Below the pieces are notes generated by a model. The model had not been told where the DNA came from. It searched no databases and was given only the letters and a program-made list of their open reading frames with translations. Shown here in pieces: positions 1 through 64,000 of a DNA stretch of 64,000 bases. Numbering within the stretch: the first letter of the stretch is position 1; every line of letters starts with the position of its first letter. Source of the DNA: Candidatus Baltobacteraceae bacterium (lineage in GTDB: Bacteria; Vulcanimicrobiota; Vulcanimicrobiia; Vulcanimicrobiales; Vulcanimicrobiaceae); assembly GCA_036488875.1 (NCBI GenBank), contig DASXGW010000013.1, positions 169,281 to 233,280 on the forward strand, in the 5' to 3' direction. The translations under genes were made by a program, and so were the position numbers.

Positions 1-23
1 ACGCCGGTGGGAACGTGGCGCAT
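1..23 (-). other. Possible start of a gene running out of the window
   Basis: After the stop of the O-methyltransferase gene an ATG on the minus strand at 21-23 opens a frame (MRHVPTG) that leaves the window after seven codons. A GGAG lies about 12 bases upstream. Too little is present to name or confirm a gene. Confidence 0.2.
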
Positions 24-49
24 GGTGTGTTTGAACTCCAACGGGCCCG

Positions 50-628
50 TCATCGGATACGCGCGCCGATACCGGTTCCGTTGCCAAGCGGCAGAATGGT
101 GGCATTGAGCGACGGGTGACCGAGAAACGCGTCGATGAATTCGCGACCGGCCGCCAGACAGTCGTCGACGATGATGAGGCCCGATAGCTTGAGCATCGGG
201 AGGGCAAGATCCATGTATTGCCGGTACTCGCGCTCGTCGGCGTCGATGAACGCGATGTCGAGGTTGCGCTGCGGAAAATTTTCGAGCAGCTCCAGCGCCG
301 GCGTGTTGAAAATTTCGATGAAATCGTCTTCGCCGGCACGTCTGAAGTACGAACGCGCGATGTCGGTGCGATGCGTGTCCGGATCGATCGTCCAGATTTT
401 GCCCATACGTGGTTGCGCGAGCGCCATCCACAGCGTCGAGTATCCGTAGGCCGTTCCGATTTCGAGAATGTGGTTGGCTTGCATCGCGCTGACCAGCGTG
501 GACAGCAGGCGCCCGGTCTCGCGAGGTACAATCGGAACTCCGTCCTTGCGTCCGTGCTGCTCCAGCTCGAGCAGCAGTGGATGCGGTTCCGGGTGTACCG
601 CCTCGAGACTTTGCAAATCCAGCTCCAT
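50..628 (-). CDS. Class I SAM-dependent O-methyltransferase (family 3 type)
   Basis: A 192-residue protein of the catechol/caffeoyl-CoA O-methyltransferase type, which moves a methyl group from S-adenosylmethionine to a hydroxyl on a small molecule. The SAM-binding motif EIGTAYGYST is at about residues 56-65. FIDADEREY (127-135) and IIVDDCL (152-158) hold the acidic residues that bind the metal and substrate in this family. The length is a little short of the usual 200-220 residues but the core fold is complete. Start is ATG, directly opposite the 5' side of the LON-domain gene, from which it is divergently transcribed. The substrate cannot be told from sequence. Confidence 0.88.
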   Translation of the reverse strand: MELDLQSLEAVHPEPHPLLLELEQHGRKDGVPIVPRETGRLLSTLVSAMQANHILEIGTAYGYSTLWMALAQPRMGKIWTIDPDTHRTDIARSYFRRAGEDDFIEIFNTPALELLENFPQRNLDIAFIDADEREYRQYMDLALPMLKLSGLIIVDDCLAAGREFIDAFLGHPSLNATILPLGNGTGIGARIR

Positions 629-684
629 CGTCGCGTTCTGTTGGCCGGGAACCAGGGGCGACCTGCCCGAAAAGAGGCCGTCCC

Positions 685-1398
685 ATGCTCCGCCGCCTGC
701 GTTTGTTTCCGCTCAATGCCGTGCTCTTTCCGGGTGCCGTGCTCAACTTGCACATCTTCGAGGCGCGCTACAAGCAGATGATCGACGAGTGTCTGAGCAG
801 CGGCGAAGGATTCGGCGTGGCCTTGATTGCGGAGGGAGCCGAGGCAGGCGATCCCAACGTCACTCCGCACGAAGTTGGCTCGATCGCGGAAATCGTCGAC
901 GTGCAGTCGCTGCCTTTCGATCGCTACTTCATCTCGACGGTCGGACGGCAGCGTTTTCGCATCTGCGAAATCGTCAGCCGCGAGCCGTATCTCATGGTCG
1001 ACGCCGACGTTCTCGACGACGCCGAGGACGACGACGAGGAAATCGCGCGCCTGAACGAGCGCGTCCACTCGCTGTTCGCGGAGTATTTGGAACTGGTCGT
1101 GGAGCTTTCCGGAAGCGAGGCCAAGGTGCGCCTTCCGGACGACCCCCAACGTGCCTCTTTCGTCGTCGGCGATACGCTGCAGATTGCCGAAGCGATCAAG
1201 CAGCGTCTACTCGAACTGGAGACGACGAAAAAACGGCTGGTCGCGGAAGAAGATTTCCTACAGCGGTTGCTGCCGCAGCTGCGCCGCCTTTTGGAACGCC
1301 GGCGCAAGGAGCTCGAGGCGCGACGCGAGCGCGGCGAGGACATTTCGTTTCGTCCCAATCAGGAAAAATTCTTCGGAAAATACTTCTCGCCGAATTAA
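685..1398 (+). CDS. Stand-alone LON substrate-binding domain protein
   Basis: A 237-residue protein made of the N-terminal substrate-binding domain of Lon protease without the ATPase or peptidase parts. The family signature is visible at the start: LFPLNAVLFPGAVLNLHIFE, then ARYKQ. A charged segment with helical, coiled-coil character makes up roughly the last 70 residues. Such proteins are common in bacteria and are thought to bind unfolded or modified proteins, but their role is poorly known. The start chosen is ATG 685, because AGAGG lies about 8 bases upstream and homology begins at once; the frame is open further upstream but that part is arginine-rich and not protein-like. The stop overlaps the folD stop by 3 bases (convergent). 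Confidence 0.85.
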   Translation: MLRRLRLFPLNAVLFPGAVLNLHIFEARYKQMIDECLSSGEGFGVALIAEGAEAGDPNVTPHEVGSIAEIVDVQSLPFDRYFISTVGRQRFRICEIVSREPYLMVDADVLDDAEDDDEEIARLNERVHSLFAEYLELVVELSGSEAKVRLPDDPQRASFVVGDTLQIAEAIKQRLLELETTKKRLVAEEDFLQRLLPQLRRLLERRRKELEARRERGEDISFRPNQEKFFGKYFSPN

Positions 1399-2255
1399 CG
1401 CGCGGTAACCATATGCTCTGCACTCTTGACGACATTGCGTAGCAGTGCGATGTTGGTCACCGGTCCGACGCCGCCGGGGACGGGCGTGATCGCGCCGGCG
1501 ACTTGCACGGCGCTCTCGAAATCGACGTCGCCGCGAAGCGCACCGTCGACCAGCGTCGTACCGACGTCGATAACGGTCGCACCCGGCTTGAGATCTTCGC
1601 CGCGGAGCATCCCCGGTACGCCGGTTGCGATGACGACCACGTCGGCCATCTGCGTGTAGGGCTGTAAACCGCGCGACTCCTTGTGTAGAATCGTGACCGT
1701 TGCGTCTTGTGCCAGCATCAGCATGGCGACCGGAAGACCCACGACGACGGATCGGCCGATCATGACGGCTTTGCGGCCGCGCAGCGGCCAGTGCGGACTG
1801 CGCTCGAGCAGCAGCATCACGGCTGCGGGCGTTGCGGCCACATACTCCGTGCCGCTGCCGAAGGCCAGATGGCCCTGATTGGTGGGGTGCGTTCCGTCGA
1901 CGTCCTTGTGCACCGGAATAGCGTCGGCGATTTCGCGGATCGAGAGATGCGCCGGCAACGGCTGCTGCAGCATCACGCCGTGCACCGTCGGATCGTCGCG
2001 CAGGCGCTCGAGGCGCTCGCGCACCTGGGCAAGCGACGCCGATTCGGGCAGCTGGTCGACCTCGACCGTCACGCCGACCCGTTCCCCGGTCTTGGCGAGA
2101 TTACGCACGTAGGCGACGCTCGATTCGTTCCTTCCAACGAAAACGATGTCGAGACGGGGATGAATCCCGGCGTCGCGCAGCGCACTCGTACGGCCGAGGA
2201 GTTCCACGCGTAAGTCGGCCGCGAGCGCCTTTCCGTCGAGAATGTTGGCGGGCAC
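1395..2255 (-). CDS. folD: Bifunctional methylenetetrahydrofolate dehydrogenase/cyclohydrolase FolD
   Basis: A 286-residue cytoplasmic enzyme of one-carbon metabolism that interconverts 5,10-methylene-, 5,10-methenyl- and 10-formyl-tetrahydrofolate. Family motifs are all there: LQQPLP (about 97-102), KDVDG with the conserved Asp, the nucleotide-binding GRSVVVGLP, and PVPGGVGPVT near the C-terminus. Start is GTG. One feature is odd: the catalytic Tyr-x-x-x-Lys reads Tyr49-V-R-N-Leu53, so the usual lysine is leucine, with a lysine two positions later at 55. Whether the cyclohydrolase step is intact is therefore uncertain. Divergent from the small gene at 2292. Confidence 0.93.
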   Translation of the reverse strand: MPANILDGKALAADLRVELLGRTSALRDAGIHPRLDIVFVGRNESSVAYVRNLAKTGERVGVTVEVDQLPESASLAQVRERLERLRDDPTVHGVMLQQPLPAHLSIREIADAIPVHKDVDGTHPTNQGHLAFGSGTEYVAATPAAVMLLLERSPHWPLRGRKAVMIGRSVVVGLPVAMLMLAQDATVTILHKESRGLQPYTQMADVVVIATGVPGMLRGEDLKPGATVIDVGTTLVDGALRGDVDFESAVQVAGAITPVPGGVGPVTNIALLRNVVKSAEHMVTAR

Positions 2256-2276
2256 GCCGTCGCCGTTCGTCCGCCG

Positions 2277-2294
2277 AAGGAGGCAAACCCCCTG
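2277..2294 (+). promoter_or_regulatory. Strong Shine-Dalgarno site followed by a CTG start codon
   Basis: AAGGAGG at 2277-2283 is a near-perfect ribosome-binding site. Eight bases downstream, in frame with the following gene, is CTG (2292-2294). No ATG, GTG or TTG lies in frame at the right distance; the next candidate is TTG 2316, which is 32 bases from the site. Confidence 0.65.
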
Positions 2295-2576
2295 GAACGC
2301 GTTGCACGCGAAGTTTTGCTGCGGTCGCGCTTCGCGCCCGAAGAGTTCGAGCGCGCGTTCGAGAGCTTCGTGCAGACCTATAACGTCACGCCGACCGTCG
2401 GACGCTGCAGTCCCGAGGTGCTCGACCGCTATTGCAAGCTGTTCGAACGGCTCGAAGACGCGGCGCGCCTGCAGGAAGTGCGTTTTCGCGGCATCCCGCT
2501 CTACGCGGCCGTGTTGCCGGCTGGAACGGTCGTGTTCGAAGGAGAGGTCGACGAAGACCGAATGGGTGACTGGTGA
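2292..2576 (+). CDS. Unrecognised small acidic protein
   Basis: A 94-residue protein I do not recognise. It begins (M/L)ERVAREVLLRSRFAPEEFERAF, is rich in charged residues, and has no signal peptide, membrane segment or cysteine cluster; a single cysteine pair (about 46 and 56) is not in a metal-binding pattern. The composition and frame quality look like a real cytoplasmic protein. The start is placed at CTG 2292 because of the strong ribosome-binding site; a shorter form from TTG 2316 (86 residues) is possible. Its stop overlaps the GTG of the thioredoxin-family gene by GTGA, so the two are translationally coupled. Confidence 0.6.
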   Translation: MERVAREVLLRSRFAPEEFERAFESFVQTYNVTPTVGRCSPEVLDRYCKLFERLEDAARLQEVRFRGIPLYAAVLPAGTVVFEGEVDEDRMGDW

Positions 2577-3109
2577 GATCGCGCGTCGTCGCGTGGGTGG
2601 TTGCCGCCGTCGTCGTCATTGCCGCCCTTTGGATTCTCGTTCCGCTCTTTGGCTCGCAATCGGGTCACGCGAACGGACCGGCCGGTATGGCGGGGGAAGC
2701 GGCTCCCGTGTTTGCCCTGCGCGACGATCGCGGTCAGCCGGTTTCGCTTGCGAACTATCGCGGCCAAGTCGTCGTCATGAATCTCTGGGCGTCGTGGTGT
2801 CCGCCGTGCCGTGCCGAAATGCCCGATTTGCAGCGATTATCGCAGACGTATCGCGGGCGTGGTCTCGCCATCGTCGGCGTCAATGAAGGCGAGTCGCCCG
2901 AACGCGCGCGCGCATTTGCCGACGCGCTCCACATCGCCTTCCCGATTTGGATCGACGACCAGCAGCAGTACGGTCGCGTGTACGCGGCGCTCGGAATGCC
3001 GACAACCGTTATCATCGGACGCGACGGAACGGTGGTGCGCGGCTTCGACGGAGCGCTGGCGTATCCGCAGATGCGGGCGGCGGTGAACGACTTGGTGGCG
3101 GCGCGTTGA
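2573..3109 (+). CDS. TlpA/ResA-type membrane-anchored thioredoxin
   Basis: A 178-residue protein with one N-terminal membrane anchor (about residues 7-25) and a periplasmic thioredoxin fold of the TlpA/ResA/DsbE type. The redox site is WCPPC (Cys76, Cys79) in the setting MNLWASWCPPCRAEMP, and the cis-proline loop GMPTTVII follows near residue 145. Proteins like this reduce disulfides outside the membrane, often for cytochrome c maturation. No cytochrome genes are next to it, so the partner is unknown. Start GTG overlaps the upstream stop; its own stop overlaps the TTG start of the next gene (TTGA). Confidence 0.9.
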   Translation: MRSRVVAWVVAAVVVIAALWILVPLFGSQSGHANGPAGMAGEAAPVFALRDDRGQPVSLANYRGQVVVMNLWASWCPPCRAEMPDLQRLSQTYRGRGLAIVGVNEGESPERARAFADALHIAFPIWIDDQQQYGRVYAALGMPTTVIIGRDGTVVRGFDGALAYPQMRAAVNDLVAAR

Positions 3110-3954
3110 GCGCGTATGCCGCCATTGCGATCGTCCTGACGGCAGTGGCATGGATAGAGGTCGCGATTCCGGGTCGCGACCTCTACCACACCGGCTGGTT
3201 CAACGTCGCACTAGCCGCACTCGTCGTCATCTGCGTTGCCGGCGCCCGAAGACGAAATCTCGTGGTAGCGCTGGGGGCTGCAGTCGTCGCCGGCGCGACC
3301 ATTGCCGGCGGACTCTTCGCGCCCGACAACCATACCGTCGTCGGCGCGCCCGGACAGCGCGTGCGCGTTGACGATTTGGGCGGTACGCTGGCGTTTCCGT
3401 TCGCGCAGCCCAGAACCTCGCGGCAACAGGTCGCGTTTCTCGGACCGCCGCTGACCACGTTCGTCTTACACCCCGTCGAGCGCAGCGTCGTCTACGTCGA
3501 AGCGCGCGACGCGCGACAAAACCGTTTGACGGTCACCCAACCGACGGGAACCGCGTTTCTGTCGCCGGTTTTGCTGATGCAGCAACAACAGCAGATCGCC
3601 GGCTTGATGCTGCCGTACGATTCGTTTGCCGTTCCGGCCGCGCACCGCATCGTAAAGGCGGTACTCTTTTCTCCGCAGCAGGCGGCGATGCTGCGAGGTA
3701 TCCAAGGGCTGGCAACCGGGGCAGTGCTCTTCGCTGTTGACGACGACAACGATCGGCCGTTGCCGCACGCGATCGCGTTGTGCGTCGACGGCCAATCCGT
3801 TACGGTCGGCGGCCTTTTGCTGCACGCCGACATCCTGCAATACCCCGCGATCGAGGTTGTCGCCGTGCCGTCGCTCGTCGCCGCGGGTATTGGAACGCTA
3901 CTCGTGTTCGGCGGACTGTTCGCCATGAGGAGACAAACGCGCAAAGGCTCTTAG
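3106..3954 (+). CDS. Membrane protein of unknown function, coupled to TlpA-like gene
   Basis: A 282-residue protein with two N-terminal membrane segments (about 3-20 and 28-60), a large extracytoplasmic part, and one C-terminal membrane segment (about 255-275) followed by a basic tail RRQTRKGS. This layout faintly resembles ResB-like cytochrome c biogenesis proteins, which also follow thioredoxin-like genes, but I see no conserved ResB motif and do not assign it. The start is TTG 3106, overlapping the stop of the thioredoxin gene by TTGA; no ATG or GTG lies at the right place. Confidence 0.7.
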   Translation: MSAYAAIAIVLTAVAWIEVAIPGRDLYHTGWFNVALAALVVICVAGARRRNLVVALGAAVVAGATIAGGLFAPDNHTVVGAPGQRVRVDDLGGTLAFPFAQPRTSRQQVAFLGPPLTTFVLHPVERSVVYVEARDARQNRLTVTQPTGTAFLSPVLLMQQQQQIAGLMLPYDSFAVPAAHRIVKAVLFSPQQAAMLRGIQGLATGAVLFAVDDDNDRPLPHAIALCVDGQSVTVGGLLLHADILQYPAIEVVAVPSLVAAGIGTLLVFGGLFAMRRQTRKGS

Positions 3955-3992
3955 CCGCGACGAGCGATGCTAACGGCTAGGCCTAGAACTCC

Positions 3993-4370
3993 CTACTCGT
4001 CTCTGAAGAAGCCGGCGATGTTTCCGCTCGAATCGAGCACGAATAAGAAATTGCGCGACCCCTTATCGAAAATCGCCGTATAGTGATAGCGGTCGTAGCC
4101 TGGCACTGAATCTTCGCTCACGTATTGGAGCTTTTGAAACTTGCCAAACGGCGCCAGATTGTCGTCGATCTGAGCCACGAGAGCCGGGGCGAATCCTTGC
4201 GCCATCTGCGGCGTCACGCCTTTCGTGGGAACCTGCCCCGCAAGAATGGTGGTGAAGAACGCTTGGAATTGCGCTGTCTTTGCCGGATCCTCCGGAGCCG
4301 GTGAGGCGCCGATAAACGCTATCGTCGCGACTATGAGAAAGCAGCGCGCAAAGAGAGACGTGCTCTTCAT
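3993..4370 (-). CDS. Small secreted protein, DUF3887-like
   Basis: A 125-residue protein with a clear signal peptide (MKSTSLFARCFLIVATIAFIGA, cleavage near GAS-PAP). The mature part has a pattern typical of DUF3887-like domains: an alpha-helical first half, then FGKFQKLQYVSED, YHYTAIFDKGSRNF and a closing DSSGNIAGFF strand. These domains are NTF2-like and their role is mostly unknown. A good ribosome-binding site (GGGAGG) precedes ATG 4370. It is the last gene of the minus-strand set that includes tldE and tldD, 12 bases after tldE. Confidence 0.75.
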   Translation of the reverse strand: MKSTSLFARCFLIVATIAFIGASPAPEDPAKTAQFQAFFTTILAGQVPTKGVTPQMAQGFAPALVAQIDDNLAPFGKFQKLQYVSEDSVPGYDRYHYTAIFDKGSRNFLFVLDSSGNIAGFFRDE

Positions 4371-4382
4371 GGGATCCTCCCT

Positions 4383-5717
4383 TCAGAACTCCGTCGTCGA
4401 AGTAAAGCGGAAGTTTTCGATCTTGACTGCGGGCGATACGAGCGAGTAGTGATAGGAACCGGTGCGCGTCTGCTCGCTCGCGAACTCGCACTGGCGCAGG
4501 CAGTCGAGAATGCTTTGGTTGAACCGCAGGTTGCGCACGCCCCCCGTGACTTTCCCATCTTCGATAAGGAACGTGCCGTCGCGGGTCATTCCGGTGACGA
4601 CCGCCTTCTTTTGATCGACGGTGCGGATATACCAGAACCGGGTGATAAACAAGCCGCGCTTGGTTTCGGCGACGAGCTGCTCTGCGCTCTTGGTTCCGGC
4701 ACCGATGACCAGGTTGCGCGCTTGCGGACCAAATGAGTTCGGCGCGGGCAGCGCGTGGCCGGTGTCCGGCCGCCCCAGCTTGTTCGCGTAATAGCTGTCG
4801 GTGACGACGTTGCGAACGATGCCGTGTTCGACGAGCGGCAGCTGCATCGTTGGATGACCCTCGAAGTCGAAGGGCATTCCGGGGTTGAGCCTATGCGCGT
4901 AGTCGTCGGAAACGTTGACGTTCTCGGCAAAATAGCTGCGGTCGAGCCCGTCGCTGCAGAACGACGCGCCCTCGTCGAAGGTTTGCGCCGAGAAATGTTC
5001 GGCCAGATAGACGAAGAGCTCGCCGAACGCCGATGGCTCGAGGATGACGGTCCACGAACCGGGATCGACGGCGACCGGGTGCGTGGCGCCGGCGGCCTTA
5101 CCGGTCGCGCGGCGCCCGACCGACGCGGCGTCGATGTCGCCTACGCGCGTCGAGTACGCCTCGGCAAAGCCGGTGGAGTCGGACGCGTTCATCTTGACGT
5201 TGACGCCGGCGTCGCTTCCGTCGAACGACGCATGCGCGCCCGACGTGTTGACGATGGTGTATCCTGCCGTCGAGGTCGAGACGTAGCCCGCGCACCATTG
5301 CCCGGCCGATTCGGCCTCGTCGAAGAGCGCCGCACACATCGACGCGCGCAGATCGGCCGGCGCGTCGGCCGTGCCGGGATCGTACGCGCCCGGTGGGGCG
5401 GCGGTCTTTCCGCCGGTAGGAAGCGTTGGATGCAGCGGATCTTGCGGTGCGAGTCGCGCCATTTCGATGGCGCGGTCGACCGCCTCGCGCATGGACGCGT
5501 CGTCGAGACGGTTCGTGCGCGCGACGCCGGTACGCTTATCGACGACCGCACGGATGGAAATACCCGCTTCCGCCGTTGCAACGTTTTGATTGCTGACTTG
5601 GTGCGTGAAGCGCGTCAATGCCGAATCGGCGGCCGACACCAGCACCTCCGCCTCGTCGGCGGCGCCAGCCATATCCAGCGCGCGTTTGGCGACGGCTTCG
5701 CGCTGCGCGCTATGCAT
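4383..5717 (-). CDS. tldE: TldE/PmbA-family protein (metalloprotease partner subunit)
   Basis: A 444-residue protein of the PmbA/TldE family, the partner of TldD in a heterodimeric metalloprotease that trims unfolded or modified peptides. Family features include the RFTHQVSNQNVATAE region near residue 40, ASFCSDGLDR, HPTMQLPLVEHGIVRNVVTDSYYA and the C-terminal GMTRDGTFLIEDGKVTGGVRNLRFNQS. As expected for TldE, it lacks the HExxxH zinc site found in TldD. The start is taken at ATG 5717, which overlaps the end of tldD by 8 bases; an upstream TTG (5735) would add only six residues. Confidence 0.92.
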   Translation of the reverse strand: MHSAQREAVAKRALDMAGAADEAEVLVSAADSALTRFTHQVSNQNVATAEAGISIRAVVDKRTGVARTNRLDDASMREAVDRAIEMARLAPQDPLHPTLPTGGKTAAPPGAYDPGTADAPADLRASMCAALFDEAESAGQWCAGYVSTSTAGYTIVNTSGAHASFDGSDAGVNVKMNASDSTGFAEAYSTRVGDIDAASVGRRATGKAAGATHPVAVDPGSWTVILEPSAFGELFVYLAEHFSAQTFDEGASFCSDGLDRSYFAENVNVSDDYAHRLNPGMPFDFEGHPTMQLPLVEHGIVRNVVTDSYYANKLGRPDTGHALPAPNSFGPQARNLVIGAGTKSAEQLVAETKRGLFITRFWYIRTVDQKKAVVTGMTRDGTFLIEDGKVTGGVRNLRFNQSILDCLRQCEFASEQTRTGSYHYSLVSPAVKIENFRFTSTTEF

Positions 5718-7158
5718 AACCGACACCCACCGCAACGTTGCGGAAACGAGCCGGCGCCGTCGCCTGCGTGGTCAATCCCGTCTGCATCGGTTCGCCCTTG
5801 CCGCAGTTGGGCGTTCCCCACGCAAACCACGACCGGTCGTCGCCGATCGCGTCGCAGGAGTTCCAGAACCTCGGCGTCATGCCGGCGTACGTTGGATTCT
5901 TGAGCATGCGGCCGCGTTTGCCGTTTTTGACTTCCCATCCGATTTCACAGCCGAACTGGAAGTTGAGCCGTCGGTCGTCGATCGACCACGAGCGATTGCT
6001 TTCCATGTAAATGCCGTCCGCGACGTCGTCGAATAGGTTGTCGAACGGAACCGATCCCGGAAGCAGTACCAGATTGCACATCCGGATCATCGGCACGTAC
6101 TCCCAGCTCTGCGCACGGACGCAGGCGTTGCTGTCACGCCCGATGGTGCGTGCCGTGTCGTTACTCATCTCGTACCCGGCGAGGATGCCGTTGCGGACGA
6201 TATCCGAACGCACGGATTTGGTTCCCTCGTCGTCGTATCCGCAGGTGGCCATGCCGGCCGGCAGCGCGTTGTCGACGACGATTGAGACGATGTCCGAACC
6301 GTACTTCAGCTTGCCGATTTGATCGATTTCGAGGAAACTCGTTCCGGAAAAGTTCGCTTCCCACCCCATTACGCGATCGAGCTCGGCCGGATGGCCGCAC
6401 GACTCGTGAATCTGCAGCGACATCTGCGATCCGCCTAAAATGATATCGAACGTTCCGGCGGGACATTGCGGTGCGCGAAGCAGCGCCACGGCCTCCTCGG
6501 CAACGCGCGGAGCACCTTCGAGAAGCTTTGCGGCTTCGACGATTTCCCAACCGCCCGATTGATACAAGCCGACGTCGCCCGGATAAGTGCGCGACTGTAC
6601 GTCGCCGTCACCGACGGCCATCGCTTCGACGCCGCATCCGGTGTGGCGCAACCGCTGCGCGATACGCGATCCGGTCGTGCTGTACAGCGTCTTGTCCGTA
6701 CGCCAGAGATCGAGCCATGCGCGACCGACGGTAATTTCCGGCGAGACGTGCAGCAATCGCTCGGCATCGAGGAGCAGCGCCACGCGCTCACCGAGCGGCA
6801 CGTCGTAGGGATCGCGCACGACCGGGGTATCGAACGTATCGACGTAGGGCGCCGGCGGCGGAGAGCCGATCCGGCGCCGTGCGATGGAGGCGCTCGCGCG
6901 GGCAATCTTCGCGGCGCGTGCCGCGGTGCGGTCGAGCTGCGCGTCGCTCAAGTCGGAGCTGGCCGCGAAGCCCCACGCCCCGTCGACTAAGGCGCGAACG
7001 CCATAGCCGGTGCTAACGCTATCGGCCAGCGTCGCTACGACGCCGTTGCGTACCTCGATGCGGTGGGCGTGCTGCGTTTCGAACCGAACGTCGGCGTAGT
7101 TTGCACCCGCTGCCGTTGCACCGTCGAGCACGCGTGCTGCTAAGCCCGCGAAGTCCAT
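5710..7158 (-). CDS. tldD: TldD-family metalloprotease
   Basis: A 482-residue TldD protein, the zinc-bearing subunit of the TldD/TldE protease. The HExxxH site is HESCGH (His251, Glu252, His256). Other family features are the N-terminal YADVRFETQHAHRIEVRNG, GYGVRALVDGAWGFA near 51-65, and GMTPRFWNSCDAIG near the end. In E. coli this complex matures microcin B17 and the CcdA antitoxin; in bacteria without those it is thought to clear peptides. No RiPP precursor gene is visible nearby. ATG 7158 lies inside the 3' part of the upstream glycosidase frame. Confidence 0.95.
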   Translation of the reverse strand: MDFAGLAARVLDGATAAGANYADVRFETQHAHRIEVRNGVVATLADSVSTGYGVRALVDGAWGFAASSDLSDAQLDRTAARAAKIARASASIARRRIGSPPPAPYVDTFDTPVVRDPYDVPLGERVALLLDAERLLHVSPEITVGRAWLDLWRTDKTLYSTTGSRIAQRLRHTGCGVEAMAVGDGDVQSRTYPGDVGLYQSGGWEIVEAAKLLEGAPRVAEEAVALLRAPQCPAGTFDIILGGSQMSLQIHESCGHPAELDRVMGWEANFSGTSFLEIDQIGKLKYGSDIVSIVVDNALPAGMATCGYDDEGTKSVRSDIVRNGILAGYEMSNDTARTIGRDSNACVRAQSWEYVPMIRMCNLVLLPGSVPFDNLFDDVADGIYMESNRSWSIDDRRLNFQFGCEIGWEVKNGKRGRMLKNPTYAGMTPRFWNSCDAIGDDRSWFAWGTPNCGKGEPMQTGLTTQATAPARFRNVAVGVGYA

Positions 7159-9328
7159 GCGAGCGGGTATTTGAGGCCGCGGCCCGGTGCCCTTGCCCGC
7201 TTACGGTTTGTGCCGATTGGCCGGCGACCACCGCCCGCACGTTTCGAAGGACGATCTGGCCGCTCGAAACCTCCATACCCTTTGGCGGCAGCACGTAGAT
7301 GCCCAAGAGGCGGGCGACTTCGGCCGTTTCCCCCGACCAGTGCACCGTGACGTGCCGCCAACCGGGCGCATCCAAGGTCGTCGCGTCGAGGAAGACGTCT
7401 TCGTTTATGGCGTTGCGCAGACCGACGCGCAGTCGCGATGCGCTGCCGTCGTCGAGAACGTCGAACGTCAGCCCGATCGTATGGGGAGGAAGCGGCAGGT
7501 CGGCCATGGCGTATGCCGCACGCTCGCTGCCTGAAAACGAATAGTTCAAGGCCACGCAGCTTCCGCACGACGGATCACGATCCAACGATCCCGGTCCGCC
7601 ATGCGGCATCGTTGTGAAATGCGCGTGATCGGCAAAGGCGAGCGTCGATTCGTGAGAACCAACCGTTACCAGCGTGCTGGCGAGGCCGTCGCCGATGCGT
7701 AGGGATACCGTTGAGTCGCGCGCGCCGGCACGGTAGACGCCGTGCGCGTCGACATATCCGTCTTTTGTCTCCCAAGCGAGCAATGCCGGAAGCGACAGAT
7801 GGTATCCGCGCGCGTCGATCGCACGCACGGAAAGCGCGATCGTGCCGTCCTTTTCGACGTTCGGGTTTGGCGGGAGAATCGTGGTGCGTGCCGGCGTACG
7901 GAGCACTTCGATGCTGACGTCACCCGCGACGCGTCCGCTGCGCACGACGATGTTTCCGGTGCCCGGCTGCAGCGCCGTGAAACGTCCGTCGCGGAAGATG
8001 CCCAGCGACGGCGGGTCGACTTTCGCAACGAGCGGGGCTTGCGTCGAAGCGACGTGATTGGCAGCGTCGACGGCAGCGATCCGTACCGGAACGTCGGCGC
8101 CGGTGACGGCGCGGATGACTCCGGGCTGCGCGACCAATCGAACCGCGGCCCCAACCGGCGCGGTGCTGTACACCAAGAGCCCGTCGCCGACGGGACGTTC
8201 GATGCCGTCCGACGGCGCGTTGATGACACTGGTGCCCGCGTCGCCTAAACGCCGAACGACCATCGTCGACGAGCCGCCGCCGTCGAACGCGAGCCCCTCG
8301 GTCGCGCCGAGGGCGCGCATGAGTGCGGAGAACTCGGGGCGGCTCAAGCCGACGCTAATCGACGGCTGCCGCCCGTCGACTTCGATCAAGAAAAGCGTTC
8401 CGTCGGGGGCAATCGCGGCGCCCGACGACGGAATGCGTTTTGCGAACTCGCCGCCGTTGGGTCCGTCGGGATCGTTGAACCACGCACCGTTGTGGAGGAT
8501 GAGCGGACCGCCGCCGATCGCCGTCATCAACTGATCGAGTCCGACCGGTGAAAGATCGCCGCTCACGCTGGCGACGTCGCCGGGATTGGGCGTGTCGATG
8601 TCGCCGTACGCGCCGGGGCCGACGGCAAGATAATAGCCCGCCGGCTGCGCCGTTAAATTGTCGGCGACCGAGGTCACGCGATAGCGCGCGAGCGGCGGCG
8701 TGCCGTCGATCAGCTGCAACGCGATTAAGGTCGTGTTGTCTTGCGGCGGCACGTTCCCGAACTCGGGCGTCAAGAACGCGGTACCACCGTTGGGCGCCGG
8801 AAGCTGGTCGATTGCGTCGAGCGAGATCGTTTTATCGCCTAACTGCACTTGCCCGAGAAAACCGAACTCGTCGATGCCGGCGGTGCCGTCGCGCGCTATC
8901 GCGAGCGCGTAGCGCTTGCGCGGCATTTGCAGCAGCTGCCCGTTACGTACCACGATATTGAGCGGACGATTGGTGTTGCCGATGTCGAAGTAGTCGCCGT
9001 TAATCCCCGCGACGGCACCGGTTCGTTTCGCCATGGAGCCGACCGTTTCGCCGCGCGATTCCAAGACGTTGTTCGCGAGCACGCTAGCGACGTGAACGTC
9101 GCCGTGATGCGGCTGTACCGCCACCACGTGAATCGAAAGCGGACCGGCGTCGGTGTAGAGTTGATAGTCGCCATACTCGATGCCCGGTGCGATCGACTCG
9201 ATCGTCGGCGCTTGCTCGAGAATGTGAGGAAACGGCGAACCTGGCGCGACGTTCGACGGAAGGTCGGCCGCGGCAGCCGCTATCGGGAGCGCGACCAGCA
9301 ACGCAAATGCATACGCGAAGTGCTTCAT
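7019..9328 (-). CDS. Secreted phosphodiester glycosidase (NAGPA-type) with C-terminal binding domain
   Basis: A protein of up to 769 residues with a signal peptide (MKHFAYAFALLVALPIAAAAA). Residues about 55-380 match the phosphodiester alpha-GlcNAcase (NAGPA) family, with GINGDYFD, MTAIGGGPLILHNG, and the signature LAFDGGGSSTMV. Immunoglobulin-like strands and a carbohydrate-binding-like beta-sandwich follow, ending near VLRNVRAVVAG. The last 55 or so residues overlap tldD, are arginine-rich and look like out-of-frame translation, so the true end may be near 7201 through a frameshift, or the overlap may be real. ATG 9328 overlaps the stop of the upstream beta-propeller gene (ATGA). Confidence 0.82.
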   Translation of the reverse strand: MKHFAYAFALLVALPIAAAAADLPSNVAPGSPFPHILEQAPTIESIAPGIEYGDYQLYTDAGPLSIHVVAVQPHHGDVHVASVLANNVLESRGETVGSMAKRTGAVAGINGDYFDIGNTNRPLNIVVRNGQLLQMPRKRYALAIARDGTAGIDEFGFLGQVQLGDKTISLDAIDQLPAPNGGTAFLTPEFGNVPPQDNTTLIALQLIDGTPPLARYRVTSVADNLTAQPAGYYLAVGPGAYGDIDTPNPGDVASVSGDLSPVGLDQLMTAIGGGPLILHNGAWFNDPDGPNGGEFAKRIPSSGAAIAPDGTLFLIEVDGRQPSISVGLSRPEFSALMRALGATEGLAFDGGGSSTMVVRRLGDAGTSVINAPSDGIERPVGDGLLVYSTAPVGAAVRLVAQPGVIRAVTGADVPVRIAAVDAANHVASTQAPLVAKVDPPSLGIFRDGRFTALQPGTGNIVVRSGRVAGDVSIEVLRTPARTTILPPNPNVEKDGTIALSVRAIDARGYHLSLPALLAWETKDGYVDAHGVYRAGARDSTVSLRIGDGLASTLVTVGSHESTLAFADHAHFTTMPHGGPGSLDRDPSCGSCVALNYSFSGSERAAYAMADLPLPPHTIGLTFDVLDDGSASRLRVGLRNAINEDVFLDATTLDAPGWRHVTVHWSGETAEVARLLGIYVLPPKGMEVSSGQIVLRNVRAVVAGQSAQTVSGQGHRAAASNTRSHGLRGLSSTRARRCNGSGCKLRRRSVRNAARPPHRGTQRRRSDAGR

Positions 9329-10602
9329 CACCGCGATGAACGATTCGCGCTCGGCCGTCCGTGCCATACCGTGACGGCAAGCGGATAGCCGCCCGTTTGG
9401 AACGGGGCGCCGGGGACGCGGCGCAGCGTGCGCGCGTCCAGTACGTCGACGCGATCGGCGCGCGCGCAGGGCACGTAAAGCCGCTGCGTCGGTTCGTCGA
9501 GGTACGGTTTCCACGGCGTGCGGCACGTCGCGACCGGCGAACGGCGGTCGCGCAGCGTCTTGGCGTTCAAGACGTCGACGGTGTCGGCCGATTCGTCGGT
9601 GACGAAAAGCGTCGAGGTCGCGCGGTCGAGCGCGACGCCGATCGGAAAGCTCAGGTTCGCTCGGCGTGCGATCGCGCGCGGGTGCGTCGTTCCAACGGCC
9701 ATGGCGACGACCGCGCCCGGAGCGCCGAACGGCGATCCGGTGCTCTGATTGGAGACGGCGTAGAGCACGTTTCCGTCGGCCGACAGCGCGAGCGAGAAGA
9801 CGCGGTCGACGGCGCGGAAGCGCTGCACGACGCGCATCGAGCGCGAATCGACTGCCGCAACGGTGCCGTCGTTGGCATTCGCCACGTACACGAGGTGACG
9901 TCGCTCGTCGATCGCTAACCCTTCGGCCGTTTGTCCGGTCTTCACGGTCGTCGCCGTACCTTGGGGTGTGACGCGCGTCAACGCGCCGCTGCCCCCCACG
10001 TCGCGGTTGGTCACGAAGACGTCGCCCGATCTCGAGTCGATTGCGAGCTCGTCACCCAGCGGGACGTTTTCCACCCGCGCGACGCTCCAGGGGCTCAACG
10101 ACGCAACGGTCAGCTCGTTCCCCTGCGTGTCGGTGACCGCGACTCGCCCGCGCGCGTCGAACGCCGCGTCGCTGGAAGCGCCCGCGATGGCGAGAACGCC
10201 GAGCGCGGAAAAGGAACCGGCGTCGTGAAAAACGAGGCCGTCGTCGTAGGACGCGACGGCAATGAGATCTCGGTCTGCCGAGGGCGGTGCGCCGATGCGC
10301 ACGGTGCGGGCCGCGATTCCGTCGGCATTTCCGGCGACGAGCGTCGCCGTACCGGGTTTCGCCGCGTCACTGAGCGCGTACGTGCCGGCGTCGCTCAACG
10401 TCCCTTCGCCGACCAGCGCAACGTGGTAGGGCACGGGAATACCGTCGACTCGAAGACCCAGAACGCTCCCCGGCACATACGGCCATTTCGAAGCGGTAAT
10501 TTGGCCAATCGCCGCACGCGTTTGTGCCGGACGTTCTGCCGAAGCCGTAAGGGCCGCAATGGCGAGCGCTGCGAGCACCGCCGCAGCGGCAAAGCGATAC
10601 AC
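9328..10602 (-). CDS. Secreted YncE/YVTN-type beta-propeller protein
   Basis: A 424-residue protein with an N-terminal membrane/signal segment (MYRFAAAAVLAALAIAALTASA) followed by a short domain and a beta-propeller of repeated blades. Blade-like repeats can be seen: GEGLAIDERRHLVYVANANDG, DRVFSLALSADGNVLYAVSN, FPIGVALDRATSTLFVTDES. This pattern is typical of surface-layer YVTN repeats and the YncE family, which act outside the cytoplasm and bind partner molecules. No catalytic site is visible. The start is GTG 10602, touching the stop of the upstream gene (TAGTG). Part of the tldD/tldE gene set. Confidence 0.8.
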   Translation of the reverse strand: MYRFAAAAVLAALAIAALTASAERPAQTRAAIGQITASKWPYVPGSVLGLRVDGIPVPYHVALVGEGTLSDAGTYALSDAAKPGTATLVAGNADGIAARTVRIGAPPSADRDLIAVASYDDGLVFHDAGSFSALGVLAIAGASSDAAFDARGRVAVTDTQGNELTVASLSPWSVARVENVPLGDELAIDSRSGDVFVTNRDVGGSGALTRVTPQGTATTVKTGQTAEGLAIDERRHLVYVANANDGTVAAVDSRSMRVVQRFRAVDRVFSLALSADGNVLYAVSNQSTGSPFGAPGAVVAMAVGTTHPRAIARRANLSFPIGVALDRATSTLFVTDESADTVDVLNAKTLRDRRSPVATCRTPWKPYLDEPTQRLYVPCARADRVDVLDARTLRRVPGAPFQTGGYPLAVTVWHGRPSANRSSR

Positions 10603-11174
10603 TAGTGGCCTTGCAACAATCCCACGATCATGAGAACCAGACCGAATGCGCTGAGGCCGCATCCGGCGACGAGCAGCGTGCGGTTGACCGACAACGTCGA
10701 GATCGATACGAGCACGATCGCCATCTCGAAGATTGCCGTGGCCCATTCGAGCGTTTCGTAGGACTTCATCGCCGCATCCGAACTCGAGTCGTACTCGAGC
10801 GACTCGTTCTCGAAGGTGTCGGCTTCCTTGTTCGCGGACGCAGCCGCGTCTTTTTCACGGTCGGCCACCGACGCGAGCCCCTGACGCGACTGCGCGGTCT
10901 GCGCGATGTCGGCCTTGAGCAGCGCAGCGTAGAGCTCGGATCGAATGTTTTTGGCTTCGGCGGCGTTGCGGCGATCGACCGCCCGCGCTTGAAGCAGAAT
11001 GGCTTGGCTCTTCGCGGTCAGGGCCGAGATCGAACGATGATGCGAAAAGAGCGTTCCCAACGCGGCTAAAACGGCAATGATTGCGGCGGCTAGCGCCGCG
11101 CCTCGATTACCGCGCTCGATATTCTCTCGACGCTCGCCGGCCTCTTGAAGAACCTTGGTAACGTTCTCGCTCAT
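10602..11174 (-). CDS. DUF4337-like two-segment membrane protein
   Basis: A 190-residue protein with a charged N-terminus, a membrane segment at about 25-43, a long coiled-coil-like stretch rich in Ala, Glu, Lys and Gln (about 50-130), and two closely spaced membrane segments at about 143-188. This order fits the DUF4337 family, whose function is unknown. Its ATG overlaps the stop of the nitrilase-family gene (ATGA), and its stop touches the GTG of the beta-propeller gene. Confidence 0.75.
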   Translation of the reverse strand: MSENVTKVLQEAGERRENIERGNRGAALAAAIIAVLAALGTLFSHHRSISALTAKSQAILLQARAVDRRNAAEAKNIRSELYAALLKADIAQTAQSRQGLASVADREKDAAASANKEADTFENESLEYDSSSDAAMKSYETLEWATAIFEMAIVLVSISTLSVNRTLLVAGCGLSAFGLVLMIVGLLQGH

Positions 11175-12475
11175 CGACCCGCTGTTTCGTGGTGCACGAT
11201 CGCCGCAACGCGCTCCAGCCCCTCGACGACGTCGGTGCCGGGCGCGACCGCCGTTTCGAGCGTCTTACGCGGATCGAGCGTGAAACTCGCGAGCCGATAT
11301 CCCTCGAAGGTCCCCGCAACGACGGTTCCGTCGGGATCGACGGCGTACGCGCGATCGTTGGTCCGATCGAAAACGACGACGTAGATGCGAAGCTCGAGCG
11401 CGCGCGCGCGCGCGATGCGTTCGGTCCAGGGCGAAGCCTCACCAGTGGTCCAAACCGCGAGCCGGTATCCGGCGCGTCGATAACCGACCAACCCGCCCGG
11501 ATCGACAATGGTGTCGTCGCTGACGCTGACGGCGGGCAGCACGCGATCGAGCGCCGCCAGACGGTCCGATTCGCCGGGTCCGAGTGCGAACGCATCGTCG
11601 AGCACTTCCAAGCGCCGGTCGACGTCGCGCGGTAAACGGTCGGGCGAAATCGCCACGCGAAATGGAAGATCGGCCGTCCCGCCACGCGGCGCGACGTCGG
11701 AAGCTATGCCGCGCTTGGGCGTCGCATCGCCGACTTCGATCACTCCGGCGAGCGCCTCGAAACGCCGTTCGCCGGCCATCGCGACGATCTCGCCGTCGCT
11801 TCCGACGATTTGGCTCTTGCCGCAGTAAGCGACCATCCCCAACTCGGAGCCGCATTTATTTGCCGCCACGAACGGAACGTTGTTTTCGTACGCGCGCACG
11901 CGTCCGAGCAGATCGGCTTGGACGTTCTCGAGCGCTTGCGGATTACGTCCGGTCGTGACCCACGCCGTCGGCATGACGAGCATCTCCGCGCCGCGGTCGA
12001 CAAGGGTTCGCGCGATCGTGGGAAGCCGTCCGTCAGCGCAAACGAAAACGCCGAGCTTCCCGACTGCGGTATCGATCGGGGTCAATCGCGAGCCGGCCTC
12101 AAACCAGCGGCGGTCGAAATGCCACAAGAAAAGCTTATCGGCACTCCCGGCGAGCGAGCCATTGCGATCGATTGTGACCGCTGCATTGTGAAGCGCGTTT
12201 CCCTGGCGCAACGCCGCGCCGGCCACGATCACCGTGCTCGTTTGCCGCGCGAGGTTGCACAAGCGCTCGAGCGTTGCCGTCACGAGACGTTCGTCGTCGT
12301 GGGTCGCGGAATCGCCGAGGACGTACGCGGGAAGCGTACCTTCGGGAAGGACGACCATCTCGGCGCCGTTCGCAGCGTCTGCAACGGCCTCGACGATCTG
12401 TTCGCCGACCCGAGCAAAATCTGCGCGGTCGTGGGCGAGCAATTGCATCGCGGCGACGCGAACGGAGCGTTTCAT
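11171..12475 (-). CDS. Carbon-nitrogen hydrolase (nitrilase superfamily)
   Basis: A 434-residue cytoplasmic enzyme whose first 260 residues form a nitrilase-superfamily domain that cleaves amide or nitrile bonds. The catalytic triad is visible: Glu45 in VVLPEGTLP, Lys114 in SADKLFLW and Cys146 in GVFVCADGRLP. The remaining 170 residues are an extra region I do not recognise, containing strands such as YRLAVWTTG and LRIYVVVFDR, perhaps a second, inactive nitrilase-like half. The substrate is unknown. It is the first gene of the seven-gene minus-strand set ending at 3993. ATG 12475 is opposite a divergent secreted-protein gene. Confidence 0.88.
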   Translation of the reverse strand: MKRSVRVAAMQLLAHDRADFARVGEQIVEAVADAANGAEMVVLPEGTLPAYVLGDSATHDDERLVTATLERLCNLARQTSTVIVAGAALRQGNALHNAAVTIDRNGSLAGSADKLFLWHFDRRWFEAGSRLTPIDTAVGKLGVFVCADGRLPTIARTLVDRGAEMLVMPTAWVTTGRNPQALENVQADLLGRVRAYENNVPFVAANKCGSELGMVAYCGKSQIVGSDGEIVAMAGERRFEALAGVIEVGDATPKRGIASDVAPRGGTADLPFRVAISPDRLPRDVDRRLEVLDDAFALGPGESDRLAALDRVLPAVSVSDDTIVDPGGLVGYRRAGYRLAVWTTGEASPWTERIARARALELRIYVVVFDRTNDRAYAVDPDGTVVAGTFEGYRLASFTLDPRKTLETAVAPGTDVVEGLERVAAIVHHETAGR

Positions 12476-12616
12476 CGTGCCGCAGGTTTCGCGGCACTCG
12501 TGCGACCGCCCCCCGTGCACTACACGATGTGGGACATGTCGCCGCAGCACAGGATGTGCGAGAGGCGACGAGGCGCTCAAGGACGACGCATACGACGTGC
12601 GAAACGTTTGTGGTCC

Positions 12617-13489
12617 ATGAGAGCAATGGTATGGGCGCCTCTGGCCGCCTTCGCAATCATGGGACTCGGGTTTGCACCCCTCACTACCGTCGCGGCAACG
12701 CCGGCGACGGCCACAACGCCGACTCCCAACCCAAAGAAAGATCCCTGCGGTGCTACTAAGAGCAAGTGGGAGCACCTGCAATGTATGAACTTCAACGGCT
12801 CCGCGCCCGGCGACGAATATTTCGGCCGCATGAAGTTGAGCTATCTCGGTATCGATAATACGTTCAAAGACGGCGTCGTCAGCGCCGGCGCGTATACGAC
12901 GGATCAACGCCTCATTTCCAAGCTGATGTTTGCCGACGACGCGCTGCGCGCGTGGGAAAAGAAGTATCCCAACGATCCGCAGCTCGCGCGCTCGTACTTC
13001 TTCGGCGAAGCCGTCTGGCGCAAAGTCTATACGCAAGACGGTCAGCACCTCGCGTGGGAATACATCCAGGAGCTCCTGCACAAATTCCCCAACTCGTTTT
13101 TCGGAAAAAATATGAAGCTCAGTCTCGTGAAAAACGGCTTCACCGAGCACTGGTTCGCGCTGCCGCAAACCTGTCCGACCCCATTGCCCACGGGCGTGAT
13201 GCCGGAAACCGAGCCGGTTTCAACCCCGAGTCCGACACCGGCTCCAGGACAGCCGGCGGTCAACATCATCACGCCGCCGTGCGTGCAGCCGCCGTCGCCG
13301 TCACCGAATCCCTACGCGTCTCCGAGCGGCTCGCCGTCGCCAACGCCGAAGGGCTCGAAGAAGACCACGCCGTCGCCGTCACCATCCCCGTCACCCACAC
13401 CAGTCGCCTACCCGAGCGGATACAAGTCCCCCGGCGCACTACCGGACCTATCGCCCTCTCCATCCCCCTCACCCTCAAAACACCCGTAA
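12617..13489 (+). CDS. Secreted protein with Ser/Pro-rich tail, function unknown
   Basis: A 290-residue protein I do not recognise. It has a signal peptide (MRAMVWAPLAAFAIMGLGFAPL), a short Thr/Pro-rich linker, and a compact helical region of about 140 residues (SAGAYTTDQRLISKLMFADD, ARSYFFGEAVWRKVYTQDG, QELLHKFPNSFFGKN) with four cysteines. The final 110 residues are a low-complexity tail of SPSPTP-type repeats, likely an extended spacer in the cell envelope. The start is uncertain: ATG 12617 gives the cleanest signal peptide, while ATG 12626 or an upstream ATG is possible. A hairpin terminator follows 21 bases after the stop. Confidence 0.7.
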   Translation: MRAMVWAPLAAFAIMGLGFAPLTTVAATPATATTPTPNPKKDPCGATKSKWEHLQCMNFNGSAPGDEYFGRMKLSYLGIDNTFKDGVVSAGAYTTDQRLISKLMFADDALRAWEKKYPNDPQLARSYFFGEAVWRKVYTQDGQHLAWEYIQELLHKFPNSFFGKNMKLSLVKNGFTEHWFALPQTCPTPLPTGVMPETEPVSTPSPTPAPGQPAVNIITPPCVQPPSPSPNPYASPSGSPSPTPKGSKKTTPSPSPSPSPTPVAYPSGYKSPGALPDLSPSPSPSPSKHP

Positions 13490-13510
13490 AGCAAATACCT
13501 TTCGCACTAC

Positions 13511-13546
13511 ATAAAGGGGTGGTCTAACAACCACTCCTTTATGTTT
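13511..13546 (+). terminator. Rho-independent-like terminator after the 12617 gene
   Basis: A 13-base-pair stem: ATAAAGGGGTGGT (13511-13523), loop CTAACA, ACCACTCCTTTAT (13530-13542), with one G-T pair, followed by GTTTA. It lies 21 bases past the stop at 13489. Because the stem begins with A-rich sequence it may also work on the other strand. Confidence 0.7.
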
Positions 13547-13574
13547 ACTTCTCGTGCAGCCACGAATGAATGCA

Positions 13575-13739
13575 ATCGTGCGCTGTGTGTTTGGGCTGGT
13601 GGGATGACGCGGAGGCTCTGAACGAGCGCCGAAGCCAGGATGGCGAGAGGCGCGAGGAAGGCAGCAGGAGCGGAGCCAGGATGGCGAAGCGACGAGCGGC
13701 TCCGCGGCGTCCCACCAGTCCAAACACGCAGCGCACGAT
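13575..13739. repeat. Large imperfect inverted repeat with internal direct repeat
   Basis: Arms of about 44 bases at 13575-13619 and 13696-13739 are reverse complements with only about five differences. Several differences keep a G-T pair in an RNA hairpin. The inner part (13620-13695) carries a direct repeat, AGCCAGGATGGCGA, at about 13633 and 13675. The element sits between two terminators in a 313-base gap (13490-13802) with no gene. It may be a small mobile element of MITE or REP type, or a structured RNA. Confidence 0.6.
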
Positions 13740-13744
13740 CGAGT

Positions 13745-13786
13745 GAAAGAGAAAGCCCCCGGCATCACTGCCGAGGGCTTTTCCTT
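13745..13786 (-). terminator. Rho-independent terminator of the stalk/beta-barrel gene
   Basis: Stem AAAGCCCTCGGCA / TGCCGGGGGCTTT on the minus strand (13752-13764 and 13769-13781) with a four-base loop, followed by the pyrimidine-rich CTCTTT. It lies about 20 bases after the stop at 13803. Confidence 0.8.
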
Positions 13787-13802
13787 ATCGGTTCGGGTTA
13801 AG

Positions 13803-15128
13803 TTAGAACTTGATACCGATACCGACGTACGGTCCGTTCTCGGAGAAGTCTGCCGGAGCGGACATCTGGTGCCAACCACGGTCGCCGAGGAATCCAGCTT
13901 CGATGAAGAGCGGGATGTTCTCGAACGAGTAGTCGACGCCGATGTCGTACTTCAGCATGCCGTATCCGACGTTGTAGTTACACGGAGCCGCCACGGAACA
14001 TCCGATCGGGTTCGTGCTTACATACGTTCCGCGAACCGACGGATAGTAGTATGCACTACCATACCAGTCGAATGCGCGGGAGAGATTCGGCAGCTTCTCG
14101 AGGCCGCCACCCACACCGGTGAGGGTGGGATAGCCGGCATTGTTGTTCCGCCACATGTAGCCGACGCCGATGTAGATGCGCGGCTGAAGGACGCGAAGTC
14201 CGAGACGCACATCGAGATCGTAGTCGCGGCCGTTGGTGCCGGAGCAACCCGGAGAACACGGATAGTTGTACAGGCCGCCGATGGCGGTTACCGACGTATT
14301 CGTGCGCGGATAGTTGATCTGACGATAGTCGCCTTCGACCATCCACGGCAAGTTGAACAACGGGAACTCGACTGCACCGTGGAGACGGTACGAGAAGCCG
14401 TTCGTGTTGTTGCTCGTCGTGATGCCCGGGTTGAACTCGTTGTAGACCTTCGGCGAGATGATGTAATCACCAGCGACGTAGTGGTCCCAGTACGGAGTCG
14501 GGGCCGGGGTGGGCGTGGGCGTCGGCGGCACCACAGTGGGTTGCTCAGTCGGAGCCGGGGTCGGCGGCGGCGTCGGCGGGATGTACCGCACGACGACGAC
14601 GTGTTGATCCGGGACCCACTGCACGTACGCTCCCATACCTTCCGAGATCACGCGGACCGGTACGAGGACCGTGCCCTTGTAGATCATCGGGGGTACGTCC
14701 AGCGGACGCGATTCGCCGTTGATGACGACTTCCGGCTTACCGACGGTCACCTTGACCTCGGCTCCGGGTTTGCTGACCGTCACCGTCTTCGTGCCCGCTG
14801 CATACGACACAGTCGCACCCATCTGCTCGAACATCGAGCGGAGGGGAATCAGGAGCGTTCCACCGCGAACGAGCGCGGCGAGGACGCGACCCTGCTTCAG
14901 GACATCGGGCTTAGCGTAGACGTGGTGGTCATTGTAGAGAATCGGGATCTGACCCGACGGCGGGGATCCAAAATTCGCCGGCGGAGCAGCCATGGTCGAG
15001 CCTCCGGCCTGCGCGATCGCGTTGGTTCCAATGTTGCCATGCGATGCGTTGGACGTGGCTGCGACCGCGTTAAGCCCAAGGCCGGCTGCCATCAGCACGG
15101 CGAGGACTCCGGTGCTCAGTCGCTTCAA
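13803..15128 (-). CDS. Copper-amine-oxidase-type stalk domain fused to an outer-membrane beta-barrel
   Basis: A 441-residue exported protein. After a signal peptide (MKRLSTGVLAVLMAAGLGLNAVAA) come two stalk-like units (about 85-180) with the typical LLIPLRSMFEQMGATVSY and VLVPVRVISEGMGAYVQW. A Pro/Thr linker (PPTPPPTPAPTE) leads to a C-terminal region of alternating strands ending in ENGPYVGIGIKF, a normal end for an outer-membrane barrel. It is probably an abundant envelope protein that links the barrel to the cell wall; this is inference from the domain order. The start is TTG 15128, with AGGAGG five bases before it. It has a long leader and its own terminator. Confidence 0.85.
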   Translation of the reverse strand: MKRLSTGVLAVLMAAGLGLNAVAATSNASHGNIGTNAIAQAGGSTMAAPPANFGSPPSGQIPILYNDHHVYAKPDVLKQGRVLAALVRGGTLLIPLRSMFEQMGATVSYAAGTKTVTVSKPGAEVKVTVGKPEVVINGESRPLDVPPMIYKGTVLVPVRVISEGMGAYVQWVPDQHVVVVRYIPPTPPPTPAPTEQPTVVPPTPTPTPAPTPYWDHYVAGDYIISPKVYNEFNPGITTSNNTNGFSYRLHGAVEFPLFNLPWMVEGDYRQINYPRTNTSVTAIGGLYNYPCSPGCSGTNGRDYDLDVRLGLRVLQPRIYIGVGYMWRNNNAGYPTLTGVGGGLEKLPNLSRAFDWYGSAYYYPSVRGTYVSTNPIGCSVAAPCNYNVGYGMLKYDIGVDYSFENIPLFIEAGFLGDRGWHQMSAPADFSENGPYVGIGIKF

Positions 15129-15291
15129 TGTTTCCTCCTAGCTAGCTAGTTAATTAGACCTCAGATGCCCCCGGCCAGGCCCCGAGGGGCGATCAGACCG
15201 GATGGCAATCCGCCATCTCTTCGGGAACACACGATTGCCCCCCCTGCAGTGGGAGCCTGGAGGGCGAGGGGACGGCGGGTTCTTTCAGCCT
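15129..15291 (-). promoter_or_regulatory. Long leader with several hairpins upstream of the stalk/barrel gene
   Basis: The 160 bases between the thioesterase gene and TTG 15128 hold several self-complementary stretches on the transcribed strand: ATGGC-GGATT-GCCAT, GCCCCTCGGGGC and a C/G-rich segment near 15240. A CTAGCTAGCTAG palindrome touches the ribosome-binding site. It could be a 5' untranslated region with regulatory structure. I compared it by eye with the c-di-AMP, c-di-GMP, cobalamin and fluoride riboswitch cores and found no match. Confidence 0.4.
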
Positions 15292-15325
15292 GTTACCCTA
15301 CCGCGGTCCTTTCGTAACCCTACCG
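15292..15325. promoter_or_regulatory. Tandem direct repeat, possible operator
   Basis: GTTACCCTACCG (15292-15303) and GTAACCCTACCG (15314-15325) differ at one base and are 22 bases apart, two turns of the helix. They lie right after the thioesterase stop and upstream of the stalk/barrel gene, a usual place for a regulator-binding site. Confidence 0.45.
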
Positions 15326-15721
15326 TTATGTAAGCTTTTCTTCAAGCTTCGCGAGGAACTTGGCCCGGTCGATGATGTACCGCTCGTGGGTCCCTTCGGC
15401 CACGGCCTCCTGCTCGTCAAAGACTTGGACGGCGAAACTGACGCGCGGTCCGTCGACCATGACGACCTCAACTTCGGTACGCACGATGAAACCAACCGGT
15501 ACCGGTTTGTGGTGTTCAATGTCGATATGCGTGCCCAGCGTGACTTGGCTCTCGTCGAGAACCGGATCGATGCAGTGAACTGCAGCGCTCTCGACGAGCT
15601 GCACCAATACGGAAGTGGAAAGGACGTCAACGCCCTTATTTCCGGCCTTCTCGGCGGTCATCCACTCCTCAACGCGGCTCTGGAGACTGTACGAGCGTCC
15701 GATATCGAGTTTCGCGCTCAT
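15326..15721 (-). CDS. Hotdog-fold thioesterase (FlK-like)
   Basis: A 131-residue protein of the single-hotdog thioesterase group related to fluoroacetyl-CoA thioesterase FlK. It starts SAKLDIGRSYSLQSRV and carries VLSTSVLVQLVESAAV, then GTHIDIEHHKPVPVGF, the Thr/Ser...Glu...His arrangement used by these enzymes to cleave acyl-CoA thioesters. The end, REYIIDRAKF-like, also fits. Natural substrates of most relatives are unknown, and fluoroacetyl-CoA should not be assumed. ATG 15721 is used; a TTG at 15748 with a G-rich stretch just before it would add nine residues. Confidence 0.8.
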   Translation of the reverse strand: MSAKLDIGRSYSLQSRVEEWMTAEKAGNKGVDVLSTSVLVQLVESAAVHCIDPVLDESQVTLGTHIDIEHHKPVPVGFIVRTEVEVVMVDGPRVSFAVQVFDEQEAVAEGTHERYIIDRAKFLAKLEEKLT

Positions 15722-15804
15722 GCCGGGGGGAAATACGCCCTGAATCAAAATCCCCCTAGCGGCCGTACATCGAGGGTACGGTTCGAACTTGGATGAGGAG
15801 AAAG

Positions 15805-17124
15805 ATGCAGTATCAACTTAGGGTGACGCGCCCGCTTTTAGCAATGGTCGCGGCCACCCTCGTTCTCAGCGCGTGCGGTAAAGGAGGCACCCCCAACGGT
15901 CCGCCGCCGTTGAGCGTCGACGCCGCCCAAGCGCAGCGCCAGAACATCGCCACGCATATTGTGCTCGACGGGCAAGTCGCCCCACTCGAGCAGTCGACGC
16001 TGGCATTTCAGCAAAGCGCGCCGATCATCGGCATTTACGTCAACATCGGCGACGTGGTGAAGAAGGGAACGCTGCTGGCGCGCATCGATCCATCCACGCT
16101 TTCGGCACAACTCGAACAGGCAAACGCGCAAGCCGCGCAGCAAGGCGCGACGGCCCAAGGCGCCGTCGTCGGTCTTCCGGTGCAGACGCAAGCCAATCAG
16201 GCCGCGGTGCAAAGCGCCAAAGCTTCGTTAGATAACGCGCGCCTGGTGTACCAGCAGAACCAGCAGTTGTACAAGCAGGGCTACGTTTCCGAAACGCAGC
16301 TCGAGAACTCGCGCTCGCAATACGTCTCCGCTCAGCAAACGTACAACAATGCCGTGGTAGGATTGCGCAACAACGTGGTTAGTGCGCAGAACGTCAAGGC
16401 TCAACAGGCGGCGGCTCAAGCTGCGCGCGCCCAAGCCGGCGTGCTTTCAACGCAGGTGTCGCAGACGTATCTCTACGCGCCGTTCGACGGCGTGATCTCG
16501 CAGCGTCTGCTCGATCCGGGCGCCTTCGGCTCGCCGAATCAGCCGGTATTGACGATTTCCCGCATCGACACGGTGTGGCTCAACATCAACGTTCCCGACG
16601 AAGATCTCGGGTACGTCCGTGCGGGCGTACCGTTTACGTATACGAGCTCGTCGCTGCCCGGCAAAACGTTCCGCGGCGTGATTCAGACCGTCAACGCGGT
16701 TCCGACCTCGGGAACCCTGTCGTACCTTGCGCGCATGCAGACCGCCAATCCCGGCGAACAGCTGCGCGGGGGCATGCTGATCTCGGCGACGATTCCGCGG
16801 CAATCCGCCAACGACGCGGTCGTGGTTCCGCGCAGCGCGATCGCGCAGACGCAGAACGGCAACGTCGTCTACGTCGTGCAGGATAATAAGGCCGTCGAGG
16901 TTCCCGTGAAGGTCGGCGTGCAGACCGATACGATGGCGCAAGTCGTTAGCCCGAAGGTGCAGCCGGGTACCAACGTAGTCACCACCCGCCCCGACGCGCT
17001 TAAAGACGGGAGTCCGGTTATGGTCAACACCGGTGGTCCGCCCGGAGGTGCTCCCGGAGCAGCCGCTCCCGGCGCCGGCGCTGCCGGCAAAGCGGCTCCG
17101 AGCGCCAAGCCGAGCGGACATTAA
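15805..17124 (+). CDS. Periplasmic adaptor lipoprotein of an efflux system (RND/HlyD family)
   Basis: A 439-residue membrane-fusion protein. The lipobox LSAC (Cys24) predicts a lipoprotein. Next come the biotinyl-lipoyl half-motifs (GDVVKKGTLLARID), a long helical hairpin rich in Ala/Gln (about 105-215), then FDGVISQRLLDPGAFG, and the beta-barrel part SLPGKTFRGVIQTV. The tail is Gly/Pro/Ala-rich. Start ATG 15805 has GAGGAGAAAG directly in front; ATG 15793 would add four residues. It would link an inner-membrane pump to the TolC-like protein encoded three bases downstream, but no pump gene is next to it. Confidence 0.9.
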   Translation: MQYQLRVTRPLLAMVAATLVLSACGKGGTPNGPPPLSVDAAQAQRQNIATHIVLDGQVAPLEQSTLAFQQSAPIIGIYVNIGDVVKKGTLLARIDPSTLSAQLEQANAQAAQQGATAQGAVVGLPVQTQANQAAVQSAKASLDNARLVYQQNQQLYKQGYVSETQLENSRSQYVSAQQTYNNAVVGLRNNVVSAQNVKAQQAAAQAARAQAGVLSTQVSQTYLYAPFDGVISQRLLDPGAFGSPNQPVLTISRIDTVWLNINVPDEDLGYVRAGVPFTYTSSSLPGKTFRGVIQTVNAVPTSGTLSYLARMQTANPGEQLRGGMLISATIPRQSANDAVVVPRSAIAQTQNGNVVYVVQDNKAVEVPVKVGVQTDTMAQVVSPKVQPGTNVVTTRPDALKDGSPVMVNTGGPPGGAPGAAAPGAGAAGKAAPSAKPSGH

Positions 17125-17127
17125 TCG

Positions 17128-18681
17128 ATGACGTTACGATCCTTCGCGCCCGCGTTTGCGACGACGGTTGCTTTCGCAATGCTCGTGGCGCCGGCGGCTC
17201 GCGCCCAAAATCAGGCGCAGCCCGTACAGATGCCCTCTCCGCGGCCGACGCCGACGTCAAATAGTTCACCGGTTCCCTATCCCGCGTACGGTTCGCCCGC
17301 GCCCGACGTCCAGGCACTCACGGCGAAACCCGGCGTTCCGTCTGTGGTGAACTTGCAGCAAGCCGAGAAGATAAGCGTCGCGTTATCGCCGGTTTTTGCC
17401 AGTCAGAACGCAGCGTGGGCCGCGATTCACGCGAAGTACACCTCGGAGCAACAGGCGTTGTTCCCGGGTGTCAGCGGCACGGCCACGCTGGGCAACAGGT
17501 ACGAAAATCGTACGAGCAGCGGTTCGGGTAGCAGCTCAAACTCCAGCAGCAGCAGCAGCTCTACTCCGCGACCGGGCAACTTATTTCAGTCGACGTCGTC
17601 GTCGGGGTCCGTCGGAATCTCGGTTACGCAGCTCATTTACGACGGCGGAAGAGTCATCGCCGCGATTCATACGGCGAAGTCGTCCGACATGGCCGGTCGC
17701 GACACGCTGTTACGACAGCTCGAGACGCTCCAAATCAACGTAGCGAGCGCGTATTACACCGTTCTCTCCGATAACGCCACGGTTGCTGCCGACGTGCAGC
17801 TCGTGCGCGAGTTCGAAACGAACGAAAACTCCGTGAGCGCGCAAATTCGTAACGGTGCGGCGGCGCGGTCCGACATTGCCGGCGCGCAGTTTCAAACGGC
17901 ACAGGCCCGCGGTCAGCTCGTGACGGCGCAAGGCGCCGCGATCGGGGCGCAAGCCGCGTTTGCCACGACGCTGGGTCTCGACGCCGACGCGCAAGTCGTT
18001 CCGCAACAGATTACCGCCGAGACGACGCAGGCGACTCCGACCTATGCCGACGCCCTTAAACGCGCGCTATTGTTACGCCCGGATTATCTCTCGGCGCAAT
18101 ACACGGTCGTGGCCGCGCAAGAGAACGTCCGCTATGCGAAGTTGGCGCGGTTCCCCGTTCTCTCTGCCGGTGCTTCCGACACGGTGTCGCGTGACTTCAG
18201 CAATACGTGGATCAACGGCGGTGGTGGGGTTAGTATTGGCGGCGTGGGGTCTCCAGGGCCGATAAGCGGCAACGGCTACGACAATATAAAGCAGCTCGGT
18301 TTGAGTTTGTCGATTCCGATTTACGATCAGGGCTTGACCAACTACAACATTGCGGTCGCGGCCTCACAGCTGGATCAGGCGCGAGATAGTCTTCAGCTAA
18401 CCAAGCTGACGGTTGAATCCGACGTGCGTACCGCGCTGGCGAACCTGATTTCGGCACGTGCGAATCTCGTGCAGGCGACGTCGGCGCGTCAATCGGCGCA
18501 GGTTTCGCTCGACGCGACGCAGGCGCAGTACCGGGTAGGTGCGGCGACGATCCTCAATTTGGTAACCGCCGAGGCAAATCTCTCGACGGCTACCGCGTCG
18601 TACATCTCCGCGCTCTACACCGTCAGGACTGCAGAGCAGAACTACCTCTTCGCGACGGGAGCATCCGACCTCCAACTCTAA
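17128..18681 (+). CDS. TolC-family outer-membrane efflux protein
   Basis: A 517-residue exported protein with a signal peptide (ATTVAFAMLVAPAARA) and the two repeated helical/strand halves of TolC-type channels, with features such as YDGGRVIAAIHTAKSS, YTVLSDNATVAADVQLV, LSLSIPIYDQGLTNYN and SAQVSLDATQAQYRVGAAT. The protein would form the outer-membrane exit duct for the adaptor encoded upstream. An unusual serine-only run (about residues 130-146, encoded near 17515-17565) sits in what should be an exposed loop. Start ATG lies three bases after the adaptor stop, so the two form an operon. Confidence 0.92.
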   Translation: MTLRSFAPAFATTVAFAMLVAPAARAQNQAQPVQMPSPRPTPTSNSSPVPYPAYGSPAPDVQALTAKPGVPSVVNLQQAEKISVALSPVFASQNAAWAAIHAKYTSEQQALFPGVSGTATLGNRYENRTSSGSGSSSNSSSSSSSTPRPGNLFQSTSSSGSVGISVTQLIYDGGRVIAAIHTAKSSDMAGRDTLLRQLETLQINVASAYYTVLSDNATVAADVQLVREFETNENSVSAQIRNGAAARSDIAGAQFQTAQARGQLVTAQGAAIGAQAAFATTLGLDADAQVVPQQITAETTQATPTYADALKRALLLRPDYLSAQYTVVAAQENVRYAKLARFPVLSAGASDTVSRDFSNTWINGGGGVSIGGVGSPGPISGNGYDNIKQLGLSLSIPIYDQGLTNYNIAVAASQLDQARDSLQLTKLTVESDVRTALANLISARANLVQATSARQSAQVSLDATQAQYRVGAATILNLVTAEANLSTATASYISALYTVRTAEQNYLFATGASDLQL

Positions 18682-18690
18682 AGGGTCGAC

Positions 18691-19854
18691 ATGTCTTCCC
18701 CTGCCCCGGCGGTCCCGGCCGCGGTTTCAGACCCGGTCAACGCCGCCATCTTAGCGATCTCCGAGGATCGGCTGTCGGGTTTTCAAGCCGATCCTTTCGG
18801 GGAGATTGCCGCGCGCAGCGGCGTCGACGTCGACATCGTCATCGAGCGCATCGGCGCGATGCTGCGTGCCGGAACGATCCGCCGCGTGCGCCAGACGCTG
18901 ATGGCCACGAACCTGGCCAGCGGTGCGTTGTGCGCGTGGCAAGTCCCGCCGGAAAAACTCGACGCCGCATTCGAGTATCTCTTTCGCGACGATCCGTTTT
19001 CGGGTCACGTCGTCATTCGCACCACCGACGCGGTATCGGCCGGGAGCAGTTATCGCTTGTGGACGACCCTAAAGGTTCCGCAGGGATTTTCGCTGCACAA
19101 ACACGCCGCGTTCTTAGCGTGCGAAATCGGTGCCGAGCGTTTCCGGCTGATGCCGGCCAAAATGCTGTTCACGCTCGGCGTCGGGCACGTGCGCCGGCGC
19201 GGTCTAGAACCAGGTGCGCGCTCCGACCTACCGGGCGAGCCGCTCGACACGAAGATCGTCGAGTTGACCGCGCAAGAGTGGCGCGTGCTCGTCGCGCTCA
19301 AGCGCGAATTCGCTCCGCACGAACTCGTTCGCGATCTGTGGCGATCGCGTGCCGCCGAAGCCGGAGTCGATTTCGAAACGTTCCTCGCGGTCGCGCGCTC
19401 GCTGAGCGAACGCAAGGTTATCGGGCGCTTTTCAACCTTTCTGGAACACGTCAAGGCGACGGCCAACAACGAGCGCGTGACGCGGTATAACGCCCTGTTT
19501 CACTGGGCGGTGCCGCCCGGCCGCGAAACCGAAGCCGGGCGCGAAGTCGCGCGGCATTACGTCATCACGCACGCCTATTGGCGCGAGGGCGGCCCGGAGT
19601 TTCACGACGTCAACGTCATGGCGGTCGCGCACGGCATGGAGAAGGATAAGGTGCTCGCGCACAAAGCCGCCATCGACGAGCATCTCCGGGAAGCCGGCAT
19701 AGGCTTCTCGTATACCAACGTCTTCTGGGGAGGGCGCAGCGAGATCAAGCCCTCGGAAATCGCGCCCAGTGAGTACCGAGCGTTTTGCGAACGTCACGGA
19801 ATCGATCCCAACGACATGCTTGCCGAGGAGGGCGAGAAAGGAGCATCCGGGTGA
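18691..19854 (+). CDS. Two-unit Lrp/AsnC-type protein resembling fused siroheme decarboxylase (NirD-NirL / AhbA-AhbB)
   Basis: A 387-residue protein made of two related units. Unit 1 (about 10-155) has DPFGEIAARSGVDVD, RIGAMLRAGTIRRV and LWTTLKVP. Unit 2 (about 195-370) has SLSERKVIGRFSTFLEHVK, HWAVPPG and the sequence THAYWREGGPEFHDVNVMAV, close to the NirD/AhbA pattern of 'H-Y-R ... N-M-HG'. Such pairs decarboxylate siroheme on the way to heme d1 or alternative heme, and fused forms are known. The same fold is used by Lrp/AsnC regulators, so a regulatory role remains possible. No other heme d1 or alternative-heme genes are seen in the window. The stop overlaps the next GTG (GTGA). Confidence 0.65.
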   Translation: MSSPAPAVPAAVSDPVNAAILAISEDRLSGFQADPFGEIAARSGVDVDIVIERIGAMLRAGTIRRVRQTLMATNLASGALCAWQVPPEKLDAAFEYLFRDDPFSGHVVIRTTDAVSAGSSYRLWTTLKVPQGFSLHKHAAFLACEIGAERFRLMPAKMLFTLGVGHVRRRGLEPGARSDLPGEPLDTKIVELTAQEWRVLVALKREFAPHELVRDLWRSRAAEAGVDFETFLAVARSLSERKVIGRFSTFLEHVKATANNERVTRYNALFHWAVPPGRETEAGREVARHYVITHAYWREGGPEFHDVNVMAVAHGMEKDKVLAHKAAIDEHLREAGIGFSYTNVFWGGRSEIKPSEIAPSEYRAFCERHGIDPNDMLAEEGEKGASG

Positions 19855-21521
19855 ATCGACGGTCTTTTGCCGCCGTCGCGGCGTTGATTGCCGCAACGAT
19901 CGTGTGGTCGGGCTGTTCTAAAGTGTCCAATGGAACCACGAGCAGCGGACGCCATCCGTGGACTCAGCCGGGCGTGCTGCGGTTTACCGAGTTCTCCGAC
20001 CCCAAGAACCTCAATCCGGTGCTCAACTCCGCGGCGCCGACGCTCGACCTTTCGATGTTTATTTACTCTTGGACGGTTCGCTACGACCAAAACGGCAAGC
20101 CGATTCCCGACGCGGTAAGCGAGATACCGACGATCGCCAACGGCGACGTCAGCAAAGACGGACTGACGCTCAAATACAAGTTGCGCCACAACATGAAGTG
20201 GCAAGATGGACCCCCGGTGACGTGCAACGATCTAAAGTTTACCTGGCAAGTCGTGATGAATCCGCATAACAACGTCGTAACGACCGATGGGTATAAAGAC
20301 ATCGCGAGCATCGATTGCTCCGATCCGTACGTCGCCGTCGTTCACATGAAAAAACTTTACGCTCCGTTTCTGCAGCAGCTGTGGAGCGTCAACGGCAACG
20401 CGCCGATTCTTCCCGAACATCTCTTGGCGAAATACAACGACGACAAAGGTTCGTTCAACACCGCGTCCTACAACGCGCTCCCAGTTGGAAGCGGCCCGTT
20501 CAAAGTCGTGCAATGGCAACGCGGCCAAGAAGTACGCATGCAAGTTAATCCCAACTTCTACCTGGGCCGTCCCAAGCTCAACGAAGTCGTGTACAAGATC
20601 CTTCCCGACGAAAATACCGCAGAGACGCAGCTTCAGACGCACGAGATCGACATGCTCGCGCTCGGCTCGGGCCTCAAGTGGCCGCAGTACGCCGAACTTG
20701 CGGCCGATCCCAAGAACGGACTCACCGCGATCCGCGTCGACAGCTTCGCGTGGACGCACGTCGACTTTAACTTGAAGCAGCCCATCGTCTCCGACGTTCA
20801 GGTTCGCCGGGCAATAGCGTACGCAACCGACAAAGACGAGATCGTGAACAAAGTCGTGCACGGATCGGCCATTCCCGCAGATACCGACCAGCAGCCGCAT
20901 CTCTCGTGGGCCTATACGAACGACATCGCGCACTATCCCTACGATCCGGAGAAGGCCAAACAGCTGCTCGATGCCGATGGCTGGAAGGTCGGTCCGGATG
21001 GCGTACGCGTGAAAGACGGTCAACGACTCGAGTTCACGATGAGCACGCAAACCGAGTCGACCAACGGCAAGGCCATACAAACCGTGCTTCAGCGTCAGTG
21101 GCGCGAAGTGGGCGTGCAGGCCGATATCAAGAACTACCCCACCTCGGAATTTTTCGACAACTCGACCAACGGCATTCTTCAAGGTGGTCATTATGATGTC
21201 GCCGGGTTCTCGTGGCTGGGCGCGGCCGATCCGGACGACAGCGCGATCTATTCCGGCGACAACCTCGCTCCGCACGGGCAAAACGCAATGTTCTGGAATA
21301 ATCGGGTAGCGACCGACGCGATGAACGACGCGCTCAAAACGGTCGACCAAGCGCGCCGGAAGAAAGATTACGTGATCGTGCAACAGCAGGTGGCACTCGA
21401 CGTGCCGACGATCATCCTCTACTTCGTGCGTTTCCCCTACGTCTATAACACGGATCTAAAGAATTTCAATCCGTCGCCGGTTATTTCCGGGTTCTGGGAT
21501 CCCTGGGATTACTCGATCTAA
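19851..21521 (+). CDS. Peptide-type ABC transporter substrate-binding lipoprotein (family 5), copy 1
   Basis: A 556-residue solute-binding lipoprotein with lipobox WSGC (Cys22). The family 5 (DppA/OppA) pattern is clear: an opening FSDPKNLNPVL, LKYKLRHNMKWQDGPPVTCNDLKFTW, and VSDVQVRRAIAYATDKDEIV, with a long second lobe. Such proteins bind di-/oligopeptides, nickel or other solutes for an inner-membrane permease. No permease or ATPase gene lies next to it. GTG 19851 overlaps the stop of the siroheme decarboxylase-like gene. Confidence 0.93.
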   Translation: MNRRSFAAVAALIAATIVWSGCSKVSNGTTSSGRHPWTQPGVLRFTEFSDPKNLNPVLNSAAPTLDLSMFIYSWTVRYDQNGKPIPDAVSEIPTIANGDVSKDGLTLKYKLRHNMKWQDGPPVTCNDLKFTWQVVMNPHNNVVTTDGYKDIASIDCSDPYVAVVHMKKLYAPFLQQLWSVNGNAPILPEHLLAKYNDDKGSFNTASYNALPVGSGPFKVVQWQRGQEVRMQVNPNFYLGRPKLNEVVYKILPDENTAETQLQTHEIDMLALGSGLKWPQYAELAADPKNGLTAIRVDSFAWTHVDFNLKQPIVSDVQVRRAIAYATDKDEIVNKVVHGSAIPADTDQQPHLSWAYTNDIAHYPYDPEKAKQLLDADGWKVGPDGVRVKDGQRLEFTMSTQTESTNGKAIQTVLQRQWREVGVQADIKNYPTSEFFDNSTNGILQGGHYDVAGFSWLGAADPDDSAIYSGDNLAPHGQNAMFWNNRVATDAMNDALKTVDQARRKKDYVIVQQQVALDVPTIILYFVRFPYVYNTDLKNFNPSPVISGFWDPWDYSI

Positions 21522-21548
21522 TTCTTCTCGTGTAACAAGGAGCTTCGC

Positions 21549-23162
21549 ATGAGATTGTCGCGCCTCGTGGCCGTTGCGTCGATCGCCGTCTTACTGTGCG
21601 CCTGTACGAAAGCCGGGCAAAGCAGTGCTCCCATGACGCACCACCTCGTCATCGCCGACGGAACGGGTGACGTCCCGACGCTCAATCCACATCTCTTTAC
21701 GGAGACGACGCTGGGCTTCATCGCGGAGATGACGCAAGCGTATCTCGTGAAATACGACGCGCATAACCGCCCGTATCCGGAGCTCGTCACCGAGGTTCCG
21801 ACGCAGCCGAACGGTGGAATCAGCAAAGACGGTAAGGTCATTACGTGGCACCTGCGTCGCGGCGTGCGATGGTCCGACGGTGCGCCGTTCAACGCCGACG
21901 ACGTGGTCTTCTCGACCAACGCCGTCAACAATCCGGCGAACAACGAAGTGGGGCGCGACGGATGGAATCTTATCACCAAGATCGATGAACCCGACAAATA
22001 CACCGTCGTGTACCATCTGAGTAAACCGTACTCGTCATTCTTGCCGACGTTTTTTGGGTCGGCGGGAGCCAATCCGAGCGTCCTGCCGAAGCATATTCTC
22101 GGCGGACTTCCGGACATCAATCACGCGCCGTACAACTCCAAGCCCGTGGGAATCGGACCGTTCCGTGTGGTTTCGTGGTCCCGCGGCGATAAAATCGAGT
22201 TGGAGGCGAATCCGTACTACTTCCGCGGCCTTCCCAAGCTCAAACGCATAACCTACAAGCTTATTCCCTCGTACGATACCCTGTTGACGGAGATGCGCAG
22301 CGGGGAAGTAGATCTGTGGCCATTGGTCGGACCCTCCTACATCTATCAGACTAAGACGATCCCCAACATTCAAACTGACGTGATACCGGGTACCTACTAT
22401 TCGCACCTAGACTTCAACGTCACCCGGCCGGCGGTGAGCGACGTTAGCGTTCGGCAAGCGATACGCTATGCGATCGATCGCCAGAGTCTCGTCCAGAAAA
22501 TCGATCACGGTTACGCCCAAGTGCAGGACAGCGTTATTCCTTCCGTGTTTCCCTTTGCGCCGAAGGTTTCTACCACACCGTACGATCCGGTGAAGGCGCG
22601 CCAAATTCTCGACTCGGCGGGATGGAAAGTCGGGCCGGACGGCATTCGCGCGAAAAACGGCCACAAACTTTCGATCGACTTTGAGTACTATACGGGTTCC
22701 GCTTCGACGGATAACCTCGTTGAGGTGATCCGGCAAGAACTCAAAGGAATCGGGATATCGATGACGACCCGCAAGACGGCGGCAGCCGTGTTCTTCGGCC
22801 CTTACCAGAGTGGCGGCATCGTATATGGCGGAAAATTCGACATGACGGAATTTTCCTGGGGCGCGTTACCGAATCCCGATATTTCCAACAACTTTGAATG
22901 CAATCAGATTCCGCCGAACGGCCAGAACGTATCGCACTATTGTAATGCGGAGCTGGATCGCGTGCTCGAACAAATAAAGGGCACTTACGACGAAAAAACG
23001 CAAACCGAACTGCTCGGGCGCGCGATGGTCATCATCCAGCGCGACGCGCCTACGATCGTCTTGTGGGTGCTCGATCAGGGCTACGCGCACAAACCGGGCT
23101 TGACCGGCTTCAATCCCGGGCCGGAGACACCGTTCGATAATATGATGGACGTCGACATATAG
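21549..23162 (+). CDS. Peptide-type ABC transporter substrate-binding lipoprotein (family 5), copy 2
   Basis: A 537-residue paralogue of the preceding protein, with lipobox LCAC (Cys19). It has the same domain order: VPTLNPHLFTETT, ITWHLRRGVRWSDGAPFNADDVVFS, VSDVSVRQAIRYAIDRQSLV and a C-terminal LDQGYAHKPGLTGFNPG. It lies 27 bases downstream with ribosome-binding site AAGGAG, so both are made from one transcript. The pair arose by tandem duplication but has diverged widely. The last 53 bases overlap the convergent GT87 gene. Confidence 0.93.
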   Translation: MRLSRLVAVASIAVLLCACTKAGQSSAPMTHHLVIADGTGDVPTLNPHLFTETTLGFIAEMTQAYLVKYDAHNRPYPELVTEVPTQPNGGISKDGKVITWHLRRGVRWSDGAPFNADDVVFSTNAVNNPANNEVGRDGWNLITKIDEPDKYTVVYHLSKPYSSFLPTFFGSAGANPSVLPKHILGGLPDINHAPYNSKPVGIGPFRVVSWSRGDKIELEANPYYFRGLPKLKRITYKLIPSYDTLLTEMRSGEVDLWPLVGPSYIYQTKTIPNIQTDVIPGTYYSHLDFNVTRPAVSDVSVRQAIRYAIDRQSLVQKIDHGYAQVQDSVIPSVFPFAPKVSTTPYDPVKARQILDSAGWKVGPDGIRAKNGHKLSIDFEYYTGSASTDNLVEVIRQELKGIGISMTTRKTAAAVFFGPYQSGGIVYGGKFDMTEFSWGALPNPDISNNFECNQIPPNGQNVSHYCNAELDRVLEQIKGTYDEKTQTELLGRAMVIIQRDAPTIVLWVLDQGYAHKPGLTGFNPGPETPFDNMMDVDI

Positions 23163-24522
23163 TTACGACCAGCAGGGCGCAGCCGAGAAGCGAGAGCGAC
23201 TTGAGGAGAGCCCACGCCGGGATCGCGGCTTCGAGCCCGTCTTGCCGCTGCTCCAAAAACCAAATCGTCGCGATCGACGCGGTCGCCGGCGCGTGGAAAC
23301 TGCCGAGATGGTAGGGCCACACCGGCGCCGGTTGAGCGCTTCCCAGCCACGCGCCCGCGGCAAATAACGCCGCCAGCGGCATCGCCGCATACGAGACGAA
23401 CCGCAGATCAGACTGGGCGCCGAGCGCGATAAAGGCCGCGGCCGCACCCGCCAGCAGAAACGCGCTCTGCGGAATCGCGTTGGGACGCTGCGCGAGACCG
23501 AACCAATCGATCGACACGAGCAGCGCGCCGGCGAAGCCCAGCGCCCGCTCCGCTCCGCGCGCGCGCAGCGCACAGAACACCGCCGCCGGAAACGCGACGA
23601 CGAAATCGTGATCGTGAAAGAACGTCGCGACGAACGGCGTCAGCGCGGAAAAGACGGCGAAACGCGCGAAGCCGCCCTCGAGGCTCCGCCAAGCCGCGAT
23701 CGCCGCCGCGACCGCGGCAATCGCGAGCACGACCGTTGCGAGTTCGGGCATCGGCGGCGGCAGGTGCAACTCGTACGCGATCGGTCCCGGCGCGTACTGA
23801 ATGGCTCCGTAGCGCTCGCCGTTTACGTGCGACGAAAGGAGCGCTGCGTAGCGCCATGGCCAATTCCATCCCGCCCAAAGCGCCCCCACGACATAGCTGC
23901 ATGCCGCCGCGAGCACGACGGCCAACGTCGTCACGTTTCGGCCGAACTGCGAAACGAGCGCCAGTGCGACGTTAGGTTGGAAGAACGCGACGAACGATGC
24001 GAGCGTCTTCGCAAGCCGCGAGCGTGCCGTGGTGGCAAGCAGCGCGCCCACGAAGGCGACCATGGCGATTTGTCCGAGCGCCAGGTTCGCCGTCACCGGT
24101 CCAAAGCCGATCGCGAACGCCAGCACGGCAAGAAACGAAAAGAACGTCAGCGGTTCGCCGCTGCCGCGCAGGGTTGCGAGAATCAGGCCGGCGAGCGCGC
24201 AGAGCAGCACGCCGTACCACAGGCGCGTCGCGAGATCGAACGGCAAGCGCGCCAACGGGCTCCAGAGCACGAGTGTGGCCGGAGGGCTGATAAAAGGCAG
24301 AACCTCGTCGTGCGACGGATCGACGCCGGGGACCGCGCGCTCGGCCTCCCAAATCGCGCGTCCGTACGGGCTCTTACCGGAGTTGACGGTCGCACCCGCG
24401 CTCCAATACGCTTCGAGGTCGCGTTGGAGCGGACCGGGCGTCGTTGCCGGACGAGCGATCGTAACGCCGATGACGATAAACGCGCACGCGAGCGCCAAAG
24501 CGACGCTACGTACGTAACCCAT
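23110..24522 (-). CDS. GT87-like multi-pass membrane glycosyltransferase
   Basis: A 470-residue protein with about 10-12 membrane segments. The N-terminal part has the GT87/DUF2029 pattern: a first segment, then RDLEAYWSAGATVNSGKSPYG (the extracytoplasmic loop with the catalytic-type Asp) and LWSPLARLPFDLATRLW. Members use a polyprenyl-phosphate mannose to extend envelope glycans in actinobacteria; here the donor and acceptor are unknown. The C-terminal 18 or so residues are read from DNA that also encodes the binding protein on the other strand. ATG 24522 overlaps the upstream stop by 17 bases. Confidence 0.83.
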   Translation of the reverse strand: MGYVRSVALALACAFIVIGVTIARPATTPGPLQRDLEAYWSAGATVNSGKSPYGRAIWEAERAVPGVDPSHDEVLPFISPPATLVLWSPLARLPFDLATRLWYGVLLCALAGLILATLRGSGEPLTFFSFLAVLAFAIGFGPVTANLALGQIAMVAFVGALLATTARSRLAKTLASFVAFFQPNVALALVSQFGRNVTTLAVVLAAACSYVVGALWAGWNWPWRYAALLSSHVNGERYGAIQYAPGPIAYELHLPPPMPELATVVLAIAAVAAAIAAWRSLEGGFARFAVFSALTPFVATFFHDHDFVVAFPAAVFCALRARGAERALGFAGALLVSIDWFGLAQRPNAIPQSAFLLAGAAAAFIALGAQSDLRFVSYAAMPLAALFAAGAWLGSAQPAPVWPYHLGSFHAPATASIATIWFLEQRQDGLEAAIPAWALLKSLSLLGCALLVVTICRRPSYYRTVSPARD

Positions 24523-25090
24523 AGATCGCCAGCCGCTCGATCGCGCCTTTATTGCCCATCGCGTATGCGGAGCCGCCCGGGAACCGCGCTTCGAAAATGT
24601 CTTCGTACGGACCGAGTCCGTCTGGTTTTTCGATGCGCGCGAAGTTTTCCGGAAGCGACGTTAGTGCCGTACCGATGGCAACCTCCCCCGGCACCAAACG
24701 CACGCCGCCCAGGTCGGCCGGCTCGAGCGGCGGTGCGCGATCGACCTTCGGCAGATAGAGCTCGGCGGAGATCAGTGCGCTTTGCGCGTTGGACGGCGTT
24801 TCGTAGAAGAGGCTGACGAACTCGCGACCGCCGTTGACGCCGCGCACGCAGTACGTGTGCCATCCGCGCACCGGGTAGGCAAAGGCAATGCCGAACGCGC
24901 GCTCGACGTCGCGCCGCCTCGTTTTGGTAACGTCGAACGCGACCGTTTCGTTGAACAGCACCACGACGCGGTCGAACGGTACCGGCGGTACGTCCGCTTT
25001 TTTGCGCTGGCGTTCGTATATCTGCGCCAGAATTTCGACGGCGCGCGTCATTGCGAAATCCGGAGCCGGCTCATCCGGACGCTTATCCAC
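24506..25090 (-). CDS. Hypothetical protein between M50 protease and GT87
   Basis: A 194-residue soluble protein I do not recognise. It has alternating strands and helices (VPFDRVVVLFNETVAFDV, GWHTYCVRGVNGGREFVSLFYE, YEDIFEARFPGGSAYAMGNKG), no signal peptide and no membrane segment. The first 12 residues are acidic and proline-rich. Start is taken at GTG 25090, preceded by a G-rich ribosome-binding stretch and overlapping the M50 gene by 8 bases; a TTG at 25105 would add five residues. It lies in one operon with the M50 and GT87 genes. Confidence 0.65.
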   Translation of the reverse strand: MDKRPDEPAPDFAMTRAVEILAQIYERQRKKADVPPVPFDRVVVLFNETVAFDVTKTRRRDVERAFGIAFAYPVRGWHTYCVRGVNGGREFVSLFYETPSNAQSALISAELYLPKVDRAPPLEPADLGGVRLVPGEVAIGTALTSLPENFARIEKPDGLGPYEDIFEARFPGGSAYAMGNKGAIERLAIYGLRT

Positions 25091-25895
25091 GAAGCCCCCC
25101 CACAATAACGTGCGCGCGCGACATAACCCACAACAACCCTAAAACCGTCGCGAGATACCAAGCACTGACGCGCAGTTTGGCGTTGAGGGTCATCGCCGCG
25201 GCGCGTGGATCGACTTGCCCGCGCCACGCGGCGAGAATCGACGGCAAGCCTAAAATGCCGATGATCGCAATGAAGAAGATGGGGACGTGAAAGTACGCCG
25301 CAAAGGCGACGAAGAGCAGAAAGCCGGCGATCCAGAGCGGCGGCCAAATCGCCGCGACGATGCGGCCGCCGTCAAACGGCGGTACCGGAATCATGTTGAA
25401 CAAATTGAGAAAGGCCGACACGTCCGCGCACGCCAGCCAGAACCGGTCGTTGGTGGCGTCGCCGACCGCGTAGCAAACCGCGGAGAGCCCCAACCCCGTG
25501 AGCGGGCCAGCGATCGCAATGTTGGCGTCGTGCTCCAAATCGTCCGGCGGTGCGCCGGCGGTAAACGCGCCTAACAGCGGAACGAACGCCGGCAAGCGTA
25601 CGGGCAGCCCGTAAGCGCGGAACGCATAATAGTGTCCCAGCTCGTGCGCCAGCAACACGAACATCACCACGATGGCGAGCTTCCACCCGAAGAACGCAAC
25701 GTAGATCCACAGCGAGAGCAAAAACGTCCAGCTGGGCGCCAAGAACTTCAGGCCGACCAAAAACAGCAGCTTGAACTTGGCGAGGAAGGCCAGCGCCGCA
25801 GCCAAAAGAGCGCCGATCGTTCCACCGGCCTTACGCTTCGTCGTTACGCTCGGCGGCGAGGGCTCGTTCTCGGCGGGCGGCGGCAGGTAATCCAC
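25083..25895 (-). CDS. Site-2 protease-like intramembrane metalloprotease (M50)
   Basis: A 270-residue membrane protein with the M50 zinc site HELGH (His84, Glu85, His88) in a membrane segment and the second motif NMIPVPPFDGGR (Asp175). About six membrane segments can be seen. The basic N-terminus (KRKAGG) faces the cytoplasm. Such proteases cut membrane-bound regulators within the bilayer, but the target is not evident here and there is no PDZ domain. Start is GTG 25895. It is the first gene of a three-gene minus-strand operon and is divergent from ndh. Confidence 0.88.
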   Translation of the reverse strand: MDYLPPPAENEPSPPSVTTKRKAGGTIGALLAAALAFLAKFKLLFLVGLKFLAPSWTFLLSLWIYVAFFGWKLAIVVMFVLLAHELGHYYAFRAYGLPVRLPAFVPLLGAFTAGAPPDDLEHDANIAIAGPLTGLGLSAVCYAVGDATNDRFWLACADVSAFLNLFNMIPVPPFDGGRIVAAIWPPLWIAGFLLFVAFAAYFHVPIFFIAIIGILGLPSILAAWRGQVDPRAAAMTLNAKLRVSAWYLATVLGLLWVMSRAHVIVGGLRG

Positions 25896-25924
25896 CTCGC
25901 ACTCTTCAACCGCGACTGCTGCGA

Positions 25925-27250
25925 GTGCCTGTTATTGTAATCGTGGGCGGCGGTTTCGCCGGAAGCGCGGTCGCCCGACAGCTCGAACGCCGCCTCGAAC
26001 CGCGGGAAGCCGAAATCGTGCTGCTCAGCCGGGAGAACTACACGCTCTTCACGCCGATGCTGCCCGAGGTCACGGCCGGGGCGCTCGAGGTGCGCCACAT
26101 CGTCACGCCGATTCGCACCGAGCTCCGCCACACGTCATTCGTCCTGGCCGACGTAACGGAAGTCGATACGAACCGCAGCCGCGTCGAATTTCGTCACGTG
26201 CTCACCGGCTTATCCGAAACGGTCGAGTACGATCACCTCGTCTTAGCTCTCGGATCGTCCACTTCGACCTTCGGACTGCCCGGCGTCGCTGAATACGCCT
26301 GGAGCATGAAGTCGCTCGAAGATGCCGACGCGCTGCGCAATCGCTTCGTCTGGCTGCTCGAACTGGCCGATACGCTGCCGCCGAGCGACCGGCGCGCATC
26401 GCTGCTCACGATCGCCGTCGTCGGCGGCGGGTTTACCGGCGTGGAGACGGCCGGCGAAATGGTCGAGCTGTTTCGCAGCGTCTTGCACTTTTATCCGCGG
26501 TTGAAACTCGAGGAAGTTCGCGTCGTGCTGCTCGAAGCGGGTGACACGCTGCTCGCCGGACTGCCGCGCAAGATGGGTGAATATTCGCGACGCAATCTGC
26601 AACGGCGCGGCGTCGAAATCATTTTGGGTGACGGCGTGGCGTCGGCCGACGAAAACGGACTTACCTTGCAGAGCGGGCGCCGCATCAACACGTCGACGAT
26701 CGTTTGGAGTGCCGGCGTTGTTCCGTCGCCGATCGTCAAGCAGTGCGGATTGCCGGCGACCAAGCGCGGCGCCGTCGTTACGCGGTCCGATATGCGGGTG
26801 GCGACGATACCAAACGTGTGGGCTCTGGGCGATTGCGCCGCAATTCCCGACGGCGATGGCGGAACCTACCCGATGACGGCGCAGCACGCGATTCGCGAAG
26901 GGCCGCATCTCGCCGACAACCTCGTTGCAACGCTGCGGGGGCAGCCGACGACGGCGTTTGCTTACCGGTCGCTCGGGATGATGGCGTCACTAGGCGCTCG
27001 CCGCGCCGTTGCCCAACTGCCCGGCGATCGCGTGATCACGGGATTCATCGCCTGGTTCCTCTGGCGCAGCTACTACCTGTTGCGGCTGCCGGGCCTCGAT
27101 CGTAAGCTGCGCGTCGCGTTCGATTGGACGCTCGACTTGATTTTCCCGAGGGATATCGCGGTGTTGCGGATGGGCACCCAGAGGGCCCCCGATGCCTCCT
27201 CAGGCCCTTCGACTTCGGCCCCTCCGGCCCACGCTCAGGATGACGGGTAG
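25925..27250 (+). CDS. ndh: Type II NADH dehydrogenase (NDH-2)
   Basis: A 441-residue flavoprotein that passes electrons from NADH to quinone without pumping protons. The FAD-binding VIVGGGFAGSA is at residues 5-15 and the NADH-binding VVGGGFTGVETAG at about 165. IPNVWALGDCAAIPDGDGG and YPMTAQHAIREG near 300-330 are family signatures. The C-terminal amphipathic helix region (ITGFIAWFLWRSYYLLRLPG) binds the membrane. The final 15 residues or so are encoded by a copy of the dispersed palindromic repeat and do not belong to the family. GTG 25925 is used as start. Confidence 0.92.
   Translation: MPVIVIVGGGFAGSAVARQLERRLEPREAEIVLLSRENYTLFTPMLPEVTAGALEVRHIVTPIRTELRHTSFVLADVTEVDTNRSRVEFRHVLTGLSETVEYDHLVLALGSSTSTFGLPGVAEYAWSMKSLEDADALRNRFVWLLELADTLPPSDRRASLLTIAVVGGGFTGVETAGEMVELFRSVLHFYPRLKLEEVRVVLLEAGDTLLAGLPRKMGEYSRRNLQRRGVEIILGDGVASADENGLTLQSGRRINTSTIVWSAGVVPSPIVKQCGLPATKRGAVVTRSDMRVATIPNVWALGDCAAIPDGDGGTYPMTAQHAIREGPHLADNLVATLRGQPTTAFAYRSLGMMASLGARRAVAQLPGDRVITGFIAWFLWRSYYLLRLPGLDRKLRVAFDWTLDLIFPRDIAVLRMGTQRAPDASSGPSTSAPPAHAQDDG
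27203..27246 (-). repeat. Dispersed palindromic repeat, copy 1 (reverse orientation)
   Basis: On the minus strand this reads CCCGTCATCCTGAGCGTG, a G/C-rich inner stem, then GAAGTCGAAGGGCC. It matches the copies at 31125, 50007 and 51644. It lies within the 3' end of ndh and supplies the last residues GPSTSAPPAHAQDDG and the stop region. Confidence 0.75.
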
Positions 27251-27270
27251 CGACGGCGAACGTTCATTCA

Positions 27271-28674
27271 ATGGACCTCAAAGAGCCGATCGAGCGCCTG
27301 ATCCGCGATCCGAAGGAGTTCACGCGCAACGTGCACTTCCCGGATCCGTCGCAGCTGCGCCTCTACGACGAGACCTTGCGCGACGGCGAACAGATGCCCG
27401 GCGTGTGTTACACGCCGCCGCAGAAGCTGGAGATCGCCAAAGTTCTCGCCGATATCGGCGTGCACGTCATGAGCGTGGGATTTCCAGCCGCCTCGGCCGG
27501 CGATCGGCGTACCTTGCAGCTGGTTATGGAAGCCAAACGCAAAGGCGAGTTGGGCGACGTCGAGATCGTCGTCATGTGCCGCAGCAACCGCAACGACATC
27601 GACGTCACCGTCAAGACGCTCAACGAAGCCGGAATCGAACCCAAAGAGGTCACCTTCTTCATCTTTACCAGCGGCAGCGATCTGCACTTGAAATATAAGA
27701 TCGGGAAGACGCTGCTGCGCTTCGAAGGCCGCGACGAAAAAGATTGGCTCGACCTGCCGCTCGAGTTCTACCGCAACGCCAACGTCCGGTTGCAGTGCGA
27801 TGCGATCGCGCACGCGCGCGACTACGGCATCGACCACATCGAGTTCGGAGCCGAGGACGGCTCGCGCGGCGACGTGGATTACTTCATCAGCTATTTCAAA
27901 GCCGGACTGGAGGCCGGCGGTACCCGGCCTGCGTGGCCCGATACGGTCGGTACGCTCACGCCCGAGGCGACCCGCTGGTACTGTTCGCGCATCGTACAAG
28001 GCCTGCCGAAGGGACTGCCGATCGTCGCGCACCTGCACAACGACTACGGGCTGGGTACGATCAACGCGATTACCGCGACGTCGTGCGGTTTCAAAGTCAT
28101 TTCGGTCACCGCCAACGGGTACGGCGAGCGCGCCGGCAACGTGAAGCTCCACGAATACGCCGTCGCAATGCGCATTCTCTACGGCGTCGAAATTCCGGGA
28201 TTTAAATATAACAAGCTGCGCGATCTCGCGCGCTTCATGGAACGCATGAGCGGCATCCCGATGCAGCAGCACGAGCCGATCGTCGGATCGAAGGTTTTCG
28301 CGCACGAGTCGGGCATTCACACGCACGCCGTGTTGATCGACCACCGTATGTACGAAGCGGTCCCCAGCGAGCTCGTCGGCGGCGAGACGAGTTTCGTTTT
28401 CGGCAAGCACTCGGGCGTCAATCTGGTCGAGCAGACGCTGCATAAGTGGCAATCCAAACTCGGCGACTCGGGCGTCGAGGTGACTGCGGAGCTGGCGCAC
28501 CGCGTCACCGACGAGATCAAGCGGCTGCGCGAAGAGCGCGCGGCATCGAGTAAGAGCGAAGAGGCGATCGAAGCCTACGAACGGGCGATGCGCAGTTTAT
28601 CGCTCAACGAAGCAGACGTGATCGACCTCGCCATGGCTTTAGGGAAACCTAAAGCGGCCGCCGCGACGGCTTAG
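27271..28674 (+). CDS. Homocitrate/2-isopropylmalate synthase-family enzyme (DRE-TIM)
   Basis: A 467-residue enzyme that condenses acetyl-CoA with a 2-oxo acid. The family signature LYDETLRDGEQ is at residues 31-41, the metal ligands in HLHNDYG (about 254-260) and the ESGIHTHAVLIDHRMYE motif near 350. The C-terminal LeuA regulatory domain of classic isopropylmalate synthase is absent; instead there is a helical tail of about 70 residues. Length and motifs fit homocitrate synthase or a short isopropylmalate synthase, and substrate choice cannot be decided by eye. It stands alone, 20 bases after ndh. Confidence 0.85.
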   Translation: MDLKEPIERLIRDPKEFTRNVHFPDPSQLRLYDETLRDGEQMPGVCYTPPQKLEIAKVLADIGVHVMSVGFPAASAGDRRTLQLVMEAKRKGELGDVEIVVMCRSNRNDIDVTVKTLNEAGIEPKEVTFFIFTSGSDLHLKYKIGKTLLRFEGRDEKDWLDLPLEFYRNANVRLQCDAIAHARDYGIDHIEFGAEDGSRGDVDYFISYFKAGLEAGGTRPAWPDTVGTLTPEATRWYCSRIVQGLPKGLPIVAHLHNDYGLGTINAITATSCGFKVISVTANGYGERAGNVKLHEYAVAMRILYGVEIPGFKYNKLRDLARFMERMSGIPMQQHEPIVGSKVFAHESGIHTHAVLIDHRMYEAVPSELVGGETSFVFGKHSGVNLVEQTLHKWQSKLGDSGVEVTAELAHRVTDEIKRLREERAASSKSEEAIEAYERAMRSLSLNEADVIDLAMALGKPKAAAATA

Positions 28675-28678
28675 TTCT

Positions 28679-29440
28679 TTAGCGACTTTCGATAGGGAAG
28701 TCGAAATAGGTCTTTGGAAACGGCTCCCACCGCAGCGTGTAGTGCCACCACTCTTCCTTGTGGCTGGTAAAACCGTGTTTGTGCATGACCGTCGCAAGCG
28801 TTTGCCGGTGCGATGCGGCGATCGGGCCGACGTCGGCGTCGGTGCGCGAGAGCTCGTCCATGCAATCGAACGTCGTACCCATATCGATCGATCCGTCGTG
28901 ATAGCGTTCTCGATACGGGCCGACGCACGAGTACAGCGCGTCGCCTTTGGCGTAGCGGGGCAGATCGCGAAGCGGAAGGCGTTCGATCGTCACGTCGACG
29001 CTGCTTCCGCGCGAGTGCGCCGACTTGACGTCGAGGAAGCCGAGCGCGAAGAGCTTGGTTTTCGGGACGCGCGGATAAAACGCGGCTTTCATCGCCTGGT
29101 CCGACGGATTCTTGCTCCAGGCAACAAGGTCGCCGGTGGCGCGCGTTGGGGCGTAACAGTCGTAGACGCGCAGGGTCAGTCCGATGTCGCCGATCTCGCG
29201 CTGGGCGCCGGCCAGTGCTTGGGCGGCCTGTTTGGTGAGGACGCACTCAGGAGCGTCGTAACCGGCGATCGGACGGCCGACGAGATTATAGTCGCCGGCA
29301 TAGCGCATGTCTTGAACGATCGACGGAGCGACGTCGGAAAGATACACGAAGCCGGGAGGCAGCGTTCCATGCGGTCGCGGCGTCGCGGCGAGAAGGCCGG
29401 CGAGCGCAGCGGCGCCGAGCGCCGCGCTCGAGCGTTTCAC
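28679..29440 (-). CDS. D-Ala-D-Ala dipeptidase (VanX type, M15 family), secreted
   Basis: A 253-residue protein with an N-terminal signal/membrane segment (SSAALGAAALAGLLAATP). The M15D zinc site is seen as SAHSRGSSVDVTI (His and Asp ligands) and EEWWHY (catalytic Glu and the third His ligand) near 225-232, in the order found in VanX/DdpX. These enzymes split D-Ala-D-Ala from cell-wall peptides. In VanX this gives vancomycin resistance, but without vanHA genes here a role in peptidoglycan turnover is more likely. GTG 29440 overlaps the stop of the upstream M55 gene by GTGA. Confidence 0.88.
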   Translation of the reverse strand: MKRSSAALGAAALAGLLAATPRPHGTLPPGFVYLSDVAPSIVQDMRYAGDYNLVGRPIAGYDAPECVLTKQAAQALAGAQREIGDIGLTLRVYDCYAPTRATGDLVAWSKNPSDQAMKAAFYPRVPKTKLFALGFLDVKSAHSRGSSVDVTIERLPLRDLPRYAKGDALYSCVGPYRERYHDGSIDMGTTFDCMDELSRTDADVGPIAASHRQTLATVMHKHGFTSHKEEWWHYTLRWEPFPKTYFDFPIESR

Positions 29441-30261
29441 GCCTGCGCGCCCAAGCGCCATGTGGCGACGAACGCGCGAAAGACGACCGGAAAGTCGACG
29501 TGCTCGAACCGCACGCTGCGCGGCCCGGTGCGCGCGAATCCCGGAATCATCTCGACGAGATCGGCCTGCTCCGTCTTGGCCAGCGTGATTTCCAGCTGAA
29601 TCGGCGGTTCGAAGCGATAGGGTTTTGCGGCTGCCGCATTTTCGATTGCGGCGCGCGCGCCGTCGCGAATCGCGCGCTGCGCCGCGGCCGGCGTCAGCGA
29701 CGTGGCCGCAAACGTGCCGATCGACTCTTTGACGACGACGCCTTGTACCCAGGGCATCTGCCCGCGAACGCCTTCGACCGTCGTACGGTCGCCGGTGACG
29801 AGCAGCAGCGGAACGCCGGCGTGTCCGAGCAGTGCGGCGTTGAGCGTCGCTTCGCTGCACACGACGCCGTTGACCGACACGTCGTAGATCACCGACGGCG
29901 TGTAGGTGTGACCGAGAACCGCGTCCGCGTCGCCGATCGCGCCGTGGTAGCCGACGAAAAATGCTCCGCCGAACGACGGATCGGCGTCCTGCACCATCGA
30001 GTGCGGCTTCCGGTTGCCGAAGAGCACCCGCACGTCGGAAGGCATTTCGTCGAGAACGAGATTGCGCATTGGGCCGTGCGAGTCGTTCACGAGAACGTCG
30101 CCCGCGCCGGCCGCTCGCGCGCCTTCGATCGCGCTGCACACCTCTTGCGTGTAGTAGCGGCGGTAAATGGCGTACTCCGGATGGGGGGTGCGCGCGTCGA
30201 CCTGTTCCCACGCGCACACGCCGGCCACGCCTTCCATATCGCAAGAAATGTAGACCTTCAT
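29437..30261 (-). CDS. M55-family D-aminopeptidase (DppA-like), copy 1
   Basis: A 274-residue zinc peptidase of the DppA family, which removes D-amino acids from the N-terminus of peptides. Zinc and catalytic motifs: SCDMEG (Asp8, Glu10), NDSHGP (near 60), VGYHG (near 103), GHTY (near 115) and VVKESIGTF. There is no signal peptide, so it works in the cytoplasm on imported peptides. It is 3 bases after the second M55 gene and overlaps the VanX-type gene, forming a D-amino-peptide degradation operon. Confidence 0.92.
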   Translation of the reverse strand: MKVYISCDMEGVAGVCAWEQVDARTPHPEYAIYRRYYTQEVCSAIEGARAAGAGDVLVNDSHGPMRNLVLDEMPSDVRVLFGNRKPHSMVQDADPSFGGAFFVGYHGAIGDADAVLGHTYTPSVIYDVSVNGVVCSEATLNAALLGHAGVPLLLVTGDRTTVEGVRGQMPWVQGVVVKESIGTFAATSLTPAAAQRAIRDGARAAIENAAAAKPYRFEPPIQLEITLAKTEQADLVEMIPGFARTGPRSVRFEHVDFPVVFRAFVATWRLGAQA

Positions 30262-30264
30262 ATT

Positions 30265-31098
30265 TTACGCTCGCGCGTTCGCGGCGGCGCCAATGCGCGT
30301 AGCGACGATAAACGCCCGCAAAAGCATGCGGTAATCGTTGGCGCCGAAGCGCACGGCGCGCGTACCGATACGCCGGAACTCGGGCATCAGCTCGATCATG
30401 TCGGCGTGTTCCACGCCGAGGGTTTCGACGATCAGCTCGTAGGGCGGATCGAACGTGAATGGCTTGGCGTCGCCGATGCGCCCCATTGCCGCTCGAGCTC
30501 CGTCGCGAATCGCGTCCTGAGCGGCCTTCGGCGTCAGCGAGTTGACCGAAGAAAAGCCGATCGACTCTTTGACGGCCACGCCGACGGCCCACGGCAAATA
30601 CTTCGCGGTCTCGTCGCAAATCGTTCGATCGCCGGTGAGCAGCACGACGGGAACACCGTAGCTTCCCGCCAGCGCCGCAAAGATCAGTGCCTCGCTGCAT
30701 GGGATACCGTTGACGCTCACCGAGTATACGAGGTCGGTCATCGTGTGCGCGAGCGCGGCCGAATCGCCGGCTTTTGCGTGGTAGCCGGTGAGAAAGACCG
30801 CATTAAACCCGCCGTCGAGTGCTTGCCCCATCGAACGCGGCTTCGGTGCGCCCGACAGAATGCGCAGGCCGTCGTCCTGCGGCAGCTCGTCGAACAGCAG
30901 GTTGTGCATCGACCAGTGCGAGTCGTTGACGAGAATATCGGTCGCTCCGCCCGCGCGAGCGCCTTCGATCGCGGCGCGAATCTCTTGCGTCATGTAACGG
31001 CGGTAGATCGGATACTCGTGTGCGTTCGACGGATCGACTTGATTCCACGAACACACGCCCGCCGTACCCTCCATGTCAGAGGAAATGTAAATTTTCAC
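30265..31098 (-). CDS. M55-family D-aminopeptidase (DppA-like), copy 2
   Basis: A 277-residue paralogue of the neighbouring M55 protein, sharing SSDMEG, NDSHWS, TGYHAKAGD, AHTMTD and VAVKESIGF. Half or more of the residues differ, so the two may have different substrates or form a mixed complex like the ten-subunit DppA ring. The start is uncertain: GTG 31098 gives the family-standard opening MKIYISSDMEG, while GTG 31113 would add five residues. Upstream of it lies a copy of the dispersed repeat. Confidence 0.9.
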   Translation of the reverse strand: MKIYISSDMEGTAGVCSWNQVDPSNAHEYPIYRRYMTQEIRAAIEGARAGGATDILVNDSHWSMHNLLFDELPQDDGLRILSGAPKPRSMGQALDGGFNAVFLTGYHAKAGDSAALAHTMTDLVYSVSVNGIPCSEALIFAALAGSYGVPVVLLTGDRTICDETAKYLPWAVGVAVKESIGFSSVNSLTPKAAQDAIRDGARAAMGRIGDAKPFTFDPPYELIVETLGVEHADMIELMPEFRRIGTRAVRFGANDYRMLLRAFIVATRIGAAANARA

Positions 31099-31124
31099 AT
31101 CAATCCAAGGCACAGGATGTGCCG

Positions 31125-31165
31125 TGTCATCCTGAGCGTAGCCATGGATGGCGAAGTCGAAGGGT
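31125..31165 (+). repeat. Dispersed palindromic repeat, copy 2 (intergenic)
   Basis: GTCATCCTGAGCGTA, then the inner hairpin GCCAT-GG-ATGGC, then GAAGTCGAAGG. Its flanks match copies in miaA and the radical SAM gene while the inner stem has a different but still paired sequence. It lies between the second M55 gene and the TPR gene. Confidence 0.75.
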
Positions 31166-31167
31166 GG

Positions 31168-31608
31168 TCATTGGGAGTTCGTTTCGCGTAAGGCTTCCTG
31201 CGCCTCTGCAAGACCCGTTTGCGCCGCGACGTTGCGCGGATTGGCCTTGAGCGCTTGGCGATAGAGCGGAACCGCGTCGGCGTACCGGTTCGCGGCGAGG
31301 TACATATCCGCGAGCTGCGTGATCGCGACGTCGTCGTCGGGATGCTTTGCAATCCGATCGCGCAACGTTTTGAGCTGCTCGGCGACGGCGGGCGGCGGAC
31401 CGCCCTCGACGTTGTCTTGCGAGCCCTGCGATTGCTGCTGCGCGCCTGCGACCGTACCCGGCTTGGCAGCCTTGCCGAAGACCGAGCCCGTCACGCCGAA
31501 CCCTTCGGCAACGAGATACGCCATAATAACGAGGAAAATCAAAGATACGACCGCGACGATCGGGAGTGCAATACGCGGCGGCAAGCCGCGCGACGGTTGT
31601 CTTGGCAC
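31168..31608 (-). CDS. Membrane-anchored TPR protein
   Basis: A 146-residue protein with a proline-rich cytoplasmic start, one membrane segment (about 14-36), a Gln/Ser/Gly linker and two TPR-like repeats: DDVAITQLADMYLAANRYADAVPLYRQALKANP and the following RNVAAQTGLAEAQEAL. This layout recalls the C-terminal TPR part of CcmH/CycH, but no cytochrome c maturation genes are adjacent. A general scaffolding role is all that can be inferred. GTG 31608 is taken as start; TTG 31611 is equally possible. Confidence 0.72.
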   Translation of the reverse strand: MPRQPSRGLPPRIALPIVAVVSLIFLVIMAYLVAEGFGVTGSVFGKAAKPGTVAGAQQQSQGSQDNVEGGPPPAVAEQLKTLRDRIAKHPDDDVAITQLADMYLAANRYADAVPLYRQALKANPRNVAAQTGLAEAQEALRETNSQ

Positions 31609-31644
31609 CAAGAGTCGTTTGGACGCGCGGCGAAATAATCTTTC

Positions 31645-32208
31645 GTGACCGACAAATTGAGTCTACCGGCGGAATCAGAGCTTCAGCTTCTTTTTGCGCG
31701 GCTGAATTATCAGTTTTTTAACGGAGAGGTTCCCGACTGCCGCATTGCCTATAACGAGCGGTTCTCAAACTCCGCCGGCCGCATCAGTTACGGCAAGAAT
31801 CCGCTGGTCATCGAGCTTTCGCCCAAGCATTTCCGCAAGTATCCCGGCGCGCTCGAGGAGACGCTGCTTCACGAAATGGTGCACGCGTGGTGTTACGCGC
31901 GCTACCGGGACACCGGCCATGGCCCGCTATTTAAGAAGAAGGCGCGCGAGTGCGGCATCACGTCGATCTATCACGAGCTCGGCAGCGTGCGCCCGCTCAA
32001 CGAGTCGAGCAAGCGATACGTGCTGCGGTGCGAACACTGCGCCTTCGAAGTCCTGCGCAAGAAACGGCCCGGAAAGCCGGTGAGCTGCGCGCGTTGCAAT
32101 AAGCGCCGCTTCGACGCGCGGTATCCGCTGACGATTTACGAGATCGTCGACATGCGCCCGATCGGGAACACGATCGAAGGCCTTCGCGCCGCCGAACGCG
32201 GCCATTAA
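31645..32208 (+). CDS. SprT-like zinc metalloprotease
   Basis: A 187-residue protein of the SprT/Spartan family. The zinc-peptidase site HEMVH (His76, Glu77, His80) is followed by His92 in DTGHGP. A zinc ribbon (Cys129, Cys132, Cys148, Cys151) closes the protein, the normal SprT layout. Eukaryotic relatives digest DNA-protein crosslinks; the role of bacterial SprT is unclear. Start GTG 31645. The stop overlaps the convergent GNAT gene by 4 bases. Confidence 0.9.
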   Translation: MTDKLSLPAESELQLLFARLNYQFFNGEVPDCRIAYNERFSNSAGRISYGKNPLVIELSPKHFRKYPGALEETLLHEMVHAWCYARYRDTGHGPLFKKKARECGITSIYHELGSVRPLNESSKRYVLRCEHCAFEVLRKKRPGKPVSCARCNKRRFDARYPLTIYEIVDMRPIGNTIEGLRAAERGH

Positions 32209-32651
32209 CACACGAGTCGATATAACTCGAAGACGTCGTCCTTGGCGAAGCCCAACTCACCGTAGAACTTGACCAGATGCGGTTCCGAGAACGGCAGCTC
32301 GACTAAAATCGCGCGCGCGCCGCTGCGTTTTGCGTAATCGACGCAGGCCGAGACCAAGTGCTTGCCGATTCCACGCTCGCGGAACCGTTCGTCGACGTAG
32401 AGGTCGCTCAGAAACCACTGGCGTTTGCAATACCACGACGAGAAGAGCGGGTAGAGCTGTAAAAAGCCGGTAGCCTGCTCGCGCTCGAAGGCCGCCAACA
32501 CGACGGACTCGCCGCGTTCCAAGCGTTCGCCCAAAAACCGGCGCGAGGTCTCGAGATCCGGCTTTTCGGTGAAAAACTGCCGGTACGCGTCGAACAGGGG
32601 CGCGATCGCGTCGAGATCCTCGGGGGTCGCGGTCCGCACGGTCAGAGGCAT
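32205..32651 (-). CDS. GNAT-family N-acetyltransferase
   Basis: A 148-residue acetyltransferase. The order of strands and helices is complete: [23 protein letters not shown] at the start, [11 protein letters not shown], then [21 protein letters not shown] with the RxxGxG/A acetyl-CoA loop, and a C-terminal [18 protein letters not shown]. Substrate unknown. It is divergent from fumC, with 81 bases between the two starts. Confidence 0.9.
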
Positions 32652-32732
32652 GGGCGGCCAAGTACGATTCCCGGCAGGTTGCTACCTAGGTCCAGGCAGA
32701 GATCGGAGCCGGCGGGCGAAAATAATGCGGCT

Positions 32733-34166
32733 ATGACGACTGCACGGGTTTCCCCCAACGGGGCCAAAACGCGTACCGAGACCGACTCGATGGGCAAGAT
32801 CGAGGTCCCGGCCGATAAGTACTACGGCGCGCAATCCGCGCGTTCGCTCATACACTTCGACATCGGTGACGGCGTCTGGCCGCGCGACGTGATGCCCAAG
32901 CAGGTCATCCGCGCGATGGCCACCCTCAAGAAGGCGGCCGCGCTGGTCAACCGCGACCTCGGAAAGCTCGATGGCACCCAGAGCGATCTCATCGTGAAAG
33001 CCGCCGACGAGGTGATCGACGGCAAGCTCGACGCGCACTTTCCGCTGCGCGTGTGGCAAACCGGCTCGGGGACGCAGACGAACATGAACGTCAACGAGGT
33101 CATCAGCAACCGCGCGATCGAGATCGCGGGCGGCGAGATGGGCTCGAAGAAGCCGGTGCATCCCAACGACCACGTCAACATGTCGCAATCGTCCAACGAC
33201 ACGTTTCCGACGGCCATGCACATGGCTGCCGCCGAAGCGATGGTCGCGATGCTGCCGGCGGTAGAGAAACTGCGCGACGCCATCAACGAGAAGGCGAAGC
33301 AGTGGTCGCACATCGTCAAAGTCGGCCGCACGCATCTGCAGGATGCGACGCCGCTAACGCTCGGCCAAGAGTTCTCCGGATACGTGACGCAGCTCGATCG
33401 CGCCATGGTGGCGTGCAAAGAAGCTTTGCATCACCTATACGATCTCGCTATCGGCGGCACGGCCGTCGGCACCGGCCTCAACGCGCATCCCGAGTTCGGC
33501 GAGCGGACCGCCAAGAAGATCTCGGAGCTGACCGGATTACCGTTCCGCTCGCATCCGAACAAGTTCACGGCACTGGCGTCGCACGACGATTTCGTGTTCG
33601 CGTCGGGCGCGCTCAAGATGCTGGGCGCCGCGCTCATGAAGATCGCCAACGACGTCCGCTGGCTGGCTTCGGGCCCCCGCGCCGGCATCGGCGAGTTGGT
33701 TTTGCCGGAGAACGAGCCGGGCAGCTCGATCATGCCGGGCAAGGTCAATCCGACGCAGTCCGAAGCGATGACCATGGTGGTCGCACAGGTGTACGGCAAC
33801 GATCTCGCGATTAGCTTCGGCGCGTCGCAGGGCAACTTCGAGCTCAACGTGTTCAACCCGGTGATGATCTACAACTTCCTGCACTCGTGCTCGCTGCTGC
33901 GCGACGCGTGCACGATGTTCCGCGAGCATGCGATCGAAGGACTCCAAGCCAACGAGGAACAGATCAAGAAGTACCTCGACGAGTCGCTGATGGTGGTCAC
34001 GGCGCTCGCGCCGCACATCGGCTACGATAAGGCGGCGGAGATCGCCAAACACGCACACCATAAGAAGAAGACGCTCAAGGAAGCGGCGCTGGAACTGGGA
34101 CACGTTACCGAGGAACAATACGACAAAGTCGTCGTTCCGAAGGAAATGACGTACCCCAAATCATGA
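32733..34166 (+). CDS. fumC: Fumarate hydratase class II
   Basis: A 477-residue iron-independent fumarase that converts fumarate to malate in the TCA cycle. The superfamily signature [19 protein letters not shown] is intact, as are [33 protein letters not shown] and [11 protein letters not shown], which hold substrate-binding and catalytic residues. ATG 32733 is chosen because homology starts soon after ([19 protein letters not shown]); the frame is open further upstream but has no protein-like sequence. Confidence 0.97.
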
Positions 34167-34213
34167 ATGATGCGGCATAGCCGCTGGGTCCCCCAAAGTA
34201 GCGAGCAACGCAT

Positions 34214-35953
34214 ATGACCGTCGTTGCCGCGATTGCTTTTGCCATCGCGCTCGTTTGCATCTGCTACGCGATCGCCGCACGCGGCCGCGAGCGGCGCTTT
34301 GCATCGATGTTCGAGAACAGCTCCGAGATGATGTGCATGTACGACGTCCACGGACATATCGTCAGGTTCAATCCGGCAGCCGTGCGGCGTCTGGGCGTGG
34401 GAAGCGAGCACGCGGGCAAGCACTTCAGCGTGCACGTTGCCGCCGAAGAGCGTGCCATGGTAGAGCATGCATTCGCGCAGACGCTTGCCGGCCAAGCCAA
34501 CGAACTCGCAACCGTGTTCGTCGATGCCCGCAGCACGCGCATCCCGGTCGTGACGAATCTCGCCCCGATCGTCGTGCACGGTCGAACGGTCGGCGTCGTG
34601 GGATCCGCGCGCGACGTGAGCGCCGAGCAGCAGTACGAGCAGAACATGCTCGCCAGTCAGGAGCGCTACCGCGCGCTGTTCGAACAGAGCGCGCACGCGA
34701 TGGCGGCGGTGAAACCCGACGGCACGATTTCCGCCATCAACGTCGCGATGGAGCGCCTCAGCGGCTATCGGAACGAGGAAATCGTGGGAAAGTCGGCGCT
34801 GATGTTTTCGCCGCCCGACCGCCGCGAGATGGCGCAGGAGCGATTGGCCGATCTCACCGTGCACCCCCGAGCGGTCGCCTACGACGCGACGCTCTTCTGT
34901 CGCGGCGATCACGAGATCCCCGTTTCCGTCGACGTGCTGCCCGTGCGCGTCAAGGAGCGCGTCGAAGCCTTTTATATGACGGTTAAGGATCTTACGCACG
35001 AACGCGCGCTGGCCAACCGGCTGACGGCAAAGGACGATCGATTCAGCGCGCTCTACCGCGTGGCTTCGTCCGCGGGCAGCGGCGGCACGCAAATCGATCG
35101 GGCGCTGGTGCTGGGAGCAGACTCGCTGGGCATGGCGTACGGGTTCGTGACGGAGCGCGGCGACGGCGGGTTCGTGGTCCGGCACCGGTTCGGTCCCGAA
35201 GACGGCTTGATTCCGTCCGCCGATGTCGGCGAGCGCCTCGCAGCAAGTCCGCGCGCGCTCGCATTCGACGACTTCGATGGCGGGAAGAGCTGCATCGGAA
35301 GCCGGATTTCGATTCGCGGCGAGACTTACGGTACGCTCGTGTTTCTCGATTTGCGTCCGCGCGAGCTGCAGTTCGATCAATCCGATCTCGATTTCATCGA
35401 TCTTCTGGTCGTCCTCGTCGGCGGTGCCGTCGCACGCGAAATCGACGATCGCGAGCTCGAGGCGCATTCGCTGCGCGACCCGCTTACGGGCTTGCCCAAC
35501 CGTACGAAGCTGGATCAGGAAATCACCCGCTCGATCGCGCGCGCACGCCGCTCGCAAGACGGGTTCGCGCTGCACTTCATCGATCTGGATCGCTTCAAGC
35601 CGATCAACGACGAGTGGGGACACGAGTCGGGCGACCTGGTTCTTCAACAGATCGCGCAGCGTCTGAACGAGATCGTTCGCAGCGCCGACCTGGTCGCGCG
35701 CATCGGCGGCGACGAGTTCGTCGTGCTTCAGGCGGGCGTCAAAGATACTGCGTCGACCGCCGAATTCGCGCAACGCGTCGCCGCGGCCGTCCGCAAGCCG
35801 ATTCGGCTGGACGACGAGCGTACCGCTTCGGTGGGGTGCAGCATCGGGCTCGCGTTCTTTCCGAAAGACGGCACGACGCCGGCAGCGTTGATTCGCGCCG
35901 CCGACGCCGCCATGTATCGCGCGAAGGAGCGCGGCCGCTCCGAAACGCCCTAA
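34214..35953 (+). CDS. PAS-PAS-GGDEF diguanylate cyclase
   Basis: A 579-residue membrane-anchored signalling protein. Order: one N-terminal membrane segment (1-22), PAS 1 (about 28-140, SMFENSSEMMCMYDVHGHIVRFN), PAS 2 (about 150-270, YRALFEQSAHAMAAVKPDGTI), a GAF-like region (about 280-415), and a GGDEF domain (about 425-575). The active-site GGDEF is at 498-502 and the inhibitory I-site RSAD at 489-492, so it should make c-di-GMP and be inhibited by it. No EAL domain is present. The stop overlaps the convergent gene by 3 bases. Confidence 0.93.
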   Translation: MTVVAAIAFAIALVCICYAIAARGRERRFASMFENSSEMMCMYDVHGHIVRFNPAAVRRLGVGSEHAGKHFSVHVAAEERAMVEHAFAQTLAGQANELATVFVDARSTRIPVVTNLAPIVVHGRTVGVVGSARDVSAEQQYEQNMLASQERYRALFEQSAHAMAAVKPDGTISAINVAMERLSGYRNEEIVGKSALMFSPPDRREMAQERLADLTVHPRAVAYDATLFCRGDHEIPVSVDVLPVRVKERVEAFYMTVKDLTHERALANRLTAKDDRFSALYRVASSAGSGGTQIDRALVLGADSLGMAYGFVTERGDGGFVVRHRFGPEDGLIPSADVGERLAASPRALAFDDFDGGKSCIGSRISIRGETYGTLVFLDLRPRELQFDQSDLDFIDLLVVLVGGAVAREIDDRELEAHSLRDPLTGLPNRTKLDQEITRSIARARRSQDGFALHFIDLDRFKPINDEWGHESGDLVLQQIAQRLNEIVRSADLVARIGGDEFVVLQAGVKDTASTAEFAQRVAAAVRKPIRLDDERTASVGCSIGLAFFPKDGTTPAALIRAADAAMYRAKERGRSETP

Positions 35954-36876
35954 AGCCCCTCGATCGAAAACGCCGCGGCGTCGCCGCGATAGGTTCCGAT
36001 GCCCACGATGCCGCCGTCGGGGGCGAAGGCGTATCCGCACTCAAAGCGCCACCCCGGAGCGCGCACGAGGTCGTCGAGGCGATGCAGCGATCCGTTGACC
36101 CAAAGAAATGCGTAGTGACGTCCGTCGCCGTCTTCGATCATGCCGATGACCCGGTCGCGCGAATCGATAGCGTACGCGACGCTCGCGGCGGCCGAGTTCG
36201 CGGGTTCGATCGCCGATCCGCCGATCCACGCGCGCGCGTGCGATGCGGCGGCGAATGCCGCTCCCTTGCCCGGCGGAACGTCGGCGCCGGCGGCGTCTCC
36301 GGCGGCGGTAATCCCGATGGCAACCCCGGGTCCCAGCGCCTCGCGCGTACGGTCGTGCCAGCGCATCGCCACGAAGCGTTCGTTTTGCGAAACGACGTTC
36401 GAGGGCGCCGGAACGCCGTTGATGTAGGCGGTATATCCGGCCGTATACAGGCCGGCCGTTGCAAGCGCGACGCCGTTGCCCATATTCAAGCATTGATTGC
36501 TGCGCAGGTGGAGCACGACCGGCGCGTACTGTCCCGACGTGTCGTCGAGATCGACGATCGCCGGAGATTGCATCGTGGCGATGACCGAGCCGTCGCTCAG
36601 CGTCCCCGCCAGCACCGGCCCGAGCGACGATTGCGGAAAGTTCTCGCACAGGCGCCGCAGGTCGCCGAGCACCTGCGCGTCGCCGATTGGCGCGACCGGC
36701 CGCGCTCCGTGCCAAACGACGGTGCGCGTGAGGTATCCCCGAACGGTAACGACGGCCGAAACCTCACCGCGGGCCGATACCGTCATCAGCGCGCGCCCTC
36801 CGAACGGATCGATCGTCGCGTGGTTTGGCAGCTTGAGGAGATGCACCGTTATCGCGGCGAGGACCAGAGCGTGCAT
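35950..36876 (-). CDS. Secreted protein with HAF-like repeat, function unknown
   Basis: A 308-residue protein with an N-terminal hydrophobic segment (MHALVLAAITVHLL) and beta-rich repeats. Phrases such as YAIDSRDRVIGMIEDGDGRHYAFLWVNGSLHRL and YAFAPDGGIVGIGTYRGDAAAFS resemble HAF repeats, which occur in extracellular beta-propeller-like proteins. No catalytic motif is seen. Its ATG overlaps the MFS stop by ATGA, so it is translated after the transporter gene. Confidence 0.65.
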   Translation of the reverse strand: MHALVLAAITVHLLKLPNHATIDPFGGRALMTVSARGEVSAVVTVRGYLTRTVVWHGARPVAPIGDAQVLGDLRRLCENFPQSSLGPVLAGTLSDGSVIATMQSPAIVDLDDTSGQYAPVVLHLRSNQCLNMGNGVALATAGLYTAGYTAYINGVPAPSNVVSQNERFVAMRWHDRTREALGPGVAIGITAAGDAAGADVPPGKGAAFAAASHARAWIGGSAIEPANSAAASVAYAIDSRDRVIGMIEDGDGRHYAFLWVNGSLHRLDDLVRAPGWRFECGYAFAPDGGIVGIGTYRGDAAAFSIEGL

Positions 36877-38102
36877 CAACGCGTCTCGTTTCGCAGCGTC
36901 GGAATCGATACGGCGACGGCGGCGATGACGATGTAGCCGACCGCGCCGATCCACATCGCCGCGAGCGGCGAATATTTATCGGATACGTAGCCAAAAATCA
37001 ATACGCCCGGCGCAATCGACGAGAGGACGATCAGCCGCACGGCACCCATGACTCGGCCGATCATCGCTTCGGGCGAGACGCGCATGCGAAAACCGATGAT
37101 CTGCGCGACTTCGAAGTTGGCGACGGTGTTCGCTGCCGCCCAGAAGGCCGCTGCTAGCCAGAGATTCTTCGTCAGCACGACGGGTATGAAAATGAGGGCG
37201 TCAATCGCGTACGCCATGGTGAGGGCGCGTCCGAACGGCCAGCGGCGCGCGAACTTCGCGGCAAACGCCGCCCCGGCTACGGCTCCGCCGGCGGCAATGC
37301 CCAGAAAGATACCCACCTGCTGATCCGTCGCGCCAAAGCCTTTTTTCAGAAAGGGAATTAATATTGCATAGCAACCGAAACCGAAGAAGTTGAACGCGAG
37401 GCCGGCGAGCGTTTGAACTCGCATGGTGAGGTCGCCCCAGAGCTGTTGGAATCCGAGCATCACGTCGTTGCGCAGTTGAGCGAGCGACGGCAATCCGCCG
37501 GCGGTCTCGGGGCCGAGTGTCCCGATGCGCGACAGCGAGATTTGCGAAGCAAGGTAGGTCAGCGCATTGAGCGTTAACGCCGGAAGCGGACCGAAGTACG
37601 CGAACAAGGCACCCCCGACGACCGGTGCGACCAGGTTCGACGTGTTTTCCGAAGCGATCAGCACCGCGATGGCTTCCGTCGACCGTTCGCGTCCGAGCAT
37701 GTAGGGGATACTCGACGATTGTCCGCCTAAAAAGGCGGCGGCGCAGGTCGAGATGACCACTAATCCGCCGTAGATCATCGGCAGCGTGAGGAAGTGCAAC
37801 CAGTAGGCGATCGCAAAGAACGCCATGACGGCAAAGCGCACGGCGTCGCAGCCGATCATCAGCTTGCGGCGGTCGAGCCGATCGGCCAACGATCCGCCGA
37901 TCAATGCGAAGACGGAGAACGGCACGGTCTCGCAGATGAAGGCGCCGCCGGTCGACAGCGCCGAGTGCGTCAAGTGATAGGCCAGCAGCGGAACGGCGAG
38001 CGTGCGCAAGCCGTCGCCCAGCATGCTGAGCGACTGCCCGATGAAATACTGTCGAAAAGCGCGCGAGCGAAAGATGCTCGGCGCGGCCTGCGCGGAAAGC
38101 AT
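36876..38102 (-). CDS. MFS transporter (EntS-like)
   Basis: A 408-residue major-facilitator protein with 12 predicted membrane segments. The N-terminal RQYFIGQSLSMLGDGLRTLAVPLLAYHLTHS and the loop GGSLADRLDRRKLMI, the conserved A-type motif between segments 2 and 3, fit the EntS/MFS_3 branch, whose members export siderophores or drugs. No siderophore genes are nearby, so the cargo is unknown. Confidence 0.88.
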   Translation of the reverse strand: MLSAQAAPSIFRSRAFRQYFIGQSLSMLGDGLRTLAVPLLAYHLTHSALSTGGAFICETVPFSVFALIGGSLADRLDRRKLMIGCDAVRFAVMAFFAIAYWLHFLTLPMIYGGLVVISTCAAAFLGGQSSSIPYMLGRERSTEAIAVLIASENTSNLVAPVVGGALFAYFGPLPALTLNALTYLASQISLSRIGTLGPETAGGLPSLAQLRNDVMLGFQQLWGDLTMRVQTLAGLAFNFFGFGCYAILIPFLKKGFGATDQQVGIFLGIAAGGAVAGAAFAAKFARRWPFGRALTMAYAIDALIFIPVVLTKNLWLAAAFWAAANTVANFEVAQIIGFRMRVSPEAMIGRVMGAVRLIVLSSIAPGVLIFGYVSDKYSPLAAMWIGAVGYIVIAAVAVSIPTLRNETR

Positions 38103-38111
38103 CGAACTCCT

Positions 38112-38888
38112 CTAAAGGTGTTTCCAGATCAAACTTACGGCGGCAATGGCCAATGCTACTGCGACGGCGATGAGAAGTTGAGGAGATTTCAGTCGCAGCG
38201 AGAGCCGCGCGCCGATTGGACCGCCCAGCAGGCCGCCGAGAATCAGCGGAATCGCACCGCTGACGTCAACGTCACGCTCCCACGCGTGCGTTGCCAAACC
38301 CACCGGCGACGTCAGGAGGATCGCAAACTGGGACGTCGCGCCGATCGCGTGTGCTGGGAGTTCTGAGAAGTACAGCAAGGTCGGCACCAGCACGATGCCG
38401 CCGCCCAATCCGAAAAGGCTGGAAAACAGACCGATGACCAAACCGATCCCGAACGCCGCGCGATGCGACATACCTTTGAGGCGCGCGACGTGGTAGTGCT
38501 CCGGCCTGCCCGCGAGGCGGCGTTCCGCGTTCCAGAACATATCGACGGCGACCGCGACCAAGATCGCGGCTAGGATCCAATCGAAGAGCTTCGCCGGCAT
38601 ATGCAGCGCCAAAATCGCGCCGAGTATGCTGGTCGGCAATCCGCCGAGCGCGATGATGAGCCCGATCTTTACGTGGACGCGCCGATGCCAAAGATACGTG
38701 GCGACGCTGCTCGCACTGTTGGCCACGATGAGCACGAGCGATGTGCCGGCGGCTTCGGCCGGTGCGAATCCGAGAAACAGCCGCAGAATGGGGACGAAGA
38801 TGAATCCGCCGCCCAAGCCGACCATCGAGCCGAAGACGCTCGCGACGAACGCCGCGGCGAAGAGTTCCACCCCACCGCGCGTCAGCAT
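38112..38888 (-). CDS. TauE/SafE-family membrane permease
   Basis: A 258-residue protein with about eight membrane segments in two related halves. Each half has the family glycine motif: VFGSMVGLGGGFIFVPIL (first) and LFSSLFGLGGGIVLVPTL (second). The family moves sulfite, sulfoacetate or other small organosulfur anions across the inner membrane. Neighbouring genes give no hint of the substrate. ATG start; 9 bases before the MFS gene on the same strand. Confidence 0.9.
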   Translation of the reverse strand: MLTRGGVELFAAAFVASVFGSMVGLGGGFIFVPILRLFLGFAPAEAAGTSLVLIVANSASSVATYLWHRRVHVKIGLIIALGGLPTSILGAILALHMPAKLFDWILAAILVAVAVDMFWNAERRLAGRPEHYHVARLKGMSHRAAFGIGLVIGLFSSLFGLGGGIVLVPTLLYFSELPAHAIGATSQFAILLTSPVGLATHAWERDVDVSGAIPLILGGLLGGPIGARLSLRLKSPQLLIAVAVALAIAAVSLIWKHL

Positions 38889-38897
38889 AGCGGTTTC

Positions 38898-40817
38898 TTA
38901 GGCCGGCTGTAACTCGGGGGGAGCCGGCGGAGGCGATGCCGGGGTCCCTGCCGCTTTAAGGCTCTTGACGTTGTAGATCTTGATGGGCTGAACTTTGCCT
39001 TTTACCGCGACCGGCTCGAGTTCGTCAACGTCGACGATCTCTTTGCATTCCGAATAGGTCGACTCGCTGATAATGATTTCGCCGCCTTTGGCGACGTTAT
39101 ACAAACGCGCCGCCACGTTGACGTTGTCGCCGATGACGGTGTAGTTCATGCGCGAACTGGCACCCAGGTTGCCCATCACGAGCTCGCCGGTGTTGATCCC
39201 CATGCCTACCGTGAACTCTTTTTTGCCCTCGGCTTTCCACTTTGCCGACAACTCGAGGATCTTCTCTTGCTGCTTGACCGCGGAGATGACGGCGTTCTTC
39301 GCGTCGTCGGGCGTTTGATACGGCGCCGAGAAGACCGCCATGACGCAGTCGCCGATGAACTTGTCGACATAGCCGCCGTACTCGAAGATGATGTTGCACA
39401 TCTCTTCGAAGTACTCGTTGAGCTGCGTGTAGATCTCTTCCGGGGTCATCGTTTCGCTCATCGACGTGAAGCCGCGAATGTCGCTGTAGAAAATCGTCGC
39501 CTTGACGCGTTTGCCCTTGAGCGCGAGCGCCCCCTTCGGGTCGTCTTGCTTGAGGATGTCTGCCACGATCGCCGGGCTAACGTGCATGCCGAACATGTTG
39601 GTCACCATGCGCCGCTGCGAGCCCTCGTTGATCACGCGGTAGATCGCCACGAACATCGTGCCCAGAATCATCGCGCCGACGACGTGGACCAAGTCGATCC
39701 AAATCAGGAGCTTGACGAAAATCGCCAAGTTCAGGTAGGCGTAAACGACGGTAGCAAACAGCGAAATGAGAATCGCTTGCGACGTCCGCATCAGCGTGAA
39801 CGATACGGCGGCCAGCAGCGGCAGTCCGATAGCCAGCAAAATGTCGAACCAAATGGGTGCGACTCGCAGGAAATACCCGCGCATCAGTTGGTCGGCAAAA
39901 CGGGCGTTGATGAAAAGTCCCGGACGGCGTCCGCGCGCGGTATCCGCATAGTCGGTCAGGGCCGTAGCCGTTCCACCGATGTAAATGATCGCGCCCTTTG
40001 CGAAAACGCGAAGCTCGCTGACGCTCATTGAGTAGGTGCTTGAAAACGATTCGATACCACGACCCGGATATTCGGGCTGCAGCGTCTCTGTTTCGGTTTC
40101 TAGGTCTTGGTGATGCTGCATTCGGGGCGGCAGAAGCAGCATAACGCCCTGGTACGTCGGAACGGCCTGCAGATTGAGAGGCTTTCCATAAAACGTCGAC
40201 ACGCCGGCCGCGGCGAGTGCATAGAAGTGCTGGTTGCTGTGTTCGCCCGTGCTGCCCGTATCGATCTCGATGGGTTGGCCGATGACGTAGCCGCCGGGCG
40301 TATCGAGGGTGGTATGGCCGAGCGCAGCCGCGTAGGGCGCTAACGCCGGATCGGTGGCCTCAACGCCGATCTGGCCGGTGGAGGTCGTATTTACCGTATA
40401 TCCGAGGACGGAAGGCATGGCGCGCAATCCGTCCGCGAAACATTTGTCGTCCTGCGGACCGAAGCGGCTCGGGTTGAGAAAGTCGATATCGAAGACGACG
40501 GTCTTAGCGCCGGCCGCTTTGAGTTTCTTTACGAGCTGTCCGTAATAGCAGCGCGGGAACGGAAAGCCCATCTTCTTGTAGGTGATATCGTCGACGTCGA
40601 TGATGCCGATATTTGGGTTTGGCTCGCCATCGTAAGCCGGTTGGCCGAAGCCGAGCTGCTGCGAGTAATCCATGACGCCGACGTGGGCTACCAAGTCGGC
40701 GATTCGATTGGCTAATGGGAAAGTACTGAGCGGGAGAAGCTGGAGCGTTTCGCCGATGGCGCTTGCGAGCGCGCCAAGGGCTAAGGCGATGACGAGTGCG
40801 CGGACCTTAGCCGGCAT
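38898..40817 (-). CDS. CHASE2-domain adenylate/guanylate cyclase
   Basis: A 639-residue receptor cyclase. After one membrane segment comes an extracytoplasmic CHASE2 sensor domain (about 40-315: IGIIDVDDITYKKMGFPFPR, VVFDIDFLNPSR), three membrane segments (about 320-400) and a class III cyclase domain (about 430-610). The metal-binding aspartates lie in FYSDIRGFTSM and DKFIGDCVMAVF, and GDNVNVAARL supplies the transition-state Asn and Arg, so it should be active. A Pro/Ala tail ends the protein. A good ribosome-binding site (AGGAGGAG) precedes ATG 40817. Confidence 0.93.
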   Translation of the reverse strand: MPAKVRALVIALALGALASAIGETLQLLPLSTFPLANRIADLVAHVGVMDYSQQLGFGQPAYDGEPNPNIGIIDVDDITYKKMGFPFPRCYYGQLVKKLKAAGAKTVVFDIDFLNPSRFGPQDDKCFADGLRAMPSVLGYTVNTTSTGQIGVEATDPALAPYAAALGHTTLDTPGGYVIGQPIEIDTGSTGEHSNQHFYALAAAGVSTFYGKPLNLQAVPTYQGVMLLLPPRMQHHQDLETETETLQPEYPGRGIESFSSTYSMSVSELRVFAKGAIIYIGGTATALTDYADTARGRRPGLFINARFADQLMRGYFLRVAPIWFDILLAIGLPLLAAVSFTLMRTSQAILISLFATVVYAYLNLAIFVKLLIWIDLVHVVGAMILGTMFVAIYRVINEGSQRRMVTNMFGMHVSPAIVADILKQDDPKGALALKGKRVKATIFYSDIRGFTSMSETMTPEEIYTQLNEYFEEMCNIIFEYGGYVDKFIGDCVMAVFSAPYQTPDDAKNAVISAVKQQEKILELSAKWKAEGKKEFTVGMGINTGELVMGNLGASSRMNYTVIGDNVNVAARLYNVAKGGEIIISESTYSECKEIVDVDELEPVAVKGKVQPIKIYNVKSLKAAGTPASPPPAPPELQPA

Positions 40818-40834
40818 GAGCTCCTCCTCTTACG

Positions 40835-41395
40835 TTAGTTCGCTCTACCTATGTATCGGCGGTCGCGGGTGTCGATGCGAATGACGTTGCCGCTCTCGAC
40901 GAAGAGGGGGACCTGAACGGTCGCGCCCGTCTCGAGCTTGGCCGGCTTGGTCGTGTTAGTGGCGGTGTCGCCCTTGAAGCCGGGATCGGTTTCGACGATC
41001 TTCAACTCGACGTGCGCCGGAAGGTCGACGCCGATTGGTGTGCCGTCGTGAAACTGCACGTCGACGACCATGCCGTCTTTGAGAAAGTCGGCCGGACCGC
41101 CGATGAGGTCGCGCTGGATGGTGACGTTTTCGAACGACTCCTGATCCATGAAGTGGAACCCGTCCGCGTCGTTATAAAGCATCTGCATCGAGCGGTTGTC
41201 CACGGTCGCGCGCTCGAGTTTTTCGCCGGCGCGGAACGTGCGCTCCAAGGTCGTGCCGGTTTTCACGTTCTTGAGGCGCGTGCGGACGAAGGCCGACCCT
41301 TTTCCAGGCTTGACGTGCAGGAACTCGATGACGGTCCAGAGGTTCCCGTCCACGACGATCGTCACGCCGTTACGGAGATCGTTCGACGAAATCAT
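40835..41395 (-). CDS. efp: Translation elongation factor P
   Basis: A 186-residue EF-P, which enters stalled ribosomes to help form bonds between consecutive prolines. All three beta-barrel domains are present. The loop that is modified in many bacteria is HVKPGKGSAF, with Lys32 at its tip, so a lysine-type EF-P. The C-terminal signature ETGATVQVPLFVESGNVIRIDTR is intact. ATG 41395 overlaps the plsY stop (ATGA). The many proline-rich proteins encoded here (12617 and 13803 genes) give EF-P likely targets. Confidence 0.96.
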   Translation of the reverse strand: MISSNDLRNGVTIVVDGNLWTVIEFLHVKPGKGSAFVRTRLKNVKTGTTLERTFRAGEKLERATVDNRSMQMLYNDADGFHFMDQESFENVTIQRDLIGGPADFLKDGMVVDVQFHDGTPIGVDLPAHVELKIVETDPGFKGDTATNTTKPAKLETGATVQVPLFVESGNVIRIDTRDRRYIGRAN

Positions 41396-41988
41396 AGGGG
41401 CCTGGGCTTCGACAGGCGGATAGGGCCTTCCGTCCCGGCGCGGATGCGACCGATGTTGTCACGGTGCTTGAATACGATAAGTATCGCAGCGAAAACCCCA
41501 TATGCCGTCTCCACGATCGACCCCGTAACGAACCACAGCGCGATCGGTGCGAGGATGCTGCCGAACATCGAGCCGACCGACGAGTAACGCGTGATCGCGG
41601 CGCCGGCAATCCATCCCGCGACCGCGACGAGTCCGGCCGGCCAGCACAATCCGAAGATCGCACCGAACGACGTCGCGACGCCTTTGCCGCCTTTGAACTT
41701 CAGCCACGGCGAATAGCAATGACCCAGCACCGCGCCCGCAGCGACGATTGCAGCGTAAACGTGTCCGAAGTACGCGTTCGCCAAAAATGCCGGTACGAAG
41801 CCCTTGAGCGCGTCGAGCAGCAGAACGGCAGCGGCTCCGCCTTTTCCGAGCGTGCGCAGCGCGTTCATCGCGCCGATATTCCCCGAGCCCTGCGTGCGAA
41901 TATCGGTACGGTAGAAGAAGCGTCCGATAACGTAACCGAATGGAACCGACCCGATGAGGAAAGCGAGGATGAAAGCGACGGCTATCAC
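41392..41988 (-). CDS. plsY: Glycerol-3-phosphate acyltransferase PlsY
   Basis: A 198-residue inner-membrane enzyme that transfers an acyl group from acyl-phosphate to glycerol-3-phosphate, the first step of phospholipid synthesis. The three family motifs are present: GSGNIGAMNALR (about 36-47), the GHCYSPWLKFKGGKGVATSFG stretch (about 90-110) and FKHRDNIGRI near the end. Start is GTG 41988, overlapping the der stop by GTGA. Confidence 0.94.
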   Translation of the reverse strand: MIAVAFILAFLIGSVPFGYVIGRFFYRTDIRTQGSGNIGAMNALRTLGKGGAAAVLLLDALKGFVPAFLANAYFGHVYAAIVAAGAVLGHCYSPWLKFKGGKGVATSFGAIFGLCWPAGLVAVAGWIAGAAITRYSSVGSMFGSILAPIALWFVTGSIVETAYGVFAAILIVFKHRDNIGRIRAGTEGPIRLSKPRPL

Positions 41989-43376
41989 GCTTCGGGATCC
42001 GTTTCGCGGCGCGGACGGAACTCCAGGGTCAACGGCACGCCTTCGAAATCGAAGTGCTGGCGCAGGATGTTTTCGATAAAGCGCCGGTAGTGCGTTACGA
42101 CCAAGTCCGGATCGTTGCAGTGAAAGATGAACAGCGGCGGATGCGTTGCCGGCTGCGTCGCGTAGTAAATCTTGAACAATCGGCCGCCGACGGCAGGAGC
42201 CGGATGCGCGAGCACGGCGTCGCGTACGATCGAATTGAGCGGCGCGGTCGCGATCCTGCGATCGAGGTTCTCGGCTACGCGATTGACGACCGGCATCAGG
42301 CTTCCGAGCCGGCGGTGCGTCTTTGCCGACAAAAACGTGATCGGCGCGAAGCGCGCGAACGGAATTAAGTCCGCAATCGCATTGGCGAGCTCGCCCTGAC
42401 TGTAGTCGCCGCCTTGCTCGCGCACCAGATCCCACTTGTTGCCGACGAGGATGAGCCCTTTACGTTCTTCGATGGCGATGCCCGCGAGCCGGCGGTCCTG
42501 TGCGGTCACGCCGGTCATTGCGTCGAAGACGAGCAGCGCGATATCGCAGCGAGCGATCGCGTTGAGCGAACGCAGCGCCGAGTAGTACTCGATCGCACCG
42601 TGCGCCTCGGGTTTCTTGCGAACGCCGGCCGTATCGATCAAGCGAATCTTGCGATCGTGCAAAGTAAGGAGCGTGTCGATGGCGTCTCGCGTGGTTCCCG
42701 GAACCTCGGAGACGATCGCGCGTTCCTCACCCAGCAGCGCGTTGAGCAGCGAACTCTTTCCGACGTTCGGACGTCCGATGATCGCCAGCGCGAGCTCGCC
42801 GGCGGGCGTCGCGTCCGGCGCTTCGGGCGGCAGCAGGTCGACGACGCGATCGAGCAGATCGCCGGTGCCTTCACCGTGGATTGCCGACACGGCAACCGGT
42901 TCGCCAAAACCCAAGCGCGAGAACTCGGCGTGCACCGACGCGGCGGCGCTGGGTGACTCCGCTTTATTGGCCACGAGAACGATCGGGCGGCGTTTCGCGC
43001 GCAAGATGCGCGCGACGTCGTCGTCGAGCGGATGCAGCCCGGTCTGCGCGTCGACCACGAAGACCACGACCTCGGCTTCTTCCGCCGCGGCCTCGGCTTG
43101 GCGTCGCGTCGCCTCGGCGAACTGCTCGCCGTGCGCGACGTCGGCGTCGGGATCGATACCGGCGGTATCGACGACGGAGAACACGCGTCCGCGCCAGTCG
43201 CATAGAGCGTACAAGCGGTCGCGCGTCACGCCGGGCGTATCCTCGACGATCGCCAGTCGCTGGCCAATCAGCCGGTTGAAGAGCGCGCTCTTGCCGACGT
43301 TCGGGCGCCCCACGATGGCGACGGTGGAAGGGTGCAGCGCGCCGCCGGCAACGTCGGAGAGGGGTTCGGTATCCAC
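41985..43376 (-). CDS. der: Ribosome biogenesis GTPase Der (EngA)
   Basis: A 463-residue GTPase with two G domains and a KH-like C-terminal domain, needed for 50S subunit assembly. Both P-loops are seen: IVGRPNVGKSALF (about 21-33) and IIGRPNVGKSSLL (about 208). Switch/G3 and G4 motifs (DTAG, NKAE; DTAG, NKWD) are intact. It heads the der-plsY-efp operon on the minus strand and is divergent from miaB. Confidence 0.97.
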   Translation of the reverse strand: MDTEPLSDVAGGALHPSTVAIVGRPNVGKSALFNRLIGQRLAIVEDTPGVTRDRLYALCDWRGRVFSVVDTAGIDPDADVAHGEQFAEATRRQAEAAAEEAEVVVFVVDAQTGLHPLDDDVARILRAKRRPIVLVANKAESPSAAASVHAEFSRLGFGEPVAVSAIHGEGTGDLLDRVVDLLPPEAPDATPAGELALAIIGRPNVGKSSLLNALLGEERAIVSEVPGTTRDAIDTLLTLHDRKIRLIDTAGVRKKPEAHGAIEYYSALRSLNAIARCDIALLVFDAMTGVTAQDRRLAGIAIEERKGLILVGNKWDLVREQGGDYSQGELANAIADLIPFARFAPITFLSAKTHRRLGSLMPVVNRVAENLDRRIATAPLNSIVRDAVLAHPAPAVGGRLFKIYYATQPATHPPLFIFHCNDPDLVVTHYRRFIENILRQHFDFEGVPLTLEFRPRRETDPEA

Positions 43377-43439
43377 GAGGCCCGTTGTGTTAGACGCGGG
43401 GTGAAGGCGCCCCCACCCGTCGAATCACCCCCGGCCGCG

Positions 43440-44840
43440 ATGCCCAACATTTATATCGAGACCTTCGGCTGCCAGATGAACGAGGCCGACTCCCAGTACG
43501 TGGCCGACCGCGCCGTTTCCGCGGGCTATGCCGTTACCGCCGTGCCCGAAGAGGCCGACGTGCTGCTGATCAACACGTGCACCGTCCGCGACAAGGCCGA
43601 ACGCCGAGCGTACGGGCGGATGAACCACTTTAAGAGCCTCAAGGACGCCGCTTCGCACGTGCGGCTGGTCGTGATGGGGTGCTTGGCCGAGCAGGATCGC
43701 GACCGCATGCAGAAGCTCGCCCCCCACGTCGACGCGGTGTTCGGCACCAAAGAGCTGGCGCAGCTCGGCGATCAGCTCGCCGCTTGGCAGCCCGGGTTCG
43801 CTGAGAACGTGGATTTCAGCGACGATCGGTCGCTGCTCGAGCCGCTCGGCGGAACGCCCGATGCGATCGCCGATGCGTTCTCGCATCTGCGCGCGTTCGT
43901 CAACGTCCAGCGCGGCTGCTCCTACTACTGTACGTTTTGCATCGTGCCGCACGTCCGCGGGCGCTTCGATCACCGTCCCATCGCGGAAATCGTCGACGAG
44001 GTTCGCGCCAAGATCGCGGCCGGCGCGCGCGAGGTCATGCTCGTCGGACAAACGGTCAACGCGTGGCGCGATCCGGTCGCCGGCGCCGATTTCGGCGACC
44101 TGTGCAAACTCGTAGCGGATCTGCCGGGCTTGGAGCGTTTGACGTTCATCTCGCCGCATCCCAAGGATTTCAGCGAGAAGATGATCGCCGATCTGGCGTC
44201 CGTAGACTGCCTCAATCCGCGCATCCATTTACCGCTGCAATCCGCCAGCGACGCGGTACTGCGCCGGATGAACCGCAAGTACACGTCGGCACAGTTCCGG
44301 GAGAAGGTCGATCTGATCCACCGGTACTTGCCGAATTGGGCGATCACCACCGACGTGATCGTCGGATTTCCCGGCGAAACCGAAGACGATTTTGAAGCGA
44401 CGCTCGATTACGTGCGCACCGACGTTTTCAGTAACGCGTTCATGTTCGTGTATTCGATTCGACGTGGAACGCCCGCCGCGCAGTGGGAACAGGTACCCAA
44501 AGACGTCGCAGCGGAGCGCTTCGCGCGCTTAGTCGCCGCGCAGAACGCGTCGACTCGCGCGTATCACGATCGCAAGGTTGGAGCAACCGTGCGCGCGCTG
44601 ACGTGCGGGACGTCAAAGAAAGACGCGACCAAGCTTACCGTCAAAGCGCTCGACAACGTGACGGTCGTCGTGCCGAAGCCGGCCGATTACGACGAAGCCG
44701 GGTACGCGGCAACGCCTTGGACGGACGTCCGCGTCGACGCGGCGCGCCTCTGGGGATGCACCGGCACGATCCTTCGGCGATCCGCAAGCTTTGACGACGG
44801 CGGCAGGTCCGTTGAAGCACCCGTGCTAAGCCTGCTCTGA
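43440..44840 (+). CDS. miaB: tRNA-2-methylthio-N6-dimethylallyladenosine synthase MiaB
   Basis: A 466-residue radical-SAM methylthiotransferase that adds a methylthio group to i6A37 of tRNAs, after MiaA. Auxiliary-cluster cysteines are Cys11, Cys47 and Cys81; radical-SAM cysteines are Cys160, Cys164 and Cys167 (RGCSYYCTFC). The C-terminal TRAM-like segment is present but divergent. ATG 43440 is used as homology starts there; GTG 43401 in the same frame would add 13 residues. Followed after one base by mutS. Confidence 0.95.
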   Translation: MPNIYIETFGCQMNEADSQYVADRAVSAGYAVTAVPEEADVLLINTCTVRDKAERRAYGRMNHFKSLKDAASHVRLVVMGCLAEQDRDRMQKLAPHVDAVFGTKELAQLGDQLAAWQPGFAENVDFSDDRSLLEPLGGTPDAIADAFSHLRAFVNVQRGCSYYCTFCIVPHVRGRFDHRPIAEIVDEVRAKIAAGAREVMLVGQTVNAWRDPVAGADFGDLCKLVADLPGLERLTFISPHPKDFSEKMIADLASVDCLNPRIHLPLQSASDAVLRRMNRKYTSAQFREKVDLIHRYLPNWAITTDVIVGFPGETEDDFEATLDYVRTDVFSNAFMFVYSIRRGTPAAQWEQVPKDVAAERFARLVAAQNASTRAYHDRKVGATVRALTCGTSKKDATKLTVKALDNVTVVVPKPADYDEAGYAATPWTDVRVDAARLWGCTGTILRRSASFDDGGRSVEAPVLSLL

Positions 44841-44841
44841 A

Positions 44842-47331
44842 GTGAGCGCCGCGAAGTATTCGCCGATGCTCGAGCAGTACTTCGGGATGAAAGGTAAGCA
44901 CCCCGAAGCGATTCTGCTGTCGCGCGTCGGCGATTTCTACGAAGCGTACGGCGAGGACGCCGAAACGATTGCGCGCGCGCTGCAAATAGCTCTGACGAGC
45001 AAGGAAGCCGGCGGCGGTAAACGCGTCGCTATGGCAGGCGTGCCGCATCACGCGCTGACGCAATACCTGGCGCGGCTGGTGCAGCAGCGCTTCATCGTGG
45101 CGCTGGCGGAGCAGTTGGAGGTTCCGCAGCCCAACAAGCTCGTGCGACGCGAGGTTGTGCGGCTCGTGACGCCCGGCACGCTGGTCGAGGAACAGCTGCT
45201 CGACGGGAAGCAGAACAACTATCTCGCCGCGATTGCCGCGATCGAAGAGACGTTCGCGGTCGCCTACGCCGACGTTTCGACGGGCTACTGCGCCGCGACG
45301 GCGTTCGGCGGCGAGAGTGCGTACGACGACGTCCTAACCGAGCTGGGCCGCATCGGACCCGCCGAGGTCGTGGCCGATCTGCCGGCCGGATTGCGCGCCG
45401 CGATGGGAACCGCGATCGAGAACGTCGGCGCGCGCTTGGCGGCCCCAGTGCTCGGTCTGGTCGAGGCGCGCCCGCGCGGCGCCATCGAGCAGTTCTCGCA
45501 CGACGAGTCGCTGGCGATCCATCGCGCGCTCGACGCGCTCGGCGCGTTCGTGCGTCGCACCGGCGTGACCAACGGCGACGGCGGACTCCAAACGCCGCAG
45601 TTTTACCGCAGCCAAACCTTTCTCGCCCTCGATCCGGCGACGCGTAAGAACCTCGAGCTCACGCGCGCACAGGGTCAGAACCCGCGAGCAACCTTGCTGG
45701 CGACGCTCGATCAGTGCGCGACGTCGATGGGATCGCGCATGCTGGCGCGCTGGATTCTCGCACCGCTGGTTGATCGCGACGCGATCGGCAAACGTCAAGA
45801 ATGCGTGGCGACGTTGCTGGAAGAACACGCATGCCGGCAGGCCGTTCGCGAGATTCTCAGAGGCTGTTTCGATCTCGAGCGAATCGCGCAGAAAGTGCGG
45901 TTCCGGCGTGCCGGTCCGCGCGATCTGGCATCGCTCCGGCGCACGCTCGACGTGTTGTTGCCGTTGCGCGCCGTGCTGCCGCGAGCGATCGTACCGATGC
46001 TCGACGGCATAGCCGATTTCTCCGGGCTATTAGATGATCTGCAGACGACGCTCGTCGACGAGCCTCCGGCGCTTCTGGGCGACGGCGGCGTGATTCGTCA
46101 CGAGGCCAATGCCGATTTGGCCGAGTGCATCGCGTTGCGGACCGACGTTCGATCGCGTCTTTCCGAACTCGAAGAACGCGAGCGGGAACGCACCGGCATC
46201 AAAACGCTGAAGATCAAGTACGCAAGCGCCTTCGGATACGCGATCGAGGTCAGCAAGAGCCAAGCCGGCAGCGTTCCGGCCGATTACGTTCGCAAACAGA
46301 CGCTCACGACGGGCGAACGATACATCACGCCCGAGCTCAAGGATCTGGAGCTGGCCATCTCAACCGCGCAGTCGCGACAGCAGCGTCTCGAGACGCAGCT
46401 CTTCGAAGCGCTCGTCGATCGCGTCGCCGCGCAGATCGACGATCTGCTGCAGGCTGCCGACACGATCGCGACCATCGACGCGCTCACGTCGCTGGCACAG
46501 TGTGCCGCCGAGCGCGGATACGTTCGGCCGGAGTTCGTCGAAGAAAGCGTCGTCGGGATCGAAGACGGACGCCATCCGGTGATGGAAGCCGTCTTGCGCA
46601 CCAACTTCGTTCCCAACGACCTACAGCTGCGCGACGACGGGCATCGTTTCATTCTGCTCACCGGACCGAACATGGGCGGTAAGTCGACGTACTTGCGTCA
46701 AGCCGGTCTGCTGGCGATCATGGCGCACGTCGGTTCGTTCGTCCCCGCCAAGAGCATGCGCTTGGGGATCGTCGATCGGATCTTCACGCGCATCGGCGCC
46801 GGCGACGACTTGGCATCGGGTCAATCGACGTTTTACATGGAGATGGCCGAAGCGGCGAACATCTTGCGGCGCAGCACGCATCGATCGCTGCTGTTGATCG
46901 ACGAGGTCGGTCGTGGTACCGGGACGCTCGACGGGCTCTCGATCGCTCAAGCGATCTGCGAGTTCTTGCTCGGTCTCGAGGAGTGGGCACCGATGGTGCT
47001 CTTTGCGACGCACTTTCACGAACTGTGCGCGCTGACCGAGCATTGGACGCAAGTAGCGAACTATCACATTACGGCGGTCGAAAATACCGCGCGCGGCGGA
47101 GCGCCGGTTTTTTCGCACCGCGTGCAGCCCGGCAGCTCCTCGCGATCGTTCGGTATCGAGGTAGCGCGTATGGCCGGATTGCCCGAAGCCGTCGTCGAGC
47201 GCGCGCAAGAAATCGCCGACGCGCTCTCGGGACACGCCGACGTGGAAGCGCAAGTACCATTGCGAAAGAAGATGCCCAAGAAGCCGCCGCAAGAACGCCA
47301 GTTGACGTTCTTGGGCGGCGATTCTTCTTAG
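44842..47331 (+). CDS. mutS: DNA mismatch recognition protein MutS
   Basis: An 829-residue MutS. The mismatch-reading Phe-x-Glu site is visible in RVGDFYEAYGEDA (about 29-41). The ATPase P-loop GPNMGGKST is at 608-616, followed by DDLASGQSTFYMEM, LLLIDEVGRGTGTLDG (Walker B) and ATHFHEL. A C-terminal extension (LRKKMPKKPPQE) is short. Start is GTG 44842. The 3' end overlaps the convergent selenoprotein gene by 4 bases. Confidence 0.96.
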   Translation: MSAAKYSPMLEQYFGMKGKHPEAILLSRVGDFYEAYGEDAETIARALQIALTSKEAGGGKRVAMAGVPHHALTQYLARLVQQRFIVALAEQLEVPQPNKLVRREVVRLVTPGTLVEEQLLDGKQNNYLAAIAAIEETFAVAYADVSTGYCAATAFGGESAYDDVLTELGRIGPAEVVADLPAGLRAAMGTAIENVGARLAAPVLGLVEARPRGAIEQFSHDESLAIHRALDALGAFVRRTGVTNGDGGLQTPQFYRSQTFLALDPATRKNLELTRAQGQNPRATLLATLDQCATSMGSRMLARWILAPLVDRDAIGKRQECVATLLEEHACRQAVREILRGCFDLERIAQKVRFRRAGPRDLASLRRTLDVLLPLRAVLPRAIVPMLDGIADFSGLLDDLQTTLVDEPPALLGDGGVIRHEANADLAECIALRTDVRSRLSELEERERERTGIKTLKIKYASAFGYAIEVSKSQAGSVPADYVRKQTLTTGERYITPELKDLELAISTAQSRQQRLETQLFEALVDRVAAQIDDLLQAADTIATIDALTSLAQCAAERGYVRPEFVEESVVGIEDGRHPVMEAVLRTNFVPNDLQLRDDGHRFILLTGPNMGGKSTYLRQAGLLAIMAHVGSFVPAKSMRLGIVDRIFTRIGAGDDLASGQSTFYMEMAEAANILRRSTHRSLLLIDEVGRGTGTLDGLSIAQAICEFLLGLEEWAPMVLFATHFHELCALTEHWTQVANYHITAVENTARGGAPVFSHRVQPGSSSRSFGIEVARMAGLPEAVVERAQEIADALSGHADVEAQVPLRKKMPKKPPQERQLTFLGGDSS

Positions 47332-47756
47332 AGGTTTGCTAAGACGTCCAAGGCGTGTCCCTTGACGTCGACCTTCGGCCACACCTTACGGATCGTGCCG
47401 CCGGCATCGATGAGAAACGTCGAACGTTGCGGATACTTTTCGTTTGGAACGCCGAACGCTTCGCACAGCTTTCCATCGGTATCGGCGAGCAGTGCGAACG
47501 GAATCGAGTATTTCTTTTTGAACGCTTGATGCGACTCGACCGAGTCGCAGCTCACTCCGACGATCCGGGCGTTTTTCGCTTGAAACTTTGCGTAAACGTC
47601 GCGGAACTGCGAAGCTTCGCTCGTTCAACCCGGTGTGTCGTCTTTCGGATAGAACCAGAGAACCAGCGGACCACCCAGTAGGCTCGTCGTGTCGACCTCG
47701 CGGCCTTCGTCGTCGAGCAGAGTCACCGCCGGCATTGTAGCGCCTTCTGCAATCAT
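47328..47756 (-). CDS. Selenocysteine-containing peroxiredoxin (BCP/PrxQ type), read through in-frame UGA
   Basis: A 142-residue thiol-peroxidase-type protein if UGA codon 44 (47625-47627) is read as selenocysteine. The first 43 residues (IAEGATMPAVTLLDDEG, LVLWFYPKDDTPG) are BCP/PrxQ. The next codon is TGA where the family has its peroxidatic cysteine (PKDDTPGC). Ninety-eight codons follow in the same frame: TSEASQFRDVY, IVGVSCDSVESHQAF, KYSIPFALLADTDGKL, AFGVPNEKYPQRSTFLID. The resolving cysteine of BCP, five residues later, is Ser. A hairpin like a bacterial SECIS lies just after the UGA. Start ATG 47756 gives normal family length. It lies between mutS and mutL, on the opposite strand. The alternative is a one-base nonsense mutation. 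Confidence 0.82.
47582..47618 (-). promoter_or_regulatory. Candidate bacterial SECIS hairpin
   Basis: Six bases after the UGA the mRNA reads GAAGCUU, C, GC, a loop beginning AGUU, then GC, A, AAGUUUC. GAAGCUU pairs with AAGUUUC (7 pairs, one G-U), then one C/A mismatch and two G-C pairs. The G at loop position 2 is 17 bases from the UGA, within the usual range for bacterial SECIS elements. The 17-base loop is larger than typical. Folding was done by eye. Confidence 0.55.
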
Positions 47757-47814
47757 GGGCGTGACGTTTATTGATGGAGGCAGCCTCTCCTTGGGGCCAG
47801 AACCGGTCGGCGTC

Positions 47815-49500
47815 GTGAAAATCGTGGAACTCGACGCGGTCACCATCGGCCAAATCGCGGCCGGCGAGATCATCGAGCGCCCGGCCTCGGTCGTCAAAGA
47901 ACTGGTCGAAAATGCGGTCGATGCCGGCGCGTCGCGCATTACGGTGATTCTCGAGCGCGGTGGAATCGATTCCATCGAGGTCGCCGACGATGGCGCAGGA
48001 CTCGACCGCGGCGAGTTGCCGCTAGCCGTGCGCCGCCATGCGACGAGCAAGCTCGCGACCGCGAGCGACCTGGAGTCGATTGCGACGCTGGGTTTTCGTG
48101 GAGAGGGTCTGGCGTCGATCGCCGCCGTTTCGCAACTCGAGATCGTTTCGCGCCCGTCGTCGGAGGAGGTCGGCGCGCGCGTGCGCGCACACGCGGAGCG
48201 CACGGAGGCCGTCGAGCCTGTAGCGTCGCCGCCGGGGACGCGCGTGCGCGTGGAAAATTTGTTCGGCAACGTGCCGGTGCGCCGCGAGTACCTGCGGTCG
48301 GCCCAGACCGAGTTCAATCGCATCTCGTCGTGGCTCTCCAGCTTTGCTCTAGCGTATCCGAAGGTAACGTTCGCGCTTCGGCACGACGGCAAGGACGTCT
48401 GGACGATGCCGCAGACCGCCGACGAACGCGAGCGGCTCGCCATGGTTTTCGGGCGCGATGCGGCACAGTGGCTGCTCCCGATCGACGAGTCGGCGGCGAG
48501 CACGTTGGATGGACGCCTGCGCGGTTACGTCAGCGCGCCGGGCCACGACCGCCCCGACCGGCGCATGCAGCTGCTCTTCGTCAACGGCAGGCTGCTGCGC
48601 AGCATCTTGATGGCGGGCGCCTGGACCGCGGGGTACGCAACGTTTGCGATGATCGGGCGTCAGCCGTACGGCGTGCTGTTTCTCGAGCTTTCGCCCGAAC
48701 ACGTGGATCCCAACGTGCATCCCACCAAGAGCGACGTGCGGCTGCGCTTTCCCAATCAGGTTTTCGAGGCGGCGCGCCGCGCGATCTCCGCGACTTTGCA
48801 CCGCGACGCATCCGCGCGTTTTCGCGAACACACTGCGCCGGCGGCCGGAGTCTCGGCGCTTCCCGACAGCGTCGACACGAGTTTGGCTCACGTGCAGTCG
48901 CTGTTCGAACGGCCGGTGGGCGACGCCGCCGACGTTCCGAGCCATCGTCTGCGCGTGCTCGCGCAGCTGCACCGTACCTACATCGTCGCCACCGACGGCG
49001 ACGCCCTGTTGCTGGTCGACCAGCACGCCGCGCACGAGCGTATCGCCTACGAATCGATCGTCGAGCGAGCCCGCAAACCTGCGCCGAACGAGCCGATGCT
49101 GGTGCCGCACGTCGTCGAGCTCGACGCGACGCAGAGCGCGGCGCTCGATCGCGTGCTGGAGACGCTCAACGAGGGCGGCCTCGAGATCGAAGGCTTCGGC
49201 GAGCGCTCCTATCGGATTCTCGCAACCCCAGCGGGCTTCGGCGCGCGGACGTTCGATCTGGGCGGTTTCTTGAGCGATCTCACGGAGGATCCCAAACAGC
49301 GCGACGTGCGCGAGCGCGTTTGGGCGTCGCTGGCGTGTCACAGCGTAACGATTGCCGGCGAACGTTTGGAACCCGAAGAGATGGCGACCCTGGTCGAGCG
49401 GCTGCAGCAGTGCGTCAATCCCATGCACTGCCCGCACGGCCGGCCGACGATGGTCCGGCTCGATCCCGGAGAGATCGCGCGCCTCTTCAAACGCACGTGA
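47815..49500 (+). CDS. mutL: DNA mismatch repair protein MutL
   Basis: A 561-residue MutL. The GHKL ATPase motifs are seen as IGQIAAGEIIERPASVVKELVENAVDAGA, ADDGAGLD and TLGFRGEGLASIAAVS. The C-terminal half has the endonuclease motif DQHAAHERIAYE and the zinc-binding-type CPHGRPT, so it should nick DNA. GTG 47815 gives the usual short N-terminus (MKIVELDAVTIGQIAAGE); an in-frame ATG at 47755 would overlap the start codon of the peroxiredoxin gene. The stop overlaps the miaA GTG. Confidence 0.95.
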   Translation: MKIVELDAVTIGQIAAGEIIERPASVVKELVENAVDAGASRITVILERGGIDSIEVADDGAGLDRGELPLAVRRHATSKLATASDLESIATLGFRGEGLASIAAVSQLEIVSRPSSEEVGARVRAHAERTEAVEPVASPPGTRVRVENLFGNVPVRREYLRSAQTEFNRISSWLSSFALAYPKVTFALRHDGKDVWTMPQTADERERLAMVFGRDAAQWLLPIDESAASTLDGRLRGYVSAPGHDRPDRRMQLLFVNGRLLRSILMAGAWTAGYATFAMIGRQPYGVLFLELSPEHVDPNVHPTKSDVRLRFPNQVFEAARRAISATLHRDASARFREHTAPAAGVSALPDSVDTSLAHVQSLFERPVGDAADVPSHRLRVLAQLHRTYIVATDGDALLLVDQHAAHERIAYESIVERARKPAPNEPMLVPHVVELDATQSAALDRVLETLNEGGLEIEGFGERSYRILATPAGFGARTFDLGGFLSDLTEDPKQRDVRERVWASLACHSVTIAGERLEPEEMATLVERLQQCVNPMHCPHGRPTMVRLDPGEIARLFKRT

Positions 49501-50417
49501 GCGACGGCGTGCTCGTCCTCGCCGGAGCGACGGCGAGTGGGAAGACGGCCCTTGCCGTCGAGCTGGCGCTGCGGTTCGATGCCGAGATCGTCGGTGCCGA
49601 TTCGCGCCAGATCTATCGCAGCATGCCGATCGGAACGGCGATGCCTTCGGCCGAGCAGCTTGCGGTCGTTTCGCATCACATGGTGGACTTTCTCGATCCC
49701 TGCGACCGGTATTCGGCCGCGCGCTACGTCGAGGATGCGATGGCGGCGGTCGAGGAGATCCGCCGGCGCGGCAAACGCGTCATCATCGCGGGCGGAACGG
49801 GTTTCTACATTCGCTCCCTGCTCGGACGCGTGGAGCTCGCGCCGGAATACGACGAAGCGCTGCGCGGCCGTCTGGCAGCCGAAGCACGTTCGCATCCGCC
49901 GGAGTTTTTGCACGCATGGCTCTCGGTGCACGACAGGGAGCGCGCCGCCGCACTCGATCCCGCCGACACGTATCGGGTGCTTCGCGCCTTAGAAGTCGCC
50001 CTTATCTGTCATCCTGAGCGTAGGCGCGAAGCGCCGAAGTCGAAGGGCAGGCGAAACCTAGTCACGGCAGGCGTTTCAGCGCTCCTCGTTTTTCTCGACT
50101 TGCCGCTCGATGTGCTCGACGAGCGCATTGCGGCGCGTGCGGATCGTATGCTCGGGCGCGGGTTCGTCGAAGAGGCCGAGCGCGTCGGTGCCGGTGCCGT
50201 CGCCGCCGACGCGGTGGGCTACCCTCAAGCGCTCGCCTTTGGACGTGGTTGGATCACCGAGCGCGAACTCCGCACGCTGCTCGTTCGAGCGACCCGGCGC
50301 TACGCGCGCCGCCAGCGCGCGTGGTTCCGCGGAGAGCGCGAAACGCTATGGCTGCAGCCCAACGCCGTGGAACGCGCCGTACGGGAGAATCTCGGGTGGT
50401 CTCCGAAGGCAACCTAA
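49497..50417 (+). CDS. miaA: tRNA dimethylallyltransferase MiaA with inserted repeat peptide
   Basis: A 306-residue enzyme that adds a dimethylallyl group to A37 of tRNAs reading codons that start with U. P-loop GATASGKT (10-17), DSRQIYR (35-41) and GGTGFYIRSLL (99-109) are intact. Between RALEVA and LLVFLDLPLDVLDERI the protein carries CHPERRREAPKSKGRR (about 171-186), encoded exactly by a copy of the dispersed palindromic repeat. This loop normally holds the TGxx(S) segment of MiaA. Frame is kept on both sides. GTG 49497 overlaps the mutL stop (GTGA). Confidence 0.95.
   Translation: MSDGVLVLAGATASGKTALAVELALRFDAEIVGADSRQIYRSMPIGTAMPSAEQLAVVSHHMVDFLDPCDRYSAARYVEDAMAAVEEIRRRGKRVIIAGGTGFYIRSLLGRVELAPEYDEALRGRLAAEARSHPPEFLHAWLSVHDRERAAALDPADTYRVLRALEVALICHPERRREAPKSKGRRNLVTAGVSALLVFLDLPLDVLDERIAARADRMLGRGFVEEAERVGAGAVAADAVGYPQALAFGRGWITERELRTLLVRATRRYARRQRAWFRGERETLWLQPNAVERAVRENLGWSPKAT
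50007..50049 (+). repeat. Dispersed palindromic repeat, copy 3 (inside miaA, in frame)
   Basis: TGTCATCCTGAGCGTA, inner hairpin GGCGC-GAA-GCGCC, then GAAGTCGAAGGGCAG. It is translated as CHPERRREAPKSKGR. The same flanks, in the same reading frame, occur in the radical SAM gene at 51644. Confidence 0.85.
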
Positions 50418-50419
50418 CT

Positions 50420-50683
50420 ATGCCCGCGGGTCTTCAGGACGCGTTCCTTGCCGAGTGTAAGCGGCAGGGTTCGACCGTGACCGTGTACCTGGTCAACGGC
50501 TTTCAGCTTCGCGGAGTCGTCAAAGGGTTCGACCCCTTTACGGTGCTCCTGGAGTACGAACGCAAGACGCACTTGATTTACAAGCACGCGATTTCGACGA
50601 TCTCCCCGGTCGCCGCCGTAACCGTCAGCGGCAACGACGCGGGCGTCGGGGCCAACGGCGCCGAGGTCAGCGAGCCGACCTGA
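50420..50683 (+). CDS. hfq: RNA chaperone Hfq
   Basis: An 87-residue Hfq. The Sm1 motif is seen in LQDAFLAECKRQGSTVTVYL-VNGFQLRGVVKGFDPFTVLLE and the Sm2 motif as IYKHAISTI, the family's YKHA hallmark that binds U-rich RNA. A short acidic/Gly/Asn tail follows (DAGVGANGAEVSEPT). Start ATG 50420, with GAAGG ten bases before; a GTG at 50396 in frame is possible. The miaA-hfq order is conserved in many bacteria. Confidence 0.95.
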   Translation: MPAGLQDAFLAECKRQGSTVTVYLVNGFQLRGVVKGFDPFTVLLEYERKTHLIYKHAISTISPVAAVTVSGNDAGVGANGAEVSEPT

Positions 50684-50684
50684 C

Positions 50685-51476
50685 ATGACGCCCGTCACGA
50701 AGATGCACGGGGCACGCAACGACTTCATCGTTCTGGACCACCGCACTAGCCCTATCGACGATTTGCCCGCGTTCGCGCGCTGGGGGTGCGACCGCCGCGC
50801 CGGCATAGGCGGCGACGGACTCATCGTTATCGACCAGTCGGCGGTCGCCGACGTGCGCATGCGCATCTTCAACGCCGACGGCAGCGAGGCGGAGATGTGC
50901 GGCAACGGCATTCGCTGCGCTGCGCGCTGGCTCGAAGAGGCCGGTGAAGGCGATCGCCTGCGATTCGAAACGCTCGCCGGAGTCGTCGAGACGTCGGTCG
51001 TCGCGCGCGAACCCGAGTACCTCGTGCGTGCGGCAATCGGCGCTCCACGCGTGCGACCCGAACCGGTGCGTTTTATGGACGACGCGCGCTTCGTCGACGT
51101 GGGCAATCCGCACGTCGTCCTCTTTCGCGAGCGCGTCGACGACGTCGATCTGACGATGGTCGCGACGCGCATGCAAGCGATGGAGGGCTTGTCCAACGGA
51201 ACCAACGTGCACCTCGCCGCCCTCGAGGAGAAGAACGTGTTGCGCGTACGGCACTGGGAACGCGGCGTCGGACTGACGATGGCGTGCGGCACCGGCGCGG
51301 TCGCGTGCGCGGCGGCGGCGATCGACCGAAATTTGGTCGAGTCACCGGTGGACGTTCTCGTTCCGGGCGGCCGGCTCGTCGTCGAGTGGAACGGAGCGGG
51401 TCAAGCGTTTCTTACCGGTCCGGCGGTGCGGGTCTTCGACACCGCGGTCCGCGTCGAAGCAGGAGCCGTCATCTGA
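50685..51476 (+). CDS. dapF: Diaminopimelate epimerase
   Basis: A 263-residue enzyme that converts LL- to meso-diaminopimelate for lysine and peptidoglycan. The two catalytic cysteines are Cys72 (EMCGNGIRC) and Cys201 (MACGTGAVAC). KMHGARNDFIVLD at the N-terminus is the family opening. The protein shows that this organism builds meso-DAP peptidoglycan, in line with its secreted VanX-type enzyme. Its stop TGA is overlapped by the CTG start of the next gene. Confidence 0.96.
   Translation: MTPVTKMHGARNDFIVLDHRTSPIDDLPAFARWGCDRRAGIGGDGLIVIDQSAVADVRMRIFNADGSEAEMCGNGIRCAARWLEEAGEGDRLRFETLAGVVETSVVAREPEYLVRAAIGAPRVRPEPVRFMDDARFVDVGNPHVVLFRERVDDVDLTMVATRMQAMEGLSNGTNVHLAALEEKNVLRVRHWERGVGLTMACGTGAVACAAAAIDRNLVESPVDVLVPGGRLVVEWNGAGQAFLTGPAVRVFDTAVRVEAGAVI
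51461..51475 (+). promoter_or_regulatory. Ribosome-binding site and CTG start of the radical SAM gene
   Basis: AGGAG (51461-51465), seven-base spacer, then CTG (51473-51475) that overlaps the dapF stop as CTGA. No ATG, GTG or TTG is in frame between the previous out-of-frame region and residue 33 of the protein. Confidence 0.65.
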
Positions 51477-52711
51477 TTGGACTTCCGTACTGCGATCGCG
51501 AAGGACGGATCTATTACGACGAAGAGGTCGAGCCGCTAGCCGACGGCGGCATCGTTCGTCGCGCATCGATGAACGAACTCATCCCCGCGCCCCCCGGCAT
51601 CGTGCAAATGATCTTACCCGAGCGCAGACCATTGCTGCGAGATTGTCATCCTGAGCGTAGCGCCGCAGGCGCGAAGTCGAAGGGCAGGCGTATCTACCCG
51701 TTAGCAGTCGCACTCCCCGCCGGCTACACGCGATTGTTGCTTCCGGCCTACGAAGAGCTTCCGGACGCACCGCCGCTGCCGCTGTTCGGGTACACGTTTG
51801 CCTGCGTGGTCGACGACGAGCTGTACGTCGGTGCGATGAAGACCGACGAATCCGAAGATTGGCAGCCGCGGTACTTTGCCGAGGGCGAGCTCGAAGCGAT
51901 AATCGAGCGCCGGCTGTCGCGCGATCCGGAGAACGGCGTGCTGCGACAGGTTGCGCTCTGCTCGCGCGACTACGGCTGCTTTACGGCGCAAAACGTCTTT
52001 CTCGAACGCGGCGAAGCCGCGCTTCCGGTTTCGCCCAAGTGCAACGCGCGGTGCGTCGGCTGCATCTCCGAACTCGAACCGGATGCCGGCATGCCGTCGC
52101 CCCAACGACGAATCGCCTACGAGGTGACCGCGCAAGAGCTCGCGCGCGTCGCGGTCGCGCACCTCGACCGCGTCGAGGACGGGATCGTCTCGTTCGGACA
52201 AGGCTGCGAGGGCGAGCCGCTCCTGCGGGCGATTTCGATCGCGCGCGCCATCGAAGTGATTCGCTCCGAGCGCGAGAACGGAACGATTAATCTCAATACC
52301 AACGGCAGCATGCCCGGCGAGTTGCGACGCTGCATCGATGCGGGGCTGCAGGCCGTTCGCGTCAGCTTGAACTCGTTCCGCCCGCAATCCTACGCTGCAT
52401 ATTACCGTCCGATTGGGTACGCAATCGACGACGTGCTGGAGTCGATTCGCGTCGCGTCGGACGCCGGATTGCGCGTCAGCCTCAATCTGCTGACACATCC
52501 GGGCGTAACCGACGAGAAGGCCGAACTCGAGGCGATGACCGATTTCCTGGGAGGCGTTCGCGTCGACATGATTCAAACGCGCACCCTCAACATTGATCCG
52601 CACCGGTACTTCGAGATGGTCGGCCGTCCGGACAATCCCCTAGGTATGCGCTACGCGTTAGACGCGATGCAGCAGTTCGTGCGCGTCGGCAACTTCACGC
52701 ACACGCACTAG
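51473..52711 (+). CDS. Radical SAM protein with inserted repeat peptide
   Basis: A 412-residue radical SAM protein. The iron-sulfur motif CxxxCxxC is PKCNARCVGC (Cys190, Cys194, Cys197). Later motifs include SFGQGCEGEPLL and TINLNTNGSMPGEL and VRVSLNSFRPQSYAAYYRP, the usual SAM-barrel strands. About 185 residues precede the cluster and I do not recognise them. Near residue 58 the protein contains CHPERSAAGAKSKGRR, encoded by a palindromic repeat, as in miaA. Start at CTG 51473 is inferred from the ribosome-binding site and overlap with dapF. Substrate unknown. Confidence 0.85.
   Translation: MIGLPYCDREGRIYYDEEVEPLADGGIVRRASMNELIPAPPGIVQMILPERRPLLRDCHPERSAAGAKSKGRRIYPLAVALPAGYTRLLLPAYEELPDAPPLPLFGYTFACVVDDELYVGAMKTDESEDWQPRYFAEGELEAIIERRLSRDPENGVLRQVALCSRDYGCFTAQNVFLERGEAALPVSPKCNARCVGCISELEPDAGMPSPQRRIAYEVTAQELARVAVAHLDRVEDGIVSFGQGCEGEPLLRAISIARAIEVIRSERENGTINLNTNGSMPGELRRCIDAGLQAVRVSLNSFRPQSYAAYYRPIGYAIDDVLESIRVASDAGLRVSLNLLTHPGVTDEKAELEAMTDFLGGVRVDMIQTRTLNIDPHRYFEMVGRPDNPLGMRYALDAMQQFVRVGNFTHTH
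51644..51689 (+). repeat. Dispersed palindromic repeat, copy 4 (inside radical SAM gene, in frame)
   Basis: TGTCATCCTGAGCGTA, inner hairpin GCGCC-GCA-GGCGC, then GAAGTCGAAGGGCAGGCG. Translated as CHPERSAAGAKSKGRR, the same frame as in miaA. The inner stem sequence is reversed relative to the miaA copy but still pairs. Confidence 0.85.
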
Positions 52712-52712
52712 C

Positions 52713-53807
52713 ATGAAAGCTTGGCAAATCGCCGTCGCCTTAGCAATCGGCGTCTTGGTGGGCGTGGCCGAGCCGGGCAAGTTCGAGTACGCACTCGGTT
52801 ACGCGACGTTGTACGTGTTTCTGCCCCCGCTGCTTTTCGAGGCGGCGTGGAATCTCAGCTATCGCGCGATCGTGCGTCAGTGGGCCGCGATCGCGACCTT
52901 AGCTGGTCCCGGCGTATTCGTTACCGCGCTCATCGTTGCCGGAGCTCTGACGATCGTGCACGTCGACATCGCTTCGGCACTATTGATGGGCGCAATCTTG
53001 AGCGCAACGGACCCGATCGCGGTTATCGCCATCTTCCGATCGATCAAGGCTCCGAAAACTCTCGTGACGATCGTCGAATGCGAGGCCCTCTTCAACGATG
53101 CGGTCGCCGTCGTACTCTATCGCGGCGTCCTCGCGGGAATCGCGCTGGGGGCGCTGAGTTCGCGGGACGTCGGAGTAGTAGCGCTCCAAACGTTGTCCGG
53201 CGCGGTCGGCGGCATCGCATTCGGTGTTGCGCTCGCATTTGCCGTGGCGCGCACTCTGCGCGGCAGAAGCCGTGCGGAAGTGCAAATCGCAGGCACGGTC
53301 GTCTGCGCGTACGGGTCGTACTTTGCCGCCGACCGTCTTCACCTATCGGGCATCTTCGCCGTCATCGCTTGCGGCATCGCACTGCGATATTTCGAGCGCC
53401 GATGGATCGCACTCAGGATTGTCGAGGAGGTCAACCGGTTCTGGGATCTGGCGGCCTGGGCGGCAAACGCTCTCGTGTTTTTCTTAGTCGGCGCTGCGTT
53501 GCAGATCGGCCAAGTTGCCCGCGAGCCGGCCTTTATCGCGGCGTGCCTCATCGCAATCGCGCTGTCGCGCATCGTCGTCGCAGCCTTCCTATTGCCAGCT
53601 CCCTATCCGCGGCCGTGGCTCGACGTCGTGCGGATCGCAGGTATGCGCGGAGCGCTCTCCATTGCGCTGGCATTGGCCGTTCCCGCGGCCATGCCGTATC
53701 GTCAGGCGATGATCGACGCGAGCTTTGCCGTCGCGGTCGCGACGATTATCGCAGGCAGCTTGAGTGCGTCCCGCGTCGTCCGCCGCGCATTAGTTCATGA
53801 ACGCTAG
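52713..53807 (+). CDS. Na+/H+ antiporter (CPA1, NhaP type)
   Basis: A 364-residue cation/proton antiporter with 10-11 membrane segments. The ion-binding segment carries SATDPIAVIAIF and the following ECEALFNDAVAVVLY, the CPA1 hallmark. It is shorter than typical members (about 400 or more) and begins in what is usually the second membrane segment; it also lacks a cytoplasmic C-terminal regulatory domain. Two bases after the radical SAM stop. It may serve pH or sodium balance together with the nearby Kdp system. The last 18 bases overlap the convergent barrel gene. Confidence 0.9.
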   Translation: MKAWQIAVALAIGVLVGVAEPGKFEYALGYATLYVFLPPLLFEAAWNLSYRAIVRQWAAIATLAGPGVFVTALIVAGALTIVHVDIASALLMGAILSATDPIAVIAIFRSIKAPKTLVTIVECEALFNDAVAVVLYRGVLAGIALGALSSRDVGVVALQTLSGAVGGIAFGVALAFAVARTLRGRSRAEVQIAGTVVCAYGSYFAADRLHLSGIFAVIACGIALRYFERRWIALRIVEEVNRFWDLAAWAANALVFFLVGAALQIGQVAREPAFIAACLIAIALSRIVVAAFLLPAPYPRPWLDVVRIAGMRGALSIALALAVPAAMPYRQAMIDASFAVAVATIIAGSLSASRVVRRALVHER

Positions 53808-54620
53808 GCCGGCGCCGAAGTAGTGCTGTTTCAGTCCGGTAGGATCGGGTGGTGAGAACCCGTACTCGACGTCGAGTTCGATATGCGAGTTGAGAGCCTG
53901 TTCGTATCCAAAGTCGAATGAACTCTTACTGCCGGGCCCTGGACCAACTTGCGAGAAGTACGTGTGCTCGCCATAGAGTACCATGTTTGGAGAAAGCTGC
54001 GCGCTGATGCCGGTCGACGGTTCGAACGCAAAGTAGGATTGCGCCGCGCCCGAAGCGCTGCGAGCACTGAGCGCGTTGAAGCTCTCGGTGCCGAATAGGC
54101 CGAAAACCGGCCCGAGATTGTAGACCCAATTGAAGTCGGCGGTGTATTGCGCGCCGCCGGCCGTAAAGGCTTGGTTGCCGGTAGGGATCGAGACGATAGC
54201 GCCGCCTCCCCAGACGGCCTTGTCGTTCGAGCCGAGATTGAACTGCGTACCGAGCGCAAGGTCACCCCACCCGCTCGGGGCACCGTTTGAATGCGTGTAG
54301 TTGGGAGCGAAAATATCGAACTCGAACTTCGGATCGAAGGTGCCGACGCGAATGACGGCCTGCGGATAGTTTGCCGCGACACCGCTTCCCGCCCCGGTCG
54401 AAACGACGTTCGCATAGCCGCTCTCGACGAGCACGTGATTCGGGGCGACGGCGCACGGTGCCGACGCCAAGGTGGGCCGATTGATGAGATTGAGGATTCC
54501 GTCGCACGGGTTCGGCGTGGGGGTGGCTGACGGAGCGGTTTGGCCCAACGCCGGTGCGGTGAAGAGCGCGGTTGCGAACGCACAAGAGAGTCCTGCGACG
54601 ACGAAACGGCCTCGACCCAT
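53790..54620 (-). CDS. Outer-membrane beta-barrel protein (phenol-degradation MetA-like), copy 1
   Basis: A 276-residue exported protein with a signal peptide (FVVAGLSCAFATALFTAPALG) and a mature part made of alternating strands, ending HYFGAGLAFMN as an outer-membrane barrel does. The fold pattern (HVLVESGYAN, DLALGTQFNLGSNDKAVW, YTADFNWVYNLGPVFGLFG) fits the PF13557 'MetA-pathway' porin-like group. Two cysteines near the N-terminus (CDG...CAV) are conserved in the paralogue. The cargo is unknown. Confidence 0.75.
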   Translation of the reverse strand: MGRGRFVVAGLSCAFATALFTAPALGQTAPSATPTPNPCDGILNLINRPTLASAPCAVAPNHVLVESGYANVVSTGAGSGVAANYPQAVIRVGTFDPKFEFDIFAPNYTHSNGAPSGWGDLALGTQFNLGSNDKAVWGGGAIVSIPTGNQAFTAGGAQYTADFNWVYNLGPVFGLFGTESFNALSARSASGAAQSYFAFEPSTGISAQLSPNMVLYGEHTYFSQVGPGPGSKSSFDFGYEQALNSHIELDVEYGFSPPDPTGLKQHYFGAGLAFMN

Positions 54621-54632
54621 GCCGCCACGGTA

Positions 54633-55460
54633 CTAGTTCATGAACGAGATCCCTGCGCCCACGTAGTGGTATTGCTCCGCGTTGATAACCGTCGGCGACC
54701 AGCCGTACTCGACGTCGAGCTGCACGTGTTGTCCGATATCACGAATGTAGCCGAAGTCGAAGACGTCTTTTCCGCCGAGATTTGGGCCCGCTGCTGAGTA
54801 GTACGCGTACTCGCCGTAGAGCGCGTTTGGCGATCCAGGGAGGGTTGCCTCGAGTTCCAGCGAGGGAATGAACGCGAAGTACGACTGCGATTGGCCGCCG
54901 GAGTTGACCCCGCTCAGAGCGTTGCCTGAAAGTGTCGTCGCGAGGCTGAATGTGGGGTTGAGCGTGTAACCCCAGTTGAAGTCGCCGGTAAACTGGGCGT
55001 TATGCGCCGTAAATGCCGGCGTTCCAGACGGAACGGTGGCGAATCCGGCCACACCCCACAGAGCTTTGCCGGTATATCCGAGTTCGTATTTGGCACCCAA
55101 CGTCATATCGGTTGAGCCGGTAGCGGTTACGCCGCCTAGCGACGAGCGCGCGTAGTTTGGCGGAGTGAACTCGATGTCGAGGTGCGGGTCGAACGTTCCG
55201 AAGGCGATGCCGACGTCGTTCTGTCCGGCCATGACGGTATTGCCGCCGCCGGGTCCGGTGGTCGTGGCGTTCGAGTAGCCGTTTTCGACCACGAAGTGAC
55301 CGGTTTGCACCGTGCACACTCCGGTCGTGATCGTCGGGCGGTTCACGATGGACATGATCGAACCGCACGGGTCGCTAGGAGCGCTTGGACTCGGCGACGG
55401 TGAGGGCGACGGCGATCCTTGCGCAAGAAGCAGGGCCGCGAAGATTGGTGCGAACGACAT
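54633..55460 (-). CDS. Outer-membrane beta-barrel protein (phenol-degradation MetA-like), copy 2
   Basis: A 275-residue paralogue of the previous protein, 12 bases upstream of it on the same strand. It shares the CxxI...NRPT...C start, HFVVENGYSN, ALWGVAGFATVPSGTPAF, FTGDFNWGYTLNP and the GAGISFMN end. A Ser/Pro linker (SPSPSPSPSPSAPSD) follows the signal peptide. Tandem duplication of an envelope barrel; regulation by a shared promoter upstream is likely because the two genes are co-directional. Confidence 0.75.
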   Translation of the reverse strand: MSFAPIFAALLLAQGSPSPSPSPSPSAPSDPCGSIMSIVNRPTITTGVCTVQTGHFVVENGYSNATTTGPGGGNTVMAGQNDVGIAFGTFDPHLDIEFTPPNYARSSLGGVTATGSTDMTLGAKYELGYTGKALWGVAGFATVPSGTPAFTAHNAQFTGDFNWGYTLNPTFSLATTLSGNALSGVNSGGQSQSYFAFIPSLELEATLPGSPNALYGEYAYYSAAGPNLGGKDVFDFGYIRDIGQHVQLDVEYGWSPTVINAEQYHYVGAGISFMN

Positions 55461-55584
55461 AGCGTCGTCATTGTAGAAGGCGCTGCGCCCCCCGGGCAGC
55501 CTTCAATCGGACGTTTCGCATCCTTCGTTTGGATGATCCGTTCGGCGGCTGGCGGCCGGTGCGGCGCGGCCCTATGCTGGAAGC

Positions 55585-55671
55585 ATGTTGTTGGAGTTGG
55601 GAGTCATCGCGCTGTCGATCGCCGGATTCGTCGTCCTCGATTGGTACGTCACCGGCTGCGAGACGGTCTAG
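55585..55671 (+). CDS. 28-residue membrane micro-protein before kdpF
   Basis: ATG 55585 to TAG 55671 encodes MLLELGVIALSIAGFVVLDW followed by YVTGCETV, a single membrane-spanning peptide. It lies five bases before kdpF in the same direction. Its length and composition are like a Kdp accessory subunit, and it could be a second KdpF-like peptide. The ribosome-binding site (GGAAG) is too close to be ideal, so expression is not certain. Confidence 0.5.
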   Translation: MLLELGVIALSIAGFVVLDWYVTGCETV

Positions 55672-55675
55672 CGTT

Positions 55676-55765
55676 ATGCAATTCGACGACCTGCTCGGCC
55701 TCGTGCTGACGGTCGCGGGGCTCGCCTATCTGGTATTCGCGATGCTGCGACCGGAGAGGTTCTAG
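55676..55765 (+). CDS. kdpF: Potassium-transporting ATPase subunit KdpF
   Basis: A 29-residue single-pass membrane peptide, MQFDDLLGLVLTVAGLAYLV then FAMLRPERF. Its length, central YLVFAM stretch and ending RPERF match KdpF, which stabilises the KdpABC complex. kdpA begins 11 bases downstream. Confidence 0.85.
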   Translation: MQFDDLLGLVLTVAGLAYLVFAMLRPERF

Positions 55766-55776
55766 GGAGTATAGCG

Positions 55777-57477
55777 ATGACGGCCACCGGATGGATTCAA
55801 GCCATCGTCTTTTTCGCAATCGTCTTAGCGCTGACCAAGCCGATTGGTTTGTATATGACGCACGTCTTCTCGGGAGAGAAGACGTGGCTCTCGCGGGTAT
55901 TGCAGCCGGTCGAGCGGCTCATCTACCGCTTGGGCGGCGTGCGCGAAGATCAGGAGATGTCGTGGTACGCTTACGCTTTTGCGATGCTGGCGTTTTCGGT
56001 CATCACCTTTGCTTATCTGTACGTTTTGCTGCGCACGCAGAAGTGGCTCCCGTTCAATCCACAGCACTTCGACAATATGACGCCGGACTTGGCATTCAAC
56101 ACGGCGATCAGTTTTACCACGAATACCAACTGGCAGTTCTACTCCGGCGAGAGCACCATGAGCTATCTCTCGCAGATGGCGGGATTGGCATGGCATAACT
56201 TCGTCTCGGCCGCCGTTGGTATCGCCATTGCCGTCGCAGTGGTTCGCGGCGTCGTTCGGACCAGCGTCAAGACGCTGGGCAACTTTTGGGTCGATCTGAC
56301 GCGCTGCTCGCTTTACTTGCTGCTGCCGATCTCGATCGTGGTCGGCCTCTATTTCGTGGCCTCGGGCATGCCGCAGAACTTCCACGCGTATCAGAACGTC
56401 GTGTCGATCGAGGGCTTCAGGCAAACGATCACCGGCGGTCCGATGGGTTCACAGGAGGTCATCAAGGAGCTCGGTACTAACGGCGGTGGGTTCGTCAACG
56501 CGAACTCGGCATCCCCGAACGAGAATCCCACGCCGCTGACCAACCTCATCGAGTTGATTCTGATCTTCTCACTGGGCGCTGGCCTGACGTACATGTACGG
56601 CAAGATGGTCAAAGACGTGCGCCAGGGCTGGGCCATTTTTGCGGCGATGGCGATCCTGTTTTTTGCAGGCTTTACTCTGGCATACTGGGCCGAAGCGCAA
56701 GGTAACCCGCTCGTGCACGCGATGGGTGTCGCCGGTGGGAACATGGAGGGCAAGGAGTGCCGGCTGGGCGTGTCGGCCTCGGCGCTCTTTGCTACCGTCA
56801 CGACCGATACGTCGTGCGGCGCCGTGAACTCGTGGCACGACTCGTTCATGCCGCTGGGCGGTTTGGTTCCGCTTGTAAACATGCAGCTGGGCGAAATCGT
56901 CTTCGGCGGTGTCGGCAGCGGTCTCTACGGCATGATCGTCTTCGTCGTGCTCACCGTGTTCATCGCCGGGCTGATGGTGGGGCGGACACCGGAGTTTCTT
57001 GGGAAGAAGATCGAGCGGCGCGAGGTGCAGTTTGCGATTCTCGCGGCGCTCGTGACACCCGTGCTCTGCTTGGTGCCGACCGCCGTCGCCGCCATTATTC
57101 CGGTCGGATTAGCGACCCTCAACAACGGTGGCCCCCATGGGTTCTCCGAGATTCTGTATGCCTTTACGTCGACCAACGCCAACAACGGATCCGCGTTCGG
57201 CGGCTTGGGACCCAATCTGTTCTACAACCTCGTAACGGGCATGAACATGATGTTCGGGCGATTTGCCGTCGCCATTCCGGCGCTGGCACTCGCCGGTGCG
57301 CTCGCGGGAAAGAAAGCCGTGCCGGAGGGACCCGGCACCTTCGCTACACACTCGCCGATTTTCGTCGCGTTACTTCTCGGCGTCATCATCATCGTCGGCG
57401 CGTTGACGTTCTTGCCGGCCGACTCGCTCGGTCCGATCGTCGAACACCTGCTGCTGCTGCAAGGGAAAACCTACTAA
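55777..57477 (+). CDS. kdpA: Potassium-transporting ATPase subunit KdpA
   Basis: A 566-residue potassium channel-like subunit with about 10 membrane segments. The four selectivity-filter loops are visible: [41 protein letters not shown] and [14 protein letters not shown]. It takes potassium from outside and passes it to KdpB. A good ribosome-binding site (GGGAG) precedes ATG 55777. Its stop overlaps the kdpB ATG (TAATG), the usual kdp coupling. Confidence 0.97.
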
Positions 57478-59540
57478 TGTTCGTTCGGCACAGACGCTTT
57501 GAGCGTCGTCCTCAGGCCCGCTCGCTCTTCGACCGCGATATCGTCATCCGCGCGATCGCCGAGTCGTTCAAAAAACTCGATCTGCACTGGCAAGTGCGCA
57601 ATCCCGTGATGTTCGTCGTGGAAGTCGGCGCGCTGACGACGTCGATCTTCTTCGTGCGCAACGTCCTGCGCCACAGCGGTAATGCCGGCTTCGACTTCGC
57701 GATCGCTGCGTGGCTCTGGTTTACCGTTGTCTTCGCGAACTTCGCCGAGGCCGTTGCGGAAGGGCGCGGAAAGGCGCAAGCAGATTATCTGCGCCGCACC
57801 AAATCCGATACGCTGGCGCGCCTTTTGCTTGAGGGCGGCGAGGAAAAGGTCCCGAGCACGAGTTTGGGCAAAGGCGACCGCTTCGTCGTGGACGCGGGCG
57901 AAGTTATCGGCGCCGACGGCGACGTGATCGAAGGTGCCGCAACCATCGACGAGTCCGCGATCACGGGCGAATCCGCACCGGTCATTCGCGAAGCCGGCGG
58001 CGACCGCAGTTCGGTGACCGGGGGCACGCGGGTGCTTTCCGACCGCATCGTCGTTCGCGTCACCGCGAATCCGGGCGAAAGCTTCCTCGACCGGATGATC
58101 GGGCTCGTGGAGGGTGCGAAGCGGCAGAAGACGCCCAACGAAATAGCCTTATCGATACTTCTCGCGGGACTGACGATTATTTTTCTGATCGCGGTGGCAA
58201 CGCTTGGGCCGTTTTCGATCTACGGCGGGCAACATCAAAGCGTTACGATCCTCATCGCCCTGCTGGTATGTCTCATTCCCACGACGATCGGTGGTCTGCT
58301 GTCGGCCATCGGCATCGCAGGCATGGATCGCGTCATGCAGCGCAACGTGCTGGCAATGAGCGGCCGCGCGGTCGAGGCCGCCGGCGACGTCGACACGCTG
58401 CTGCTCGATAAGACGGGCACGATCACCCTTGGCAATCGCCAGGCGGTCGAGTTCGTCACTACCGACGGCATAGATGTAAAAGACGTCGCGCGCATCGCGT
58501 ATCTCTCGTCGCTGGCCGATGAGACGCCCGAAGGACGTTCGATCGTCGCGCTGGCCGCACAACAGGGATCGCGAAACGGCGAGACCCCGTCCGGATCGAC
58601 GTTCGTGCCGTTCAGCGCGTATACGCGCATGAGCGGCCTCGATTTGGCCGACGGCACAAAGATTCGCAAGGGCGCGCCGGATTCGGTGATGGCGTGGGTA
58701 CGCGAGCAGGGCGGCAATCCATCGTCGGAGCTTGCGCCACAGGTCGACCGGATCGCCCGCGCGGGCGGCACACCGCTGCTCTTGGCTCGCAACGAGCTAA
58801 TTATGGCGGTTATCTACTTAAAGGATATTCTCAAGCCGAACATGCGCGAACGCTTCGATCGCCTACGCGCGATGGGCATTCGCACGGTGATGATTACCGG
58901 CGACAATCCGCTCACGGCGGCAACCATTGCCAAAGAAGCCGGAGTCGACGATTTCTTGGCCGAGGCGACTCCGGAAACCAAGATGGATCTCATCAAGCGC
59001 GAGCAGGGCTCCGGCCGTCTGGTCGCGATGACCGGCGACGGCACCAACGACGCGCCCGCATTGGCTCAGGCCGATGTCGGCGTGGCGATGAATTCGGGTA
59101 CGCAGGCGGCTAAAGAAGCGGGCAACATGGTCGATCTCGACTCCGATCCGACCAAGCTGATCGAAGTGGTAGAAATAGGTAAGCAGTTGCTGATGACGCG
59201 CGGATCGCTAACCACGTTCTCGATCGCTAACGACGTCGCAAAGTACTTTGCGATTCTTCCTGCGATGTTCGCGACTGCCTATCCGGCAATGGGGCTGCTC
59301 AACGTGATGCGATTGACCACTCCTCAGAGCGCAATACTCTCCGCCGTCATTTTCAACGCGCTCATCATTATCGCTCTGATTCCCCTGGCGCTTCGGGGCG
59401 TGAGGTACGAGCCCAAGGGCGCCAATCGCGTGCTCTTCGAAAATGCGATGCTCTACGGCGTCGGCGGTATCATCATTCCGTTCGTCGGGATCAAGGTCAT
59501 CGATGTGATCTTGGCTGCGCTGCACTTAACTAGAACGTAG
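57477..59540 (+). CDS. kdpB: Potassium-transporting ATPase ATP-binding subunit KdpB
   Basis: A 687-residue P-type ATPase. The phosphorylated aspartate is Asp311 in [10 protein letters not shown]. The actuator domain has ITGES (in [10 protein letters not shown]), the hinge [21 protein letters not shown], and the membrane part [16 protein letters not shown]. It uses ATP to drive potassium into the cell. The N-terminus has a short basic extension ([15 protein letters not shown]). Confidence 0.97.
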
Positions 59541-59549
59541 GAAGAAGAA

Positions 59550-60125
59550 ATGCTCAAACACTTTGGTGCTGCCTTCCGGATGACGGTCGTGTCGATCGTC
59601 ATTCTCGGCCTGATCTACCCGCTCGCGATGACCGGCGTAGCGGAAGCGCTCTTTCCAAAGCAGGCGAACGGCTCGCTCGTCACGGTGAATGGCAGGATCG
59701 TAGGGTCGTGGATCATTGGGCAGCTCTGGACCAAGCCGCAGTACTTTCAAGGCCGTCCGTCCGCTGCCGGCAAAGGCTACGATCCGACCTCAACCGGCGG
59801 TACCAACTACGGCGCGACGTCGAAAAAGCTCTTGGATTCAACAAAAGCGACCATCGCCACGCTGGAGAAGCAGAATCCCGGCGCAAAAGGTGCCCCGCCG
59901 ATCGATCTCGTGACGTCGAGCGCGAGTGGGATCGATCCCGACGTCAGCCCGGAAGCGGCGTATTGGGAAGCGCCGCGCGTCGCGAAAGCGCGCAACATGA
60001 GCGTCGTCGCGGTCGACGCGCTTATCGCTCGACACGTGCAAGGGCGAACGTTTGGCTTTCTGGGCGAGAGGCACGTCAACGTGCTCGAGCTCAACCTCGC
60101 GTTAGACGGACTGAAGCCCAGCTAA
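59550..60125 (+). CDS. kdpC: Potassium-transporting ATPase subunit KdpC
   Basis: A 191-residue single-pass subunit with one N-terminal membrane segment (about 12-30) and a periplasmic domain. Family features include NGSLVTVNGRIVGSWIIGQ, YFQGRPSAAG, LVTSSASGIDPDVSPEAAYW and the C-terminal RHVQGRTFGFLGERHVNVLELNLALD. AGGAAG precedes the ATG. It increases ATP affinity of KdpB. Confidence 0.96.
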   Translation: MLKHFGAAFRMTVVSIVILGLIYPLAMTGVAEALFPKQANGSLVTVNGRIVGSWIIGQLWTKPQYFQGRPSAAGKGYDPTSTGGTNYGATSKKLLDSTKATIATLEKQNPGAKGAPPIDLVTSSASGIDPDVSPEAAYWEAPRVAKARNMSVVAVDALIARHVQGRTFGFLGERHVNVLELNLALDGLKPS

Positions 60126-60143
60126 GGGAGAACTACGACGACG

Positions 60144-60551
60144 ATGGACTCGGATGAGCAAGCGATCGTTTCGATCGTGAAGGAAATGGCAGAATCCATG
60201 ACCGGGACGCAGAGCACGCGGCACTGGGCCGAAGATGCGCTGTGGTTCGACATTCCGGCATTTGCCTCGAAGGGCGTTCAGCCGGCACTGAAGATGTTCG
60301 ACAAAGTATTTGGCGGCTTTGCCTCCTGCAAAGTCGACATCCTCGACATGGAGGTGATGCTAAACGGAAACATGGGGATCGTGTGCACCGTTCAGAAGGT
60401 CAACATCGTGCTTAAGAGCGGCGAAAGTAAACTTGTACTGGCACGCCAAACGGACTGCTTTGAAAAGCGCAACAACGAATGGCGGTTAATTCACCAACAT
60501 GCGTCTGTTCCCGCGGGCGGCAACTGGGACGGGAACATCGTAACGGCGTAG
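60144..60551 (+). CDS. NTF2-like (SnoaL-type) protein
   Basis: A 135-residue protein with the cone-like NTF2 fold: DSDEQAIVSIVKEMAESMTG, HWAEDALWFDIPAFASKG, NGNMGIVCTVQKVNIVLKSG and EWRLIHQHASVPAG. Such proteins bind or isomerise small molecules, and no specific active site stands out. It follows kdpC by 18 bases with a good ribosome-binding site (GGGAG) and may belong to the kdp operon. Its stop abuts the convergent kdpD-like gene. Confidence 0.8.
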   Translation: MDSDEQAIVSIVKEMAESMTGTQSTRHWAEDALWFDIPAFASKGVQPALKMFDKVFGGFASCKVDILDMEVMLNGNMGIVCTVQKVNIVLKSGESKLVLARQTDCFEKRNNEWRLIHQHASVPAGGNWDGNIVTA

Positions 60552-62681
60552 CTAGTCTTCGGGCAGCGTAACATCCTCGATCTTCGGCCGCATCAGCACG
60601 AGCAACTCGCGTGCCCCGGCATCGAGAAGGCTGCGGGCAAAGGACGGGCGTGCGAAGAGGCGCGGAGTACGCTGCGTGCCGCCGATCGCGATCGTCGTCT
60701 CGGGTTTCGATCGAGCGATCTGGAGCAAGCGCTTGGGTACCTCGTCGGCCTTATCGTCGTTCCACTCGATATTCGTCTTGCGCGCCTCCGTCCGCATCGT
60801 CTCTACGGCAGCAGGGTCTACCTGATCGTCGGGTCCAACGACGTGTGCGATCGCGAACTCGATTCCTAGGCGAGCGGCGAGGCGACCCGCGCGCGATATC
60901 ATCGGTATGTCGATGGCCTGCGAGCCGACGCTGAGCAATATTCGTTCGAACGGTGAGGCGATGTGCTCGCGATAGCGCGCGCGATACGCTTCGCGCAGTG
61001 CGAGCTCGCGGAGCGCGAAGAGATTTTCCGTGCGGAAGAAATGCGTTAGCGCCGTTTCGACTCGATCGGGCGGATAGATCTTGCCCTCGCGAAGACGCTG
61101 ACGCAGCATTTCCGGCGTGATGTCGATCAAAATAACTTCGTCGGCGAGCGTGAGAATGCCGTCGGGAAGCGTCTCGCGTACGAGCGTGCCGGTTAATCGC
61201 AAGACGGTATCGCTGAGCGCTTCGAGGTGCTGCACGTTGAGGGTCGTGATGACGTCGATGCCCTCTCGCAGCACCGCGAGAACGTCTTGGAACCGCTTCG
61301 GCGCAACGGAGCCCGCTGCGTTGGTATGCGCCAGCTCGTCGATGAGCGCTACCTGCGGGTGTCTTACGATCAGGGCATCGCGATCGAACTCTTTAAAGGT
61401 CAGTCCGTCGTGCGAGATGATTTTGGACGGCAAGATCTCGAGACCGTCTAGAAGCGCTTCGGTCTCCTTTCGACCGTGCGTCTCGATAAAGCCGCCGACG
61501 ACGTCGACCCCGTCAGCCTTGAGCTGATGTGCGCGGTCGAGCATGGCATACGTTTTGCCGGAGCCGGCTGCGGCGCCAAGGTAGACGGTAAGTTTTCCGT
61601 ACCCGACGCGCATCCGATCGCCGACCGTTTGCGAGTACGGCGACTGGCTCGGATTCTCGCCAATGTACGTCTGGCCGCTGCCTACGATAAACAGGTCGTA
61701 CGGCTGGGGAGCGCCGGCGAGTTTTGCGGCCGCCTTCCCGATCGGAACGGCAACCAGTGACGCCCTCAAAGCATTAGACGGCGCCTTCTCGGGGTCCATC
61801 GATTCCCGCAGCACTTCTCCGTTGAGCTCGCGCGCGACGCGCTCGACCGCGGTGCGATCCGCCGCATTGACGGGCACGACCTCGAGCGCCAGATCGAGCG
61901 CGTGAGCAACGGCGGCCGTCCGCCGGAGAAATGGTTCGACTTCCGTATTTGGATAAACAAACGCGGTCGCAACCGACGTCCTCCCCGCTTTGACGGCAGG
62001 CAGAGCGAGGTTGTCGACGGTGCGCAAGAGCAGTTCCCGCAGGATGGAGAGCGTCTGTTCTTTGAAGACGCCCGCCAGCGCGCGTTCAATGTCGCCGTCA
62101 TTGACGATTTTGCCGGCACGCACCCGGCTTCGCAGAAGCCGCGAGGAGACGTCGAGCGCGACGACCTCATCGGCCGATTGCAAAAACGAGAGCGGAATGA
62201 TTTCCCGGATGGGATATCCGATCAGGCCTTCCGCGACTGGCGCTACGGTTTCGACGTGTGCGATGTTGAAAGCACCGTAAACGCTGATACCGTGCTCCTT
62301 CAACGCAAGCGCATCCTGCCAACGCTTAGCGTGCGTACCGCCGTCGAGGTTGTCATGCGCGAGTTCGTCGAGAATGACGACATCGAACTTGCTCTGAAGT
62401 GCCGTCTCGTAATCGAAATCTTCGAAGAAGCTGTCGCCGAGCTTCACCTTTCGCGGGGGGATGCGCGACAGCTGCGCGGCCACGCGCTCGAGATCGGGAC
62501 GTCCCTTCGTCTCGATCCACCCGATCGCGACGTGTCGTCCCGCAGCTTGCATGCGGCGGGCGTCCTCAAGTAAACGGCGGGTCTTGCCGGCGCCCGGCGC
62601 GCTCGCGACATAGACTACCAGACGCGCGCGGCCGCCGAGCTCGCGCAACAGCTCCTCGGCCTTCTCGGAACGATCCTTCAC
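60552..62681 (-). CDS. Tandem KdpD sensor-domain protein without histidine kinase
   Basis: A 709-residue protein made of two KdpD N-terminal sensor domains, each followed by a universal-stress-like domain. Copy 1: P-loop SAPGAGKT (27-34), DELAHDN (105-111), Usp-like about 235-340. Copy 2: P-loop GAAAGSGKT (about 369-377), DELAHTN (448-454), Usp-like about 580-705. The transmembrane, GAF and kinase parts of normal KdpD are missing. KdpD senses low potassium or c-di-AMP and controls kdpFABC. It faces the kdp genes and starts 34 bases from a divergent histidine kinase, which may supply the missing kinase. Confidence 0.88.
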   Translation of the reverse strand: MKDRSEKAEELLRELGGRARLVVYVASAPGAGKTRRLLEDARRMQAAGRHVAIGWIETKGRPDLERVAAQLSRIPPRKVKLGDSFFEDFDYETALQSKFDVVILDELAHDNLDGGTHAKRWQDALALKEHGISVYGAFNIAHVETVAPVAEGLIGYPIREIIPLSFLQSADEVVALDVSSRLLRSRVRAGKIVNDGDIERALAGVFKEQTLSILRELLLRTVDNLALPAVKAGRTSVATAFVYPNTEVEPFLRRTAAVAHALDLALEVVPVNAADRTAVERVARELNGEVLRESMDPEKAPSNALRASLVAVPIGKAAAKLAGAPQPYDLFIVGSGQTYIGENPSQSPYSQTVGDRMRVGYGKLTVYLGAAAGSGKTYAMLDRAHQLKADGVDVVGGFIETHGRKETEALLDGLEILPSKIISHDGLTFKEFDRDALIVRHPQVALIDELAHTNAAGSVAPKRFQDVLAVLREGIDVITTLNVQHLEALSDTVLRLTGTLVRETLPDGILTLADEVILIDITPEMLRQRLREGKIYPPDRVETALTHFFRTENLFALRELALREAYRARYREHIASPFERILLSVGSQAIDIPMISRAGRLAARLGIEFAIAHVVGPDDQVDPAAVETMRTEARKTNIEWNDDKADEVPKRLLQIARSKPETTIAIGGTQRTPRLFARPSFARSLLDAGARELLVLMRPKIEDVTLPED

Positions 62682-62715
62682 AAGGCGGGTGCTTCGCGAG
62701 CGAGAAGGCCATCCC

Positions 62716-64000
62716 GTGCTGCCGCTGCTCTGTTACGGTCTGGTGGCCGCCGTGTGGGTCCTGGACCTCGTGACCCCGCAGCTCCTCGTGGCGGCGATTC
62801 TCTTCAACGGGCCGATCGCGTTGAGCAGCACGGCCCTGCGAAGCGCGCTGACGGCGCGTCTCGTCATCCTGGCGGAAATCGCAAACGCGGTCTCGGGATA
62901 CGTGAACGGCGTTCAATCCGGATACCGCTGGGACGTTATCGCGTTAGGCGATCGCCTGCTGCTCGCAGCGTCGTTCGTGCTCGTCGGCTACCTTAGCGTC
63001 AAAGCGCAGGAGTTCGCGCGCGAAGCCGGCGAGTCGTCGGGCCGCGCTCGGCAGGTCGAAATAGAGCGAGCCCTTCGTGAGTCCACCGGCCGCGTTCGCG
63101 GCAGTCTCAACGTCGATTTGGTGCTGCGCGGCGTTCTCCGCGAGTCCATGAAACTGCTTGGAGCCTCGCAGACCCGCCTGGTCGTTCGCGAATCCACGTT
63201 TGCTCTTCCGCTGATCATGGTGCTCGAAGCAGTTGACGGCGACGTTTCCTACGGGCGCAAGAGTCTGTCGATGGAGCTCGCGTCGCTCGTGACTCGCGCT
63301 CTCGAAGCCAAAGCGCCGTTTCGGTTGACACCGGACGACGCGCTGGGTCGGTTAACGCTCGAAGTGCTGGGCGCAAAAGAAGCGATCGTCGCGACCGTCG
63401 CAGCGGTAGGCGAGATGGAGTGCGTCCTCATCGGGTCCGTCGCCGGTTCGGCTTCCCTGGCGGCCGACGCGCTGGTCGTAACAGAAGCGTTCTCCGAACA
63501 GGCGGGCGCGGCGCTCGAGCAGGCGCGCCTCTTCACGCAGCTCGGCGAGCAAAACCGTGAAATCGCGCGACAGAGCGATGAGATCGGTCGCCGCGGCGAC
63601 GTCATTCGGGACATCGTCTACGCACTGGCGCACGACCTCCGCACGCCGTTGTCTGCGGCCGAGCTAACGATGAATCAGGCGCTTTCGGGAGCCTACGGCG
63701 AACTGCCCGAACGGTATCAGCCGATTCTTCGCGCCACACTGTCCGCCAATGCCGACGAACGCCGGATCGTTGAGACGTTGCTTCTGGTGGCACGCTACGA
63801 AGCGGGGGAAGAGTCGAACGTTCGCGAGCGCCTCGCCGGCAACGAGTTGGTGACCCGGATTGCCGAGGACTTTCGCCCCATTGCCGAAGCGAAGGGAATC
63901 GCGCTTGAACTAGAGACGGCGCAGCCGTTTTCGGTCATGGGCGACGCGCACGAGATCCGCCGCGCCGTCATCAACTTAGTCGCCAACGCCGTCGAAGCGA
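62716..64000 (+). CDS. Membrane sensor histidine kinase (partial, cut by window end)
   Basis: At least 428 residues. There is an N-terminal membrane part with about four segments (LPLLCYGLVAAVWVLDLVTP, LLVAAILFNGPIALSS, ARLVILAEIANAVSGYV, LLLAASFVLVGYLSV), a coiled segment, a GAF-like domain (about 120-265), and a kinase core with the H-box ALAHDLRTP (His306) and N-box EIRRAVINLVANAVEA. The frame stays open to the window edge. GTG 62716 is used, with GAGAAGG seven bases upstream; GTG 62689 is possible. It is divergent from the tandem KdpD gene and resembles the C-terminal half of KdpD. Confidence 0.85.
   Translation, partial: MLPLLCYGLVAAVWVLDLVTPQLLVAAILFNGPIALSSTALRSALTARLVILAEIANAVSGYVNGVQSGYRWDVIALGDRLLLAASFVLVGYLSVKAQEFAREAGESSGRARQVEIERALRESTGRVRGSLNVDLVLRGVLRESMKLLGASQTRLVVRESTFALPLIMVLEAVDGDVSYGRKSLSMELASLVTRALEAKAPFRLTPDDALGRLTLEVLGAKEAIVATVAAVGEMECVLIGSVAGSASLAADALVVTEAFSEQAGAALEQARLFTQLGEQNREIARQSDEIGRRGDVIRDIVYALAHDLRTPLSAAELTMNQALSGAYGELPERYQPILRATLSANADERRIVETLLLVARYEAGEESNVRERLAGNELVTRIAEDFRPIAEAKGIALELETAQPFSVMGDAHEIRRAVINLVANAVEA

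Follow-up and report, generated by a model that had tools for sequence, protein, structure and literature searches.

Organization of the locus

The window (the whole 64,000-nucleotide stretch of DNA analyzed here) lies on contig 13 of genome G000 (3.72 Mb, 97.6% complete), and relatives carrying the gene described below are recorded as Candidatus Eremiobacterota. Between mutS and mutL, a minus-strand frame encodes a PrxQ (Bcp-type peroxiredoxin) of 142 residues when its sole internal stop codon, a UGA at residue 44, is read as selenocysteine (Sec) (Table 1). The gene lies tail to tail with mutS and is divergent from mutL, whose conserved start we place near 47815 by our own reading of the open frame. 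When a conserved mutS-prx-mutL cluster was sought among the loci fetched, mutL was found nearby only in the same-genus ortholog.

The read-through product begins with MIAEGATMPAVTLLDDEGREVDTTSLLGGPLVLWFYPKDDTPGU and continues as TSEASQFRDVYAKFQ...VDVKGHALDVLANL up to the stop codon; its start codon is consistent with the starts of homologs in the alignment. The preliminary description of this DNA had reported one minus-strand frame with a single TGA followed by 98 codons, and our translation likewise gives 98 residues past the UGA. Standard stop-to-stop reading yields a 75-aa fragment plus a spurious 292-aa open reading frame (ORF) in place of the gene; reading the UGA as Sec restores it.

Table 1. 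Positions of the genes and sequence features discussed in the text (window coordinates unless another contig is named).
Feature	Position	Strand	Details
mutS	44842-47331	plus	
Predicted Sec-PrxQ (Bcp-type peroxiredoxin) gene	47328..47756	minus	142 aa; ATG at 47756, TAA 47330-47328
Putative SECIS apical hairpin	47596..47615	minus	GCUUCGC-AGUUCC-GCGACGU, 6/7 pairs, G second in loop
UGA codon, predicted Sec44 (peroxidatic residue)	47625..47627	minus	motif TPGU (TxxU)
Trp34 codon (UGG)	47655..47657	minus	ten residues before Sec; from alignment of Sec and Cys forms
mutL	47689-49500	plus	as open frame
selD (locus L190)	G000 contig 12, 160593-161516	plus	UGA in DCAGUASK
Second selD-like gene	G000 C12:115180-115980		without UGA

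We also scanned all ORFs in the window by read-through for further UGA-containing selenoproteins and found no convincing second case. One long candidate, at 31611-30268 on the minus strand, consists of two open stretches in one frame, joined at UGA 31168. The first resembles TPR-type and the second D-aminopeptidase-like sequences; therefore, this candidate was rejected, and the region looks like two adjacent genes sharing a frame.

Family identity and the residue at codon 44

The read-through protein matched the Pfam AhpC-TSA profile at 128 bits, with residues 5-124 covering positions 2-123 of the 124 in the profile. The motif PxxxTxxC(U) is present within this complete domain as YPKDDTPGU. 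The PrxQ/Bcp models of NCBIfam also matched, with scores below their strict equivalog cut-offs (best 113 vs 260 bits). In the alignment with solved PrxQ/Bcp chains in the PDB, residue 44 stands opposite the peroxidatic Cys (Ser at this position in the deposited 3drn sequence), which bears out the earlier placement of the TGA at the catalytic Cys.

Distribution of UGA and Cys codons among homologs

Codon 44 was compared across 99 non-redundant homologs, as the preliminary description had proposed. It was TGC in 57, TGT in 6 and TGA in 36 homologs and was never TAA or TAG; that is, the position holds either Cys or UGA and no other stop. UGA was found at this codon in 21 of 99 genomes of the same bacterial family, and all others having the gene carried Cys. 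Five further genomes in the order or class carried UGA, and tRNA-Sec was detected in all five. Such recurrence at exactly codon 44, with no TAA or TAG, is far beyond chance. UGA forms were also present in records labeled Pyrinomonadaceae, Chloracidobacterium, Gemmatimonadetes, Deltaproteobacteria and Planctomycetota.

Among genomes at least 90% complete, tRNA-Sec was present in 16/16 genomes with UGA, and the UGA form occurred in 0/14 genomes lacking tRNA-Sec (Fisher p=0.005 within the same family, uncorrected for phylogeny). The 3 of 21 UGA genomes without a tRNA-Sec match were 63-86% complete. Compared with the same-genus UGA ortholog, the codons downstream of the UGA gave dN 0.20 and dS 1.0, indicating that they are under purifying selection; the decayed 3' half that had been named as grounds for doubting the gene is thus contradicted.

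The family is otherwise a normal Cys-type one, with Cys in most genomes, and the gene has a single in-frame stop, as would be expected if the stop arose by an error in sequencing or assembly or by a nonsense mutation that recently turned a Cys-PrxQ into a pseudogene. However, UGA occupies the same codon in more than a third of the homologs, from separate assemblies and several phyla, the region 3' of it is under selection, and in the well-assembled genomes of the family it appears only alongside tRNA-Sec. Because UGA recurs across independent assemblies, sequencing error can in practice be dismissed, and we consider error or pseudogenization together to be extremely improbable.

On the protein tree, well-supported branches account for at least three changes of the Sec/Cys state; the best tree has seven, and a tree from which the trait columns were left out has 13. 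Exchange between Sec and Cys in PrxQ has therefore happened repeatedly.

Selenocysteine machinery of the host genome

The machinery for Sec synthesis and insertion was searched for family by family in G000. We found tRNA-Sec (78 bits, model positions 1-91, anticodon UCA), SelA (508 bits), SelB with its GTPase domain, SelB beta-barrel and C-terminal winged helix (SelB-wing_3), and SelD (370 bits). The search for selA, selB, selC and selD suggested in the preliminary description was thus positive for all four. The SelD gene itself has an in-frame UGA in DCAGUASK, which we take to be the known Sec/Cys site of SelD, and a hairpin-forming stretch follows this codon. From its sequence, selD is therefore predicted to encode a selenoprotein, a second gene of G000 with the same recoding. 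The genome also has a second selD-like gene (Table 1).

Read-through of UGA could also result from genome-wide reassignment of this codon, e.g., to Trp or Gly. In that case, UGA should not be confined as it is: an in-frame stop interrupts only 1 of the 17 AhpC-TSA matches of the genome (the PrxQ described here), the long genes of the window have no internal UGA, and no other conserved gene of the window was seen to have an in-frame UGA outside a Cys position. Moreover, the UGA occupies the catalytic Cys site of the family in a genome with tRNA-Sec, SelA, SelB and SelD. We regard reassignment as even less credible than an error or a pseudogene.

Putative SECIS hairpin 3' of the UGA

A hairpin beginning 9-10 nt past the UGA (Table 1) resembles the bacterial SECIS type, which has a small apical loop containing G (PMC1088965). 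In the window copy, the UGA plus 42 nt folded as a single strand at -14.1 kcal/mol (z -1.78). Most UGA orthologs are able to form GCGUCGC-AGUUUC-GCGACGC or a variant of it; some misfit the 7-bp stem, and an AGUUYC-type loop is present in most. Stem cells were paired in 82% of cases in 26 UGA sequences vs 68% in the same region of 40 Cys sequences, and the covariation score was reached by 4/500 shuffles for the UGA forms (n=26) vs 185/500 for the Cys forms (n=40). Relative to synonymous resampling, the UGA forms had 150 of 182 pairs where 110 +/- 6 were expected; the Cys forms had 228 pairs against 190 +/- 8, a weaker excess. RNAalifold retained only three pairs of the hairpin.

These comparisons suggest that the hairpin is likely, though not proven, to be a SECIS element. 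The case is only suggestive because the window copy, which has one mismatch, is of moderate stability and because the inner four pairs also occur in many Cys orthologs. The stem in the Cys forms may be a remnant of a lost SECIS, as previously reported in other families (PMC1794560); alternatively, its inner part may be favored by the protein motif SQFRD. A scan of the window against Rfam at gathering thresholds gave no match. This was expected, since a general model for bacterial SECIS elements is, to our knowledge, absent from Rfam.

Tryptophan ten residues before Sec

In the alignment of Sec and Cys forms, the residue at -10 varied with the residue at codon 44. Trp was present at -10 in 36/36 UGA sequences (VLWFYPKDDTPGU or a close variant), whereas the Cys orthologs of Eremiobacterota carried Tyr or, once, Phe; six Cys forms with Trp at -10 were all from outside Eremiobacterota. 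Well-supported branches gave three independent contrasts for Trp and Sec, nearly always in the same direction, which are too few for significance. With three contrasts only, the coupling of Trp and Sec is a lead and is not demonstrated. Tuning or shielding of the selenolate is commonly attributed to a conserved Trp in glutathione peroxidases. It is conceivable, although we hold it only tentatively, that Sec/Cys exchange is functionally coupled to the change at -10 (Trp with Sec, Tyr with Cys) and that Trp plays such a tuning or shielding role in PrxQ. If so, Trp at -10 could mark peroxiredoxins that are, or formerly were, of the Sec type. We found no earlier report of a Trp before Sec of this kind.

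Proposed catalytic cycle

Taking these findings together, the gene almost certainly encodes a genuine Sec-PrxQ. We infer that SelB and tRNA-Sec (UCA) would decode the UGA at the catalytic codon as Sec44, directed by the hairpin in the coding region just 3' of it. The selenolate of Sec44 would then attack H2O2 or organic hydroperoxides and be oxidized to the selenenic acid, which an external thiol (thioredoxin, glutaredoxin or a low-molecular thiol) would most likely reduce. The overall cycle would be 1-Cys-like, i.e., a 1-Sec cycle, operating without a Cys at +5.

Atypical 2-Cys PrxQ proteins have a Cys at +5, and the window protein has Ser. The preliminary description, which had pointed out this Ser in place of the usual resolving Cys, was correct on that point; however, the replacement is not linked to Sec, because Cys orthologs of the same family carry Ser, Thr, Ala or another non-Cys residue there. 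A link between Sec and loss of the +5 Cys was therefore rejected: whether codon 44 is UGA or Cys, the subfamily does not belong to the Cys+5 type. In addition, the same-genus UGA ortholog (L019) has no Cys in the whole protein. Since the subfamily is not of the Cys+5 type and L019 lacks Cys, the best reading is a 1-Sec cycle in which an outside thiol is the probable reductant.

The window protein does have two cysteines, C70 and C98, and either could in principle act as an internal resolving residue and take the part of the outside thiol, which would make the cycle an atypical 2-Cys one; C98 is also common in relatives with a longer loop. However, both are poorly conserved. In the other Eremiobacterota orthologs of the family, Arg or Lys stands in place of C70; many forms, Sec as well as Cys, have Tyr or Phe where the window protein has C98, and the Cys-free L019 has neither cysteine. 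Internal resolution is therefore unlikely, and reduction of Sec44 by an outside thiol is preferred.

The longer loop comprises eight residues after residue 105 (VIVEKNMYGKKS-like) in orthologs such as L012 and L116. It is usually present or absent together with Cys98, in Sec and Cys forms alike; the window copy is mixed, having Cys98 with the short loop.

Comparison with known selenoproteins and peroxiredoxins

Sec-containing peroxiredoxins are long established. They were described as COG1225 Bcp with 43 sequences (PMC1088965) and as Bcp with a TxxU motif (PMC9312934), are listed as a family in PMC13188914, and their Sec/Cys conversions have been tabulated (PMC1794560). The window gene is thus not a new type of enzyme but a convincing further case from a phylum that has been little studied. 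A query joining Eremiobacter* with selenoprotein or selenocysteine returned no paper from the literature library searched. With this gene, a predicted selenoprotein-based peroxide defense can be assigned to Candidatus Eremiobacterota, together with the complete pathway for Sec decoding and repeated exchange of Sec and Cys. The many close relatives of both Sec and Cys type that have no +5 Cys offer a natural set of comparisons: they may show how a one-Cys peroxiredoxin gains from Sec and what changes at second sites, e.g., Trp/Tyr at -10, go with it.

The window gene shares with the known Sec-peroxiredoxin family the Bcp/PrxQ-type AhpC-TSA domain, the UGA at the peroxidatic codon, the TxxU motif (here TPGU), widespread Cys homologs and repeated Sec/Cys conversion. 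Ten further UGA-PrxQ genes (L148, L149, L155, L161-L163, L165-L167 and L169) come from Acidobacteriota, Gemmatimonadetes, Deltaproteobacteria and Planctomycetota records, and the +5 Cys is kept in most of them but not in the Eremiobacterota forms. Lacking this Cys, the window Sec-PrxQ differs from most UGA homologs found in records of Acidobacteriota, Gemmatimonadota and Deltaproteobacteria.

SelD of G000 belongs to an unrelated protein family; both genes nevertheless have UGA at a catalytic Cys site (CAGUASK in SelD) and a hairpin downstream. The closest solved relatives are Cys-type PrxQ/Bcp proteins such as PDB 5iiz and related entries (named Bacterioferritin comigratory protein) and 5enu, which are homologous over nearly the whole length and share the active-site motif PxxxTPGC. 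They have a peroxidatic Cys with Tyr at -10, whereas the window protein has a predicted Sec with Trp at -10.

Follow-up and report, generated by a model that had tools for sequence, protein, structure and literature searches.

The window analysed here, 64,000 nucleotides of a contig from a Candidatus Baltobacteraceae bacterium, contains a gene for a peroxiredoxin of the PrxQ/BCP type (Table 1). Its reading frame runs from an ATG at 47756 (or the in-frame ATG at 47735) to a TAA at 47328, and its sole interruption is the UGA at 47627-47625. The product is a member of the AhpC/TSA family (PF00578, E = 2.5e-37); the nearest NCBIfam models are those for PrxQ and thiol peroxidase, with scores below those models' cut-offs. 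The DDTPGU of the window aligns with DDTPGC of the cysteine-containing homologues, which puts the UGA exactly on the peroxidatic cysteine and gives the motif TPGU, an instance of TxxU with selenocysteine (Sec) predicted in place of the peroxidatic Cys. Its neighbours on the two sides are mutS and mutL, which are encoded on the opposite strand. This gene order (window 44842-49500; L017) is common to the window and a relative from the same genus, and mutS or mutL motifs beside the peroxiredoxin gene were seen in none of the other loci checked.

Table 1. Features of the peroxiredoxin locus, in window coordinates.
Feature	Position	Strand	Observations
Predicted Sec-peroxiredoxin gene, PrxQ/BCP type	47328..47756	minus	Translation with TGA = U; PF00578 match; Cys homologues align across the UGA
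UGA codon, peroxidatic position (DDTPGU)	47625..47627	minus	TGA in 43 and TGC/TGT in 62 distinct homologues
Probable bSECIS hairpin (nested hairpin)	47590..47620	minus	11 bp, one U.C mismatch, one bulged A, loop AGUUCC; MFE -13.0 kcal/mol
Apical loop AGUUCC	47603..47608	minus	G 47607 is loop position 2; 16 nt from UGA to loop
Alternative stem GAAGCUU/AAGUUUC, 17-nt loop	47582..47618	minus	Pairs exist but disfavoured; -7.5 kcal/mol, P <= 0.006
Competing hairpin GAAC-GA-GCGA/UCGC-A-GUUC	47604..47626	minus	8 nt to loop, too short; -8.3 kcal/mol, P <= 0.03

Homologues collected from public genomes and from 149 genomes of the Eremiobacterota, the little-studied phylum of this bacterium, amounted to 105 distinct sequences; the codon at this position is TGA in 43 of them and encodes Cys in 62. 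Those with TGA come from the Eremiobacterota, Acidobacteriota, Myxococcota/Syntrophobacter, Gemmatimonadota and Planctomycetota. The genome that contains the window (3.7 Mb, 97.6% complete) encodes a tRNA-Sec with anticodon UCA (78 bits), SelA (508 bits), and SelB and SelD, both above cut-off. The SelB includes SelB-wing_3 (PF09107), the winged helix that binds SECIS elements in known SelBs, and the selD gene has an in-frame UGA of its own. Given these Sec genes and more than 40 homologues with UGA at the same codon, the others having Cys, it is close to certain that the UGA is read as Sec in a PrxQ/BCP-type peroxiredoxin. From its sequence, the protein would be expected to have peroxidase activity.

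The SelD of this genome (L057:1531, G000:C12) has its Sec in GUASK, which fits the UxxK motif, and its UGA is followed by a strong GGUC-loop hairpin at a spacing of 32-33. Directly upstream of selD is a gene for an ArsP_1-family permease (PF03773; L057:318-1466, G000:C12) with a UGA at 777. This UGA corresponds to the first Cys of the relatives' GMM[U/C]TCCT and is also found in two relatives from one other genus (L160 and L163); the hairpin behind it, GGCCGGU-GGUC-AUCGGCC, looks canonical. Against the known SO_0444 and SaoE models the permease scored below the cut-offs. It is probably a further selenoprotein of this genome. The folding energies of the SelD and permease hairpins are -17.6 and -14.6, respectively, and both have GGUC loops; the SECIS loop of Escherichia coli fdhF (GGUCU) is of the GGUC type as well.

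Across the Eremiobacterota, SelA was found in 121 of 149 genomes and tRNA-Sec in 100 of 149. The Eremiobacterota are thereby added to the phyla where Sec decoding is common, and the literature that we searched contained no report of selenoproteins in them. In one genus (g35, G109-G116), all eight genomes are without SelA and tRNA-Sec, and the orthologues read there have Cys. The selA gene of a distant member of the phylum (G134:C21:69523-70815) has one in-frame TGA. SelA or tRNA-Sec is present in 33 of the 35 Eremiobacterota genomes with a UGA-containing peroxiredoxin, the remaining two being draft assemblies. The association of Sec rather than Cys in the peroxiredoxin with the presence of SelA or tRNA-Sec is weak (p = 0.08), because many genomes with the Cys form also retain the machinery.

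The consensus constraints on bacterial SECIS (bSECIS) elements are a loop of 3-9 nt, an upper stem of 4-16 bp, an early loop G and 16-37 nt from the UGA to the loop, the G occupying one of the first two loop positions and usually being followed by G or U (PMC13188914, Fig. 2). A further limit applied here is an MFE of -7.5 kcal/mol or below. A nested hairpin is the fold that dominates behind the UGA, its pair probabilities being 0.92-1.0 in each of three sequence contexts. Numbered from the base after the UGA, its pairs are 5-7/33-35, 8-11/28-31 and 13-16/23-26, enclosing the loop at 17-22. The 6-nt loop is within the permitted range, as is the upper stem, whether counted as 4 uninterrupted base pairs or, with one mismatch and one bulge included, as 11. 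The second loop base is a G with a U after it, and the 16-nt spacing is permitted, at the lower limit.

The original prediction had placed a bSECIS at this site and had drawn it as GAAGCUU paired with AAGUUUC, extended by two more pairs, around a 17-nt loop. All nine pairs are present (7-13/37-43 and, after a C.A mismatch, 15-16/34-35), and the loop does begin with AGUU, its G standing at position 18, separated from the UGA by 17 nt. The nested hairpin presents this same G. As drawn, however, the stem is not the favoured fold, and the shorter competing hairpin that the prediction had mentioned is likewise present but disfavoured (Table 1). The stable fold with a loop G in the permitted range, on which the prediction had hinged, exists as the nested hairpin. 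The idea of a bSECIS after the UGA, with the loop G unchanged, retains support from the complement of Sec genes, from the homologues and from the contrast of Sec with Cys forms described below; the exact stem with the 17-nt loop does not.

Taken singly, the nested hairpin is unremarkable. Compared with dinucleotide shuffles it had a z-score of -0.9, and 39 of 200 shuffles were as stable. Its MFE passes the threshold, but a rule-passing bSECIS hairpin follows 36% of the 1278 TGA triplets in the window, and one at least as stable follows 7% (89). Tested against synonymous recodings of the same protein, the hairpin in its fixed place gave p = 0.18; when the best hairpin at any permitted position was taken, p was 0.09. 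On account of these three results, hairpin geometry alone carries little weight. A search of the window returned no Rfam matches at gathering scores.

In GC-rich genomes a rule-passing bSECIS hairpin is weak evidence by itself, and it is the comparison of Sec with Cys orthologues that carries weight. When any SECIS-compatible fold was accepted in a loose scan, the two forms were not separated: 95% of the Sec sequences passed, and so did 90% of the Cys sequences. An energy test at the fixed place gave p < 0.05 in 13 of 43 Sec and 9 of 62 Cys sequences; this test is weak because several Sec lineages place the hairpin elsewhere. We then used a tightened rule, chosen after the looser scan had been seen to fail at discriminating, under which the loop has 3-9 nt with a G among its first two bases and G or U after it, two closing pairs are present, the spacing is 16-37 and only the hairpin's own pairs are counted. 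With this rule the mean energy of the best SECIS-like hairpin was -10.9 kcal/mol among the Sec sequences and -5.8 among the Cys sequences, against a synonymous null of -4.1 in both, and the hairpin was better than the null at p < 0.05 in 21 of 43 Sec but only 7 of 62 Cys sequences. Averaged by genus, values of -7.5 or lower were found in 26 of the 32 genera with Sec and in 7 of the 33 with Cys (p = 4e-8 by Mann-Whitney test; for the Eremiobacterota taken separately, 6e-6). As a class, the predicted hairpin in Sec genera is convincing.

The pairing that the original prediction had expected among UGA-containing homologues is kept at the genus level, in most genera; it is broken in the closest relative of the window, L072, and in a few others, and the Sec members L094 and L103 contain no credible element in this place. 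The contrast between Sec and Cys forms has been corrected by genus and only partly by tree, since the peroxiredoxin tree, which is poorly resolved and based on few columns, has nine Sec/Cys changes in its best version but a single independent pair on well-supported branches, leaving that test underpowered. The window and L072 adjoin a well-supported Cys clade of 22, in which the inner stem could be either a remnant or a coding accident.

For the stem itself we turned to the sequences with Q-F at codons +6/+7, a set of 26 Sec and 45 Cys members. Here the inner four pairs fail to tell the two forms apart; they occur in Cys orthologues too because they encode S-Q-F-R-D. The outer pairs differ: pair 11-28 forms in 16 of 26 Sec but 3 of 45 Cys sequences, and the complete seven-pair stem 10-16/23-29 is found in 12 of the 26 and none of the 45. 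Six of these seven pairs form in the window, 12-27 being U.C, and four in L072, the only relative from the same genus. Within the Sec set, both sides have changed at three pairs, with compensatory examples in L106 (TCG/CGC to TCA/CGT) and L107 (GCG/GAC to GCA/GAT), and the covariation score was matched by 5 of 500 shuffles. Sliding the partner strand by 1-3 columns lowered pairing from 82% to 20-47%, and no slid register reached the covariation score. The loop G is the third base of a Gln codon, CAG in 25 of 26 Sec and 36 of 45 Cys sequences (p = 0.08). In the neighbourhood of the UGA, a clear rise in codon conservation among Sec members is confined, within the stem-loop, to Ala+4 and Gln+6 and does not extend over the whole stem.

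These results bear on a second reading, on which the UGA does specify Sec but SECIS function resides in a different structure, for example a longer fold or a downstream hairpin, and the GC-rich coding of S-Q-F-R-D has produced the nested hairpin as a side effect. The inner stem of the Cys orthologues and the p values of 0.09-0.18 for the window would be expected on this reading, as would the situation in L072, where a strong hairpin, UCGCGC-AGUUC-GCGCGA, occurs further downstream at a spacing of 37 and the stem homologous to that of the window is disrupted. The window sequence, however, has no equally stable SECIS-like hairpin in the permitted range, the nested hairpin being the best there, and Sec members retain the outer pairs and the codon with the loop G more often than Cys members do. 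We consider this reading unlikely. That the GAAGCUU/AAGUUUC stem is itself the SECIS is highly improbable: its pairs are all there and its G is at a permitted distance from the UGA, but it is 5.5 kcal/mol weaker than the nested hairpin, which displaces it, and its 17-nt loop is outside the 3-9 nt rule. A TGA within a peroxiredoxin gene means termination in most bacteria, but a true stop here, whether through a pseudogene, a sequencing error or a truncated protein, is hardly credible given UGA at the same codon in 43 distinct homologues from several phyla, the intact frame downstream and the complete Sec machinery of the genome.

The explanation that we favour, and regard as probable, is that the UGA encodes the peroxidatic Sec of a PrxQ/BCP-type peroxiredoxin and that the nested hairpin is its bSECIS. 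In the mRNA the hairpin, with the G of its AGUUCC loop 17 nt after the UGA, would act as the bacterial SECIS. With the ribosome at the UGA, the C-terminal winged helix of SelB, in complex with Sec-tRNA(Sec), would dock onto the hairpin, and Sec would be inserted in place of termination. We infer that this binding takes place and that the hairpin is necessary for readthrough.

The element varies among Sec-peroxiredoxin genes. Two types occur in different genera of family f3: L105 and L107-L109 have an AGUU loop at a spacing of 16, and L110-L116 have a GGUC-type loop at 28-29, mostly in the form AGUCAGC-GGUCU-GCUGACU at 28. In L046-L051 there is a GUU triloop at 17 within a GCG/CGC clamp. Such differences may perhaps reflect SECIS turnover within one orthologous gene, the UGA staying fixed as the hairpin changes place and type. 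On this tentative reading, the AGUUYC loop at a spacing of 16 in the window and most Eremiobacterota, the GGUC-type loop at 28-29 in L110-L116, the AGUUC loop at 37 in L072 and the GUU triloop of other phyla might all be products of that turnover; we hold it somewhat more doubtful than not. If it is true, a single SelB must read AGUU-type and GGUC-type loops within the same cell. The genome of the window, with GGUC loops behind the UGAs of selD and the permease gene, points to one of two options: a SelB that tolerates loops of both types, or a weak element in the peroxiredoxin gene. Orthologous Sec and Cys genes whose hairpins differ in type and place would offer a natural test of what SelB needs in a SECIS.

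Like known bSECIS elements, such as that of E. coli fdhF (PMC13188914, Fig. 2), the nested hairpin is inside the coding sequence just past the UGA and has a small loop with G then U, a spacing of 16 and an MFE below -7.5. It differs in its loop, which is AGUUCC rather than the GGUC type seen in fdhF and, within this genome, behind the UGAs of the SelD and permease genes, and, as a candidate SelB target, in an upper stem broken by one U.C mismatch. Closer to it are the hairpins of the Myxococcota/Syntrophobacter Sec-peroxiredoxins (L046-L051, GCGG-GUU-CCGC), which are in the same gene and share G-U-U at positions 18-20 after the UGA and an outer clamp at 10-12/27-29, but whose inner stem is shifted in register by one, producing the GUU triloop. 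Peroxiredoxins with Sec in a TxxU motif form an established family of selenoproteins (PMC13188914; PMC1088965); the family (PF00578/COG1225) was first shown in Eubacterium acidaminophilum, and 43 of its genes were present in the Sargasso Sea set (PMC1088965). The window protein is of the same family, with its predicted Sec at the peroxidatic Cys and TPGU as its TxxU, and differs in coming from the Eremiobacterota and in being known here from sequence. The Sec-peroxiredoxin and its bSECIS are probably a further case of these known types, with a fold that differs from the stem drawn earlier.

Follow-up and report, generated by a model that had tools for sequence, protein, structure and literature searches.

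An interspersed palindromic repeat lies in frame within miaA, the tRNA dimethylallyltransferase gene, of a Candidatus Baltobacteraceae bacterium. Most probably, it is a non-autonomous, TGTC-tagged element of the REP class, in which two conserved arms enclose a hairpin core that is hypervariable, and its genic copies are those that are kept in tolerant loops of the host proteins. The genome, 3.7 Mb in size, contains 70 copies with both exact arms, 37 of them forward and 33 reverse, compared to 0 matches for a reversed control pattern. The best-known examples of palindromes located in frame come from Rickettsia.

The copy inside miaA

The window, that is, the whole stretch of 64,000 nt that was analyzed, contains the following features at the miaA locus:

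49497–50417, + strand: miaA, tRNA dimethylallyltransferase, host of the element; GTG start, 306 aa; Pfam IPPT, E 2.6e-62
50007–50057, + strand: REP-like element, full extent according to the covariance model; in frame 0 of miaA, encodes CHPERRREAPKSKGRR
50007–50023, + strand: 5′ arm TGTCATCCTGAGCGTAG with the TGTC tag; identical in 25 of 25 sequences of alignment A1
50023–50035, + strand: hypervariable self-complementary core; stem GGCGC/GCGCC, loop GAA; from covariation and fold
50036–50053, + strand: 3′ arm GAAGTCGAAGG and the species' own tail GCAGGCG

The original prediction placed a palindromic repeat at 50007–50049. The start is exact to the base, whereas the end fell 4–8 nt short, with the covariance match running to 50057. 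The copy is composed of TGTCATCCTGAGCGTAG, the hairpin, and then GAAGTCGAAGGGCAGGCG, and the core GGCGC-GAA-GCGCC overlaps the 5′ arm by one base, the last G of the arm. It matches the covariance model R1 with an E-value of 2.0e-19, the same copy being among the training sequences of R1. As predicted, the reading frame of miaA is kept, and CHPERRREAPKSKGRR is flanked by RALEVALI and NLVTAG. The element spans 16 codons, but the loop is only 6 aa longer than in the MiaA of the same genus, and 2–9 aa longer than in others; therefore, the loop has lost about ten native residues or had them replaced. Thus, the extra loop length that had been predicted is real, but it is not a clean addition of 15 residues.

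MiaA orthologs were found in 59 of the 60 relatives, the nearest of which, the only other species of the genus, has a MiaA protein that is 73% identical. The CHPERRREAPKSKGRR peptide was found neither in the MiaA of this sister species nor in that of 28 further relatives that were aligned, and a REP arm was present in the miaA loop of none of six relatives in the ortholog alignments. A putative REP arm in the MiaA of one relative (G031, locus L048) was rejected as a chance match. No other examined MiaA has the peptide, and many nucleotide matches exist elsewhere, both of which are in line with the original prediction. The proposed likeness to the Rickettsia palindromic elements was also borne out, with an in-frame location in a housekeeping gene and no counterpart in the MiaA of relatives. 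The insertion in miaA would have taken place at the level of the species, with the element substituting for about ten residues in a loop that is variable.

The TGxxS-type segment, which the original prediction described as altered, is not conserved at this place in the other genera of the family either; the change therefore predates the element and is not its effect. An AlphaFold model of MiaA, built from 18 sequences, has a mean pLDDT of 84.5 and places the insert loop between a helix ending at residue 169 and a strand starting at residue 194; solved homologs are 2qgn, 3d3q, and 2zm5. In the model, the core is intact and the insert is disordered (pLDDT below 50 for insert residues 174–182), and thus it is plausible that MiaA with the insert would retain its enzymatic activity.

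Copy number and structure of the element

In addition to the 70 copies with both exact arms, a covariance model yielded 119 matches at E ≤ 0.01, part of them overlapping. TGTC forms the 5′ end of 69 of the 70 exact-arm copies, and GTAG directly precedes the stem in all 70. The arms are constant, whereas the core varies by compensatory changes, with a covariation score of 0.396 compared to 0.085 after shuffling (0 of 500 shuffles). DNA folding of single copies was no stronger than that of shuffled sequences, so that the hairpin is claimed from the core covariation, not from single-copy folding. The inner variable hairpin comprises about 8–20 nt, the outer stem carries mismatches on inspection, and the tail is CATC or ATCT. 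In this genome, an extra GCAGGCGC is present between GG and ATC(T).

Several inverted pairs of the element occur in the genome. At one locus on contig 1 (L081, G000:C1:68533–69634), nine head-to-tail copies with a period of 57–59 nt are followed by four inverted copies with a period of about 60 nt, an array that is unusual for REPs. The flanks of the copies in this genome show a weak preference for C at −7 and −3, for a pyrimidine at −1, and for GC about 10 bases downstream, which possibly reflects a target preference.

Genomic context and in-frame copies

Genes were called with a simple home-made codon-usage caller on fetched stretches of the genome, of which 91% of the bases are coding. The gene census was based on 97 covariance matches with E-values of about 1e-6 or better: 62 copies are located between genes and 17 across a gene edge, and the remaining 18 lie wholly in genes. 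Genes are thus strongly under-represented in relation to the coding share, and the in-frame copies are a tolerated minority. The genome-wide count of coding versus intergenic copies, which had been suggested as a check, therefore confirmed an interspersed palindrome but not a specifically protein-coding one. For the copies with both neighboring genes called, these genes are co-directional in 36 cases, convergent in 34, and divergent in 8.

Spread over about 15 genes, the 18 in-gene copies all lie in open frames, and Pfam domains are present. The hosts are miaA, a radical SAM gene, ileS, dxr, atpG, dnaX, lhr, pabB, biotin carboxylase, pdhC (three copies), an amine-oxidase-type gene, hydantoinase A (hydA), a short-chain dehydrogenase, an MFS transporter, the C terminus of a flavin-dependent oxidoreductase, and a second E2-like gene, the latter two having been identified from sequence alone. 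All four stop-free frames of the element are used, which results in the peptides CHPER, VILSV, PSTS..AQDD, and ALRLR. In practice, the strings CHPERSE, VILSV, and PSTSLRYAQDD in predicted proteins are to be recognized as REP-derived. Further copies in the window, together with one host gene, are the following:

51569–52711, + strand: radical SAM gene with an in-frame copy near the N terminus; Pfam Radical_SAM, 1.8e-17; downstream of miaA, hfq, and dapF
51644–51694, + strand: copy in frame within the radical SAM gene, the second such copy of the window; CHPERSAAGAKSKGRR
27195–27245, − strand: degenerate copy that forms the C-terminal codons of the flavin-dependent oxidoreductase gene (25943–27250)
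31125–31174, + strand: further copy, at a gene edge, namely, the 3′ end of a long reading frame

The radical SAM orthologs of two relatives (G030 and G033) are without a copy, and the ortholog of the same genus has two copies nearby, in another frame. The three pdhC copies (L066, G000:C4:356162–356586) are distributed over two linkers of the same gene, which encodes a pyruvate dehydrogenase E2; in the sister species, eight arm copies are found at this place, visible as RASAQDDK repeats. Elsewhere in the window, positions 29645–31017 contain diverged direct repeats in two pairs, one of 112 nt and one of 137 nt, both spaced by 840 nt, which suggests an old tandem duplication.

The same loops in related genomes

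Orthologs from six relatives were aligned and 71 orthologous loops were compared, 23 of which contained REP arms. Altogether, 44 arms were found in the loops versus 7 outside (binomial p 2e-26), which corresponds to 5.6 per kb, compared to 0.19 per kb for the remainder of these gene pieces; this roughly thirty-fold enrichment is an upper estimate, because the alignment may pull neighboring inserts together. Many of the loop arms in the relatives belong to another REP type or have another orientation. In the sister species, the copies in ileS and a hemG-like gene have the opposite orientation. The ileS gene of G033 contains three arms of mixed orientation, those of G025, G030, and G006 contain other REP types, and the types in G030, G033, and G025 are structurally different. 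Several relatives have short, empty loops. The occurrence of other types and orientations in the same loops, as in ileS, suggests that permissive loops have been hit repeatedly. For lhr and hydA, the nucleotide site and the orientation are common with the sister species, and the sequence type is lineage-specific. Taken together, repeated insertion and in-place change of shared copies both seem to occur, and in some genes an old shared insertion probably took on the lineage's own type at a later time. As many genera have different REP types in the same loops of ileS, dxr, atpG, pdhC, and other genes, the question of hotspots versus one old insertion becomes testable on a large data set.

Distribution across the family and across phyla

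Within the family, the element type is abundant only in its own genome (70 copies), the sister species (G001, 14 copies), and G006 (13 copies). In 21 of the 60 relatives, a sister type is present that has no hairpin core; it reaches up to 249 copies. A second REP type, GTCAYVCYGAGC-NN-GTCGARGG, has 128 and 249 copies per genome in G033 and G035, respectively.

The original prediction referred to this lineage, but the palindrome is not restricted to it. A cross-phylum scan of one genome per species, with a pattern that fixed the arms and left the cores free, retrieved at least 120 stretches, and at least 13 phyla are named among the 80 stretches listed. Cultured carriers among these listed stretches include Gordonibacter, Bifidobacterium, Peptoniphilus, Granulicella, and Edaphobacter. 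Sixteen bases of the 5′ arm, with one position left free, match exactly across at least 13 phyla, and the fixed bases of both arms that are common to these phyla amount to 27. Terminal stems of at least 3 bp were found in 53 of the 68 distinct cores, compared to an expectation of 3.8 and a maximum of 14 among 1000 shuffles. In many other phyla the sequence reads GTC-ATCC...GG-ATC(T/C), and in most of the rest it has ACC(T/C); the 3′ arm mostly continues with ATCT/ATCC or ACCT/ACCC. The second base of GTAG is free in other species (GNAG). In two Phycisphaerae loci (L102 and L175), inverted pairs of elements are 26 nt apart, both with an CGAGTCTTCGAG core, which suggests dimeric units in this lineage.

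A search of the own genome and of 60 relatives found no gene with the RAYT domain Y1_Tnp in the former or in any relative that carries the element type, and RAYT was rejected as the mobilizing enzyme. For other phyla, seven carrier records were searched, two of which gave no Y1_Tnp match, namely, those that hold the Gordonibacter and Bifidobacterium carriers; Y1_Tnp genes are present in some Acidobacteria carriers. At the 80 cross-phylum loci, no recurrent neighboring gene was found within 1.5 kb beyond ordinary genes. The 27 fixed arm bases in at least 13 phyla point to a mobilizing enzyme that is still to be found. The copy number and the pattern of presence and absence suggest that the element has spread.

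Possible modes of propagation

From these results, we infer that a hairpin-forming single strand would be copied by a host enzyme or a shared enzyme other than RAYT. Insertion is mostly extragenic, and most genic insertions would be removed by selection. The surviving genic copies lie in frame, in one of the four open frames, within variable loops or linkers, and permissive loops seem to be hit repeatedly by different REP types and in different orientations. An ordinary variation of the length of the MiaA loop, with a chance resemblance to a repeat, has a practically negligible probability. The loop does vary in length across the family, but an exact element of 48 nt with the species' own tail is present in miaA, and the 70 copies versus none for the control exclude chance. 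Mobilization by a RAYT (TnpA-REP) transposase, with the element being a REP of the GTAG type, is also very unlikely. The GTAG before the stem of each exact-arm copy is as in RAYT substrates; this reading is contradicted by the lack of Y1_Tnp in the own genome and in the relatives that carry the element type, as well as by the free second base of this motif elsewhere.

Alternatively, each loop may have received one ancient insertion that was inherited by all genera and diverged or was converted in place, without any repeated insertion. The same idea was put forward for RPE-4/6/7 (PMC3767692), and the common nucleotide site and orientation of the lineage-specific sequences in lhr and hydA would fit it. 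We nevertheless regard it as doubtful: the ileS and hemG-like copies of the sister species are inverted, the copies in the radical SAM gene differ in frame and site, the ileS genes of G030, G033, and G025 contain structurally different REP types, several relatives have short empty loops, and the miaA copy leaves no trace in the relatives examined. A functional RNA or DNA element under selection, for example, a terminator or an mRNA stabilizer, with accidental in-gene copies, is rather unlikely. The enrichment between convergent and co-directional genes and the depletion between divergent genes, as in other REPs, would be expected for such an element, but its core is hypervariable, the REP types turn over fast between genera, and the spread itself would be left unexplained. 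The broadest interpretation, which we consider improbable, is a single pan-bacterial hairpin family, with invariant arms and a self-complementary core that changes freely, which is copied within and between genomes by a widespread arm-reading enzyme still to be discovered, its loop copies being rewritten to the type of the lineage. If this interpretation is true, surface loops of proteins would be in concerted evolution.

Comparison with known systems

The best reading of the sequence is that the non-autonomous, TGTC-tagged element is probably related to the superfamily of CGTC-tagged REPs and RPE-4/6. The members of the CGTC superfamily carry an unpaired terminal CGTC, TGTC, or CCTC tag and a stem of 8–9 bp that opens with complementary AT, and the superfamily includes RPE-4 and RPE-6 of Rickettsia (PMC3733652). 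They have a loop of 4–5 nt and a CCA-like tail, and no dedicated transposase has been found for them (Di Nocera et al., 2013, PMC3733652). The element described here has in common with them the TGTC tag followed by AT, the palindromic organization, the lack of a dedicated transposase, the mainly intergenic location with few copies between divergent genes, and the minority of in-frame copies within genes, among them genes for tRNA synthetases and for DNA repair. However, it is longer, it has a hypervariable inner hairpin instead of their loop of 4–5 nt, its outer stem is mismatched, its tail is not CCA, and it is found in at least 13 phyla compared to 5. As its loop and tail differ from those of the four published CGTC families, the element is regarded as a related variant and not as a member of these families. 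A literature search retrieved nothing relevant on the nucleotide arms or the encoded peptides.

The GTAG REPs and REPINs with RAYT (PMC2817692, PMC3116915, PMC8266576) are likewise short imperfect palindromes with about 100 copies, lineage-specific types, and inverted pairs. In contrast to them, the relatives that carry the present element are without RAYT, and the TGTC tag is located at the outer end.

RPE-4, -6, and -7 of Rickettsia japonica have ATGAC in common, and orthologous loci are occupied by different RPE groups; the authors left undecided whether this reflects hotspots or one diverged insertion (PMC3767692). The element contains the same motif (ATGAC = GTCAT), and the sequence comparison with the RPEs covered this motif. 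It also resembles the RPEs in its in-frame location in housekeeping genes at exposed loops and in the occupation of orthologous loci by different groups. It differs from them in its occurrence in another phylum, in a larger genome of 3.7 Mb with a high G+C content, and in its mainly intergenic copies. Altogether, this is the same phenomenon as published for Rickettsia, here in an unrelated bacterial family, and the insertion of REP-like DNA into proteins is thus open to study well outside Rickettsia.
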